In this document: positions 1-43,207 of the stretch, in pieces
Numbering within the stretch: the stretch's first letter is position 1
How the letters are laid out: the number at the start of each line of letters is the position of its first letter
Source of the DNA: Chloroflexota bacterium
GTDB taxonomy: Bacteria; Chloroflexota; Dehalococcoidia; UBA2247; RBG-13-53-26
Assembly: GCA_026389585.1 (NCBI GenBank)
Contig: JAPLHP010000061.1
Location: 1-43,207 of the forward strand
Length of the DNA stretch: 43,207 nucleotides
Direction: 5' to 3'
Translations under genes and position numbers: made by a program
The notes under the pieces: generated by a model
The model's input: only the letters and a program-made list of their open reading frames with translations
What the model was told of the DNA's origin: nothing
Databases searched by the model: none

Positions 1-2
1 TT

Positions 3-296
3 GAGCAGTCTGGACGCATCAGTGGAGGAGTAGCCTGGCAGCAGAAGAGCTTCAATATAGCATCTGGCACTCATACGCTTAAGTGGGCTTATACGAAAGA
101 TGGAAGTGTGAGCTCTGGTAGTGACTGTGGCTGGCTGGATAAGGTGGGATTTACTTCGGCATCATCTTCACCATATCAGACGTGGGGCACACTAAAGATA
201 GAGGCTAGCCACATACCCCAAAGTACCATTTTAGAAGCCTATGTACCAGATGTGGCTAATTCTTTCTTTGCCACAACTGGGTGGCTGCAACCTTAA
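3..296 (+). CDS. C-terminal end of a secreted or surface protein (5' truncated by the window)
   Basis: An open frame runs from the window edge (position 3) to a TAA at 294-296, so only the last 97 residues are visible. It contains the pattern VAWQQKSFNIASGTHTLKW, then a DGSVSSGSDCGWLDKVGF stretch. This is typical of the beta-sandwich repeats (MAM/concanavalin-like) found at the ends of large bacterial extracellular proteins, where the conserved W..D.V.F strand closes the domain. The last 45 residues are low-complexity and do not suggest a sorting signal. The start and the rest of the protein lie outside the window. Assigning it to a secreted protein is inference from the domain style; the frame itself is seen directly. 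Confidence 0.6.
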   Translation, partial: EQSGRISGGVAWQQKSFNIASGTHTLKWAYTKDGSVSSGSDCGWLDKVGFTSASSSPYQTWGTLKIEASHIPQSTILEAYVPDVANSFFATTGWLQP

Positions 297-533
297 CGAT
301 CTCTTGCCCAGAAGTCCCGGGGGTGGTATCTTGATGGGGGGCAGTAGCATTAAGAACCAATGTGGCTGGGAAGCCTGCCGCGGGGAACTGAGACACATTC
401 GCTTTCAGCTTAGCCTCGCGCCAAGAGGGCAGAGAACTGCCGTTCGGAATACCAGGCATTGCCCATCCACGGAAAGGAGGGGACGTTCGCAGCGCAACTG
501 AAGTCGGTACTTGCACAAGAATAGGACCCAACA

Positions 534-540
534 AAGGAGG
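534..540 (+). promoter_or_regulatory. Ribosome binding site deciding a GTG start
   Basis: AAGGAGG lies 6 nt before the GTG at 547. This supports translation from GTG rather than from a later ATG. Confidence 0.75.
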
Positions 541-546
541 TAAAAG

Positions 547-1377
547 GTGAGAAAGTTATCATTGGCAATAGTGTTGATTCTGATGTTGGTCGGTTCAGCA
601 GTGGGTGGTATGGCAGTGGCCACCAGCGCACCAGCTGGGCCAACCCTGAAGGCCAATGGAAGTAGTGCTCCGGGCACAATTTTCGTTTCAGGAAGCTATT
701 GGGCCTTGGGAGCGCAGGTGGACATCTGGATGGATGTCCAAGACGCTGCGCATTATGTGGTCGTTGTATCGCCGTCGGGGAGCAAGGGGAATTTCAGCAC
801 CAGCTTCGTGGTGGGGCCAACCGCACTGGGCGAGCACTGGATAATCGCGGTTCAGGCCGGGGATCCCGAAAAAACGGTCAAGGCATCATTCTTCATTAAG
901 AGCACGCAGCCGCTAGACGATAGGACTGCGGGGATCATGGAAGAAATCGTGAAGGACCCCGAGATTGGGCTGGCAATGTTTGATTCGGCCTACGGACGTG
1001 AGTGCTGGACTCAGTCGGGTACCTACGGTATAGAAACCACGTACGACGGAATAAGACACGTCAGCCTCACCATTTGCGTCGCCGAACTGAGTGGCCTACT
1101 TAATAGGGACAGCGTGAAGGTGGAAATTCACCTTTATTCACCAGTAACAGCACAACCAGCAATACCATCCGGTTGGTGCGAGTTAGACACGATTTACTCT
1201 AACGGCATGAAGGTCTACGAGTTCGACAGCGATGGCTGGAGAATTACCGGAAACGTGAAACACCCGAATGTTCTGTGTACCTATAACGCTACCACGATCG
1301 GACACAATGAGCCCGTCCCTGTGGGACCTATCTGTGTGCAGTCCTACGAGCCTGGCCTTGAGTACGCTGACGAGTAG
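547..1377 (+). CDS. Secreted protein with N-terminal Ig-like region, function unknown
   Basis: 276 residues starting at a GTG with a perfect AAGGAGG 6 nt upstream. The N-terminus is a classical signal peptide: MRKL, a hydrophobic core LAIVLILMLVGSAV, then an Ala-rich region ending near ATSAPA (about residue 30). Residues about 30-115 look like an IPT/Ig-like beta domain of the bacterial surface-protein type, with a PGTIFVSGSYWALGAQVDIW start, a GNFSTSF strand and a closing KASFFI. The rest (about 120-276) is not recognised. It has five cysteines, which could form disulfides outside the cell. There is no C-terminal membrane anchor. It stands alone between a truncated secreted gene and a strong terminator hairpin. 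I do not recognise a specific family. Confidence 0.75.
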   Translation: MRKLSLAIVLILMLVGSAVGGMAVATSAPAGPTLKANGSSAPGTIFVSGSYWALGAQVDIWMDVQDAAHYVVVVSPSGSKGNFSTSFVVGPTALGEHWIIAVQAGDPEKTVKASFFIKSTQPLDDRTAGIMEEIVKDPEIGLAMFDSAYGRECWTQSGTYGIETTYDGIRHVSLTICVAELSGLLNRDSVKVEIHLYSPVTAQPAIPSGWCELDTIYSNGMKVYEFDSDGWRITGNVKHPNVLCTYNATTIGHNEPVPVGPICVQSYEPGLEYADE

Positions 1378-1491
1378 CCTGAGAGCAAAGGATTGGCCAA
1401 AAGAACAACATAGATAGTGGGCACTGTAAAAGCGTAGCGGAGCAGGTTTTGGGGCTTGACCCCTTATACCAAGAGGGCTGAGGGAAGATTT

Positions 1492-1527
1492 GGGGGGGGC
1501 TGCAATTAAGCATGGCCCCCCCTTTTT
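1492..1527 (+). terminator. Strong intrinsic terminator hairpin
   Basis: GGGGGGGC (1493-1500) pairs perfectly with GCCCCCCC (1515-1522). An inner TGC/GCA stem adds pairs around an AATTAA loop, and TTTTT follows at 1523-1527. It sits about 115 nt after the secreted-protein stop and probably ends that transcript. It also separates the gene from the transposase remnant downstream. Confidence 0.7.
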
Positions 1528-1552
1528 CCATGTTCTGCGTTGGGCTCTGCCC

Positions 1553-1832
1553 AGTCATGACTCCAAAGAGGTGCTGGAGTGGCACAAGCGGCCGCGCAAC
1601 AAGCGGGAGGTCTTCCACTTCATTCCCGCCTATTCCTCGTGGCTCAATCTGGCTGAAGTACTATTCAATCTGTTGCAGGGGAAAGTACTTTGCCGGGGCG
1701 TGTTCCCATCCAAACAAGGCTCTGGTGACGGCCATCAGGGACTGCATTGGGAAGCTAAACGAGGAGGGGCGCACCTTTGGTTGGACCAAAACCGCGGAGG
1801 CAATCATTACCTCAGTTAATAACCTGACATGA
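1553..1832 (+). pseudogene. IS630-family transposase remnant, frameshifted and N-terminally truncated
   Basis: The C-terminal third of an IS630-type DDE transposase is readable in two frames. The first frame gives SKEVLEWHKRP, then FHFIPAYSSWLNLAEVLF, the conserved block that carries the last catalytic Glu in WLN..E. The match then moves to another frame near 1700-1712 and continues with NKALVTAIRDCIGKLNEE and FGWTKTAEAIITSV, the usual C-terminal helix pattern (AIRxFI...FxWTKTAxxI). The N-terminal HTH and first two catalytic Asp residues are missing, so it is dead. No terminal inverted repeats or target duplication could be identified. Confidence 0.8.
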
Positions 1833-1915
1833 CACCAGGCAGCCTTATGGATTGGACAGAATGTTGATGCCAGGTTGTGGCCGGGAGAGACATCAGTGGG
1901 GCTTGGGGAATGAGG

Positions 1916-2680
1916 CTATTCCCCTTGTTCACGTCCCGTGGTACAGTATGTGGGCTCGCTATGGTTTGAACAGTCTGGCTCCTCCGGTTTCTTGTGGAAG
2001 GTGTAACCGATCCCTGGCCTGGTGACAATGTGCTTAGGGTTGCCGGGATCTTCCCCAAGCTTTTTCCTCAGGCGTGCAATAGCTACCTGGAGGATGTGTG
2101 TGTCACTGCGATACTCTCGTCCCCAGACCTCAGTGAGAAGATATTCATGCGTAATCACTCTACCGGCGTTACGGGCCAGCAGACAGATAATCCTGTATTC
2201 GGTTGGTGGCAGCATAACTTCTCTTTCGTCTATGGTTACCAAATGATGGTCGAAGTCTATGCGCAACTGGCCTGAAGTGAATGGAGGCTGTGGTTCTTCC
2301 TGTGGAAACTTTGCTCGGTGAAGGACTGCCTTTACTCTAGCCAGAAGCTCGTTGATGCTGAAAGGCTTGGTTATGTAATCATCAGCACCGATATCGAGAC
2401 CATGAACCACATCTTCCACCCCGCCTTTAGCTGTGATCATTATGATGGGCACTTCTGAGAACTCGCGTATACGTTTGCATGTCTGGAACCCATCCATGCC
2501 TGGCATCATGATGTCGAGGAGGACTAATGCTGGCTGCTCGTTCTTGATAAGCTGGAGTGCTGTCTTGCCTTCAGCAGCTGTTATTACTTGGTAGCCGTCT
2601 AATTCCAGGTTGAGGCTAACCAGTTTCACTAGCCCTGAGTCATCATCAACGATTAGGATCAGTGGTTTCTGTTGAGGCAT
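1916..2680 (-). CDS. OmpR/PhoB-family response regulator, second copy
   Basis: 254 residues: an N-terminal receiver (about 5-120) and a C-terminal winged-helix DNA-binding domain (about 130-230). Receiver residues are intact: acidic pocket DDD at 12-14, phospho-acceptor Asp56 in LLDIMMPGMDG, Thr83 and Lys105. The effector domain has the PTEYRIICLLARNAGR start and the TRPGIGYTF wing. By direct comparison the first 110 residues are about 76% identical to the regulator encoded at 2881-3594, so the two are tandem duplicates. It is separated from that gene by a 200 nt gap, and the minus-strand leader has GAGGAAGG before the ATG. It may therefore have its own promoter. It has a 20-residue C-terminal tail that its twin lacks. 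The cognate kinase is probably the upstream histidine kinase, but the target genes are unknown. Confidence 0.93.
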   Translation of the reverse strand: MPQQKPLILIVDDDSGLVKLVSLNLELDGYQVITAAEGKTALQLIKNEQPALVLLDIMMPGMDGFQTCKRIREFSEVPIIMITAKGGVEDVVHGLDIGADDYITKPFSINELLARVKAVLHRAKFPQEEPQPPFTSGQLRIDFDHHLVTIDEREVMLPPTEYRIICLLARNAGRVITHEYLLTEVWGREYRSDTHILQVAIARLRKKLGEDPGNPKHIVTRPGIGYTFHKKPEEPDCSNHSEPTYCTTGREQGE

Positions 2681-2880
2681 ATTTCTTCATCCTTCCTCAA
2701 TAATATTCTTTCTATACTCATGCCCCGGTCATATCCAGGGATTGAGCAAATTCTACTAGGATGGAGTTACGCTTGTGTCTCAGCAGTAACCACTGATCTC
2801 ACAAATTCCCCTCCGCCTGCGCAGAAAATGTCACCGAAAGGTCACAGTTGGAGATTGGTTGAGCGTCAGATGGTGCTGGC

Positions 2881-3594
2881 TTACTCTGCATGAGGGCTTG
2901 GGGCTTTTTTAAGGGTGTAACCAATACTCGGTCTGGTAACGATATATCTGGGGTTACTGGGATCATCACCGATTTTCTTTCTCAGTCGGGCCACAGCCAC
3001 TTGAAGAATATGGGTGTCGCCACAGTATTCTTGTCCCCAGACTTCAGTCAGAAGCTGATCTTGGGTAATGGTTTTACCAGCATTGCGAGCCAGCAGGCAT
3101 AGTGTTCTGTACTCGGTGGGAGTCAGCAGAACCTCTTCCTGGGCTATGGTCACCTGGTGTCGGGAAAAATCTATGCACAGCTGTCCTGAAATAAATGGTG
3201 GTTGTGGCATTTCCTCTGGGAACTTTGATCGGCGAAGTACTGCTCTTACTCGGGACAGTAGTTCATCGGTGCTGAAGGGTTTGATTACATAATCATCGGC
3301 ACCGACATCTAAGCCGTGTATTACATCCTCAGCGCGACCTTTGGCAGTGAGCATTATGATAGACACCTCTGAGAATTCGCGGGTACGTTCGCATGTCTGG
3401 AAGCCATCCATGCCAGGCATCATGATGTCAAGGATGACTAATATTGGCTGCTCATTCTCAATGAGTTCCAGTGCTGTTTTGCCATCACGAGCTGTGATTG
3501 CATGGTAGCCTTCCAGCTCTAAATTGAGGCTAACCAGCTTCAGGATCCCCGGGTCGTCATCAACAACTAAGATCAATGGTTTACGTTGGGGCAT
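2881..3594 (-). CDS. OmpR/PhoB-family response regulator, first copy
   Basis: 237 residues with a receiver (about 5-120) and an OmpR-type winged helix (about 130-228). Conserved residues are present: DDD at 12-14, Asp56 in ILDIMMPGMDG, Thr83 and Lys105. The effector domain carries LTPTEYRTLCLLARNAGK, the AVARLRKKI recognition helix and an RPSIGYTL wing. It starts 44 nt after the histidine kinase stop on the same strand, so it is the probable partner of that kinase. It phosphorylates at Asp56 by family rule and should then bind DNA as a dimer. A near-duplicate follows at 1916-2680. Which promoters it controls cannot be read from the window. Confidence 0.94.
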   Translation of the reverse strand: MPQRKPLILVVDDDPGILKLVSLNLELEGYHAITARDGKTALELIENEQPILVILDIMMPGMDGFQTCERTREFSEVSIIMLTAKGRAEDVIHGLDVGADDYVIKPFSTDELLSRVRAVLRRSKFPEEMPQPPFISGQLCIDFSRHQVTIAQEEVLLTPTEYRTLCLLARNAGKTITQDQLLTEVWGQEYCGDTHILQVAVARLRKKIGDDPSNPRYIVTRPSIGYTLKKAPSPHAE

Positions 3595-3638
3595 TGGCTA
3601 CACCTCCCGCTTTGCTCTTGTTGTCATTAGCTGGCACT

Positions 3639-6137
3639 TTAGCCTGAGCTCTTAGTTTCCTGAGGGGACAGTGGCAGCGTGAATGTGAAGATACTGCCTT
3701 TACCCAGGGCGCTCTCTGCCCAGATGCGGCCTCCGTGAGCACCTATTATACCCTTGCAGATGGCTAAACCCAAACCAACGCCACCACCCTTGTGAGACTG
3801 CCCGGAAGCAGCCTGGTAGAAACGCTCGAAGACCTTGCGCAATTCCTGGTGGCTGATGCCGATACCCTGGTCATGAACACGGACGATAAGCTCCTGTTTA
3901 TTCGATTCACACTGCACCGAGATCTCTGTGTCCTCTGGCGAGTATTTGACTGCATTACTCAGGAGGTTGTCCAGTACTTGGCGGATGCGGCGGGGATCGG
4001 CTTCCACCAGGGGTAAGAATTCAGCAAACCGCGTGACAAAATGGGAATTCTTTGCCTTCTGTTCCATATCCTCTATGGCGTTGTTGACGATAGAAGTAAT
4101 GCCAATGGGCTCCTTGTTCATAAGGAACCCACCAGCTTCGAGTTTTGAAAGTTGCAGCAGGTTTTCAATGAGTTCGGTAAGCCTGTCGCTTGCGAGATCA
4201 ATTTCGTGAAGAAAGTTGTGTTTTTCCTTGTCAGTGAGCTTCTCATAATGGCGGAGTATGGTTGTGGTGTAGCCTTTGATTGAAGTTAAAGGTGTGCGCA
4301 AGTCATGGGAGACATTGGCCAGAAGCTCGGTCTTGAGGCGGTCTGCTTCGCGGAGTGCCCCAGCTGTGCTTGCTTCCTTGTAAAGCTGAGCATTTTCGAT
4401 GGCGATAGCTGCCTCATCGGCAAAGGCGATAAGCAGGTTCGTTTTGCCGGCAAAGGCATTTGGCCTTGTGTTGTGGACGAATAGAACTCCGATGACGGTA
4501 TTCTTAGACTTTATAGGCACGCCGGCGTATGATCTAATCCCTGCTGCCAGAAGGACAGGGTTGGTGCCTTCGACGGTGTCTACATCGTCGATGATTGCAG
4601 GTTCACCGCTGTTGATGATTCCCCTGGTCACTCCATGTGGCCGTGCTGCGATTGGAGGTGGTGTAATATCTACTATCCTTCTGGTAACACCATGTGGCTG
4701 TGTCTTGGTGGATAATGAAGGGATGCCTACAAACTCCTCACTACCTACACCGAGGCTGCCGTCTTCATTCACTATCACAATACTGGTGTAATTAGAATCG
4801 AGCGCTTTGCCAACCTGAGAGACAATATCCTTGATCACCTTGTCAAGGTCGAGGGTGTGGGTTATTGACGTCAATACTTGATGCAGAGCGGCCAGTTCCT
4901 GGTTGCGCTGGAGTATCTCCTCTTCAGTCTTCTTGCGTTCAGTGATATCCTTTGTAAGTGCAATGAATCCTGCTGGTTTCCCGGATTTATCCCTCAGCAG
5001 TGCACTGCTTAACTCGGCATCAATTTCTCTGTCACCCTTGGTCAGCAGGGTATACTCGGTATTACCGCTTCGGCCGTATTGTAATGTATGTTTCATGTTC
5101 TCCAGGGCTTTAACGCGGTCTTTTGGGGAAACAAAGTCGAGAGCGCTCCGTCCGAGGAGCTCTTCTTTATGGCTATATCCGTAGAGGGAAACTGCAGCAT
5201 CATTCAGTGCAGTGATGGTGCCTTCTAGATCAGTGACCATGACTCCGTCCGCAACGGATTCGAATATGGCGCGCAACTTCTCTTCTGACTCTGATAGTTC
5301 ATCTTCTATCCGTTTACGTTCGGTAATATCTCTGAAGAAGCCTATGGTGCACTCCTTCATGTTTATCAAAGCCTTGGTTGCGCTTATATCTGCATATATC
5401 ACGGTTCCGTCTTTGGTAATGCAGGGAATGTCTGACGCCAGCGCTTTTTTCCCTGTCGCCTGAGCCTCGATTTCAGAGAGTATGTGATCCCGTTCATCCA
5501 TCGGATGAATGGCACTCCTATCCATTCCCCTTAGTTCTTCTTGAGTATATCCCAACATTCTACCTATGGCCGGGTTAGCATACGTGAATGTGTTTGTCTC
5601 ACTGTCTATTACAAGTATCCCTTCCTCAGCGGACTCAAACAGTGTTCGATATCTTTCCTCTGATTCTTTTAAGGTTTGTTCTATCTTCTTATGTTCGGTA
5701 ATGTCTATGAAGCTTCCTAAGGCTGCCTGTTGTCCCTGGAACTGCATAGATATGATCGTCTCTGCTACCCATCCTGTCTTGCCATTTTTGGTGACAATCC
5801 TGTATTCATGTGGAGAGGGCAAATCCCCCCGCAGTATCTTTAAGGCATTATCTCTTACCTCATCCCTGTCCTCTGGTACGACAAGCGTGAAATAATCCAT
5901 GCCCAGCAATTCTGCCTTGCTGTAACCTGTGTATATTTGGAACTGATGGTTGACATATTGAATGATTCCGTTTTGGACAATGTGGATGCCAGTCGGGGAA
6001 TTACCAAATAGGCTGTCGAGCAACTGCTGAGCCTGGTTGTGGAGGATGTCTAATGATTTTCTCAACCCATCGACCCCTTTATGCAGTGTCGGCAATCTGT
6101 CGATGAGTGGTTCCTTGGATTTTCTCTCATCATTCAT
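3639..6137 (-). CDS. Cytoplasmic PAS-PAS-PAS-GAF sensor histidine kinase
   Basis: 832 residues with no transmembrane segment or signal peptide, so a soluble sensor. Domain order: coiled N-terminus (1-38); PAS1 (about 40-150, ending IDITEHKK); PAS2 (about 160-275, ending RDITERKR); PAS3 (about 283-402, ending KDITERKK); GAF (about 425-585); HisKA with H-box ANVSHDLRTPL (His611); HATPase (about 710-825) with N-box NLLSNAVKYSP, G1 DQGIGIS and G2 GVGLGLAICKG. All catalytic boxes look intact. The GAF domain has an internal direct repeat, PHGVTRR and PHGVTRG, 19 residues apart around a proline-rich ITPPPIAAR. It begins 15 nt after uvrB and is followed by a response regulator, suggesting one transcript. 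The ligands of the PAS/GAF modules are unknown. The phosphorelay to one or both downstream regulators is inferred from order. Confidence 0.95.
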   Translation of the reverse strand: MNDERKSKEPLIDRLPTLHKGVDGLRKSLDILHNQAQQLLDSLFGNSPTGIHIVQNGIIQYVNHQFQIYTGYSKAELLGMDYFTLVVPEDRDEVRDNALKILRGDLPSPHEYRIVTKNGKTGWVAETIISMQFQGQQAALGSFIDITEHKKIEQTLKESEERYRTLFESAEEGILVIDSETNTFTYANPAIGRMLGYTQEELRGMDRSAIHPMDERDHILSEIEAQATGKKALASDIPCITKDGTVIYADISATKALINMKECTIGFFRDITERKRIEDELSESEEKLRAIFESVADGVMVTDLEGTITALNDAAVSLYGYSHKEELLGRSALDFVSPKDRVKALENMKHTLQYGRSGNTEYTLLTKGDREIDAELSSALLRDKSGKPAGFIALTKDITERKKTEEEILQRNQELAALHQVLTSITHTLDLDKVIKDIVSQVGKALDSNYTSIVIVNEDGSLGVGSEEFVGIPSLSTKTQPHGVTRRIVDITPPPIAARPHGVTRGIINSGEPAIIDDVDTVEGTNPVLLAAGIRSYAGVPIKSKNTVIGVLFVHNTRPNAFAGKTNLLIAFADEAAIAIENAQLYKEASTAGALREADRLKTELLANVSHDLRTPLTSIKGYTTTILRHYEKLTDKEKHNFLHEIDLASDRLTELIENLLQLSKLEAGGFLMNKEPIGITSIVNNAIEDMEQKAKNSHFVTRFAEFLPLVEADPRRIRQVLDNLLSNAVKYSPEDTEISVQCESNKQELIVRVHDQGIGISHQELRKVFERFYQAASGQSHKGGGVGLGLAICKGIIGAHGGRIWAESALGKGSIFTFTLPLSPQETKSSG

Positions 6138-6152
6138 TGTATATTTCTGCCC

Positions 6153-8228
6153 CTATTTAACCACTTTATGATGACTTTTGACAGACTCTTTGGTTTTTTT
6201 CTCTTTGACGGGATGTGGCCTGTGATTCTGCTCGTTGCTGCTATCAATTTGTTGAAACTCGACTAGTTGCTTTCTGAGATCGATGATGCGGTCACGCAGA
6301 AGGGCTGCCTTTTCGAATTCTAGATTTCTGGCAGCACTCTTCATCTGGGATTCCACATCCTTGATCAGGCCGGCTATTTGGTCCTTGGAGAAGGAACGGT
6401 CTGCTTTGTAAGGGGCATGAGCCTCGGCAACCGCCTTGATTCCGTCGTTTATATCTTTTATGGCTTTTCTGATACTCTGCGGGGTAATACCGTGCTCGCG
6501 GTTATAGGCTTCCTGAACTGAACGACGCCGGTGGGTCTCATCAATAGCCGCCCTCATTGAACCGGTGATGGAGTCGGCATACATGATGACATGCCCGTCA
6601 ACATGGCGGGCGGCACGTCCCATAGTCTGAATGAGTGCTCCTGTTGACCTTAAAAAACCCTCTTTATCGGCATCAAGAATAGCTACCAGGCTCACCTCCG
6701 GTAAGTCAAGACCCTCCCGGAGAAGATTTATCCCCACTACTACGTCATAGACACCAAGGCGGAGGTCACGCAGAATCTCTACCCTTTCCAGCGTCTCAAT
6801 CTCTGAATGAAGGTAGTGGGTCTTTACCCCCATTTCTCTGAGATATTCGGAAAGTTCCTCTGCCATTCTCTTGGTGAGGGTGGTTACCAGACAACGTTCT
6901 CCGTGGTTGACACGGGTCTTGATCTGTTCCAGAAGGTCGTCTATTTGGCCTTTGGTGGGTTTGACCTCGACAGAGGGTTCGAGCAGGCCGGTAGGGCGGA
7001 CAAGCTGCTCTGCTATCTGCTGACCATGTTCGTATTCGTAAGGTCCTGGTGTGGCCGAGACATAGATAACCTGATTGATGCGATTCTCGAATTCTTCAAA
7101 GGTCAGGGGGCGGTTATCCAGAGCGGATGGCAGGCGGAAGCCATATCCTACCAGTGTTTCCTTCCGACTTCTGTCGCCGTGGTACATCCCCCTGATTTGG
7201 GGCAGGGTCATGTGGGATTCATCGACAAACAACAAGAAGTCGTCGGGAAAGTAATCAAAGAGAGTTGATGGTGGACTGCCTGGTGGACGGCGTGAAAGAT
7301 GGCGGGAGTAGTTCTCCACTCCGGTACAATATCCCACCTCCTGGAGCATCTCGATGTCATAATTGGTGCGTGTCTCCAACCTGGCTGCCTCTGGCTGTTT
7401 TCCCTGGCTCTGCAGCTCTGCCATTCTTTCTTCCAGTTCTGACCGGATATCGGATATAGCTGCAACCAGTTTTTCACGTGAGGTGACGAAATGCTTTGCC
7501 GGGTAGATGTCTATATAGTCACATTCTGTCAGCACTTCTCCGGTGAGCGGGTCGATCTCCATAATACGCTCGATTTCATCTCCCCAGAATTCAATCCGCA
7601 CTGCTTTTTCCTGGTAAGAGGGCTGGATTTCCAGAACATCACCCCGAATGCGGAACCTGCCGCGGCTAAAGTCGATGTCATTTCGCTGATACTGCATATC
7701 AACGAGTTGGCGCACTATTTTATTCCGATTTCGTTTCTCACCTTTCTTCAACCCAATCACAAAGCCGTGATAGTCTTCGGGTGAACCCAAACCGTAGATA
7801 CAGGAGACTGAAGCTACGATAACCACATCCCTTCTCTCAAAGAGTGCACGGGTAGCAGCATGGCGCAGCTTGTCGATTTCCTCGTTTATGTCTGTTTCCT
7901 TCTCTATGTATGTGTCAGTGTGGGGAATATATGCCTCTGGTTGGTAGTAGTCATAGTAACTGACAAAATACCCCACAGCATTTTGAGGGAAAAAATCCTT
8001 AAACTCGGTGTACAACTGGGCTGCCAGGGTTTTATTATGGCAGATGACCAGGGCAGGCCTCTGAATCCTTTCGATGACATTAGCCATGGTGAAGGTTTTG
8101 CCGCTGCCGGTTACTCCCAGGAGCGTTTGCCGTTTATATCCTTTAGATAGTCCATCTATCAGCTTTTCCACTGCTTGGGGCTGGTCGCCAGTAGGTCTAA
8201 ATTCAGAGGAGATTTCAAAGGATGACAT
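6153..8228 (-). CDS. uvrB: Excinuclease ABC subunit B
   Basis: Nucleotide excision repair helicase-like subunit. UvrA loads it at lesions, it forms the pre-incision complex and recruits UvrC. The frame has Walker A GVTGSGKT at about residues 38-45, the damage-probing beta-hairpin [10 protein letters not shown] at 91-100, the Walker B region VDESHMT, the helicase motif [14 protein letters not shown], and a C-terminal UVR domain ([12 protein letters not shown]) that contacts UvrC. I chose the ATG at 8228, giving 691 residues starting [10 protein letters not shown], because it aligns with the usual UvrB N-terminus. An upstream in-frame GTG at 8240 would add four residues. The last ~30 residues are a basic, Lys/His-rich tail. 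The kinase gene follows after 15 nt, an unusual neighbour for uvrB. Confidence 0.97.
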
Positions 8229-8240
8229 ATACTTTAACAC

Positions 8241-8821
8241 CCGGGTTTCATCTTATTTGATTTCTACGAAGTCGATAGTTTTGCGGTGATCAGGAAATAC
8301 ATCATACATGGTAAAGTATAAGACAGGAGTTAGCAATCTTATCAGCGGCGAGTGTATGTCAAGACACTGGCGTCGTCCCCAATCCATGAGAGGCTTGTCC
8401 CCCTGAGCGAAGGCGAAGGGTCTGTCCCTACATGGTGTTCCTACAGGCTGCTGCGTCGGGTCATCCTTCTGCGGAAGGATGGCTCATGGTTGATAGCTCA
8501 TGGCTGAGATTGCTTCGTCGTCCTTCCGCAGAAGGACTTCTCGCAATGACACGGGGCGGCTTTGCGAAGCGCCCTCAAGGAAGGGGGGAAACTCCACCCT
8601 CACCCTAGCCCTCTCCCATCGCAGGGAGAGGGGACCACCTGGATTGCCCTTCACGGAGTGAAGGGCGTGGGAATGACATTAACGCGAAGTAATCCACGGA
8701 TTAGGCGTCGTCACAAGCCGCAGCCTGAGGCTTTCTCTTGATCAGGAGAAAGCAAGGTGCTGAATTTCACACACGGTTTCTGTTCGGGGCATGTTTGAGT
8801 TTTGAGTGTGGTATCACAAGG
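8241..8821. repeat. Gene-free block of hairpin-forming dispersed repeats
   Basis: This 580 nt stretch has no convincing gene. It contains several palindromes: CCTTCTGCGGAAGG (8465-8478) and its reverse complement CCTTCCGCAGAAGG (8522-8535); CCCTCTCCC/GGGAGAGGG (8609-8617 and 8624-8632); GCCCTTCAC/GTGAAGGGC with a 3 nt loop (8646-8666); GCTTTCTC/GAGAAAGC (8730-8737 and 8746-8753). The phrases GATTGCTTCGTCG and CTCGCAATGACA flank the second palindrome. They resemble short intergenic repeats seen in many copies in environmental bacterial genomes. The uvrB promoter must lie at the left end of the block (about 8241-8340). Confidence 0.7.
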
Positions 8822-9544
8822 TTAAAGAGGATGCTTTGCTGGCATGCCGGCACGACGGGGGTACTTTGATGGAGTGGGTAATACCTTATTCAGAATGACC
8901 AACAGGTGTTGATCCAGGTCTTTCAGGTTCACTTCCCTGATCTCTCCTAGCTCACCGCCGAGAATATCTATCGCTTTGGTGGCCTGGCTCAGTTCTCTCT
9001 CGATTTGCCCTTTCTTGGGGGCGACAACAATCCCACCCTTCTTGCATAGCGGCAGAGTCAACTCGGCGATGGTGGCGAGCTTGCTGACAGCGCGACAGAC
9101 GACCAGGTCAAACATCTCGCGGTAGTCTGGTTGATGAGCGATGTCTTCGGCGCGTGCGGTTAGAACCTGTACTTGCTCAAGACCGAGTCTATTCACCATA
9201 TGTTGTACACAAGCTGTTTTCTTGGCCACAGAGTCCAGCAGTACTACCCTGGCTTCCGGAAGGACGATCTTCAGGGGGACGCCTGGAATTCCACCTCCGG
9301 TGCCAACGTCTATGAAAAGGGGATTTCTTTTTGCCCAGGCCCCACCCCCTAAGACGGGTACTATAGTGAGGGAGTCCAGGAAGTGTTTGAGCTGTACCTC
9401 TTCATAACTGGTGATGGCAGTCAGGTTTACCCTCTTGTTCCAGTCGACCAGTTCCTCGTAGTAGAGTTGAAATTGCCGAACTTGCTCTGGAGTGAGGGTG
9501 AGGCCTAGCCGATCGGCACCGTCTAGGAGAAGCTCCAGCATCAC
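8822..9544 (-). CDS. rsmG: 16S rRNA (guanine-N7) methyltransferase RsmG/GidB
   Basis: 240 residues. It methylates N7 of G527 in 16S rRNA using SAM. The SAM-binding glycine loop DVGTGGGIPG is at about 79-88. The N-terminal helix has the family pattern YYEELVDWNKRVNLTAI, and the KHFLDSL motif follows. VVCRAVSKL and PKKGQ further on are also typical. The start is GTG at 9544 followed directly by ATG at 9541. It begins 5 nt after the stop of the upstream CoA-transferase gene, so it is probably translated from the same message even though the functions are unrelated. The C-terminal ~15 residues are basic and proline-rich, beyond the usual family end. Confidence 0.95.
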   Translation of the reverse strand: MMLELLLDGADRLGLTLTPEQVRQFQLYYEELVDWNKRVNLTAITSYEEVQLKHFLDSLTIVPVLGGGAWAKRNPLFIDVGTGGGIPGVPLKIVLPEARVVLLDSVAKKTACVQHMVNRLGLEQVQVLTARAEDIAHQPDYREMFDLVVCRAVSKLATIAELTLPLCKKGGIVVAPKKGQIERELSQATKAIDILGGELGEIREVNLKDLDQHLLVILNKVLPTPSKYPRRAGMPAKHPL

Positions 9545-9549
9545 TGGCT

Positions 9550-10767
9550 CTAGTAGATAACCTTTTGTTCTTCCAGGCGGGTGATCTCTTCGTCAGTCAT
9601 GGCCAGGAGTTCTCTGAAAACGTAGTTGTTGTGCTCTCCAAGTAATGGTGAGCGGTGATGAATCTCAGTGGGGTTTCCCGACATTCTCCAGGCTGAATTG
9701 GCCACCCAGTCTACACCTGTGGCGGGGTGCTCAACCTCCATATACGTTTGCCTTGCCTGGAGATGTGGGTCGAAGAACCTTCCTTCGGTGTCGAGGCAGG
9801 GTGCTGCTGCGACCCCAAACTTCTGAAGTGTTTCCATTATCTCGTAGTAGGTGTAGTTGATGGTCCACTGTGAGATGAGTTTATCCAGTTCTTCTCGATT
9901 CTTAATCCGGCTATATCTATCGGCGAATCTCTCCTCCTGTACCCAGGGAGGAGTACCAATGGCCTCACAAAAAGCCTTCCATTCCTCTTCTGTCTGCACG
10001 GCGATGGAAACCCACTTATCGTCTCCTTTGCAGCGGTAATTGTTGTGAGGACACATTGTGGGATGGCGGTTGCCCAGAGTCCCTGGGACCCTCCCGTTCA
10101 TGGTGTATTCCATTACTGCCTCGCCGGCAGTGCTGAGTACTGCTTCCAACTGGGCCATGTCGATATGCTGTCCTTTGCCGGTTCTCTTGCGGTAGTACAG
10201 GGCAGCCATGACAGCAAAAGATCCATGAAGGGAGCTGTTGATGTCAGCATATGCCTGCTGCAGGCCCAAGACACGTTCACCGCAGTAGCCTACCATACTG
10301 TCAATGCCAGCAAGGCTGGTCAGTGAAGGTCCATAAGTCTGGGCATCTCTCAAGGGGCCATAGCTTCCAGCGGCAGGCAGGGAAATCATGATAATAGCGG
10401 GGTTCACTGCTACCAATGACTCGTAATCCAGGGTATGCTCTTTCATAACACGGGGAGAGAAATTCTCAATCACAATATCACTTATTCTGACGAGGTTCTT
10501 GAGCACCGGTATGGCCTCGGGTTTGGCCATATCTATAGTAACGCTCAGTTGATTGCGGACCCCGCTGTGAAACCACGGGTCTCTATCCGGGTCTTTGTCC
10601 AGATTGTCGGGGCTGAGTCTCATGGAGTCTATGCGACTCCTTGTCTCCGCCTTTATTACTTCGGCCCCCAGATCGCCTAACATGCTAGCCAGATAGGGGC
10701 CAGCGAACACCCAACCAAAGTTGATCACTCGATAGCCTTGAAGGGGACGTTGTTTATGTGGACTCAA
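9550..10767 (-). CDS. Family III (CaiB/BaiF) CoA-transferase, second gene of pair A
   Basis: 405 residues. Family III enzymes move CoA between carboxylic acids through an aspartyl-CoA thioester. Seen here: an N-terminal Rossmann-like start GYRVINFGWVFAGPY, LGDLGAEVIKAE, IENFSPRVM, the catalytic Asp in GKGQHIDMAQLE, and the C-terminal SPLLGEHNNYVF. Its ATG overlaps the stop of the upstream CoA-transferase gene by 4 nt (ATGA), implying coupled translation and probably a two-subunit enzyme. It is most similar by eye to the second gene of pair B at 23334-24518. Both share a (G/D)D(K/R)W..IAV.T.EEW.AF block and the NNY near the end. The substrate cannot be told. Confidence 0.9.
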   Translation of the reverse strand: MSPHKQRPLQGYRVINFGWVFAGPYLASMLGDLGAEVIKAETRSRIDSMRLSPDNLDKDPDRDPWFHSGVRNQLSVTIDMAKPEAIPVLKNLVRISDIVIENFSPRVMKEHTLDYESLVAVNPAIIMISLPAAGSYGPLRDAQTYGPSLTSLAGIDSMVGYCGERVLGLQQAYADINSSLHGSFAVMAALYYRKRTGKGQHIDMAQLEAVLSTAGEAVMEYTMNGRVPGTLGNRHPTMCPHNNYRCKGDDKWVSIAVQTEEEWKAFCEAIGTPPWVQEERFADRYSRIKNREELDKLISQWTINYTYYEIMETLQKFGVAAAPCLDTEGRFFDPHLQARQTYMEVEHPATGVDWVANSAWRMSGNPTEIHHRSPLLGEHNNYVFRELLAMTDEEITRLEEQKVIY

Positions 10768-11987
10768 ATGATTCCTCCCCTATGAAGTTGCACCAGCTCT
10801 TCTCTGGGATATCCGAGGCGGTGACAGTAGATTTCCTCGTTATGCTCCCCGAGCAGGGGGGCGGGTCTTTCCATTTTCCAGGGCGTTTCTGAGAATTTGC
10901 ACGGGGCGCCGGGATACTTCAGTTTGCCAGCGGCTGGATGGTCTATTTCTACGAAATACTCCCGCACTTCGAGATGTTTGTCGTTAACTACCTCTTTTAT
11001 GTTCTTGACAGGGCTGAAAGGGATCCTTTTTTCCAGGCAGAGGTGATGTATCTCCTCCTTGGTGTGTGCGGTCAGCCAGGGGGCCAGAAGTCCATCCATC
11101 TCATCGGCGTACTTCAAGCTTATTTCGCGGCGATCCTGGAATCTGGGTTCGTTGGAATACCAACCGGGTACTTCTCCATCGCCAATAAGCTCCAGGAACC
11201 TCTTCCATTGGTAACCCTGGATAGCGATCATGCTCACGAAGCCATCCTTGCAGGGTAGTATGGTGTATGGATAAACTCCCGGGGTGCGGTGTCCCCACCT
11301 CATGCGCTTCATTCCGTGCATTACGAAGGCCGATTCCTGATTCCCGGTGTGAAGAGTAGCCCAAACCTGCGCTTCAGAGACGTCAATATGTTGCCCTTCA
11401 CCGGTTGCTTCTTGGGTGAACACAGCCGCCATGGCGGCTGCAGCACCGGCTGCCCCACTCTGGTAATGTCCCAGGCTTAACGGTGGAGTTAAGGGTTCTC
11501 TTCCGGGTTCACCTGCACAGACACTCTGCCCACCCAGGGCACTGCAATTTATAGCATGTCCCTTGTAGTCCCTATAGGGCCCGCTCTGTCCGAAGGGGGT
11601 GAGAGAGACCATAATGGCATGGGGGTTTACTTTTCGGATGTTTGGATAGGAGAGTCCCAGCCTCTCCGTTGTCGCGGGGGGGTTATCTTCTATGAAGATG
11701 TCGGTTTCCCTCAAAAGCTGTTTTAGTATGTTGGCTCCTGTACCAGTCTCGACATCGAGGGTTATGCCAAGTTTATTTGCGTTCAGGTAGAGGAAAAGGC
11801 CACTCTTTTCAGGGTGGGGTATGTCCTGTGGAAAGGGACCGTGTCTTCTTGAGTCGTCGCCGATATCAGGTTTCTCTACCTTGATTACCTCAGCGCCAAG
11901 ATCAGCCAGAAGCTTACCGCAGTAAGGTCCGGCTATGAAATCGGCGTACTCCAGTACCTTTAGTCCACTTAAGGCCTTTTCATCCAT
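10764..11987 (-). CDS. Family III (CaiB/BaiF) CoA-transferase, first gene of pair A
   Basis: About 407 residues from the ATG at 11987. Motifs: LSGLKVLEYADFIAGPYCGK, LADLGAEVIKVEKP, PFGQSGPYRDY, the catalytic Asp in GEGQHIDVSEAQ, and a C-terminal APLLGEHNEEI. A frame continues upstream to 12023, but a TATAAT box (11995-12000, minus strand) lies inside that extension, so 11987 is preferred. The transcript would then be nearly leaderless. The gene overlaps the next CoA-transferase by 4 nt. It resembles the first gene of pair B (22120-23334) more than its own partner, so the two-gene cassette was duplicated as a unit or acquired twice. A heteromeric CoA-transferase, as in the BbsEF type, is an inference. 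Confidence 0.9.
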   Translation of the reverse strand: MDEKALSGLKVLEYADFIAGPYCGKLLADLGAEVIKVEKPDIGDDSRRHGPFPQDIPHPEKSGLFLYLNANKLGITLDVETGTGANILKQLLRETDIFIEDNPPATTERLGLSYPNIRKVNPHAIMVSLTPFGQSGPYRDYKGHAINCSALGGQSVCAGEPGREPLTPPLSLGHYQSGAAGAAAAMAAVFTQEATGEGQHIDVSEAQVWATLHTGNQESAFVMHGMKRMRWGHRTPGVYPYTILPCKDGFVSMIAIQGYQWKRFLELIGDGEVPGWYSNEPRFQDRREISLKYADEMDGLLAPWLTAHTKEEIHHLCLEKRIPFSPVKNIKEVVNDKHLEVREYFVEIDHPAAGKLKYPGAPCKFSETPWKMERPAPLLGEHNEEIYCHRLGYPREELVQLHRGGII

Positions 11988-11994
11988 GAAGAAA

Positions 11995-12023
11995 ATTATA
12001 CTTGCTGTGAGGAAATTCCGCAA
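11995..12023 (-). promoter_or_regulatory. Promoter for CoA-transferase pair A, probably leaderless
   Basis: On the minus strand, TTGCGG (12018-12023), a 17 nt spacer and TATAAT (11995-12000) precede the ATG at 11987. Only 7 nt separate the -10 box from the start codon, so transcription would begin at or next to the ATG. No ribosome binding site is present. Confidence 0.6.
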
Positions 12024-12127
12024 CGCGGGGTTAAGGTGTTTCGGTTGCCGGCGGGCATATTGTGAAGAAGGCTCGTCGCCATGTTGGATGGTGAAATGAG
12101 GAACGAACGGTCAATCCCGGTGCAGCT

Positions 12128-12155
12128 TTTACGAAAGGCCCCGGCGCTATATAAT
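12128..12155 (+). promoter_or_regulatory. Promoter for the glycosyltransferase gene, probably leaderless
   Basis: TTTACG (12128-12133), a 16 nt spacer and TATAAT (12150-12155) lie 9 nt before the ATG at 12165. No Shine-Dalgarno sequence is visible. It is divergent from the promoter of CoA-transferase pair A, about 125 bp away. Confidence 0.55.
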
Positions 12156-12164
12156 GGGGCCGTT

Positions 12165-12857
12165 ATGAGAGCAATAGTGATGTTACCCACTTACAATGAG
12201 AAGGATAATATTGAGAATATTGTCGGGCAGGTATTGGAACAGGGTGATGTGAGCATCGTGGTTGTGGATGATAGCTCACCTGATGGAACAGGTGAAATAG
12301 CTGACAGGTTAGCAGCGGAGAAGCCAGGTAAGATTCATGTGATTCATCGGCAGGAACGGGGCAGGGGCACGGCTGGGATTGCTGGGCTCAAGTATGCCAG
12401 AGAGCAAGACGTTGACTGTATTATCGAAATGGATGCTGATTTTTCTCATGACCCCGGAAATATCCCGCAATTCCTGGAAAAGATAAGAGATTACGATGTA
12501 GTTATTGGTTCGCGGTTGGTGATGGGAAGCAGATCGCAGCGAAGCCCGGTGAGAAGATTGATCAGCAGTGGTGCCAACATATATACGCGACTGCTATTGG
12601 GATGGTACATCGGAGACTGGGCTGGCGGGTATAAGTGTTATAGGCGGGAGGCCTTAAGGTCGTTGGATTTCGATGCTTTTTACTCAAAGGGTTACTCCAT
12701 CGGTATGGAAACGCTTTACAGGCTGGTAAGAAATGGTTTTAGCTATGTAGAGATACCTATTGAATTCACGGATAGGAGAAAGGGCGAAGCCAAATTCTCG
12801 GCGGGGGAGATCGTGAGTTACGCGGCTAATGTCATTCGAGTAAGATTTGGGTTTTAG
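12165..12857 (+). CDS. GT2-family polyprenol/dolichol-phosphate mannosyltransferase-like glycosyltransferase
   Basis: 230 residues from the ATG at 12165 (MRAIVMLPTYNEKDNI), the normal N-terminus for this family. An in-frame ATG at 12081 would add a 28-residue extension that overlaps the promoter, so it is rejected. GT-A fold motifs are clear: nucleotide-binding VVVDDSSPDGTGEIA, metal-binding EMDADFSHDP (DxD-like), VIGSR, GDWAGGYKCYRREAL, and the terminal FTDRRKGEAKFS typical of Dpm1-like enzymes. It should transfer a sugar, probably mannose, from a nucleotide donor to a polyprenyl phosphate at the inner membrane face. It has only the catalytic domain and no C-terminal membrane domain. It converges with, and overlaps by 4 nt, the PAP2-like gene. 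Confidence 0.9.
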   Translation: MRAIVMLPTYNEKDNIENIVGQVLEQGDVSIVVVDDSSPDGTGEIADRLAAEKPGKIHVIHRQERGRGTAGIAGLKYAREQDVDCIIEMDADFSHDPGNIPQFLEKIRDYDVVIGSRLVMGSRSQRSPVRRLISSGANIYTRLLLGWYIGDWAGGYKCYRREALRSLDFDAFYSKGYSIGMETLYRLVRNGFSYVEIPIEFTDRRKGEAKFSAGEIVSYAANVIRVRFGF

Positions 12858-13450
12858 GCAAGGCAAAGCTTCCTGAGCATCATGAAAACCAGATCAATAG
12901 GGAATCGAAGCAAAGGCATCACTATCTTATAGATGAAGTAACTGGTTAGGATTCCCAAGGCTGCTCCAGCCAGGATGTCTGAGGGGTAATATACGGCGGA
13001 GTAAAGTTTGGCCAGGGGCATGAGGATAGCGGGTATAAAAACAAGCAATCCCAACTTGCGGTTTCTCTGCCAGATGCTCGTCGCTGCAGCAAAGGTAACT
13101 GCGGATGTATTGCTGGGGAAGCCGGGGTCATGGATGCGGTAGAAAATGTGATTCACGGTATCCATAAGCTGGGGCATATCTTCGAATGGGTGCGGGTGGC
13201 GATAGAGGTGATTGAAGGCCAGTACAAAGCCGCAGACTGAGCCTATACTAATAGCCGCACAGGCAACTGCTCTCTGGTAGTTGTCACGCTGGGCCGGATC
13301 TTTGCCCATAAACCATATAAAGAGCAGCATGAGGGCGATGCCCACGGGAACAAGGTAATCGTTAGCCATGATGATCATGAGCCTGTCCAGTATCGGGGAC
13401 TTGCCCACCAATCCATTAACCCACAGGACGATATCTTTATCAATCTGCAC
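12854..13450 (-). CDS. PAP2-superfamily membrane protein with substituted catalytic histidines
   Basis: 198 residues with about five or six hydrophobic helices. The PAP2 layout is recognisable: motif 1 region LYRHPHPF (81-88), motif 2 region PGFPSNTSA (109-117) and motif 3 region KLYSAVYYPSDILAG (148-162). Active lipid phosphatases have PSGH in motif 2 and R-x5-H-x3-D in motif 3. Here the motif 2 His is Thr115 and the motif 3 His is Tyr154. The motif 3 Arg is Lys148, while Asp158 is kept. On family knowledge it should not work as a standard phosphatase. It follows a 3-TM protein with a 2 nt gap and lies in the ilvE transcription unit. It may bind lipids or be a pseudoenzyme. Confidence 0.85.
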   Translation of the reverse strand: MQIDKDIVLWVNGLVGKSPILDRLMIIMANDYLVPVGIALMLLFIWFMGKDPAQRDNYQRAVACAAISIGSVCGFVLAFNHLYRHPHPFEDMPQLMDTVNHIFYRIHDPGFPSNTSAVTFAAATSIWQRNRKLGLLVFIPAILMPLAKLYSAVYYPSDILAGAALGILTSYFIYKIVMPLLRFPIDLVFMMLRKLCLA

Positions 13451-13452
13451 TG

Positions 13453-13890
13453 TTATCGAATCTTCTCTTTGAATATTGACCTGAGGCTATGCTTGAGTGA
13501 TTCGAAGTAGCTGGTTTCTCTGAGCGCCCCCAATCCCTCTGGATATTCCTTTTGTTCGCATTGTGCCCTGTGGCGGTAGGTATGAAGTACAGAGGAAACG
13601 ATCAGGGTGAGCACTAAAGCGAGGAAGGCTGCCAGATTGAAATAGAGGAATTGCTGTGCCCCCTCCAAACCAACTCTACGCATCACTGTATCAATACGAT
13701 TGTTATATCCGAAGAACCATCCAAAAGAACCTCCGATGGCCAGAAGGGCGAACAGATAGGAGAGGACCTTACTCTCAAAGAAGAGCAGTCCCTTAATTTG
13801 GCTATAAGATGCTACGAGTTGCAGTACTCCTACAGAGGCTATGAATACGAATAGGAAGTATTCCCAGCGTTGTACTACTGCTATGTCCAT
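13453..13890 (-). CDS. Small integral membrane protein, unknown function
   Basis: 145 residues with three clear hydrophobic helices: about 10-28 (YFLFVFIASVGVLQLVA), about 42-60 (LSYLFALLAIGGSFGWFFG) and about 84-103 (FNLAAFLALVLTLIVSSVL). A basic, charged C-terminal tail of about 40 residues follows, likely cytoplasmic. It sits between ilvE (9 nt gap) and the PAP2-like gene (2 nt gap), so the three are very probably co-transcribed. The tight spacing suggests it works with the PAP2-like protein in the membrane. I do not recognise the family. Confidence 0.75.
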   Translation of the reverse strand: MDIAVVQRWEYFLFVFIASVGVLQLVASYSQIKGLLFFESKVLSYLFALLAIGGSFGWFFGYNNRIDTVMRRVGLEGAQQFLYFNLAAFLALVLTLIVSSVLHTYRHRAQCEQKEYPEGLGALRETSYFESLKHSLRSIFKEKIR

Positions 13891-13899
13891 GATCCAGTT

Positions 13900-14832
13900 C
13901 TAGGATACAAGCTTGCTACGGTATGTCGGAGTGCACCAGTCGAGGTACTTGGGGTTCCTGCCCCGTATTATGTCGTAATAGAGCTGCTGTATCTTTTTGG
14001 TGATTGTACCGACCTTCCCCTGCCCTATGCTACGGTGGTCGATCTCGGTAACCGGAGTCACATTAGCTGCTGTGCCGGTCATAAAGCATTCATCAGCGAT
14101 ATAGAGCTCGCTGCGGTCCATAGGTCTCTCAATAGTATCGATGCCGAATTCGCTTTTGGCCATTTTGATTATCGTGTCACGGGTGATACCCTTCAAAATA
14201 TTATCCGATGATGAAGGAGTAACCAATTTCCCATCGGAAATAATGAAGATATTCTCACCGCTGCCTTCAGAGACATGCCCATCCTGGGTCAGCAAGATAG
14301 CCTCGTCGTAGCCATTTTCCCAGGCTTCTGTTTTTGCCAGAGCGCTGTTCACGTACAAGCCAGTTACCTTTGCCCGGGGCGGGATCATGTTGTCATCGAT
14401 GCGACGCCAACTTGAGATACAACATCTGGCCCCCTTCTCTGGATCAAGATAAGGGCCGAAGGGCGTCACAAAAACAAAGAAATCATCCTCTAAGTTGTGA
14501 AGCCGGACACCCACAGTCTGGGAGCTCTTGTAGGCCATAGGGCGAACATAGATATCTTCTCGATAACCATTTCTCTCCACCAATTCCACTGTGAGTTCGC
14601 ACAGCTTGTCAATGCTGTAGGATAAGTTAATCTTCAGGATATGGCAGCTCTTTTGTATCCTCTGGTAATGATCTCTGATGCGGAAGAGGTACATCTGGCC
14701 TTGTTCACTATTCCAGTTCCCGCGAATACCTTCGAAGCAGGCCGTACCGTAATTCAGGGCATGTGTCATAATACCCACCTTGGCTTCAGAGAGGGGCACG
14801 AACTGTTTGTTGAAGAAAGCTAAATCAGGCAT
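13900..14832 (-). CDS. ilvE: Branched-chain amino acid aminotransferase
   Basis: 310 residues, class IV PLP-dependent aminotransferase. It interconverts Leu, Ile and Val with their 2-oxo acids using 2-oxoglutarate/glutamate. Motifs: HALNYGTACFEGIRG near the N-terminus, the Schiff-base Lys in RAKVTGLYVNSALAKTEA, EGSGENIF, LKGITRDTI, and FMTGTAANVTPV near the C-terminus. The ATG at 14832 is chosen because AAGGAGG (minus strand, 14839-14845) is 6 nt upstream. An upstream in-frame start at 14853 would overlap that site. A TATAAT box lies upstream at 14872-14877. The last ~20 residues extend past the family core. Confidence 0.95.
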   Translation of the reverse strand: MPDLAFFNKQFVPLSEAKVGIMTHALNYGTACFEGIRGNWNSEQGQMYLFRIRDHYQRIQKSCHILKINLSYSIDKLCELTVELVERNGYREDIYVRPMAYKSSQTVGVRLHNLEDDFFVFVTPFGPYLDPEKGARCCISSWRRIDDNMIPPRAKVTGLYVNSALAKTEAWENGYDEAILLTQDGHVSEGSGENIFIISDGKLVTPSSSDNILKGITRDTIIKMAKSEFGIDTIERPMDRSELYIADECFMTGTAANVTPVTEIDHRSIGQGKVGTITKKIQQLYYDIIRGRNPKYLDWCTPTYRSKLVS

Positions 14833-14871
14833 GGGAAACCTCCTTGGAAACACAACTTTCCAGCGCTGTTA

Positions 14872-14901
14872 ATTATAATCCATGACCTTGCGAAGGTACA
14901 A
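14872..14901 (-). promoter_or_regulatory. ilvE promoter
   Basis: Minus strand: TTGTAC (14896-14901), an 18 nt spacer and TATAAT (14872-14877). The transcript would have a leader of roughly 35 nt containing the AAGGAGG ribosome binding site. The rest of the 14880-15113 gap shows no gene. Confidence 0.6.
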
Positions 14902-15113
14902 ACTTTAAGGAGCTGACTTTCCAGCGACTTGTCACAGGGAAGAAGAATCATTACCATAATTCTGAACGATTTGCCTGTTTGTGGGGTGACGGAGGAGGTG
15001 GAGCGTTTCGCGTCTCCACCGGGGATTGACTGAGGGGCATTATGAGGCTGACATTGAGGTGCAGCGGGAAGTATTTGATCAGAGAATGAGGGAATTTTTC
15101 GGAAGTTGATGAG

Positions 15114-15395
15114 ATGAAATTCTTTAGGCTGAATTCAGATGGTTTAAGTCGCTGGTTTCATCAAACCCGCGTAGGCAGGCTATCAAAAGTAGTTCCCCTG
15201 AGGTGGCTGATACCTCTGTTTTTGATAGCTACTCCGCTTATCATCTTCTTCGTATTGGTCCTTTTCCTTTTCTTATTGTTCCTTTCAGTGTTTGTCCTTG
15301 TTTTCTACCTTGCCACTCTGAGATCTAGACTGCGTGCAAGAAAGGATAATGGAGTAATCGAGGTGGAATATTGGGTAAAAGAAGATAAGGAGTAA
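15114..15395 (+). CDS. Small membrane protein, unknown function
   Basis: 93 residues. A basic amphipathic N-terminus (1-30) is followed by one long or two closely spaced hydrophobic stretches (about 30-68, IPLFLIATPLIIFFVLVLFLFLLFLSV pattern, very rich in Phe/Leu). A short charged tail RSRLRARKDNGVIEVEYWVKE ends the protein. The tail looks cytoplasmic and is acidic at its end. A GGAAG-like sequence lies before the ATG. It is flanked by divergent ilvE and by a convergent transglutaminase-like gene, so it appears to be monocistronic. No family is recognised; the clear TM-plus-tail design supports a real gene. Confidence 0.6.
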   Translation: MKFFRLNSDGLSRWFHQTRVGRLSKVVPLRWLIPLFLIATPLIIFFVLVLFLFLLFLSVFVLVFYLATLRSRLRARKDNGVIEVEYWVKEDKE

Positions 15396-15433
15396 GCTAT
15401 ACGGCTTTTATGCGAGACTCCTCCTCTTTCAAC

Positions 15434-16483
15434 CTATATGTTTTGTATAACAAGGGGTAGCCTTTGTTCTATTTGTAACGTTATTCTTTCCACTTCCCCT
15501 GTGGATACTTGATATTTGGCAGCTATATCTTTTGGAGATACCTCTTGCCCAGTGACGAATCTCTTATACAGCAGATATATCTCTTGGTCCCTGCTGCTCA
15601 CTTGCATCTGATCCAGGCCCATTAGCCGGGTTACCTCTTCATGCTGTCTGGCCATGACCCTGATCTGGCTGGGCTCGTCTCGCATAGCCCTGGTATAGTC
15701 GTTCTGTGCCTGCTCCATATTCCCTCTGTTCTCATGGGCAATGGCTCGATTGAAGTAGAAGCGGGCGTTTTCTGGATACAGAGCAATGGCGGCATCATAG
15801 CGGACTATAGCTTTGCCAAGTTCGTTGTCGTCAGAGTAGCGGAGTCCCTTTTCCAGGTGGCGATTTGCCATCATGTAGTATGTTGTGGCATCAAGGCACT
15901 GCTGAGGTAGTCCCCTGACATCTGTGAGGCTTTCCAGTTCATGCCGGTTTACGTCCCTTATTACCCAGTCTGATCCCTCTTTCACCTGCAGACCTACTCT
16001 TTGGTGGTTTATGTTTTTAGAACCATACCAGGGATCAATGAAATAGATTCTCTTGTCGGCCAGTTTGAGGATATTGACTATATGGGGAATGTACCTGCCT
16101 GCGTTATCGATGACTACGTCTACGGCACCCATGTCCAGTGCCAGTCTTCTCCCCAGCATGTTAAATATCTTGACATAACCCAGGCAGTCGGCACGCCTCT
16201 CGCTGAGCACTCGCTCCAATTCAAAAACCCGGCCCCGCTTGATGTTTGCTCTTATGAAGGTGTATAGCCAGTCCATGACGGTCAATTCAAATCTTGCCTT
16301 TTGGAGATTGTCTTGGGTCTGGCCAAGTTCTTTCTTCACCCGATTGCTCAATTCTTTCAGATCCAGGGTTCTCCCTGGCTGTGTTTCCAGGTGCACTCCG
16401 AGTTCTGAGGGAATGAGTTGCAGTGGCCATTGACTGAGTGTCTTGTCCAACTTGGCGGGAGAGATTCTGTCTAGTCTGTCCAT
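15434..16483 (-). CDS. Transglutaminase-like/TPR protein with C-terminal HTH-like segment
   Basis: 349 residues. The N-terminal half looks like a transglutaminase-like fold with a plausible Cys-His-Asp triad: Cys100 in RRADCLGYVKIF, His134 in YIPHIVNIL and Asp150 in YFIDPWYG. TPR helices follow (about 205-285), with YFNRAIAHENRGNMEQAQ a good match to the repeat. The C-terminus (about 300-349) has the look of a sigma-factor or Trm112-like helix-turn-helix, VSPKDIAAKYQVSTGEVERI. There is no signal peptide, so it is probably cytoplasmic. The architecture resembles SirB1-type proteins (transglutaminase core plus TPR) but with an HTH added. Its substrate is unknown. The upstream gene is the divergent dksA-like gene. 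Confidence 0.75.
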   Translation of the reverse strand: MDRLDRISPAKLDKTLSQWPLQLIPSELGVHLETQPGRTLDLKELSNRVKKELGQTQDNLQKARFELTVMDWLYTFIRANIKRGRVFELERVLSERRADCLGYVKIFNMLGRRLALDMGAVDVVIDNAGRYIPHIVNILKLADKRIYFIDPWYGSKNINHQRVGLQVKEGSDWVIRDVNRHELESLTDVRGLPQQCLDATTYYMMANRHLEKGLRYSDDNELGKAIVRYDAAIALYPENARFYFNRAIAHENRGNMEQAQNDYTRAMRDEPSQIRVMARQHEEVTRLMGLDQMQVSSRDQEIYLLYKRFVTGQEVSPKDIAAKYQVSTGEVERITLQIEQRLPLVIQNI

Positions 16484-16589
16484 CTTGTTGATCTGGGCTC
16501 CAGCATTTTGATATCAATACCAAATAGTAATACGTTGTGGCGGTTGCCCACAATGTGATTGCTATTATTAGATGATAATCTTACAGCGC

Positions 16590-16618
16590 TTGACTATTTG
16601 TACAACTCAGGTTACAAT
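16590..16618 (+). promoter_or_regulatory. Sigma70-type promoter for the dksA-like/lspA/rlu operon
   Basis: TTGACT (16590-16595), a 17 nt spacer and TACAAT (16613-16618), close to consensus. The start site would be near 16625, leaving a leader of about 100 nt with GAGGAG before the ATG at 16725. Confidence 0.7.
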
Positions 16619-16724
16619 TCCCAAAACGGCTTCTCCCACAAGCTGGTTTGATTTCACTGTTTTGGTAACTGAGTTTCCTTCGTTGCAGCTAAGCAGTGGC
16701 TTGACGTAGAGGAGAGAAAACAAA

Positions 16725-17108
16725 ATGGCTGTCACCTTTGATGAACTCGGTCGACGGTTAAAAGAGGAGCGGGAACGCTTGGGCAAAGCGTTAGAGCAGT
16801 TGCGAGCGAGTGCTCCGGCTGTGGGTGAGACAAGGGAAGGCAGCCCTTATGGGAAAAAGGAGGAGGGGGCTACCGAGGCCTTTGAATTGGAAAAAAGGCT
16901 GGAGTTGGAGAGACGTGTGAGTGGACTTCTCAGTGAGGTAGAGCGCGCTTTGCAGAAGTTGGAGAAGGGGACTTATGGTCTCTGTGATATCTGTAGCCAG
17001 TCTGTAGAAATGGCTCGGCTTGAGGTTCTGCCTCAAGCGAATCTATGCCTCAGCTGTAAAGCACGGCAGGAGGCGAAAAGCGCAAAAGGTAGACTCCCTT
17101 CAAGGTAG
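16725..17108 (+). CDS. DksA/TraR-family zinc-finger protein
   Basis: 127 residues: a long coiled-coil helix region (about 5-35 and 55-80, Glu/Arg-rich) followed by a C4 zinc finger with CDIC at about 88-91 and CLSC near 109-112, and a short basic tail. This is the DksA/TraR layout, in which the coiled coil enters the RNA polymerase secondary channel and the finger stabilises it. The acidic tip residues of E. coli DksA are not evident, so a stringent-response role should not be assumed. It is the first gene of a unit with lspA and an RluA-type synthase. In many genomes a TraR/DksA gene precedes lspA, which supports the call. Confidence 0.88.
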   Translation: MAVTFDELGRRLKEERERLGKALEQLRASAPAVGETREGSPYGKKEEGATEAFELEKRLELERRVSGLLSEVERALQKLEKGTYGLCDICSQSVEMARLEVLPQANLCLSCKARQEAKSAKGRLPSR

Positions 17109-17109
17109 T

Positions 17110-17586
17110 TTGATAATCCCCAAAAGCCCTTTCATCGTTGCCTTTTCGGTTTTGGCTGCGGACCAGCTGAGCAAGCTGTGGGTCAGAGAGAATCTGGCTT
17201 TGGGGGAGTCGATACCACGCGAGGGGATTTTCAGGCTGACCCATGTGACCAATCCCGGTATCATATTTGGGATTGGGATGCCGGCAGCAGTTTCTTTGAT
17301 TTTGCCTTTGGTCGTGGTAGGTGTTGCCCTTTTCCTCTACTATCGATATGGCCTGTTCAATAACAGCTTGATCAATGTGGCCATGGGCTTTTTCCTTGGT
17401 GGGAGCCTGGGCAATCTGGTCGATCGACTATTCTTTGGCCGTGTGACGGACTTTATTGATATCCAGTGGGGCCGTTTTCAGTGGCCGACTTTCAACCTTG
17501 CTGATATGGCTATCCTTCTGGGTACACTTCTCTTCATTGTCTTTATCTTCAGGCTTCGCCTGCGAAAGACACCAAAGCATGGCTGA
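17110..17586 (+). CDS. lspA: Lipoprotein signal peptidase (signal peptidase II)
   Basis: Inner-membrane aspartyl protease that cleaves prolipoprotein signal peptides after lipidation. Four hydrophobic helices are visible, with conserved motifs DQLSKLWV, NPGIIFGI, GGSLGNLVDRL and FNLADMAI. The Asp residues of the last two form the catalytic pair. Start choice: the open frame extends back to an ATG at 17020, overlapping the previous gene by 89 nt. A TTG at 17110, just after the upstream stop, gives 158 residues, the normal length, beginning MIIPKSPFIVAF. I prefer the TTG, with an AAGG just before it. It overlaps the next gene by 1 nt. Confidence 0.93.
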   Translation: MIIPKSPFIVAFSVLAADQLSKLWVRENLALGESIPREGIFRLTHVTNPGIIFGIGMPAAVSLILPLVVVGVALFLYYRYGLFNNSLINVAMGFFLGGSLGNLVDRLFFGRVTDFIDIQWGRFQWPTFNLADMAILLGTLLFIVFIFRLRLRKTPKHG

Positions 17587-18497
17587 TGGAAATAGCCAGA
17601 ACCATTCATCTCATTGCAGATAAGGCAGGTCTCCGCCTCGATCTGTCTATCTGCCAATCAGACAAGGACCTAACCCGTTCCTATGTCCAAAGACTGATCA
17701 ATAGTGGCTATGTGACCGTGAATGACAGGGTGGCAAAGCCGAGTCTCAAGATCAAGGTTGGCGATGCTATTGTCGTCAACTTGCCCCCGCCTGACCCCCC
17801 GCCTGCACTTGTTGCTGAACACATGCCGCTGGCTATTCTCTATGAGGACAGTGACCTTCTGGTCATTGACAAGCCTGCTGGTCTCACGGTCTATCCCGCC
17901 CCTGGCCATCCGAGTCACACCCTGATGAATGCTGTTCTGGCTCATTGTCCTGATATCTCAAACATCGATGGTTCGGTGCGTCCTGGAATAGTACATCGCC
18001 TGGACAAAGATACTTCAGGGGTGATGGTAGTAGCCAAGAACAAGGTAGCCCAGTTAGATCTTTCTGCACAATTGAAGAGCCGCCGCGTATTAAAGAAATA
18101 CCTTGTATTGGTCAAAGGACATCCTTCTCCAGAAGAGGGTGTTATTGAAGCCCCCATAGGACGGCATCCCAAGGACCGTAAAAAGATGGCGGTAGTCCCT
18201 GGTGGAAGGGAAGCCTGCACGCTCTATCGAGTGAAAAGACGGCTGGACGGTTACACCCTGGTAGAGGCAACGCTACAAACAGGTCGCACTCATCAGATCC
18301 GGGTGCATTTCTCGCGCATGGGTTGGCCAGTAGCTGGTGATCCTGTATATGGGATGAGAACGCCGCATCTTCAAAGGCAGTTCGTGCATGCTTTTCTGCT
18401 GGGATTCCGGCTTCCCAGCACGGGAGAGTATGTGGAATTCCAATCGGAGTTGCCCGCGGACCTAGAGGAAGCGCTGGAGAAAGTCTCGCGGTTGTAG
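17586..18497 (+). CDS. rluD: RluA-family 23S rRNA pseudouridine synthase
   Basis: 303 residues: an N-terminal S4 RNA-binding domain (about 15-75, with SYVQRLINSGYVTVND) and a catalytic domain. The hallmark motif VHRLDKDTSGVMVVAKN carries the catalytic Asp, and RTHQIRVHFS and GDPVYG follow. RluA-family enzymes turn uridine into pseudouridine. The S4 domain and length favour an RluD-like enzyme acting on 23S rRNA, but the exact target sites cannot be read. The ATG shares one base with the lspA stop (TGATG), so the two are translationally coupled. The gene converges on glnS, 46 nt away. Confidence 0.92.
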   Translation: MEIARTIHLIADKAGLRLDLSICQSDKDLTRSYVQRLINSGYVTVNDRVAKPSLKIKVGDAIVVNLPPPDPPPALVAEHMPLAILYEDSDLLVIDKPAGLTVYPAPGHPSHTLMNAVLAHCPDISNIDGSVRPGIVHRLDKDTSGVMVVAKNKVAQLDLSAQLKSRRVLKKYLVLVKGHPSPEEGVIEAPIGRHPKDRKKMAVVPGGREACTLYRVKRRLDGYTLVEATLQTGRTHQIRVHFSRMGWPVAGDPVYGMRTPHLQRQFVHAFLLGFRLPSTGEYVEFQSELPADLEEALEKVSRL

Positions 18498-18543
18498 GCT
18501 TTGTTCCCTGTAGCGGCTTGTACTTTATAACAAGGGTGTCATT

Positions 18544-20232
18544 TCAAAGCTGTTTCTCGATCTTGGCCCACGAATCGCGCAAGGTAACCGTCCGGTTGAA
18601 TACCAACCGTTCGGTAGAAGAGTCCTTTGAATCTACGCAGAAATAACCCAGCCGTTCGAACTGATAACGGCTTCTCGGGGCCGCACCTGCAAGGCTGGGC
18701 TCGACATAACCCCTCAAAATCTGCAGCGAATCGGGGTTTAGGACGCCTTCAAAACCGCTCCCATCTGTGACATTGGCGGGGTCTTCTACTGTAAACAGCC
18801 GATCGTAATGGCGTACCTCCGCCTCGAGCGCGTGGCCTGCCGAAACCCAGTGTATGGTTCCTTTGACCTTGCGCCCGTCCGGCGTGTTCCCACCGCGAGT
18901 TGTTGGATCGTAGGTGCAATGCAGTTCGACCACCTCTCCGGTGCGCTCATCCTTCACCACTCCAACACAGGTGATGAGATACGCGTACCGCAGCCGCACC
19001 TCACGGCCGGGGGCCAGACGGAAGAACTTGCCCGGCGGGTCTTCGCGGAAATCATCCTGCTCAATGTATAGCACGCGCGAGAAGGGCACATTGCGCGTGC
19101 CGGCATCGGGGTCTTCAGGGTTGTTGACGGCATCCATCTCTTCGGTTTGGCCCTCAGGGTAATTGTCGATGACCACACGGAGGGGGTTCAACACGGCCAT
19201 AACGCGCGGAGCGCTCTTGTTCAGATCGTCCCGGATGCAGTGCTCAAGCAGCGCGATGTCGATAGTGCTGTCTGCCTTAGCAACGCCGATGCGGTCGCAG
19301 AAATCGCGGATGGACTTTGGCGTATACCCGCGTCTGCGCAGACCGGAGACGGTCGGCAGCCGGGGGTCGTCCCAGCCGGTGACGTGTCCCTGTTGCACCA
19401 ATTGCAGCAGCTTCCGCTTGCTCATCACAGTGTAGGTGAGATTGAGGCGGGCGAACTCGATCTGTTGCGGATGATAGACCCCAAGCTGGTCAATAAACCA
19501 GTCGTACAGTGGGCGGTGGTCCTCGAATTCCAGCGTACAGATGGAATGAGTGATGCCTTCGATGGAGTCCTCGAGTCCGTGGGCCCAATCGTACATAGGG
19601 TAGATGCACCACCTGTTGCCTGTACGATGATGCTCTGCATGCAGGATGCGGTACATCACCGGATCGCGCATATTGAGGTTCGGCGATGCCATGTCGATCT
19701 TGGCGCGAAGCACTCGTGTGCCGTTCTCAAACTCTCCTGCCCTCATGCGTTCGAACAGGTTGAGGTTCTCCTCCACAGAGCGGTTGCGGTACGGACTCTC
19801 CTTGCCGGGCTCGGTAAGGGTGCCGCGGTACTCCCTGGTATCGTCGCTACTCAGGTCGTCAACGTAAGCCTTGCCGTCTTTTATCAACTGGACGGCGTAG
19901 CGGTACATCTGCTCAAAATAGTCCGATGCATAGAATAACCTGTCCTCCCAGTCGAAGCCGATCCAGCGCACGTCCTCTATGATCGACTCGACATATTCAT
20001 GTTCCTCCCTGGTGGGATTCGTATCATCGAAACGCAGGTTGCACAGTCCTTTATACTGGGCGGCGATGCCGAAATTGAGACAGATTGATTTGGCGTGGCC
20101 GATGTGCAAGTAGCCGTTCGGCTCGGGTGGGAACCGCGTGTGCACGCGCCCCCCGTATTTGTGGTTCTTGATGTCCTCGTTGATGATATCCCGAATAAAA
20201 TCGGAGGGAGTTTTTTGTTCTGCCGCAGTCAT
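18544..20232 (-). CDS. glnS: Glutaminyl-tRNA synthetase
   Basis: 562 residues from the ATG at 20232 ([13 protein letters not shown]). The class I signatures are clear: [16 protein letters not shown] (HIGH) and VMSKRKLL (KMSKS equivalent). The GlnRS-specific [10 protein letters not shown] and [23 protein letters not shown] blocks are present, and the C-terminal anticodon-binding beta-barrels fill about 340-562. It charges tRNA-Gln directly. An open frame reaching 20598 is rejected because that extension covers the promoter and lacks family similarity. Base and codon use look more GC-rich than neighbours. GlnRS is thought to have spread from eukaryotes to bacteria by transfer, so a foreign origin is plausible. 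gltX diverges from it. Confidence 0.96.
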
Positions 20233-20317
20233 ATTCTTTCCCCTGCAATAGCCAATTCTGTGCTGATCCTCTGGAATTGAAGTAGCTTTGCCCTGACTAC
20301 CAGTTTGAATGTCAACT

Positions 20318-20346
20318 AAAGTACAATTTCTGTTAGGCTTTGTCAA
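20318..20346 (-). promoter_or_regulatory. glnS promoter
   Basis: Minus strand: a perfect TTGACA (20341-20346), a 17 nt spacer and a weak -10 TACTTT (20318-20323). The leader to the ATG at 20232 would be about 80 nt. The gltX promoter must lie on the other strand in the same 226 bp gap; a TAGAAT near 20396 is a weak candidate. Confidence 0.5.
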
Positions 20347-20458
20347 TGATCGGGTCGATTGAATGACTCTCGAATAGACGCTCAATGCTGATGATGTTAG
20401 AATGACTATCCATGGAAGTCGCTGTTCTTGTATCAAATAACTGTATCGGCAGGGAGCC

Positions 20459-21943
20459 ATGAGTACCGAAGGCGTCAGGGTGCGATATGCTCCCAGCCCA
20501 ACCGGATACCCGCATATCGGAAATATCAGGACCGCCCTGTTCAACTGGCTGTTCGCCAGGCACACTGGCGGCAAGTTCATCGTCCGCATTGAGGACACCG
20601 ATCAGTCGCGCAAGGTAGAGGGCGCGGTGGAGGCGATACTTGACAGCTTGCGCTGGTTGGACATTGACTGGGATGAGGGGCCGGAGGTTGGAGGCGATTA
20701 CGGGCCGTATTTCCAGTCGGAGCGGCGGGAGCTGTATCAAAAGTATGCGCAGCAATTGCTGGAGAGCGGGCGCGCCTATAAATGCTATTGCTCGTCGGAG
20801 CGTCTGGCCCAGATGCGCGCTGTGACGGCAGAGCGCAAGGAGTCGATGCGCAGCTACGACCGCCATTGCCGTGACCTGAGCCCGAATGAACAAGCACAGT
20901 TCGAATCTCAAGGCGTTGCGCCTGTGATACGCTTCAAGGTGCCGCTTGGCGGACAGACAACGTTCCATGACCTTATCCGCGGTGACATAACGTTCGACAA
21001 CAGCGAGCTCGATGATCTGGTACTGCTGAAGTCGGATGGCTATCCGACGTATCACCTGGCCAATATTGTCGATGATCATTTTATGAAGATCACTCATGTC
21101 ATGCGGGCCGATGAGTGGCTTTCCTCCACCCCAAGGCACGTTCTGCTATACAACGCGTTTGAGTGGGAACCGCCACTCTATGCCCATTTGCCTATGATTC
21201 TGGGGCCGGACAAGTCAAAACTGAGCAAACGCCATGGTGCTACGGCCCTGCTGGACTATCGGGACCAGGGGTATCTGCCGGAGACTATTATCAACTTCCT
21301 GGCCCTCCTGGGTTGGTCCCTGGATGACAAGACCGATATTATCGGCCGGGAGGACTTGATCAGGGATTTCTCTCTGGAGCGCGTCAGCAAGACGGCTGCG
21401 GTATTTGACATAAAGAAGATCCAGTGGATGAATGGCCTCTACATTCGCAAGCTGGGCCATTCCGGGTTGGCTCAACGGGCTTTGCCCTATTTCGATAAGC
21501 ATCTCCCGGTTCAGGTGAAGCGCCCGCTGGATATCGGGTATGTGAGTCAGGTTGTGGCACTGGTGCAGGAACGGGCGAAGACGCTCTGCGAGCTTGCTGA
21601 GGTGAGCGGGTTCTTCTTTCTGGAAGAGATGGACTATCCTGTGGATCTGCTGGTGAAGGGTGGCATGAGGAGAGGGAGAGCCAGTGAGTTGCTGGGGGTG
21701 GCTCTCTTGAGGTTGGAGTCACTGGAGCCGTTTGATGTGGTTAGCCTGGAATCCTTGCTTCGTTCCTTAGCAGAGGAGTTGTCTATCAAGACAGGAGAAT
21801 TCTTTGGCCTTCTTCGCGTGGCAATCACTGGTCGCACCGCTACCCCTCCCCTTTTTGAGACCATGATGGTGCTGGGCAGGGATAGGTGTCTCAGGCGGAT
21901 TAAGGCAGCGATAGATCGGTTGCAGAATAGCGCTGGCCCTTAG
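20459..21943 (+). CDS. gltX: Glutamyl-tRNA synthetase
   Basis: 494 residues, class I synthetase. [18 protein letters not shown] contains the HIGH-type motif as [17 protein letters not shown] is typical of GluRS, and [15 protein letters not shown] carries the KMSKS loop. The C-terminal helical anticodon-binding domain fills about 330-494. It charges tRNA-Glu; whether it also charges tRNA-Gln is not resolvable, but a separate GlnRS is encoded next door. GluRS and GlnRS genes diverge here, so both aminoacylations may share regulation. The spacing and GGGAG before the ATG are acceptable. Confidence 0.95.
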
Positions 21944-21960
21944 CCTACCAGGGCTCATCG

Positions 21961-22079
21961 GCAGACCTGAAGGTCTGCGCTACATCTTTCGGGGGATTGT
22001 TGACGTATCCATTTCTTGGGTCAATGGCTTTTGACCTTGGGGAGTTGTAGGGGGAAGTAGTGCAGGTCTTTAGACCTGC
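21961..22079. repeat. Pair of short palindromic repeats
   Basis: GCAGACC-TGAA-GGTCTGC (21961-21978) and GCAGGTC-TTTA-GACCTGC (22062-22079) are two 18 nt palindromes with 7 bp stems and 4 nt loops, 84 nt apart. They lie between gltX and CoA-transferase pair B and look like short dispersed intergenic elements. The first could also help end gltX transcription, but it has no T-tract. Confidence 0.65.
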
Positions 22080-22119
22080 CAGGGCCAGCTGGCGGAGTCC
22101 AAATGTTTGAGAATTGCTC

Positions 22120-23334
22120 ATGTCTCTATTAGCGGGACGAACTGCTCTGGAAGGCCTGCGGATCCTGGATTTGACCAGTGAGAAGGGCGCCTTTTGCGGC
22201 AAGCTCCTGGCCGATATGGGGGCTGACGTAATCAAGGTTGAGCCTCCTGGTGGTGATCGGACTAGAACATCAGGCCCTTTCCTGAATGATGTACCAAACG
22301 CTGAGGCAAGCCTCTCTTTCTGGTACAACAACACCAGTAAGCGAGGTATTACTCTGAATTTGGAGCACGGTGAGGGACAAAAGGTATTCAGGAAGCTGGC
22401 TCGCACTGCAGATGTGGTGGTAGAGGCCTTTCCTTCCGGATATCTGAAGAAGCTATCCCTGGATTATGAAGCGCTCAAGGAGCTTAACCCTCGCCTTATC
22501 ATGACTTCCATCACCAGCTTCGGTCAAACGGGGCCCTACAGGGACTATGCATCATGTGATCTAGTGGCTCTGGCGCTTGGGGGTCAGATGTATGTCTCTG
22601 GTGACTCGGATACTCCACCGCTGAAGGCCTATGGAGAGCAGGCCTATCTCATTGCTTCTCTCTTTGGAGCAATTGGCACCCTGATGGCCTTGTACCATCG
22701 GCATTTGGGCGGCCGAGGTCAGCTTGTGGATATCTCTATACATGAGTGCGTAGCTGGGATGATAGAACATGTCAATGTGCGTTACCTCTATGAAGGAGTA
22801 GTGGCCAGAAGGCAAGGCAGCTTGCATTGGGACAATGCCTTCCGCGTATTCCCTTGTAGGGATGGCTACATAGTTCTCACTCTGTTTCAGGAGTGGGATA
22901 CCCTTGTAGAATTGTTGGACAGCGAGGGGATGGCTGCCGATTTGAAAGATGAGAGATGGTGTAACCACACAGTAAGAAGCAGAGAGGCGGATCACATTAT
23001 TCAGGTTCTGGGGAGATGGGCCATGAGGCATACGGCGACGGAGTTGATGGATCTCGGACAGTTGCTCCGGCTTCCCTGGGCAGTGGTGAATTCGATAAAG
23101 CTGGTGAGTCATAATCCCCACCTCTTGGAACGGGGATTTTTCGTAGAGGTGGCTCACCCTGAGCATGGTGCCTCATTTTGCTATCCCGGTGCCCCTTACA
23201 GGTTTAGCCGCACTCCCTGGCGGGTGTGGAGGCGGGCTCCGCTCATTGGTGAGCATAATCAAGAGATATTCGGAAGGGAATTGGGGTTGTCCCCGGCAGA
23301 GATAGCTGGTTTGATCTCTGGTGGTGTCATCTGA
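22120..23334 (+). CDS. Family III (CaiB/BaiF) CoA-transferase, first gene of pair B
   Basis: 404 residues from the ATG at 22120; an in-frame TTG at 22114 is an alternative. Motifs: LEGLRILDLTSEKGAFCGK, LADMGADVIKVEPPGG, FGQTGPYRDY, catalytic Asp in GRGQLVDISIHE, and APLIGEHNQEIFGRELG at the end. The C-terminus (LGLSPAEIAGLISGGVI) matches the first gene of pair A, not its own partner. The start of the next gene overlaps its stop by 1 nt (TGATG), so the two are co-translated. The typical AGP after the first beta strand is replaced here by KGAF. Substrate unknown. Confidence 0.9.
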   Translation: MSLLAGRTALEGLRILDLTSEKGAFCGKLLADMGADVIKVEPPGGDRTRTSGPFLNDVPNAEASLSFWYNNTSKRGITLNLEHGEGQKVFRKLARTADVVVEAFPSGYLKKLSLDYEALKELNPRLIMTSITSFGQTGPYRDYASCDLVALALGGQMYVSGDSDTPPLKAYGEQAYLIASLFGAIGTLMALYHRHLGGRGQLVDISIHECVAGMIEHVNVRYLYEGVVARRQGSLHWDNAFRVFPCRDGYIVLTLFQEWDTLVELLDSEGMAADLKDERWCNHTVRSREADHIIQVLGRWAMRHTATELMDLGQLLRLPWAVVNSIKLVSHNPHLLERGFFVEVAHPEHGASFCYPGAPYRFSRTPWRVWRRAPLIGEHNQEIFGRELGLSPAEIAGLISGGVI

Positions 23335-24518
23335 TGTTGGGAGCATTGTCAGGCTTAAGAGTGCTCGATTTTACCTGGGTATTGGCTGGCCCCTTTGCCA
23401 CCAGGTTGCTGGCGGATCATGGTGCTGAGGTGATTAAGGTTCAGTCCAGGGTGACTATGGAGGAGACGGAGCGTAATATCAATGGGTATTTCAATACCTG
23501 GAATCGCAACAAGTTAGGCATTTCCTTGAATGTCTCCGAACCTCAGGGGATTGAGCTGGTGAAGAAGCTGGTTCAGGTAAGTGACGTACTGGTGGAGAAC
23601 TTCAGCCCCCGGGTAATGAAGAACTGGGGCTTGGACTACGATACACTGACGGAAGTAAGGCCTGACCTGATCATGGTCAGCATGTCTGGGATGGGGCAGA
23701 CAGGTCCGTGGAAAGACTACGTCGCATTCGGAGCTACAATTCAGGCCTTGAGTGGGATTACTCATCTGACCACCTGCCCCGGGAAACCTCCTTTAGGTCT
23801 GGGTTATTCCTATGCGGACCAGGTGGCTGGTCTGATGGGTGTATTAGCCATTCTGGAAGCTTTAGAGCATCGGCGAAAAACAGGCGAAGGACAATATATA
23901 GACCTGGCTGAGTTAGAGAGCATGAGCGGTTTGCTGGGAACAGCCTTGCTGGATTACCAGGCCAATCACAGGGATGCCTCTCCTATAGGCAACTGCTCGG
24001 CTTACCAGCCTGCTGCCCCTCACGGCGTTTATCGTTGTATGGGTGAGGACAGGTGGTGTGCTATTGCTGTATTCACCGGAGAGGAATGGCAGGCTTTCTG
24101 CAGGGTTTTGGGTCATCCTTGCTGGACCATGGATAAGGATTTTGCCACTCCACTGGACCGCTGGCGGAACACTGCCCGGTTAGATGTACTGGTGGAGGAA
24201 TGGACGAAGCGACACGCTGCTGAAGAGGTGATGGGCCTGCTTCAGGAGGTGGGCGTGGCGGCTGGGGTGGTGCAGAATGCGGCTGATCTGGCCGGAGACC
24301 CGCAGCTTAGATCAAGGGGTTTCTTTGTGGAGTTGGATCATTCGGTAATGGGCAAGACAGTCTCAGATGGCAGTCTGATCAAGCTGGGTGATACCCCGGC
24401 CCATTTTCACAGGGCAGCTCCTCTTTTGGGGCAGGATAATAACTATATTTATCATCATCTACTGGGGATGTCGGAGGATGAACTGGAACAGTATGCTGCG
24501 GAGGGGGTTATTTCCTGA
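23334..24518 (+). CDS. Family III (CaiB/BaiF) CoA-transferase, second gene of pair B
   Basis: 394 residues. Motifs: LSGLRVLDFTWVLAGPFATR, LADHGAEVIKVQ, VENFSPRVMKNWGLDY, MGQTGPWKDY, catalytic Asp in GEGQYIDLAELE, and APLLGQDNNYIYHHLLGM. It matches the second gene of pair A in the NFSPRVMK, EEWQAF and NNY blocks. The strict 1 nt overlap with the upstream gene, plus the same order in pair A, points to an obligate two-protein enzyme. By analogy the pair could transfer CoA from a donor such as succinyl-CoA to a carboxylate, feeding acyl-CoA degradation; this is inference. Confidence 0.9.
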   Translation: MLGALSGLRVLDFTWVLAGPFATRLLADHGAEVIKVQSRVTMEETERNINGYFNTWNRNKLGISLNVSEPQGIELVKKLVQVSDVLVENFSPRVMKNWGLDYDTLTEVRPDLIMVSMSGMGQTGPWKDYVAFGATIQALSGITHLTTCPGKPPLGLGYSYADQVAGLMGVLAILEALEHRRKTGEGQYIDLAELESMSGLLGTALLDYQANHRDASPIGNCSAYQPAAPHGVYRCMGEDRWCAIAVFTGEEWQAFCRVLGHPCWTMDKDFATPLDRWRNTARLDVLVEEWTKRHAAEEVMGLLQEVGVAAGVVQNAADLAGDPQLRSRGFFVELDHSVMGKTVSDGSLIKLGDTPAHFHRAAPLLGQDNNYIYHHLLGMSEDELEQYAAEGVIS

Positions 24519-25404
24519 GGTTGGAGAAGTAGGAGAGATAGCCTGAGAGAATCATCTGGTATTGCGCAGGGAGGTCTGCCTCGGGGAAATATCCTTTGAC
24601 GTATTCCGACAGGCGCAGCCATATCTTCTGAGTATCTTCCCCTGCTTGAAGGGCCTTCTGAACAATCTGACCGAAGGTGGTGGCATTCATCTTCGCCTGC
24701 TCAATATGCTTTTGCGCATTGGTTCTTGTTCCACAATGGGAATAGAAGAGCAGCTTGGGACGGAGATGAGCTATCCTATCCATCGTTGCCAGATAGAGCT
24801 GCAGATCAAAAGGCGGCACTGCTGCCGGCAGAGGAAAATCCGGCATATTATCCGGGATAACCCCCAGTGCTTCCCCGCAGAAGATGCCTTGGGTTGAGCT
24901 GTCCAGAATCGAGATGTGATGTGATGCATGCCCGGGAGAGAAGAGTATCTTCAGCTCTCTCTTGCCCAGACGAATTGTCTCGCCGTCTTCAGCTATGTGT
25001 ATCTGCTTCTCCGGGACAGCGAGGATAGGTCCGAATGATTTCTCAAAATCATCGCCGAAGACGAGGCGGGTGCTGTTGATTAGTTTTGAAGGCTCTTTCA
25101 TGTGTACTGCCCCTCGCGGATGGAGTACCACTCTGGCATTGGGGAGATTCTGGGACAGGAAGCCTGATCCTCCTCCGTGATCTACATGGATGTGAGTAGG
25201 AATGATATAGGCTATGTTGTCCGGGGTGATACCGATCTCTTTAGAGCTGCTGAGCAGTCTGGAGGCTGTAGTTGTGGAGCCGGGCTCAATCAAAACTGAT
25301 ATCCGGTCCTCAACCAACAGGTATGCTACCTCATTGATGGAGAAAGGCGTATCCGGTGTATATGTGAGGAGAAATGTATTCCGGGCTATCTCTGTGATTC
25401 GCAT
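24508..25404 (-). CDS. Metallo-beta-lactamase-fold hydrolase
   Basis: 298 residues. The metal-binding signature THIHVDHGGG (HxHxDH) is at about residues 70-79, followed by SPGHASHHISI (third-site His), the bridging Asp region FCGEALGVIPDN, and YSHCG near 220. This is the glyoxalase II/ROO-type MBL superfamily, but no subfamily is evident. The last ~60 residues are helical. It converges on and overlaps the CoA-transferase by 11 nt. Members of this superfamily near acyl-CoA genes can be thioester hydrolases, but that is only a possibility here. Confidence 0.85.
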   Translation of the reverse strand: MRITEIARNTFLLTYTPDTPFSINEVAYLLVEDRISVLIEPGSTTTASRLLSSSKEIGITPDNIAYIIPTHIHVDHGGGSGFLSQNLPNARVVLHPRGAVHMKEPSKLINSTRLVFGDDFEKSFGPILAVPEKQIHIAEDGETIRLGKRELKILFSPGHASHHISILDSSTQGIFCGEALGVIPDNMPDFPLPAAVPPFDLQLYLATMDRIAHLRPKLLFYSHCGTRTNAQKHIEQAKMNATTFGQIVQKALQAGEDTQKIWLRLSEYVKGYFPEADLPAQYQMILSGYLSYFSNLRK

Positions 25405-25637
25405 GGTTGTTCCCAGGGTTACAACGTGACTGCAAAACAGATGATATCACAGCATGAGCTTTTTGGCTCCCCTGCCGGCTGGATCTGAGATGGACTTGGA
25501 AGCATGGGGGAGTATTGAATTGGGTTGCGTGTAGCGCCGTTGTATTGCTAAGATAGCCAAAAGCGACTTGTTTGGCTTGGCTATAGAGCCCGGTACGTTA
25601 TTCGGCAAAATGGGCTGCCCAAGAAGGAGGTAAGGAA

Positions 25638-26390
25638 TTGTCTGGATTACTGACAGGCAAGGTTGCTCTGGTAACTGGCGGGTCTTCTGGGATCGGCAGG
25701 GGGACAGCGCTGGTGTTCGCCCGCGAAAAGGCAAGGGTGGTGATAGCTGACATACTGGTTGACGAAGGGCTGGAGACGGTTCGTCTTGTCAGGGAAGCCG
25801 GAGGCGAAGCCATCTTCGTGAAATGTGATGTTTCCCGAGGGGCAGAGGTTACGATGCTGGTGGACAAAGTTGTTGAGACATACGGCAGACTGGACTGCGC
25901 TTTCAATAATGCTGGTGTTGAAGGTACCGTGTCGACGACGGCCGACTGTACCGAGGACAACTGGGACCGCCTAATCAGCGTTAACCTCAGGGGGATGTGG
26001 TTGTGCCTGAAGTATGAGATTACGCAGATGCTGAAGCAGGGTGGCGGCGTCATCGTCAATACGGCCTCGGTGGGGGGGCTGGTGGGTCTTCAGGGTTTGT
26101 CAGCCTACTGTGCCTCCAAGGGTGGTGTGGTGCAGCTGACGCGCACAGCGGCACTGGAGTATGCCAGATCCAATATTCGTATAAACGCTGTCTGCCCGGG
26201 CGGCATCCGTACCGGAATGTCGAAGCGCCTGGGCAAGCAGCCACAAATAGGTGATCCCCAGCCTTCTCCGATGAGACGTTGGGGCAAGCCGGAGGAGGTT
26301 GGCGAGGCGGTTGCCTGGCTGTGTTCAGACGCCGCTTCGTTCGTCACCGGTCACATGATGGTACTGGATGGAGGCTTCGTAGCACAATAG
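25638..26390 (+). CDS. Short-chain dehydrogenase/reductase
   Basis: 250 residues, classical SDR. The TTG start at 25638 is supported by AGAAGGAGG 7 nt upstream. Motifs: Rossmann TGGSSGIG at about 14-21, CDVS after the fourth strand, NNAG, the catalytic Ser in NTASVGG, the YCASK catalytic Tyr-Lys, and the PGGIRT region. The Asp after the second beta strand (VVIADI) favours NAD(H). The C-terminus GHMMVLDGGF is standard. It is similar in pattern to FabG and to hydroxyacyl-CoA or steroid dehydrogenases; substrate not determinable. It converges on hisB with a 17 nt gap. Confidence 0.92.
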   Translation: MSGLLTGKVALVTGGSSGIGRGTALVFAREKARVVIADILVDEGLETVRLVREAGGEAIFVKCDVSRGAEVTMLVDKVVETYGRLDCAFNNAGVEGTVSTTADCTEDNWDRLISVNLRGMWLCLKYEITQMLKQGGGVIVNTASVGGLVGLQGLSAYCASKGGVVQLTRTAALEYARSNIRINAVCPGGIRTGMSKRLGKQPQIGDPQPSPMRRWGKPEEVGEAVAWLCSDAASFVTGHMMVLDGGFVAQ

Positions 26391-26407
26391 ACTGGAGCCT
26401 CAGGACA

Positions 26408-26995
26408 TCAGTCGATGATGCTTTTGGTGCTGGGCACTCTGCCCCTGATGCGCTCGTCGAATTGAGTGGCTGCATCCAGTGCCCGCGCCAGTGCCTTGAA
26501 GGTGGCCTCTGCCTTGTGATGATCGTTGCTGCCCCTGAGCAACTTGGTGTGCAGGTTGATTCTGCCTTCAGAGGCAAAGGTCTCCAGAAAATGGCACACC
26601 AGATTGGCAGGCAAATCGGTGATATTCTTCTCATCGAAGGGGATCTCTATGACGGCATATCCCCTGCCGCTGATGTCGACCGCTACCAGGGCCAGGGCAT
26701 CGTCCATGGGTACTATGGCGTGAGCCATCCTCACAATGCCCTGCTTTTCACCCAGTGCCTGATTGAAGGCGCGTCCCAGGCAAAGCGCCACGTCCTCTAC
26801 CAGGTGATGGGAATCAGACCCCGTAGCGGAGACCTTGAGGTCAAAGGATCCGTGCTGGGAGAGTTGGGCCAGCAGATGGTCAAACATCCTTATCCCGGTG
26901 GTGATCTCGGAATCACCCTTGCCATCGATCACCAGCTCCAGACTGATGCACGTCTCCTTGGTTTCACGCTTGATGACCGCTATTCTCTTGGACAT
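26408..26995 (-). CDS. hisB: Imidazoleglycerol-phosphate dehydratase
   Basis: 195 residues. It catalyses the sixth step of histidine synthesis (IGP to imidazole acetol phosphate) and is Mn-dependent in a 24-mer. The two-fold repeat with metal-binding motifs is visible: [30 protein letters not shown], and in the second half [20 protein letters not shown]. It lacks the HisB phosphatase domain found in enterics. The other his genes seen here are hisC and hisG/hisZ, 4-15 kb away, so the pathway genes are scattered. It has GGAG before the ATG at 26995. Confidence 0.95.
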
Positions 26996-27082
26996 GTCTT
27001 TTGTCTCCTCTTTTGCTCTACATGCTGGTCTTTAGACAGCCTTTTCCATACGAGAGTCCATTATTACCCTCGTATTGCATAA

Positions 27083-27096
27083 ATTCTTGCAAGAAT
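27083..27096. promoter_or_regulatory. Perfect 14 nt palindrome upstream of hisB (possible operator)
   Basis: ATTCTTGCAAGAAT is perfectly self-complementary and lies about 90 nt before the hisB start. Dyad operators of repressors often look like this. No binding protein can be named. Confidence 0.35.
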
Positions 27097-27255
27097 GCTT
27101 GACGCGCTTACTCTAACTGGGTTCATGCACGAGAAGTTATGGTATGAAATTCTAGCATGACCTTGACAAAAAGGGAAGCGTGTGAATTGACTCATAACAA
27201 AAGTTACCGAAGGTGGTATTGTTGCCTCACAAATATTGTTACCGAGGGAGGTGGC

Positions 27256-27540
27256 GTGACCAGGGGCAGCATACGAGAGTACACCGAGGTAGTGCTAGGG
27301 CGTTACCTGAAATCAAAGAGGAAGGAGAATGGAAGGGCACTGGATGAGTTTGTCCAAGTGACGGACTATCACTGCAAGACAGCGATCCGTTTGCTGAACC
27401 GAAATAACTCCCACATGTTTGAAATCAGTATTTCAAACAGCCGCCTCAGGAGTTCGCTTTTGGGAATATGTAGGCACTACAAAGACTACGGGGTGGACAT
27501 CTCTGTCCACCCCGCAAGAGGCCGAAATTCTTTCGGCTAG
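27256..27540 (+). pseudogene. Transposase/integrase N-terminal remnant
   Basis: From the GTG at 27256 (GGGAGG upstream) the frame reads SIREYTEVVLGRYL, KENGRALDEFVQVTDYHCKTAIRLLNR. This matches the N-terminal HTH segment of a common class of bacterial transposases annotated as integrase catalytic region. After about 60 residues the similarity fades. The rest of the protein (HTH second half and DDE core) is missing, and the frame runs into two hairpins. An in-frame ATG at 27157 exists, but the added 33 residues cover what look like repeated element-end sequences (GTTACCGA at 27203 and 27238). Confidence 0.7.
27490..27537. repeat. Two adjacent perfect hairpins
   Basis: GGGGTGGACA-TCTC-TGTCCACCCC (27490-27513, 10 bp stem) and GCCGAAA-TTC-TTTCGGC (27521-27537, 7 bp stem) are 7 nt apart. 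They cap the transposase remnant and precede the 3' end of the surface-protein gene. They could be a folded repeat, or terminators without a T-tract. Confidence 0.65.
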
Positions 27541-27601
27541 TGTTGACTCACGGATCCCCCGTGGACAATGCGTTACACAATGCCCGTTTGTGGTGCGGTG
27601 A

Positions 27602-28891
27602 CTAAGCCCTTGGCCTCCTCATGAAGAGGACTACCACACCAAGTATCACGCCAATCCCGATTACCAAGTAACCTATGCCCCTCAAAAGGATACCCGTGGG
27701 ATCATGGGTATTGAACCCATTGTTGTCCTTGTCAATCTTCAGGGCATCCTGCGTGTCGCTGAAAGCTTGGTCATAGCGTGTCTTTGCGTCCACGAAGTTC
27801 CCGCCCTTGTAGTCTTGGTCTCCAAGGCTTGTTTCCATGGCTGACTGCGCCATGAGTTCTCTGGATTTGGCCGTAGAAACGCTCGGGCTCCCTATAGCCA
27901 GCAGTTGTTGCCTGACATCCATCGCGGCCCCCTGCTCAGTGGTATACACCACGAAGTCGGTGCTGGTGGTGGCGGGCTGTGGATATCTCTTATAATACTG
28001 GTAGTTGGCCATAATCTGTGCTGGATGTGTTCCACCCTCAGGTGCGGTCGTAAAGGTAATCTTCCCCGTCTCGCTGTCGAGCGAGTAGGCAAGGGCAACG
28101 CAGCTGTAGCGTAAGTTGGTGCTATCCCATTTCGCCTGATAGATCTTGTCCGTCCCGGACACAACTGGGAAATTGTCCACCCAGAAGTCCTTGGTAACCC
28201 CATTACCAGCGCCCACAAGTTCTACATATTGGTAGTCGGCATTGATTGTAAAAGATGCATTCGGGGCGGAGTTGAAATAAATGACGCCGTTGAAGCAGTC
28301 GAGGGTGTAATCCGCCGCCGCCATGGGAATGCCGCCCGTGCCCACAAAAATGCTGATAGAGGTGGGGTCGGGGTCAACGCCCTGATGATCCAAATTGAAC
28401 TTCTTCGTAGATCCATCCCCCGTTCCCACGTCTTCTCGGACGACCGCTGTACTGGCCTTGTATCCACCCTCCTTCTCGTAATCGACGCTTATGGTGTAAC
28501 TATGCCTCATGGTGTTGGAAGCAACTGATGTGGCGGGCACTGTGAAATTGATGGTAGCCTCGCCACTCAGGCCTGCCAAAAGGCTGCTCGGGTAGTCTGC
28601 CGTCGCCGCTTTGTACTCTCCACCCGTCCAATCGAACTTCACCTTCGCGCCTTTGATATTGATGGTGTTCCCCGTATCGTTGGTTATACCGACCTTCAGG
28701 GTTGCGTTGTCCCCTGCCACATAGGCAACGATGGCACCAGCCCCATAGAGAGAATCAGTCCCTTTGTAGGCACTATTGATCCACACCCCAGCATTGATAG
28801 ATGCACTTGCAGGACTGGGGACCAAAATTACACCTGCAAGCACTGCAGCAATGGACACAACCGGTAGCAGTAACAATGCCAATTTCTTCAT
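27602..28891 (-). CDS. Surface protein with signal peptide, beta repeats and C-terminal membrane anchor
   Basis: 429 residues. An N-terminal signal peptide (MKKLALLLLPVVSIAAVLAG, Ala-rich end near residue 30) is followed by an Ig-like region (about 35-150, NDTGNTINIKGAKVKFDW). Two related beta units come next (about 155-225 and 228-300), each with a GxGDGxTK.F start and an end like ITFTTAP...A.YQYY. A helical segment (about 330-385) precedes a C-terminal transmembrane helix (YLVIGIGVILGVVVLFM) and a basic stop RRPRA. This is a cell-surface layout with the bulk outside and a short tail inside. The ATG has GGGAGGG upstream. The two small membrane genes upstream on the same strand may be linked. 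I cannot name a function. Confidence 0.82.
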   Translation of the reverse strand: MKKLALLLLPVVSIAAVLAGVILVPSPASASINAGVWINSAYKGTDSLYGAGAIVAYVAGDNATLKVGITNDTGNTINIKGAKVKFDWTGGEYKAATADYPSSLLAGLSGEATINFTVPATSVASNTMRHSYTISVDYEKEGGYKASTAVVREDVGTGDGSTKKFNLDHQGVDPDPTSISIFVGTGGIPMAAADYTLDCFNGVIYFNSAPNASFTINADYQYVELVGAGNGVTKDFWVDNFPVVSGTDKIYQAKWDSTNLRYSCVALAYSLDSETGKITFTTAPEGGTHPAQIMANYQYYKRYPQPATTSTDFVVYTTEQGAAMDVRQQLLAIGSPSVSTAKSRELMAQSAMETSLGDQDYKGGNFVDAKTRYDQAFSDTQDALKIDKDNNGFNTHDPTGILLRGIGYLVIGIGVILGVVVLFMRRPRA

Positions 28892-28908
28892 TTAGTTGTT
28901 CCCTCCCT

Positions 28909-28914
28909 ATTATA
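28909..28914 (-). promoter_or_regulatory. Candidate -10 box close to the surface-protein start
   Basis: TATAAT on the minus strand lies only 17 nt before the ATG at 28891, with a GGGAGGG ribosome binding site in between. There is no good -35 match. The rest of 28915-29244 shows no gene. Confidence 0.35.
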
Positions 28915-29244
28915 CTGACTAATTAGAATTCCAGTGCTGGGTTCCAGTTCTCATCCATTACTGAAAAGGGGGAGAACGTGCTGTGCCTTGGTCCATTCCT
29001 GTCCATGCCGATTGCCCACCTCTGGGGCAGTGGTCAAACGCAAACCGACATAGGTTGAACGGCATCTTTCTGGGAGAATGCCTATGCTGTATGCCAGCCG
29101 GGAAACAGAACAAACATCCTTTTCCCATCTCCTGTCCCCTCCAATCATGAAATTGAGAAGGTAGCATCAGGACTCATAGACACATATATGTAAAAGTCAA
29201 TTTGGACAATAGCATGGATCTTCCCGGACTGTCAAGGTGTGACT

Positions 29245-29272
29245 GACACTTATGTTTGTGGACACTTATGTT
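29245..29272. repeat. Two 12 nt direct repeats, possible transposon end
   Basis: GACACTTATGTT occurs at 29245-29256 and 29261-29272, 16 nt apart. Multiple short direct repeats of this type are found at the ends of IS21-like elements. No matching transposase lies next to it, so it would be a solo end. Confidence 0.4.
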
Positions 29273-29468
29273 AACCATTATGCATGATAAGGTGCTTCAT
29301 ACCGCCAACGTCGGTAGGGGCGGTGACTGGGCGTAAGGTCGCCACAGGCATGACCAAGGATGCCAGTAGTGCAATCACAACAAAGGCGAACAGAATCATA
29401 ACCAGTCTTGTGGCATTATACCGTAGCGCTCTCCTTCCCAGCGGTTGCAGTTCAGGACTCTTTGTCAC
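29271..29468 (-). CDS. Small membrane protein (possible), overlapping the preceding gene
   Basis: 65 residues if started at the GTG at 29468, which overlaps the end of the upstream gene by 17 nt in another frame. The frame also runs back to 29507, but that would need a long overlap. One hydrophobic helix (LVMILFAFVVIALLASLVMPV) lies in the middle, with a basic N-terminal side and a short outside tail. The overlap and common direction with the 100-residue gene suggest translational coupling. No family recognised; the stop lies close to possible transposon-end repeats, so the C-terminus may be altered. Confidence 0.45.
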   Translation of the reverse strand: MTKSPELQPLGRRALRYNATRLVMILFAFVVIALLASLVMPVATLRPVTAPTDVGGMKHLIMHNG

Positions 29469-29754
29469 CTTCGGCTGATGGCCGAGCCTTGAACATCCCA
29501 ATGCCATGCCCGACTATCCGCCCAGCAAGGCTGCCCATCACCCAGAGTAGACCAATAGCCACAACATACCCTATCGCCTTCACTGCACCTTCGAATTCCC
29601 CTCCAGAACCAGGAATCAAGTCGGTGAAGGTCTTTATCCTGTCCGGATTAGTGAATGCAAGATAGGCAAGGACAAAGGTGAAGATGAGCAGGCCTATCCC
29701 CACAAAGAATACAAGCAGACCAGATATGTTTCCAGCTCTTGCCATGTTTCTCAT
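29452..29754 (-). CDS. Small two-helix membrane protein, unknown function
   Basis: 100 residues with two clear hydrophobic helices: about 11-33 (GLLVFFVGIGLLIFTFVLAYLAF) and about 58-80 (AIGYVVAIGLLWVMGSLAGRIV). The loop between them is polar and probably outside; the C-terminus is charged. AAAGGAG lies 6 nt before the ATG at 29754, a strong ribosome binding site. A small second membrane ORF overlaps its end, and the anchored surface-protein gene follows on the same strand. This suggests a membrane partner for that surface protein, but only from position. The family is not recognised. Confidence 0.7.
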   Translation of the reverse strand: MRNMARAGNISGLLVFFVGIGLLIFTFVLAYLAFTNPDRIKTFTDLIPGSGGEFEGAVKAIGYVVAIGLLWVMGSLAGRIVGHGIGMFKARPSAEGDKES

Positions 29755-29839
29755 TGCAGTCTCCTTTCTCGACCCTCAGAATGTACCTGTGCTGAGATCA
29801 GCTTCTGGGCTCGACAATACGAGATACGATTGGGGGGTA

Positions 29840-30058
29840 CTATACAGATGGCCAATCGTGCATCAGTGTCCAATTCCTGGTAGTCTCTAGCACGGCAGTG
29901 CTCTCACCATCTACCCCAGCCTGCCCTGGAAACCACCTCACTGCCTCAAGGTTGTTGGCTACCTGCCCTTGACCAATCATCTTCCCTTTCTCGTCCATCA
30001 CAGCCATCTATGAGTACTTGGAGTGATAGTCAACTCCAGATCGGTGAATCGTCTTATC
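29840..30058 (-). pseudogene. IS110-family transposase N-terminal remnant with internal stop
   Basis: The minus strand translates as ..KTIHRSGVDYHSKYS, then a TAG, then MAVMDEKGKMIGQGQVANN, and further on AVLETTRNWTLMHDW, ending at a TAG (29840-29842). This is the start of an IS110 DEDD transposase (GVDYHKKYS..VMDEKG, then a LEATGNW block). The first catalytic Asp of GVD is kept. The internal stop, the loss of the start Met and the truncation after about 70 residues show it is dead. It fills most of the otherwise empty 29755-30146 gap. Confidence 0.7.
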
Positions 30059-30092
30059 ACCCGGCTTCCCTGGGTTTTGGCTCTATTAACAG

Positions 30093-30122
30093 AGAGCGGC
30101 TAGATTCAGATCTAGCCGCTCT
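30093..30122 (-). terminator. Perfect 13 bp hairpin after the VOC gene
   Basis: AGAGCGGCTAGAT-TCAG-ATCTAGCCGCTCT (stems 30093-30105 and 30110-30122, 4 nt loop) begins 25 nt past the VOC-gene stop on the minus strand. It is very stable but has no T-run. It may end the long minus-strand his/fab transcript, or belong to the adjacent IS110 remnant. Confidence 0.45.
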
Positions 30123-30146
30123 GGGAGTATCAGGTTTGTTGGCTCT

Positions 30147-30554
30147 TTACTTATCGGGCTGGATAAACTCAATCTGTACGCCGTGGAGCGACTTCGGGTG
30201 TCCGAAATTGACCTTCCCGCCGGTATAGGTGAGTGCGGTGGGGCTCACAAATTTGACGCCCTTCTCGGTGAAGTCCTTCATGTCTTTCTCGAGGTTGTCT
30301 GTCTGCAAAGAAAGGAGGAATACCCCTTCCCCTCTGGTTTCGACGAACTTATAGACCGAGGTCTCCGGGTTACTGGAGGCAATGAGGTTGATGCTGACAC
30401 CAGCAATCTTGAAGGTAGCGCCAGTCAATCCGGGGAAGGCAAAGTCTGTCGGCTTGGTATATACCGGCGGTACTCCCAAGAATGCGCCATACTTCTTCAC
30501 TGCTGCCTCAAGGTCTTTCACTGCTATGTTTACGCCGTAGAACTGTTTGATCAT
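30147..30554 (-). CDS. VOC (glyoxalase/methylmalonyl-CoA epimerase-like) protein
   Basis: 135 residues, one vicinal-oxygen-chelate unit of two beta-alpha-beta-beta-beta modules. The N-terminus KQFYGVNIAVKDLEAAVKKY is the normal VOC start with an H-like position replaced by Asn (NIAVKD). The second module begins LLSLQTDNLEKDMKDFTEKG and ends HGVQIEFIQPDK, with Glu as a probable metal ligand. It resembles methylmalonyl-CoA epimerases in layout, but the missing first His makes that function doubtful. It lies downstream of hisC with a 42 nt gap and may be co-transcribed. Confidence 0.8.
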   Translation of the reverse strand: MIKQFYGVNIAVKDLEAAVKKYGAFLGVPPVYTKPTDFAFPGLTGATFKIAGVSINLIASSNPETSVYKFVETRGEGVFLLSLQTDNLEKDMKDFTEKGVKFVSPTALTYTGGKVNFGHPKSLHGVQIEFIQPDK

Positions 30555-30596
30555 ATTTCCTTATGCTCCTCCTGTTTTCAAAATACTCAACTAAAG

Positions 30597-31697
30597 CTAT
30601 TTTAGCAGAATCTCGTTGAGTGCCGCAACCAGGGCATCAGTATGCTCCGGCTTTCCGACGCTGATGCGGATGTAGTCCTTGAGGAGAGGGGTATCAAAGT
30701 ATCGTATCAGGATACCTCGGCGCCTGAGCTCCTGGTAGATTCGGGTTGCCTCATTGCTGGCGGCGGAGCAGAGGATGAAGTTTGCATCCGATGGGTAAGG
30801 CTTGAGCCTGCTGAACCCGGCTAGTCTGGTGAACAGGCGTTGCCGCTCGGCGATGATGGCCTTGATTGTCTGTTGCAGGTGATCAAGGTCTCTCAGCGAT
30901 TCCATGGCGGCTATCTGGGCCGCCACATTAACATTGTATGGTGGTTTGATCTTCATCAAATGCCTGGCGATGTTCTTAGGGAAGATGCCATAACCTACCC
31001 TCAAACCAGCTATCCCTGCCCATTTGCTGAAGGTGCGCAGAACAATGAGGTTGTCGTGGTCAGCTATCAGGGGAACCATCGTCTGCCCACTGAATTCGTA
31101 GTAGGCTTCATCGACTACCACAATGGCCCCGGTCCCGAGAAGCTCCAGGATATCTTCCCTGGAGGTTGTATTCCCGCTGGGGTTATTGGGAGAGGCCACG
31201 AAGGTGACCTTGGCCCCTTCATTCAAGGCTTTCTTGACCGCACGGACGTCAATGGCGAAACCCTTATCGCGGGGGATGCTGACTATTTTGCCAGCCCAGG
31301 CTTCAGTGCTGAAGTGATACATACCAAAGGTAGGCACACAGTTGACCACACCGTTCCCGGGGTCGATGAAGAGGCGCATGATGAAATCGATGATTTCGTC
31401 GCTGCCACTGCCCACCACGATCTGGTCAGCGGGGATTCCAACATAACCTGCTAGCGCTCTTCTTAGCTCGCGTTGCTCGGAATCGGGGTAAATGTGGTAA
31501 TAAGGGTAGTTGGATAGGGCCTTCTTTACTCTGGGAGAGCAGCTATAGGGATTTTCGTTTCCGTCGAGTTTGATGAGCCGTTCGATGGGAATGCCGGCAT
31601 CCTCAGCCATCACCTCCAGGGGTGTGATGTAGTTATAGGGCTTTATGTTGAGCAGATGGGCCCTTATCAGCCTTTCGGAGCTTCTATTTGGGTTCAC
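30597..31697 (-). CDS. hisC: Histidinol-phosphate aminotransferase
   Basis: 366 residues, fold-type I PLP enzyme that converts imidazole acetol phosphate and glutamate to histidinol phosphate. Motifs: LDGNENPYSCSP at the N-terminus, YPDSEQRELRRALAGY, GSGSDEIIDFIMRLF, SPNNPSGN, VVDEAYYEFSG, and the PLP-binding Lys in RTFSKWAGIAGLRVGYG. The start is a GTG at 31697 with a GAGAGGA upstream on the minus strand. It follows holB after 17 nt and is probably the last or second-last gene of the long minus-strand unit. hisB is 3.6 kb away across the accessory island. Confidence 0.94.
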   Translation of the reverse strand: MNPNRSSERLIRAHLLNIKPYNYITPLEVMAEDAGIPIERLIKLDGNENPYSCSPRVKKALSNYPYYHIYPDSEQRELRRALAGYVGIPADQIVVGSGSDEIIDFIMRLFIDPGNGVVNCVPTFGMYHFSTEAWAGKIVSIPRDKGFAIDVRAVKKALNEGAKVTFVASPNNPSGNTTSREDILELLGTGAIVVVDEAYYEFSGQTMVPLIADHDNLIVLRTFSKWAGIAGLRVGYGIFPKNIARHLMKIKPPYNVNVAAQIAAMESLRDLDHLQQTIKAIIAERQRLFTRLAGFSRLKPYPSDANFILCSAASNEATRIYQELRRRGILIRYFDTPLLKDYIRISVGKPEHTDALVAALNEILLK

Positions 31698-31714
31698 GTG
31701 TTTTACCGTCCTCT

Positions 31715-32698
31715 CTAGGGCATTCTCAGCATGAGCACTTCGAGGGCCAACCGGGGGTTTGCGTTTTGCTCCAGTTGCTCGCCAGCCTCTTGAAGATGGT
31801 GGATGAAATCGACGATTTGTTTTGTGCTGAGGGCTTGAGCCTGTTGAAGGAGCACAGCTTGCTGGTCAATATTGGTGATGGATTGACTATTCTTGCTTTT
31901 GATAAAGAGCAGATCGCGCCACCATTGGAGCCATGAAGAGAGGACGTCAGCCACTCTCTCGCGGCTTCTGCCGAATTGAGTCGCCAGCTCGGCGGCGTAA
32001 GTAAAGCGCTTGTGCATGCCGGCGCTGCTCAGATCAATGAAGGTAGCCACTCTCTGGGCTCTCTGCTCTAGCAGGCTTTCATCCTGAATGGCCAAAAGTG
32101 CCCAGCCGAGGCATCCACCAGATAACCGGGCCAGTAAGTCTGCCCTGTCGTGAGGCACGTTATGGCGCTGGGTTAGCGTCTCTCTGCCCAAACCGGCGGA
32201 AATGGGACGCAGCTCAACGCGCTGACAGCGAGAAACAATGGTGGGCAGGAGTTTGTTCTCCCTGGCGGCCAAGAGGATAATGAGGACTCTGGGCGACGGC
32301 TCCTCCAGGGTTTTCAGCAGGCAGTTGGCCGCTTCATGAGAGAGGAACTCGGCTTTGTCGAAGATAAATACCTTCTGTTTGCCTTCATAAGGAGGCAGGT
32401 GGGAGGCCATTTGCATTTCTTTGACCTGGTCGATGCCTATTCCTTTCTTCTCCTGAGAAATCACGTCTATGATTTGAACGTCAGCATGTTTGGCATCCCC
32501 AATGCGGCGGCAGGAATTGCACTGCTGGCAGGGACTATCCTCTGACTCACAGTTGACTGCCTGAGCCAGGTTGACAGCCAGGGTAAACTTTCCTACATGA
32601 GGTGGCCCTGCAAAGAGGTAGGCATGTGAAAGGAGGCCTTTGTTGATGCCGCGCTCCAATAGTCCGATAGCCTTGGGTTGACCTGTTACCTGCCACAT
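31715..32698 (-). CDS. holB: DNA polymerase III delta' subunit (clamp-loader)
   Basis: 327 residues, AAA+ clamp-loader subunit. Walker A-like GPPHVGKFT is at about 31-39, with a zinc site of four Cys (CESEDSPCQQCNSCRR). KVFIFDKAEFLSHEAANCLLKTLEEP covers the Walker B and SRC-side region, and a sensor-1 motif ARENKLLPTIVSRCQRVEL follows. It loads the beta clamp with gamma/tau and delta. The C-terminal collar domain (about 190-327) is weakly conserved, as is usual. It lies between lysA and hisC, all on the minus strand. Confidence 0.88.
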   Translation of the reverse strand: MWQVTGQPKAIGLLERGINKGLLSHAYLFAGPPHVGKFTLAVNLAQAVNCESEDSPCQQCNSCRRIGDAKHADVQIIDVISQEKKGIGIDQVKEMQMASHLPPYEGKQKVFIFDKAEFLSHEAANCLLKTLEEPSPRVLIILLAARENKLLPTIVSRCQRVELRPISAGLGRETLTQRHNVPHDRADLLARLSGGCLGWALLAIQDESLLEQRAQRVATFIDLSSAGMHKRFTYAAELATQFGRSRERVADVLSSWLQWWRDLLFIKSKNSQSITNIDQQAVLLQQAQALSTKQIVDFIHHLQEAGEQLEQNANPRLALEVLMLRMP

Positions 32699-32738
32699 GA
32701 GCTTTGACCTGTTCTAGCCATTCCGGATTATCGTAACC

Positions 32739-34067
32739 CTAAAGAACGTCGTATCGAAGGAGGTCCTCGTAGGTTTCCCGTCGTCTGATAAGGCGGGCCT
32801 GTCCGTCTTTGATCATTAGAATTGCTGGTCTGAGGGATGCGTTGTAGTTGCTGGACATGGGGATGGAGTAGGCGCCCGAGGTTGGCATGGCTATGATGTC
32901 ACCTTCATCTAGCTTGGGAAGGCGAATATCCTTAATCAAGATATCGCCTGACTCGCAAAACTTGCCCGCCACCGTTACCATCTCGGTCTCATCTTCGCCG
33001 GCCTTGTTGGCGACCAGGGCATCGTACCTGGAGCCATAGAGGGCAGGGCGGATGTTATCCCCCATTCCACCATCAACAAAGACATACTTGCGTACACCGG
33101 GGATATCCTTTGTTCCGCCCACCTTGTAGAGTGATACCCCTGCCTGTGCTACGATCGTTCTTCCCGGCTCGACTATAAGCCGCAGCGGGTCCAGCTTCAG
33201 CTTGCGGCTCAGGCTCAGGACCTTTGATGTTATGGCTTCGGCATAATTGCCAATGGAGGGAGCTGGGGAGTCCATCTGGTATTGAACAGCAAATCCCCCC
33301 CCGATATTTAGTTCCCTGAGCTCAAGGTTATGCTTCTCTTTCATTTGAACTGCGAAGCGAAGCACGATTTCAATAGCTTCGACATAGGGCTCTATCTCAA
33401 AGATAGAAGAACCCAGATGAAAATGCAGCCCCACCAGATGCAGGCTCGGAGTAGCCATGGCCTCGGCCAGTGCCTCTTCGGCTTGTCCGGTAGTCAGAGG
33501 AAAACCGAACTTGCTATCCAGGATACCTGTGGTGACGTACTTGTGAGTATGAGGATCGACTCCCGGTGAGACCCGGAGCAGTATATCCTGAATCATGCCT
33601 CTATCTTTGGCCAGTTTCCCCAATAAGTGAAGCTCGTGGAAGTTGTCAACCACTATACGTCCAATACCCCATTCCAACGCTGATTTCAGTTCATCGGCGC
33701 TCTTGTTATTGCCATGAAAGAAAACCTTCTCTGGAGAAAAGGCCACGGACTTTGCGATGGCGATCTCACCGGCCGAAACCACATCAAGGCCCATGTGTTC
33801 CTCTTGAAGAATGAGGGCCAAAGCGGAATTGATGAAAGCCTTACAGGCGTATATGACTAGTGTATTAGGGTAGCGGCTCTCGAACTCGTGGTGATATTCA
33901 GCACACTTACTGCGCAGTGTGGCTTCGTCAAAAATGCAGAGCGGCGTGCCGTATTTGGCTGCCAAGGCTACGGTATCACAGCCGCCAATGGTGAGGCGGC
34001 CCCTGCTATTCAATCCCGCCGTTTGTGGGGAAAGGGGGAACTTAGGTAATTTCTCTCGTTTTTTCAC
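32739..34067 (-). CDS. lysA: Diaminopimelate decarboxylase
   Basis: 442 residues, alanine-racemase-fold PLP enzyme that makes L-lysine from meso-DAP. PLP Lys lies in VIYACKAFIN (about residue 76). HFHLGS, the GGG glycine loop in NIGGGFAV, and EPGRTIVAQAG follow. The second-subunit active-site CESGD is present, and the final SGAYSIPMSSNYNASLRP is standard. The N-terminal extension of about 25 residues carries the typical LTIGGCD start. It follows acpP after 16 nt. Together with murein biosynthesis it implies DAP use, though cell-wall type cannot be concluded from one gene. Confidence 0.95.
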   Translation of the reverse strand: MKKREKLPKFPLSPQTAGLNSRGRLTIGGCDTVALAAKYGTPLCIFDEATLRSKCAEYHHEFESRYPNTLVIYACKAFINSALALILQEEHMGLDVVSAGEIAIAKSVAFSPEKVFFHGNNKSADELKSALEWGIGRIVVDNFHELHLLGKLAKDRGMIQDILLRVSPGVDPHTHKYVTTGILDSKFGFPLTTGQAEEALAEAMATPSLHLVGLHFHLGSSIFEIEPYVEAIEIVLRFAVQMKEKHNLELRELNIGGGFAVQYQMDSPAPSIGNYAEAITSKVLSLSRKLKLDPLRLIVEPGRTIVAQAGVSLYKVGGTKDIPGVRKYVFVDGGMGDNIRPALYGSRYDALVANKAGEDETEMVTVAGKFCESGDILIKDIRLPKLDEGDIIAMPTSGAYSIPMSSNYNASLRPAILMIKDGQARLIRRRETYEDLLRYDVL

Positions 34068-34083
34068 TTAGGGGCGCCAGCCT

Positions 34084-34344
34084 CTATTCGTCTTCTATTC
34101 CTGAGTCCTTAATATATTCAACCGCATCTCCTACGGTTACTATCTTCTTGGCATCTTCATCGGGAATCTCTATTTTCTTGTGGGGGGTGCTGAATGCTTC
34201 CTCCAGCGCCATTATCAACTCTACCAAATCGAGTGAATCGGCGTTGAAGTCTTGAACAAAGGATGCTTTAGCCACAACCTCTTCGTCTTTGACACCCAGT
34301 TGCTCCACAATAATCTGTTTTACCCTGTCGAAAACTGTAGCCAC
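34084..34344 (-). CDS. acpP: Acyl carrier protein
   Basis: 86 residues, acidic four-helix carrier. The phosphopantetheine Ser lies in the [18 protein letters not shown] motif (DSL). It carries growing acyl chains in fatty-acid synthesis. The GTG start shares one base with the nusB stop (TAGTG), so it depends on coupled translation. fabD is two genes upstream, as expected for a fab cluster. The loop [13 protein letters not shown] is slightly longer than in E. coli. Downstream fabF is not present; lysA follows instead. Confidence 0.95.
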
Positions 34345-34790
34345 TATATAGTCACCCCCTCTTCATTCTTTGGATGCTGCATAAGCTCGGCATAAACAGA
34401 ACCTAAGACGCCATTGATGAATTTAGGAGAACTGTCACTTCCGAAGGCCTTTGCTAGCTCGACGGCTTCATTAATAGCCACTTTTGCGGGAACCACCGCT
34501 GATAGAAGCTCATAAATCGCCAGCCGCAGGATGTTTCTATCTACAACAGCCATCTGCTGCAAGGGCCAGGCAGGTGCAAACTTTTGAATCAGTTCATCGA
34601 TAGTCCCCCTGTTTTCCAGCACCTTCAAGACCAACTCTCGGGTGAAGGTAGATGTGTCCTCAGGCAGAGAGGAGTCTTCAAGCAATCGGCCTAAGGACCC
34701 CGTGGCATCATGGCCTGTGCAATCGACCTCAAACAATGTCTGCAGGGCCATTGCTCTAGCCTCTCGTCGTGTCAGCAGGGATGCTTTCAT
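34344..34790 (-). CDS. nusB: Transcription antitermination/rRNA processing factor NusB
   Basis: 148 residues, all-helical NusB fold. The [17 protein letters not shown]-terminal helix is the hallmark (R.. ARe.AlQ.Lye.d). The C-terminal [28 protein letters not shown] block is also characteristic. With NusE it binds boxA RNA and supports rRNA transcription. Position between fabD and acpP is unusual and suggests co-regulation of ribosome and lipid synthesis. It overlaps acpP by 1 nt. Confidence 0.94.
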
Positions 34791-34897
34791 AGGTATGGTG
34801 ATTCTCCTAAGCAGTACCGTAAAACATGAAAAGCGTGCAGCCCTAAGTATAACATTGGTTTCTTGTCAAGTGAAGAGTCCTATACCTGAATCCGTGA

Positions 34898-35815
34898 TCA
34901 CTTCCTCTTGGTTTCCATACTTATGATCTTGACTTCTTTGTTGATCCGCTTGATCAGGCCGCTCAATACCTGGCCGGGTCCTATCTCGATAAAGGTGGAT
35001 ACCCCGTTTTCGATCATGTATTCTACGGACCTTTGCCATCGCACACAATTGCATAACTGGTTTGATAGTTCGGCTTTTACAGCTTCGGCTGTGGTTATAG
35101 GGAGGGCTGTGGTATTAGCCACAATAGGGATGGCCGGATCACGGAAGGTGAGTCTTGAGATAGCATGGGTCATTCCTTCGGCAGCAGGTTGCATCAGTTT
35201 AGAATGAAAGGCGCCACTGACCTGCAGGGGGACTACCCTCTGAGCGCCTTTTGCCCTGGCTAACTCAGTAGCCTGGGCCAGCGATTGGATTGAGCCGCTG
35301 ACAGCTATTTGCCCGGGACAATTGATGTTTGCAATCTGCGTTCCGGCATGTTGGCACACGTCGTTTGTTGAGGCCTCATCCAGACCGATAATAGCTATCA
35401 TACCTCCCTGAGCCTTCTCTCCTGCTTCCTGCATCAGGCGGCCTCTCTCCCTGGCAAGATAGAGCGCATCCCTGAGGTTGAGTACCCGGGCAGCTACGAG
35501 AGCGGTGTACTCACCCAGGCTGTGACCGGCCAGGAAGGCTGGTGCCATGGGGTTATCTTGAAGCTCTGGACTGGCTCTCAAATAGGCTATGCTGACTGCC
35601 AGTATCGCTGGCTGAGCATTGATGGTTTGCCGGAGCACATCCTCAGGTCCTTCAAAACACAGTCTGGAAAGGGCGAACCCCAAGCTGGAGTCGGCTTCTT
35701 CAAAAACGGCCCTTGCTTGAGGTGAGCTTGTGGCAATGTCTTGCCCCATACCCATCCACTGTGAGCCCTGACCAGGGAAGACATAAGCGATTTGGCTCCC
35801 CGTACTCATAGGCAA
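34898..35815 (-). CDS. fabD: Malonyl-CoA:ACP transacylase
   Basis: About 305 residues. The nucleophile Ser is in GHSLGEYTAL, the N-terminus has YVFPGQGSQWMGMG, the catalytic His is in VSGAFHSKLM, and the C-terminus IEIGPGQVLSGLIKRI is standard. It moves malonyl from CoA to ACP. Start: a TTG at 35815 is 9 nt after AAGGAGG, while an ATG lies two codons later at 35809. An in-frame upstream extension to 35875 is rejected since it covers the ribosome binding site. The usual neighbours plsX and fabH are absent; a 260 nt gap lies between it and rpmF. Confidence 0.94.
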   Translation of the reverse strand: MPMSTGSQIAYVFPGQGSQWMGMGQDIATSSPQARAVFEEADSSLGFALSRLCFEGPEDVLRQTINAQPAILAVSIAYLRASPELQDNPMAPAFLAGHSLGEYTALVAARVLNLRDALYLARERGRLMQEAGEKAQGGMIAIIGLDEASTNDVCQHAGTQIANINCPGQIAVSGSIQSLAQATELARAKGAQRVVPLQVSGAFHSKLMQPAAEGMTHAISRLTFRDPAIPIVANTTALPITTAEAVKAELSNQLCNCVRWQRSVEYMIENGVSTFIEIGPGQVLSGLIKRINKEVKIISMETKRK

Positions 35816-36075
35816 TCTTGTTGACCTCCTTGGTGCAGTGTGACAACTCTCCTGAAAAGTTGGAGCACTCCCCATCCGGCAAGCCGTTTTCAGTTGGGTA
35901 GCATGGTTCTCAGTCGGGCGGCGATTGCTGAACTTGACGGTGCTTTAGACGCCAGCCCAGGCGATATTGGACAACGAGGCCCGAGACTCCTTGTCCCTTG
36001 GCGGACCATGTTGATCACCTTTAGTTGCGGATGTTCGACAGCTAAAGGCTTGGACGTGGGTGAGCTATAGGGCTA

Positions 36076-36270
36076 CTATGAACTCTTTTTGCCCTTGCTC
36101 TTGATGATCTCCTCGCCACCATAATTCCCACAGGTAGGGCAGACGGTGTGGGATAGCTTGAGACTGTGGCATTGCGGGCAGGCCTCAGTAGCTGGTGGAG
36201 TGAGGGCTATGTGGCTTCGCCGTACACCGTGGCGTGCCTTGGAAGTTTTTCTCTTAGGTAGTGGTGCCAT
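36076..36270 (-). CDS. rpmF: 50S ribosomal protein L32
   Basis: 64 residues. The N-terminus MAPLPKRKTSKARHGVRRSH is typical L32. The zinc ribbon CPQC...CPTCGNYGG is intact, and a Lys-rich tail follows. It lies 8 nt after the DUF177 gene, the usual yceD-rpmF pair. Past it, 35816-36075 shows no gene I can support. Confidence 0.95.
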   Translation of the reverse strand: MAPLPKRKTSKARHGVRRSHIALTPPATEACPQCHSLKLSHTVCPTCGNYGGEEIIKSKGKKSS

Positions 36271-36278
36271 GTAATTGA

Positions 36279-36803
36279 TTACCTCGACTTTCTTGTAGAC
36301 TTTAATTTTTCGAACGCAACCGCAAATGCTGTTTGGCGGTTGGGTGTGCAGTGGCAGGTGGTTTCATTCAGATTAGCTCCACATTGTGGGCAAAGGCCGG
36401 CGCAATTGGTGCGGCAGAGAGGTTTCATGGGTGCGGCCAGCAGAATCTGCTGACGGATGACTTCAGTGAGATCCAGAATATGGCGTTCATCTATGACGGA
36501 AGAGGTCGAATCATCGGGTAGAGATAGTGGCTCACCGCTCATGATATCTACTGAAGGGTAGAATTCCTCTTCTATCTTGAACGCTAGCGGATAGTGAAAG
36601 AGGGTCAAACAGCGGCTGCACACCAGATTGCCCTTGCTGGTAAATGTGCCTCGGACAAGGATACTGTTTGCTGCGTGCAGTAGCTGTCCCTTTCCCTGGA
36701 CACGATGCCCTGACTCCTGTTCAGAGCAGATCGTGTCATCGATTTCAAAGCTACGGGTAGCCCCTGTGGGTTCCTTGAGTAGCTGAGCGACATTAATCCT
36801 CAT
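36279..36803 (-). CDS. DUF177/YceD-family protein
   Basis: 174 residues. DUF177 proteins typically precede rpmF and are linked to 23S rRNA metabolism, as studied for YceD. Seen: CSRCL near residue 68, the FKIEEEFYP strand, ILDLTEVIRQQILLAAPMKPLC and a CPQCGANLNETTCHC zinc-like cluster near the C-terminus. Both Cys pairs fit the family. It ends 8 nt before rpmF and starts 14 nt after the small upstream ORF. The exact biochemical role is not settled. Confidence 0.9.
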   Translation of the reverse strand: MRINVAQLLKEPTGATRSFEIDDTICSEQESGHRVQGKGQLLHAANSILVRGTFTSKGNLVCSRCLTLFHYPLAFKIEEEFYPSVDIMSGEPLSLPDDSTSSVIDERHILDLTEVIRQQILLAAPMKPLCRTNCAGLCPQCGANLNETTCHCTPNRQTAFAVAFEKLKSTRKSR

Positions 36804-36817
36804 AAATAATTGACTGC

Positions 36818-37036
36818 CTATTTCTTAAACTCAGTTATGCTGCCCCAGCCGACTTTATCAGGTGATTCAACCAGCTTTCTTTGCCTGACCAGGTCCCTGA
36901 TGCTGGATAATGTGGCGTTTACTTCAGGGGTGACAAGTACCCACTCTTGTCCTGACGGTATCCAGTAAGGAGAGTTGATGCGTATTACCTTCAGTTCCCC
37001 TAGGTTCAGATAAATGCCAAATTTCTCACCCTGCAT
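36818..37036 (-). CDS. Small conserved-looking protein between ispH and the DUF177 gene
   Basis: 72 residues, no signal peptide or membrane helix. The sequence LGELKVIRINSPYWIPSGQEWVLVTPEVNATLSSIRDLV reads like a small globular beta-alpha domain. Its first codons overlap the ispH end by 11 nt, and the DUF177 gene starts 14 nt after it, so it is very likely translated. I do not recognise the family. Its position in a core-gene operon argues for a housekeeping role. Confidence 0.7.
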   Translation of the reverse strand: MQGEKFGIYLNLGELKVIRINSPYWIPSGQEWVLVTPEVNATLSSIRDLVRQRKLVESPDKVGWGSITEFKK

Positions 37037-37892
37037 TCAGACTCCTTTTTATTCCCTCTAATTTTAGCATAACTTCCTCTATGGCATTGTCTGGAATTGA
37101 GGTGCCGGTGGTCACGCCGACAGCTCTTTGTCCTTTGAGCCAGGTATCTTCAATGTCTTCGGCTGTTTCAATATGGTGTGTCTCTGTTCCTGCTGAGGAA
37201 CATACCTCGGCGAGGCAGCGAGTGTTGGCGCTGTTTCGGCCACCTACCACTATCATGAGGCTTACCTTATTGGCCAGTGCCAGGGCCTCAGCTTGCCGCC
37301 TTTTAGTGATATGGCACAGAGTGTTGACAATCCGCAGTTCTTCTACCTGTGGGAGGATCGAGACGGCGAGAGTATCTACGAAGCTGATGAATTGAGCAGG
37401 GTTTCGGGTGGTTTGGGAAAGGAGTCCCAGACGCTGAGGCAGATCATCAAGCTTGGAAATAGCTTGGCTGTCCAGAGTAGCTATGCCTTTCTGGTCGGCC
37501 CAGCCGAGTATCCCCCTGACTTCAGGGTGAGTTGGGTCCCCAAATACGATTACCCAGAACCCTGCTGTGGATAGTTCCTTGGCAGCCTGCTGTGCCTTTC
37601 GGACATTAGGGCAGGTAGTATCGACCACTTTGAGTCCTCTGACAGCAAGTTCCTCTGATACCTGGGGGGATACACCGTGGGAAGGAATAACGGCAACACC
37701 ACTCTTCACTTGGTTGATGTTGCTTACCACCTTGACGCCAAGCTGGCTGAATTTGTCTACCACCTGCTGATTGTGCACGACGGGGCCTAAGGTTTCAACT
37801 TCTCCGCAGTCTCGAATAGCCTTCTCCAAAATGTTTAGAGCCCTCTTGACACCAAAGCAGAAACCTATTTCTGTGGCCTTTTCAATTTCCAT
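37026..37892 (-). CDS. ispH: 4-hydroxy-3-methylbut-2-enyl diphosphate reductase
   Basis: 288 residues from the ATG at 37892 (MEIEKATEIGFCFGVKRAL), the usual N-terminus. An upstream in-frame start at 37937 would lie within plsC. It makes IPP and DMAPP from HMBPP in the MEP pathway. The three Fe-S Cys are in GFCFGV, DTTCPNV and NTLCHIT. HNQQVV and PSHGV (His residues) and the catalytic Glu region (VFGDPTHPEVRG, glutamate after HP) are present. The start overlaps the plsC end by 11 nt. Confidence 0.95.
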   Translation of the reverse strand: MEIEKATEIGFCFGVKRALNILEKAIRDCGEVETLGPVVHNQQVVDKFSQLGVKVVSNINQVKSGVAVIPSHGVSPQVSEELAVRGLKVVDTTCPNVRKAQQAAKELSTAGFWVIVFGDPTHPEVRGILGWADQKGIATLDSQAISKLDDLPQRLGLLSQTTRNPAQFISFVDTLAVSILPQVEELRIVNTLCHITKRRQAEALALANKVSLMIVVGGRNSANTRCLAEVCSSAGTETHHIETAEDIEDTWLKGQRAVGVTTGTSIPDNAIEEVMLKLEGIKRSLNAG

Positions 37893-38544
37893 TGTCACGA
37901 TATACCCCGCGATAGTTCTCCGGGAGAAGTTCCGCAATCTGCCTCATGATAGTCTCAGTAGAAGAGGCCAGGTCTTTTCGTGTTGGATTCCCCTTTACCT
38001 CGGGGAGTCTGAAGGGCTCACCGAGGTTGATAGTTACCTTGGGACGATGAAGCAGCTTTGTCTTGTGCTCATATTTCTGCCGGATCTTCTCCGTACCCGA
38101 GATACCTATGGGGAGGATGGAGGCATTGCCACGGAGAGCAAGATAAGCTGCCCCGAGCTTGCCCCGTTGTAGTTGAAGAGTGCGACTTCTTGTTCCTTCA
38201 GGGAATATACCCAGGGCGCAAGAATTGTCTTTCAGGGCTTCAGTTGCCAGGTTTAGCGCAGTTCTATCCACCGTACCTCGATCCACTGTAAAGCCGCCAA
38301 AAATGCGTAATAAGAAGGAGTGGACTGGGGAGTGAAAGTACTCTTTCTTTGCCATGAATGCGATTCGTCGTCGGGGTATGGCGACCGCGAGTAGGGGAAT
38401 GTCAAACCAACTCAGGTGGTTGGCGACAATAATAAGAGGACCCTCCGGCAGATCAACAGGCCGGTTCTTTACCTCCCGGTGACAGAGGATGGACAGCAGC
38501 AGTCCTACGGGGCATCGGCAGACATCGTACAAACTCAGGCGCAA
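37882..38544 (-). CDS. plsC: 1-acyl-sn-glycerol-3-phosphate acyltransferase
   Basis: 220 residues, PlsC/AGPAT family. Motif I NHLSWFDIP (NHxxxxD) at about 42-50 is catalytic; motif III FPEGTRSRT and motif IV LPIGISG follow. It adds the second acyl chain to lysophosphatidic acid on the inner membrane. It has one hydrophobic N-terminal stretch but no signal peptide. It overlaps ispH. The 92 nt gap to the upstream crotonase gene may hold a promoter, but no clear boxes were found. The presence of PlsC implies ester-linked bacterial lipids. Confidence 0.92.
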   Translation of the reverse strand: MRLSLYDVCRCPVGLLLSILCHREVKNRPVDLPEGPLIIVANHLSWFDIPLLAVAIPRRRIAFMAKKEYFHSPVHSFLLRIFGGFTVDRGTVDRTALNLATEALKDNSCALGIFPEGTRSRTLQLQRGKLGAAYLALRGNASILPIGISGTEKIRQKYEHKTKLLHRPKVTINLGEPFRLPEVKGNPTRKDLASSTETIMRQIAELLPENYRGVYRDNGN

Positions 38545-38636
38545 TCAGCCTCCTTGGCTAAGACCACTATCTGTCCATCGGCGTTTTCCGGCGGGAGTCC
38601 TTCAGTTGATAAGGACGGAACTATATCCTTACTCCA

Positions 38637-39470
38637 TTACCTGTCTTTGAATTCAGGGGCTCTCTTCTCTGCGAAGGATTTGAGTGCCTCTTTGTGATCC
38701 TCGGAACGGGTGGCTATGGTAACACAAGCCATGGCGAAGGCCAGAGCTGTTTCCAGGTCCATTCCCAGTCCCTTATATACCTGTAGTTTGGATAATCTGT
38801 AGGCTATGGGAGAACCCTTGGCTATCTTGCGGGCTATTTTCAGTGATTCCTCCTGCAACTGCTCAAGAGGCACCAGGCGGTTTAGGAGGCCTATCCTGTA
38901 TGCTTCATCAGCAGTGCAGGGGTCTCCGGTGAAGATAAACTCGAGGGTTTTGCTCAGTCCCATGACACGGGGCATCAGCCATGTTCCTCCGCTGTCTGGT
39001 GCCACTCCAGCCGAGGTGTATCCTATGACGAAGGTTGATTTTGGGCAGCCGATCCGGATATCACAGGCTAGAGCAAGATCAAAGCCAAAGCCGGCAGCAA
39101 CTCCATTGATAACGGCAATGGTCGGTTTGTCTAGGTTCTGCAGTCCCAGTATGATGTGGCGCTGTGCCTTAGGAGGGATCTTCCCTCTTCTTACCTCCCG
39201 TGTTGTCTTCGGCCATATATCCATGTCTTCGTCTGTAAGAACCTGCTTGCCCTTCAGCTTCTCGAACTTGAAATCGCCACCTGCACAGAAAGCACGCCCG
39301 GCCGCTGTAATGATTAGGACTCTTGTTTCATCATCTTCACCTACATAGTCAATGGCCTGAGCAAGGTCCATCGCCATTTCCTCGCTGGCAGCATTGAGAA
39401 CATCGGGACGGTTCAGGGTAATGGTAGTGATCCCGGCTTCCTTTGTCAGCATAATGGTCTTGAATTCCAT
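38637..39470 (-). CDS. Enoyl-CoA hydratase/isomerase (crotonase) family protein
   Basis: 277 residues, crotonase fold. Seen: the N-terminal ITTITLNRPDVLNAAS, oxyanion-hole FCAGGDFKF, GVAAGFGFDLALACDIRIG, and APDSGGTWLMPRVMG. In classical hydratases two Glu residues (rat 144 and 164) do the chemistry. The first is Asp here (FGFD), and the second appears to be a non-acidic residue in GYTSAG. So a plain enoyl-CoA hydratase activity is doubtful; isomerase, hydrolase or another crotonase chemistry is possible. It sits 25 nt after hisG, an odd neighbour, and near plsC. Confidence 0.88.
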   Translation of the reverse strand: MEFKTIMLTKEAGITTITLNRPDVLNAASEEMAMDLAQAIDYVGEDDETRVLIITAAGRAFCAGGDFKFEKLKGKQVLTDEDMDIWPKTTREVRRGKIPPKAQRHIILGLQNLDKPTIAVINGVAAGFGFDLALACDIRIGCPKSTFVIGYTSAGVAPDSGGTWLMPRVMGLSKTLEFIFTGDPCTADEAYRIGLLNRLVPLEQLQEESLKIARKIAKGSPIAYRLSKLQVYKGLGMDLETALAFAMACVTIATRSEDHKEALKSFAEKRAPEFKDR

Positions 39471-39495
39471 AGCGCCTCCTTAGTCTATATTTTAT

Positions 39496-40908
39496 TTAAT
39501 TCTTCTCTACTGTTTGACGCAGTATCTCGATGAATTTATCGATCCTCTTTTGCCTGGATTCGTTGCTGACGGTGCGTGCGCTTCCAATAAGGCATGCGGA
39601 TGACTCAAAGAGAGTGTCAATAATCTTGAGGTTATGTTGAGCTATAGTGCGCCCGGTCTGTGTATTCTCAATAAGCATGTCTGCATCTTCAGGCAGGAAG
39701 GCCTCACTTGCTCCCCATGTGGGGAGCAGCCGGTAGGGGCTGAGATGGTTGTCCCGGGCATACCTGTCGGCAATGTTGATATACTCGGAGGCTATCCTCA
39801 GAGTAGAGAGGCTTTGCTTTCTCAATGGTACTCTGAAATCCTCGGGGCTGTTGAATGGCAGCTTCTTACTTACTACAGAGACTATTCTTACCTTACCATA
39901 ACCTAAGCTCAGGATCTTCTTTGCTGGACTGGAGGGGAATCTGTACAGGTGGTCATAGAGCCAGTCTTCGCCGGTGATAGCCAGATCGAAATTCCCATTG
40001 GCGACCTGCAGGGGCATATCCTGGGGTCGAATGACCTTTATGCAGACTCCCTCTAGATTGATACTCGGGCGACGCGGCTCTTGAGCACAATAGGAGACTT
40101 TAATGCCCGCTTTTTCCAGGAATTCGAGAGTCGGTTCTTGTTGGTGCCCGTCAGGGAGAGCTAACCACAACGCAGAATCTTGTTGTGTAGGGAGAGAAGA
40201 AGGCTTCTTTGTACTGTCCACTACCCTCTTTGATCCTTCACTCCCGGGTTCCTCCATTTTGGCGGCGGTGCATAGGCGATCAAGCAAGAAACCCATGTCC
40301 TTGGATTCCCAACTGCGCCGGTGAGCAATCAAGAAGGTGCTTGAGCAAAGAATGGAGGTCAAAGGAAGTAAGCCATAGTTAAGGAGGGTATCCGGCGTCA
40401 GAGAGATTAAAGCCAGATCAGCGCTTTCCGGGGGATAGATTTCGGCCCCTCCCCAGAGAGGGAAAATGCTGAATCTCCTCAGCCTCAGGTTCAGAGCGAA
40501 CAATTCGGCCATGTTAGGGTACTCTGTTGCTATACGTATTGTTTCTGTCCTCGTCTTCAGGTCATCGATCGATGTTATTCGGGCGGCCCTGCCGGCGGCT
40601 ACACACAAATCTCTTTTGCCGTATCCCAGATCTTTCACCTTGACTACAGCACTGCTGCCGTATTTAGACAGGAGTTCTTCCACCCAATCCTGGCCGCAGA
40701 TTCCCAGATCGTAGTTTCCGACCGCTACCTGAATGGGTATGTCCCTTTCATTGAATATCTTCAAGAAGAGGTCAGGGAAGTTGGTACACTGGGGCCTGTA
40801 GGAGCGGGACTGTTCATCGTAGCCGCTAAGCTCCAGACCTGATTCTTGGAGTATAGTGCCGGTTGGGCGCAGGAGGCGGCCCTTAGGAAGGGCTAGTTTT
40901 ACTTGCAT
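39496..40908 (-). CDS. hisG: ATP phosphoribosyltransferase with two fused HisG domains
   Basis: 470 residues, about twice the short HisG. It catalyses the first step of histidine synthesis (ATP + PRPP). Half 1 (1-215) and half 2 (246-470) align along their length: LALPKGR (5-11) with LALPDGH (249-255); a DIPIQVAVGNYDLGICGQDW block (56-75) with DMPLQVANGNFDLAITGEDW (297-316); LGYGK in both; IATEYPN with IASEYIN; LWGGAE with TWGASE. Half 1 keeps the KGR motif but has LTPDT where the PRPP loop normally reads STGxT. Half 2 lost KGR but keeps TQTGRT. A Pro/Ser-rich linker joins them. It overlaps the HisZ-like gene by 26 nt. Confidence 0.9.
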   Translation of the reverse strand: MQVKLALPKGRLLRPTGTILQESGLELSGYDEQSRSYRPQCTNFPDLFLKIFNERDIPIQVAVGNYDLGICGQDWVEELLSKYGSSAVVKVKDLGYGKRDLCVAAGRAARITSIDDLKTRTETIRIATEYPNMAELFALNLRLRRFSIFPLWGGAEIYPPESADLALISLTPDTLLNYGLLPLTSILCSSTFLIAHRRSWESKDMGFLLDRLCTAAKMEEPGSEGSKRVVDSTKKPSSLPTQQDSALWLALPDGHQQEPTLEFLEKAGIKVSYCAQEPRRPSINLEGVCIKVIRPQDMPLQVANGNFDLAITGEDWLYDHLYRFPSSPAKKILSLGYGKVRIVSVVSKKLPFNSPEDFRVPLRKQSLSTLRIASEYINIADRYARDNHLSPYRLLPTWGASEAFLPEDADMLIENTQTGRTIAQHNLKIIDTLFESSACLIGSARTVSNESRQKRIDKFIEILRQTVEKN

Positions 40909-42151
40909 TTGCTACCTGTAGTATTCCTAGTACCTCAGACGTAGAATCCAATTCTGTAGCCTTACCACTTAGCTGGTCGGTGAGAAGGAATGCGGATTTA
41001 CCCTTGCTGCCGCGGATGGAAAGAATCCATCTGTGTTTGGTTTCACCTGTATAACCCTGGTCAAGGTCTGCCGCACCTCCGACTCTTCGTAATAGGCCGG
41101 CGATTTCAAAGGGCAGGCTCTCATTCTTGCCCGTGTTATCATCATTTCGAATCAGGATGCTGGGTGTCGTGTCTTCCCAACTCCTGGTAAGGCTCATAAG
41201 CTGGTCAACATCAAGGGCGAATCCTGAAGCAGGGATATCTCCTCCTCCCATGAGGGGGATTAGATCATTGTATCGTCCGCCGCCCCCGAGCCTTTTCTCT
41301 CCAATACGAAATTGGAAAAGAACCCCGGTGTAGTATTCAAAACCCTTGCCTGATGCCATATCAATCTGATAGTTGCGTCCCAGGTCTTTCAGGAGCTGCG
41401 TGATGACAATAAAATCATCAATGTTTGCTTCAAGTTTGGGGAATACTTCCAGCAGGGAAGCCCTCAGGTTCTGTAGGAAACCTGGTGAATCCCCCTTGAG
41501 TTCAAAGAGCAAAGACAGAGTGTCTCTTAGTTCAGGTTTTTCTGCCATTAGTCTCTGCAATACTGCTGTGGTATCCCCATCCATGATGCGGTCAAATAGG
41601 CGGCTCTGTTCGGATGGGGCCAGACCTACCTCGTGGAGCAGGGCTCTTATCAGGCCGGCATGGGATAAATATAGCTTCACCTCACTAATGCCTAATTGGG
41701 CCAGAGTCTCCAGAGCCAGCAGTATCAATTCCACGTCTGCTGATGGGTTAGCACTCCCCATCATTTCGGCCCCGCACTGCCAGCGTTCCCTCGATTCCTT
41801 GCCCGTCTCTTCGAAGCTGAAGATATCCTCAACGTAGAAGAGCTTTGCCAGGTTATCCTGAAGCAGGTTCTCAATATATAGCCGGGCAGCGGGGATAGTG
41901 CTATCAGGTCTGAGTACCACTCGCTCTCCGCTCCAGCCATCCCAGTCGAGGAATGAATATACTCTGCTGAGCATGTTGGGAGTGAGAGTGCCGGTGGAGG
42001 TGAAGAGATGAAGGTACTCTAACGTGGGTGTCCTTATCTCTTTATAACCCCACTGGAGACAGCAAGACCTGAAGGCTTTCTCGACATGGCGAAATCTTGC
42101 CATGTCCTCATGGAGGAGGTCTTTGCTGCCTTTGCACCTTTGAGTTTCCAT
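40883..42151 (-). CDS. hisZ: HisZ-like ATP phosphoribosyltransferase regulatory subunit (HisS paralogue)
   Basis: 422 residues, class II aminoacyl-tRNA synthetase-like fold. Motif 1 (GSKDLLHEDMARF), motif 2 region (FYVEDIFSFEETG) and motif 3 (GGGGRYNDLIPLMGGGDIPASG) are visible, as is SGKGFEYYTGVLFQF. Motif 2 lacks the FR.E of catalytic HisRS (it reads FSFEE). The gene precedes and overlaps a hisG, the standard HisZ context. HisZ is needed by short HisG enzymes and senses histidine. It has a C-terminal extension (about 320-422) of unclear role. A true HisRS is not excluded, but less likely. Confidence 0.85.
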   Translation of the reverse strand: METQRCKGSKDLLHEDMARFRHVEKAFRSCCLQWGYKEIRTPTLEYLHLFTSTGTLTPNMLSRVYSFLDWDGWSGERVVLRPDSTIPAARLYIENLLQDNLAKLFYVEDIFSFEETGKESRERWQCGAEMMGSANPSADVELILLALETLAQLGISEVKLYLSHAGLIRALLHEVGLAPSEQSRLFDRIMDGDTTAVLQRLMAEKPELRDTLSLLFELKGDSPGFLQNLRASLLEVFPKLEANIDDFIVITQLLKDLGRNYQIDMASGKGFEYYTGVLFQFRIGEKRLGGGGRYNDLIPLMGGGDIPASGFALDVDQLMSLTRSWEDTTPSILIRNDDNTGKNESLPFEIAGLLRRVGGAADLDQGYTGETKHRWILSIRGSKGKSAFLLTDQLSGKATELDSTSEVLGILQVANASKTSPS

Positions 42152-42190
42152 AGATTCCTTCGACTACCTGATTATGGGAAAGTGGAGCAT

Positions 42191-42220
42191 ATTTTAGCAC
42201 GTCGTCTCTACTGAGAGCAA
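42191..42220 (-). promoter_or_regulatory. hisZ-hisG operon promoter
   Basis: Minus strand: TTGCTC (42215-42220), an 18 nt spacer and TAAAAT (42191-42196), about 40 nt before the hisZ ATG at 42151. It could drive the whole downstream his/fab unit, which has few gaps over 100 nt. Confidence 0.5.
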
Positions 42221-42290
42221 TCTGTTTAGGAAGAAATATATGGAGGGATGAGGGGTAATGTAGTTGGAGTGGCAAGTTCCTGGAAGTCTT

Positions 42291-42692
42291 TTATGAAGGC
42301 GAGCCTAAGGATGCAAAGCCTATCTTTGCATCTGTTACTGCTTCTATGATTTGAATAGTGCGGTCTATGTGCTGCAGGCTGAGAGATAGCCCCATCTTTC
42401 TCAGTTCCTTGTGATGTAGACCTTGATAGAGCCCCTGGCCTGCCACGCGACACATCTCATCATAGAGGCGCGGCCATTTCCTTCTTTCGCGGGTGCAATA
42501 GAGGATGAAGCCGGTAACCTGGGGATTGATATCCACATGAGAAACTATAACCATGGCATTCTGCAAAATCAAAGGCGTTGGGAGCAATTGAGGTAGACAA
42601 GAAACACTGGCAGCCAAACCTGAGACATCTGTTTCTTGTGCTTCAACCCTCACTTTCTCTTGTCCTTTGTTAGGTAAGGAGGGGGTGGGCAA
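42291..42692 (-). CDS. Hypothetical protein, start uncertain
   Basis: 133 residues from a TTG at 42692, or 87 from an ATG at 42554 (MVIVSHVDINPQ). The first ~45 residues are low-complexity, so the shorter form is more likely. The second part reads as a small globular protein: FILYCTRERRKWPRLYDEMCRVAGQGLYQGLHHKELRKMGLSLSL, ending with amphipathic helices. It has two Cys and no membrane segment. It is upstream of hisZ on the same strand but separated by about 140 nt and a likely promoter. Family not recognised. Confidence 0.5.
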   Translation of the reverse strand: MPTPSLPNKGQEKVRVEAQETDVSGLAASVSCLPQLLPTPLILQNAMVIVSHVDINPQVTGFILYCTRERRKWPRLYDEMCRVAGQGLYQGLHHKELRKMGLSLSLQHIDRTIQIIEAVTDAKIGFASLGSPS

Positions 42693-42889
42693 AGCTCCTG
42701 TCTGGTCTTCCCCTCGTGTCTTTATGTTCTCTTATGTAATTTGGCCTGCGAGATATCTATTTGTGAAGCCTATCCTCACTTGAGCTCCGCTTACTGCGGG
42801 GCTAGGCACAAGTACACCATTTCCAGTGAAACGGAAAAGCACCGTTTGACGCTCAAAACCACCAGAGGTGACAATCGGTTCGTAAATGG

Positions 42890-42929
42890 GGTTCAGGTGG
42901 TCGTGCTTTCGAAACGCACCACCCTGACC
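42890..42929. repeat. Long imperfect inverted repeat centred on TTTCGAAA
   Basis: GGTTCAGGTGGT at 42890-42901 and ACCACCCTGACC near 42918-42929 form an imperfect hairpin around TTTCGAAA. It lies 13 nt past the recombinase remnant stop, so it may be an old recombination or attachment site, or a terminator for that gene. The rest of 42693-42889 shows no gene. Confidence 0.4.
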
Positions 42930-42941
42930 ATCTTCTGAGCG

Positions 42942-43079
42942 TCAGTTGGCACCATTTATTTTGGAGCCTCCCTCTCCCAGGAAGTCATCAAACCTCTGGG
43001 CCGCCTCTTTCTGCTGTGTCGGCAGGACATGGACATAGGTATCGAGTGTCGTCCTGACCGAGCTGTGACCTAGTCTAGT
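42942..43079 (-). pseudogene. C-terminal remnant of a tyrosine recombinase/phage-type integrase
   Basis: Minus strand translation gives RLGHSSVRTTLDTYVHV and then about 27 more residues to a TGA (42942-42944). This is the box II end of tyrosine recombinases: LGHSS with the catalytic His, and the nucleophile Tyr in TLDTYVHV. Everything before RLGH is missing, and the reading runs directly into an IS630-type transposase 3' end. It is a decayed integrase, probably cut by an insertion or deletion. Confidence 0.8.
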
Positions 43080-43207
43080 GTTTCATAAACTGCTTTACAA
43101 CGAGCGAGCTTGTCAAGAATGGCTTTGGCGGAGGCTTTCCCCACCAACGGTTTAGGGTCGGCATTGGATATTGTCAGGTACTCCTTAATGGCATGGATCA
43201 ACTCTGG
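43070..43207 (-). CDS. IS630-type transposase C-terminus (5' part beyond the window)
   Basis: 46 codons on the minus strand from the window edge to a TAG at 43070-43072. The reading ELIHAIKEYLTISNADPKP, then ASAKAILDKLARCKAVYETL, matches the last helices of IS630 transposases (AIEEYL..HN.DPKPFVWTASA..IL.K..R). The usual FVW is LVG here, so it may be degraded. Its stop overlaps the recombinase remnant by about 10 nt. Whether the rest is intact cannot be seen. Confidence 0.7.
   Translation of the reverse strand, partial: PELIHAIKEYLTISNADPKPLVGKASAKAILDKLARCKAVYETLD

Follow-up and report, generated by a model that had tools for sequence, protein, structure and literature searches.

A tandem HisG protein of Dehalococcoidia as a probable pseudo-dimer with one composite active site

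The window analyzed here, the whole stretch of 43,207 nucleotides from contig JAPLHP010000061.1 of a Chloroflexota bacterium, holds on its reverse strand a 470-residue frame that opens with ATG, has no internal stop and is matched twice by the HisG profile PF01634 (Table 1). The two PF01634 matches score 94 and 115 bits singly and 204 bits in all, each above the 25.5-bit gathering score, and TIGR00070 matches the protein over two stretches with 242 bits (cut-off 75.75), which places it by sequence in the HisG family above the curated cut-offs. Both halves can be aligned end to end with solved HisG chains, and together with the double profile matches this confirms the two HisG units in one frame that had been proposed in a sequence-only reading of this DNA, the motifs quoted there being all present as written: PKGR (residues 8–11), ISLTPDTLL (168–176), PDGH (252–255) and ENTQTGRT (414–421). 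The halves share 28% identity (62/219) with one another, and the fused protein 24–26% with single HisGs, a deep divergence. A Pfam search gave no match to PF08029 (HisG_C) in the fused protein.

Table 1. Positions of the fused HisG, its parts and accompanying histidine genes in the window, with the evidence for each
Feature	Position	Strand	Evidence
Double-domain HisG, 470 aa	39496..40908	-	two PF01634/TIGR00070 matches in one frame; AlphaFold pLDDT 91.9, pTM 0.89
Half 1, residues 1-222, HisG fold without PRPP loop	40243..40908	-	alignment to solved HisG, AlphaFold, motif counts
KGR of half 1, residues 9-11	40876..40884	-	KGR in 36/69 homologues only
Arg35, equivalent of P. arcticus HisG Arg56	40804..40806	-	alignment; motif counts; role from PMC9734150
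Degenerate PRPP-loop position of half 1, residues 169-176	40381..40404	-	[TS]Gx[TS] in 0/69; entropies 2.6-3.3 bits; following helix absent in model
Linker, about residues 218-245	40174..40257	-	variable in 69 proteins; pLDDT about 50
Half 2, residues 246-470, HisG fold with PRPP loop	39499..40173	-	alignment, AlphaFold, motif counts
PDGHQQ of half 2, residues 252-257, invariant PKGR replacement	40138..40155	-	G and H in 69/69, D in 68/69
Glu402, equivalent of P. arcticus Glu163 (PRPP 3'-OH contact)	39703..39705	-	invariant in 69/69; role from PMC9734150
Intact PRPP loop ENTQTGRT of half 2, residues 414-421	39646..39669	-	[TS]Gx[TS] in 69/69; helix 420-424 follows in model
HisZ-like gene, 422 aa	40883..42151	-	PF13393 195 bits; TIGR00443 201 bits, under the 271.65 cut-off
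hisB (imidazoleglycerol-phosphate dehydratase)	26408..26995	-	PF00475 184 bits at 26477-26899

Directly upstream of the fused hisG, and overlapping its start by 26 bases, lies a HisZ-like gene that is conserved at this place in relatives. Since a separate, true histidyl-tRNA synthetase is encoded elsewhere in the genome (contig C36, 491 bits), the HisZ-like gene is free to be HisZ. The presence of hisB in the same window indicates a histidine pathway, and HisI, HisD and HisA/HisF-type proteins are encoded in the same source genome (G000, 1.93 Mb, 95% complete), in which a profile search found no second HisG. In relatives the fused gene stands within hisZ-hisG-hisD-hisC-hisB runs, and in two of them (L038, L052) it precedes hisD, a gene for an aminotransferase of the class to which HisC belongs, and hisB. 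As the sole HisG of its genome, accompanied by other his genes and set in a his operon in relatives, the fused gene thus, judging activity from context, most likely encodes the enzyme that carries out the first step of the histidine pathway. Growth in minimal medium, for which this first step would have to work, has been reported for a Dehalococcoides strain (PMC5764234).

Two HisG matches were found, by our count, in 37 of the 54 HisG-bearing genomes among 60 relatives and share a single frame except in G054, and all named relatives are Dehalococcoidia or unplaced Chloroflexi metagenome assemblies. The surmise that the fusion is a lineage-wide trait proved right: across the class Dehalococcoidia, HisG occurs in 372 of 393 genomes, roughly 210 of them with two matches and 157 with one, numbers that are hand counts of matches per genome, not of confirmed single frames. 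A profile of the full-length protein recovered the whole double protein in 22 of the 27 in-class genomes with a match (527–732 bits); among 173 other Chloroflexota genomes it recovered none, at most one half being matched, with ≤127 bits. Six single-contig genomes with 20–30 reductive-dehalogenase matches each, which we infer from their size and gene content to be Dehalococcoides and Dehalogenimonas, all carry the fused HisG. Phylogenetic trees place half 1, half 2 and the class's single HisGs in one fully supported clade each, and when other Chloroflexota are included both halves stand jointly apart from all singles (support 100/95). This topology, from a tree without a distant outgroup root, agrees with a single duplication and fusion, inherited vertically thereafter.

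Other arrangements were met in the same survey. In G054 the HisG halves lie in overlapping, different frames (L022, 675-1370 and 1345-2040), either a natural split into two subunits or a frameshift in this metagenome assembly, whose family holds no other genome for comparison. A member of another Dehalococcoidia family (G331; L053, 1486-3066) encodes a HisZ-HisG fusion in one 527-residue frame, with PF13393 at 16-302 and PF01634 at 371-522. Many single HisGs of the class (L004, L006-L008, L010-L016, L072-L079, L118) carry HisG_C, the mark of the long form (three were checked, one of these falling below cut-off), yet adjoin a HisZ-like gene, a combination that is unexpected under the short/long scheme.

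To compare motifs, 69 double proteins were aligned and their halves were then set against 41 single HisGs. The PRPP loop [TS]Gx[TS] is present in half 2 of all 69 proteins and in all 41 singles and absent from half 1 throughout (0/69); column entropies at this position amount to 2.6–3.3 bits in half 1 and are near zero at T, G and T in half 2. The arginine that corresponds to Arg56 of Psychrobacter arcticus HisG is distributed the other way round, occurring in 66/69 first halves, 1/69 second halves and 40/41 singles, so that the full catalytic set of PRPP loop and trans arginine is complete only in the pair and in neither HisG domain by itself. Glutamate at the Glu163 position is kept by 57/69 first halves (Glu156), 69/69 second halves and 41/41 singles, and half 1 has invariant residues of its own (Y30, D56, G64, Y66, E78, R142, G153). 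The first loop follows another pattern: KGR is found in 36 of the 69 first halves, with K9 kept in 60, and in second halves it is replaced by [D/N]GH in every case, while the single HisGs have K (25), D (8) or N (5) at the first KGR position and mostly S, E or A at the third. The doubles from a search of the phylum, some of which overlap the first set, show the same pattern except for three with lysine at Arg35. These are the Dehalococcoides-like closed genomes G063, G027 and G101 (L132, L133, L134), which also have cysteine at Arg38.

The complementary motif loss that had been read from the window protein is therefore real, but its terms change. The altered loop of half 1 and the retained loop of half 2 hold across the homologues, and the reciprocal loss is that of the PRPP loop and the Arg56 equivalent rather than of the PRPP loop and KGR. 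That half 1 keeps KGR and half 2 lacks it is true of this protein; the former extends to little more than half of the homologues, however, and the latter is a replacement by an invariant motif and not merely a loss. Complementarity by KGR was set aside because this motif varies both in half 1 and in single HisGs. Conservation is stricter for PDGHQQ of half 2 than for KGR of half 1, which on sequence grounds suggests an altered but working first loop in an active half 2; this substitution is the least understood feature of the fused HisG.

AlphaFold modeled the whole fused chain with a pLDDT of 91.9 and a pTM of 0.89, and on these values the two halves are predicted to keep a fixed arrangement. 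The model matches PDB HisG structures with TM-scores of up to 0.88 (by target), as expected of a HisG fold, and no solved tandem HisG was among its top PDB matches. A helix follows the PRPP loop in half 2 (420–424) and is missing from half 1. The model thus supports two HisG folds packed against one another.

The published geometry of HisG offers a frame in which to place these losses. Arg56 of one P. arcticus HisG subunit extends over the dimer interface as far as the PRPP pyrophosphate in the partner's site, and Glu163 contacts the PRPP 3'-OH; R56A costs 42-fold and R32A 25-fold in activity, and Arg32, which belongs to KGR, is not described as coming from the other subunit (PMC9734150). The two active sites of A. 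baumannii HisG occupy the crevice formed by head-to-tail subunits (PMC10795190). By analogy with these homologous dimers, Arg35 of half 1 would contact the PRPP loop of half 2. The half-2 cleft would then be complete, having its own PRPP loop and Arg35 from half 1, and the half-1 cleft would be dead on both counts, as it lacks a PRPP loop and would receive no arginine from half 2: the exact pair of losses expected if one of two sites is abandoned.

We consider it likely, as the best reading of sequence, model and analogy, that the fused HisG is the sole ATP phosphoribosyltransferase of its host and an obligate pseudo-dimer with one composite site per chain, built from the half-2 cleft and Arg35; what we infer here comprises the geometry of the site, enzymatic activity, the part played by half 1 and the oligomeric state. 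Duplication of an ancestral hisG and fusion of the copies would date back at least to the ancestor of many Dehalococcoidia lineages. Half 2 would be the catalytic half, with ENTQTGRT, Glu402 and a new, invariant D-G-H-Q-Q for K-G-R, having lost the arginine that it would have donated to the now dead half-1 site. Half 1 would no longer bind PRPP in its own cleft and would act as dimer partner, its Arg35 reaching into the half-2 site and stabilizing the leaving pyrophosphate. Each chain would have one active site as against two in a HisG homodimer. The enzyme probably owes its activation and feedback regulation, as in the short forms, to the HisZ-like protein encoded just upstream, in an oligomer that presumably consists of a HisZ tetramer and two fused chains. 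The tree, the conservation across the class and the structure model all speak for the duplication, fusion and pseudo-dimer already suspected from the sequence; a site shared between the halves is likewise expected, though not one in which the KGR of half 1 completes half 2. Some observations stand against the composite site. G027, G063 and G101 have lysine for Arg35, and the P. arcticus enzyme did not accept R56K. A few residues beyond the site where the Arg56 equivalent has been lost, in the downstream direction, half 2 still has Arg279-Arg280, and this pair could take its place. Half 2 also lacks both K and R of KGR, despite the cost of R32A in P. arcticus, so that another residue, perhaps His255, must compensate.

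Half 1 might have a regulatory task besides, its loop-less cleft binding a nucleotide or another effector and controlling the half-2 site, with or without HisZ. Such a role is compatible with the composite site and would add to it, and a full HisG fold with its own invariants and a mostly retained Glu156 is more than a scaffold seems to need. A gene for a HisZ-like protein, HisZ being the usual regulator, is however present and many half-1 invariants may serve the interface, and we regard the proposal as possible rather than probable. A fuller version, in which a half-1 pseudoenzyme both supplies the trans arginine to a one-site pseudo-dimer and senses an effector in its vacated cleft, half 2 using DGHQQ for the leaving group, is speculative and somewhat doubtful. 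That the KGR of half 1 acts in trans on the PRPP loop of half 2, one site thus drawing on both halves, would suit the window protein, which has KGR only in the one and the PRPP loop only in the other, and the frequent retention of K9. We find it improbable, given that little more than half of the first halves have the full motif, that its R position varies in the singles of the class too, that Arg56 and not Arg32 is the P. arcticus residue described from the other subunit (PMC9734150), and that the invariant [D/N]GH suggests that half 2 uses a first loop of its own. The invariant DGHQQ in the loop-bearing half and the low identity to single HisGs could also mark a paralogue that has moved to another substrate and is no ATP phosphoribosyltransferase; for the only HisG of a genome with HisI, HisA/F, HisB and HisD, located in his operons in relatives and in a group with a Dehalococcoides reported to grow in minimal medium (PMC5764234), this would be very surprising. 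An error of assembly or reading frame that merged two neighboring genes, for which the split frames of G054 might be cited, or chance, is refuted by a one-frame fusion with both halves conserved in many independent genomes from several projects, several of them closed single contigs.

In ATP phosphoribosyltransferase, a textbook example of an allosteric enzyme, an arginine acts across the dimer interface, and the need for the dimer is usually probed by mutation. Evolution seems to have run the dimer experiment itself, by making a covalent dimer with exactly one complete site. The fused HisG would thereby provide a clean system in which to separate cis from trans contributions, would let one study the activation of a single site by HisZ, and opens a route to follow a catalytic subunit on its way to a pseudoenzyme. 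Annotation is corrected for Dehalococcoidia, organohalide respirers included. Among open-licence papers we found nothing relevant on HisG in Dehalococcoidia or on tandem or heterodimeric HisG, and in reviews on gene elongation and on fusions among his genes the passages found say nothing of a duplicated hisG. A class-wide ATP phosphoribosyltransferase variant with one composite site per chain, its activity and geometry predicted from sequence, model and analogy, is thus apparently undescribed.

Compared with the known forms, the fused HisG is closest in several respects to the short form HisG_S, which works with HisZ (P. arcticus, A. baumannii, T. maritima, L. lactis): it has the HisG fold in both halves, the PRPP loop and the trans arginine, a HisZ-like gene next door and no HisG_C domain. 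HisG_S chains, however, have one domain of about 200–230 residues and form symmetric homodimers with two sites, whereas the fused chain has two domains in 470 residues that would share one PRPP loop and one trans arginine; where the HisG_S hetero-octamer combines four HisZ with four HisG, four HisZ and two fused chains are predicted. With the long form HisG_L (E. coli, M. tuberculosis, C. jejuni), which is the form found in other Dehalococcoidia, it has the catalytic fold and, presumably, the reaction in common. Unlike HisG_L, it carries a second HisG domain in place of PF08029 and would not be a homohexamer of identical catalytic chains. The same pathway offers a precedent in which a dead enzyme copy has turned into a partner subunit; in the fused HisG the dead copy would be HisG itself, covalently attached to its active twin.
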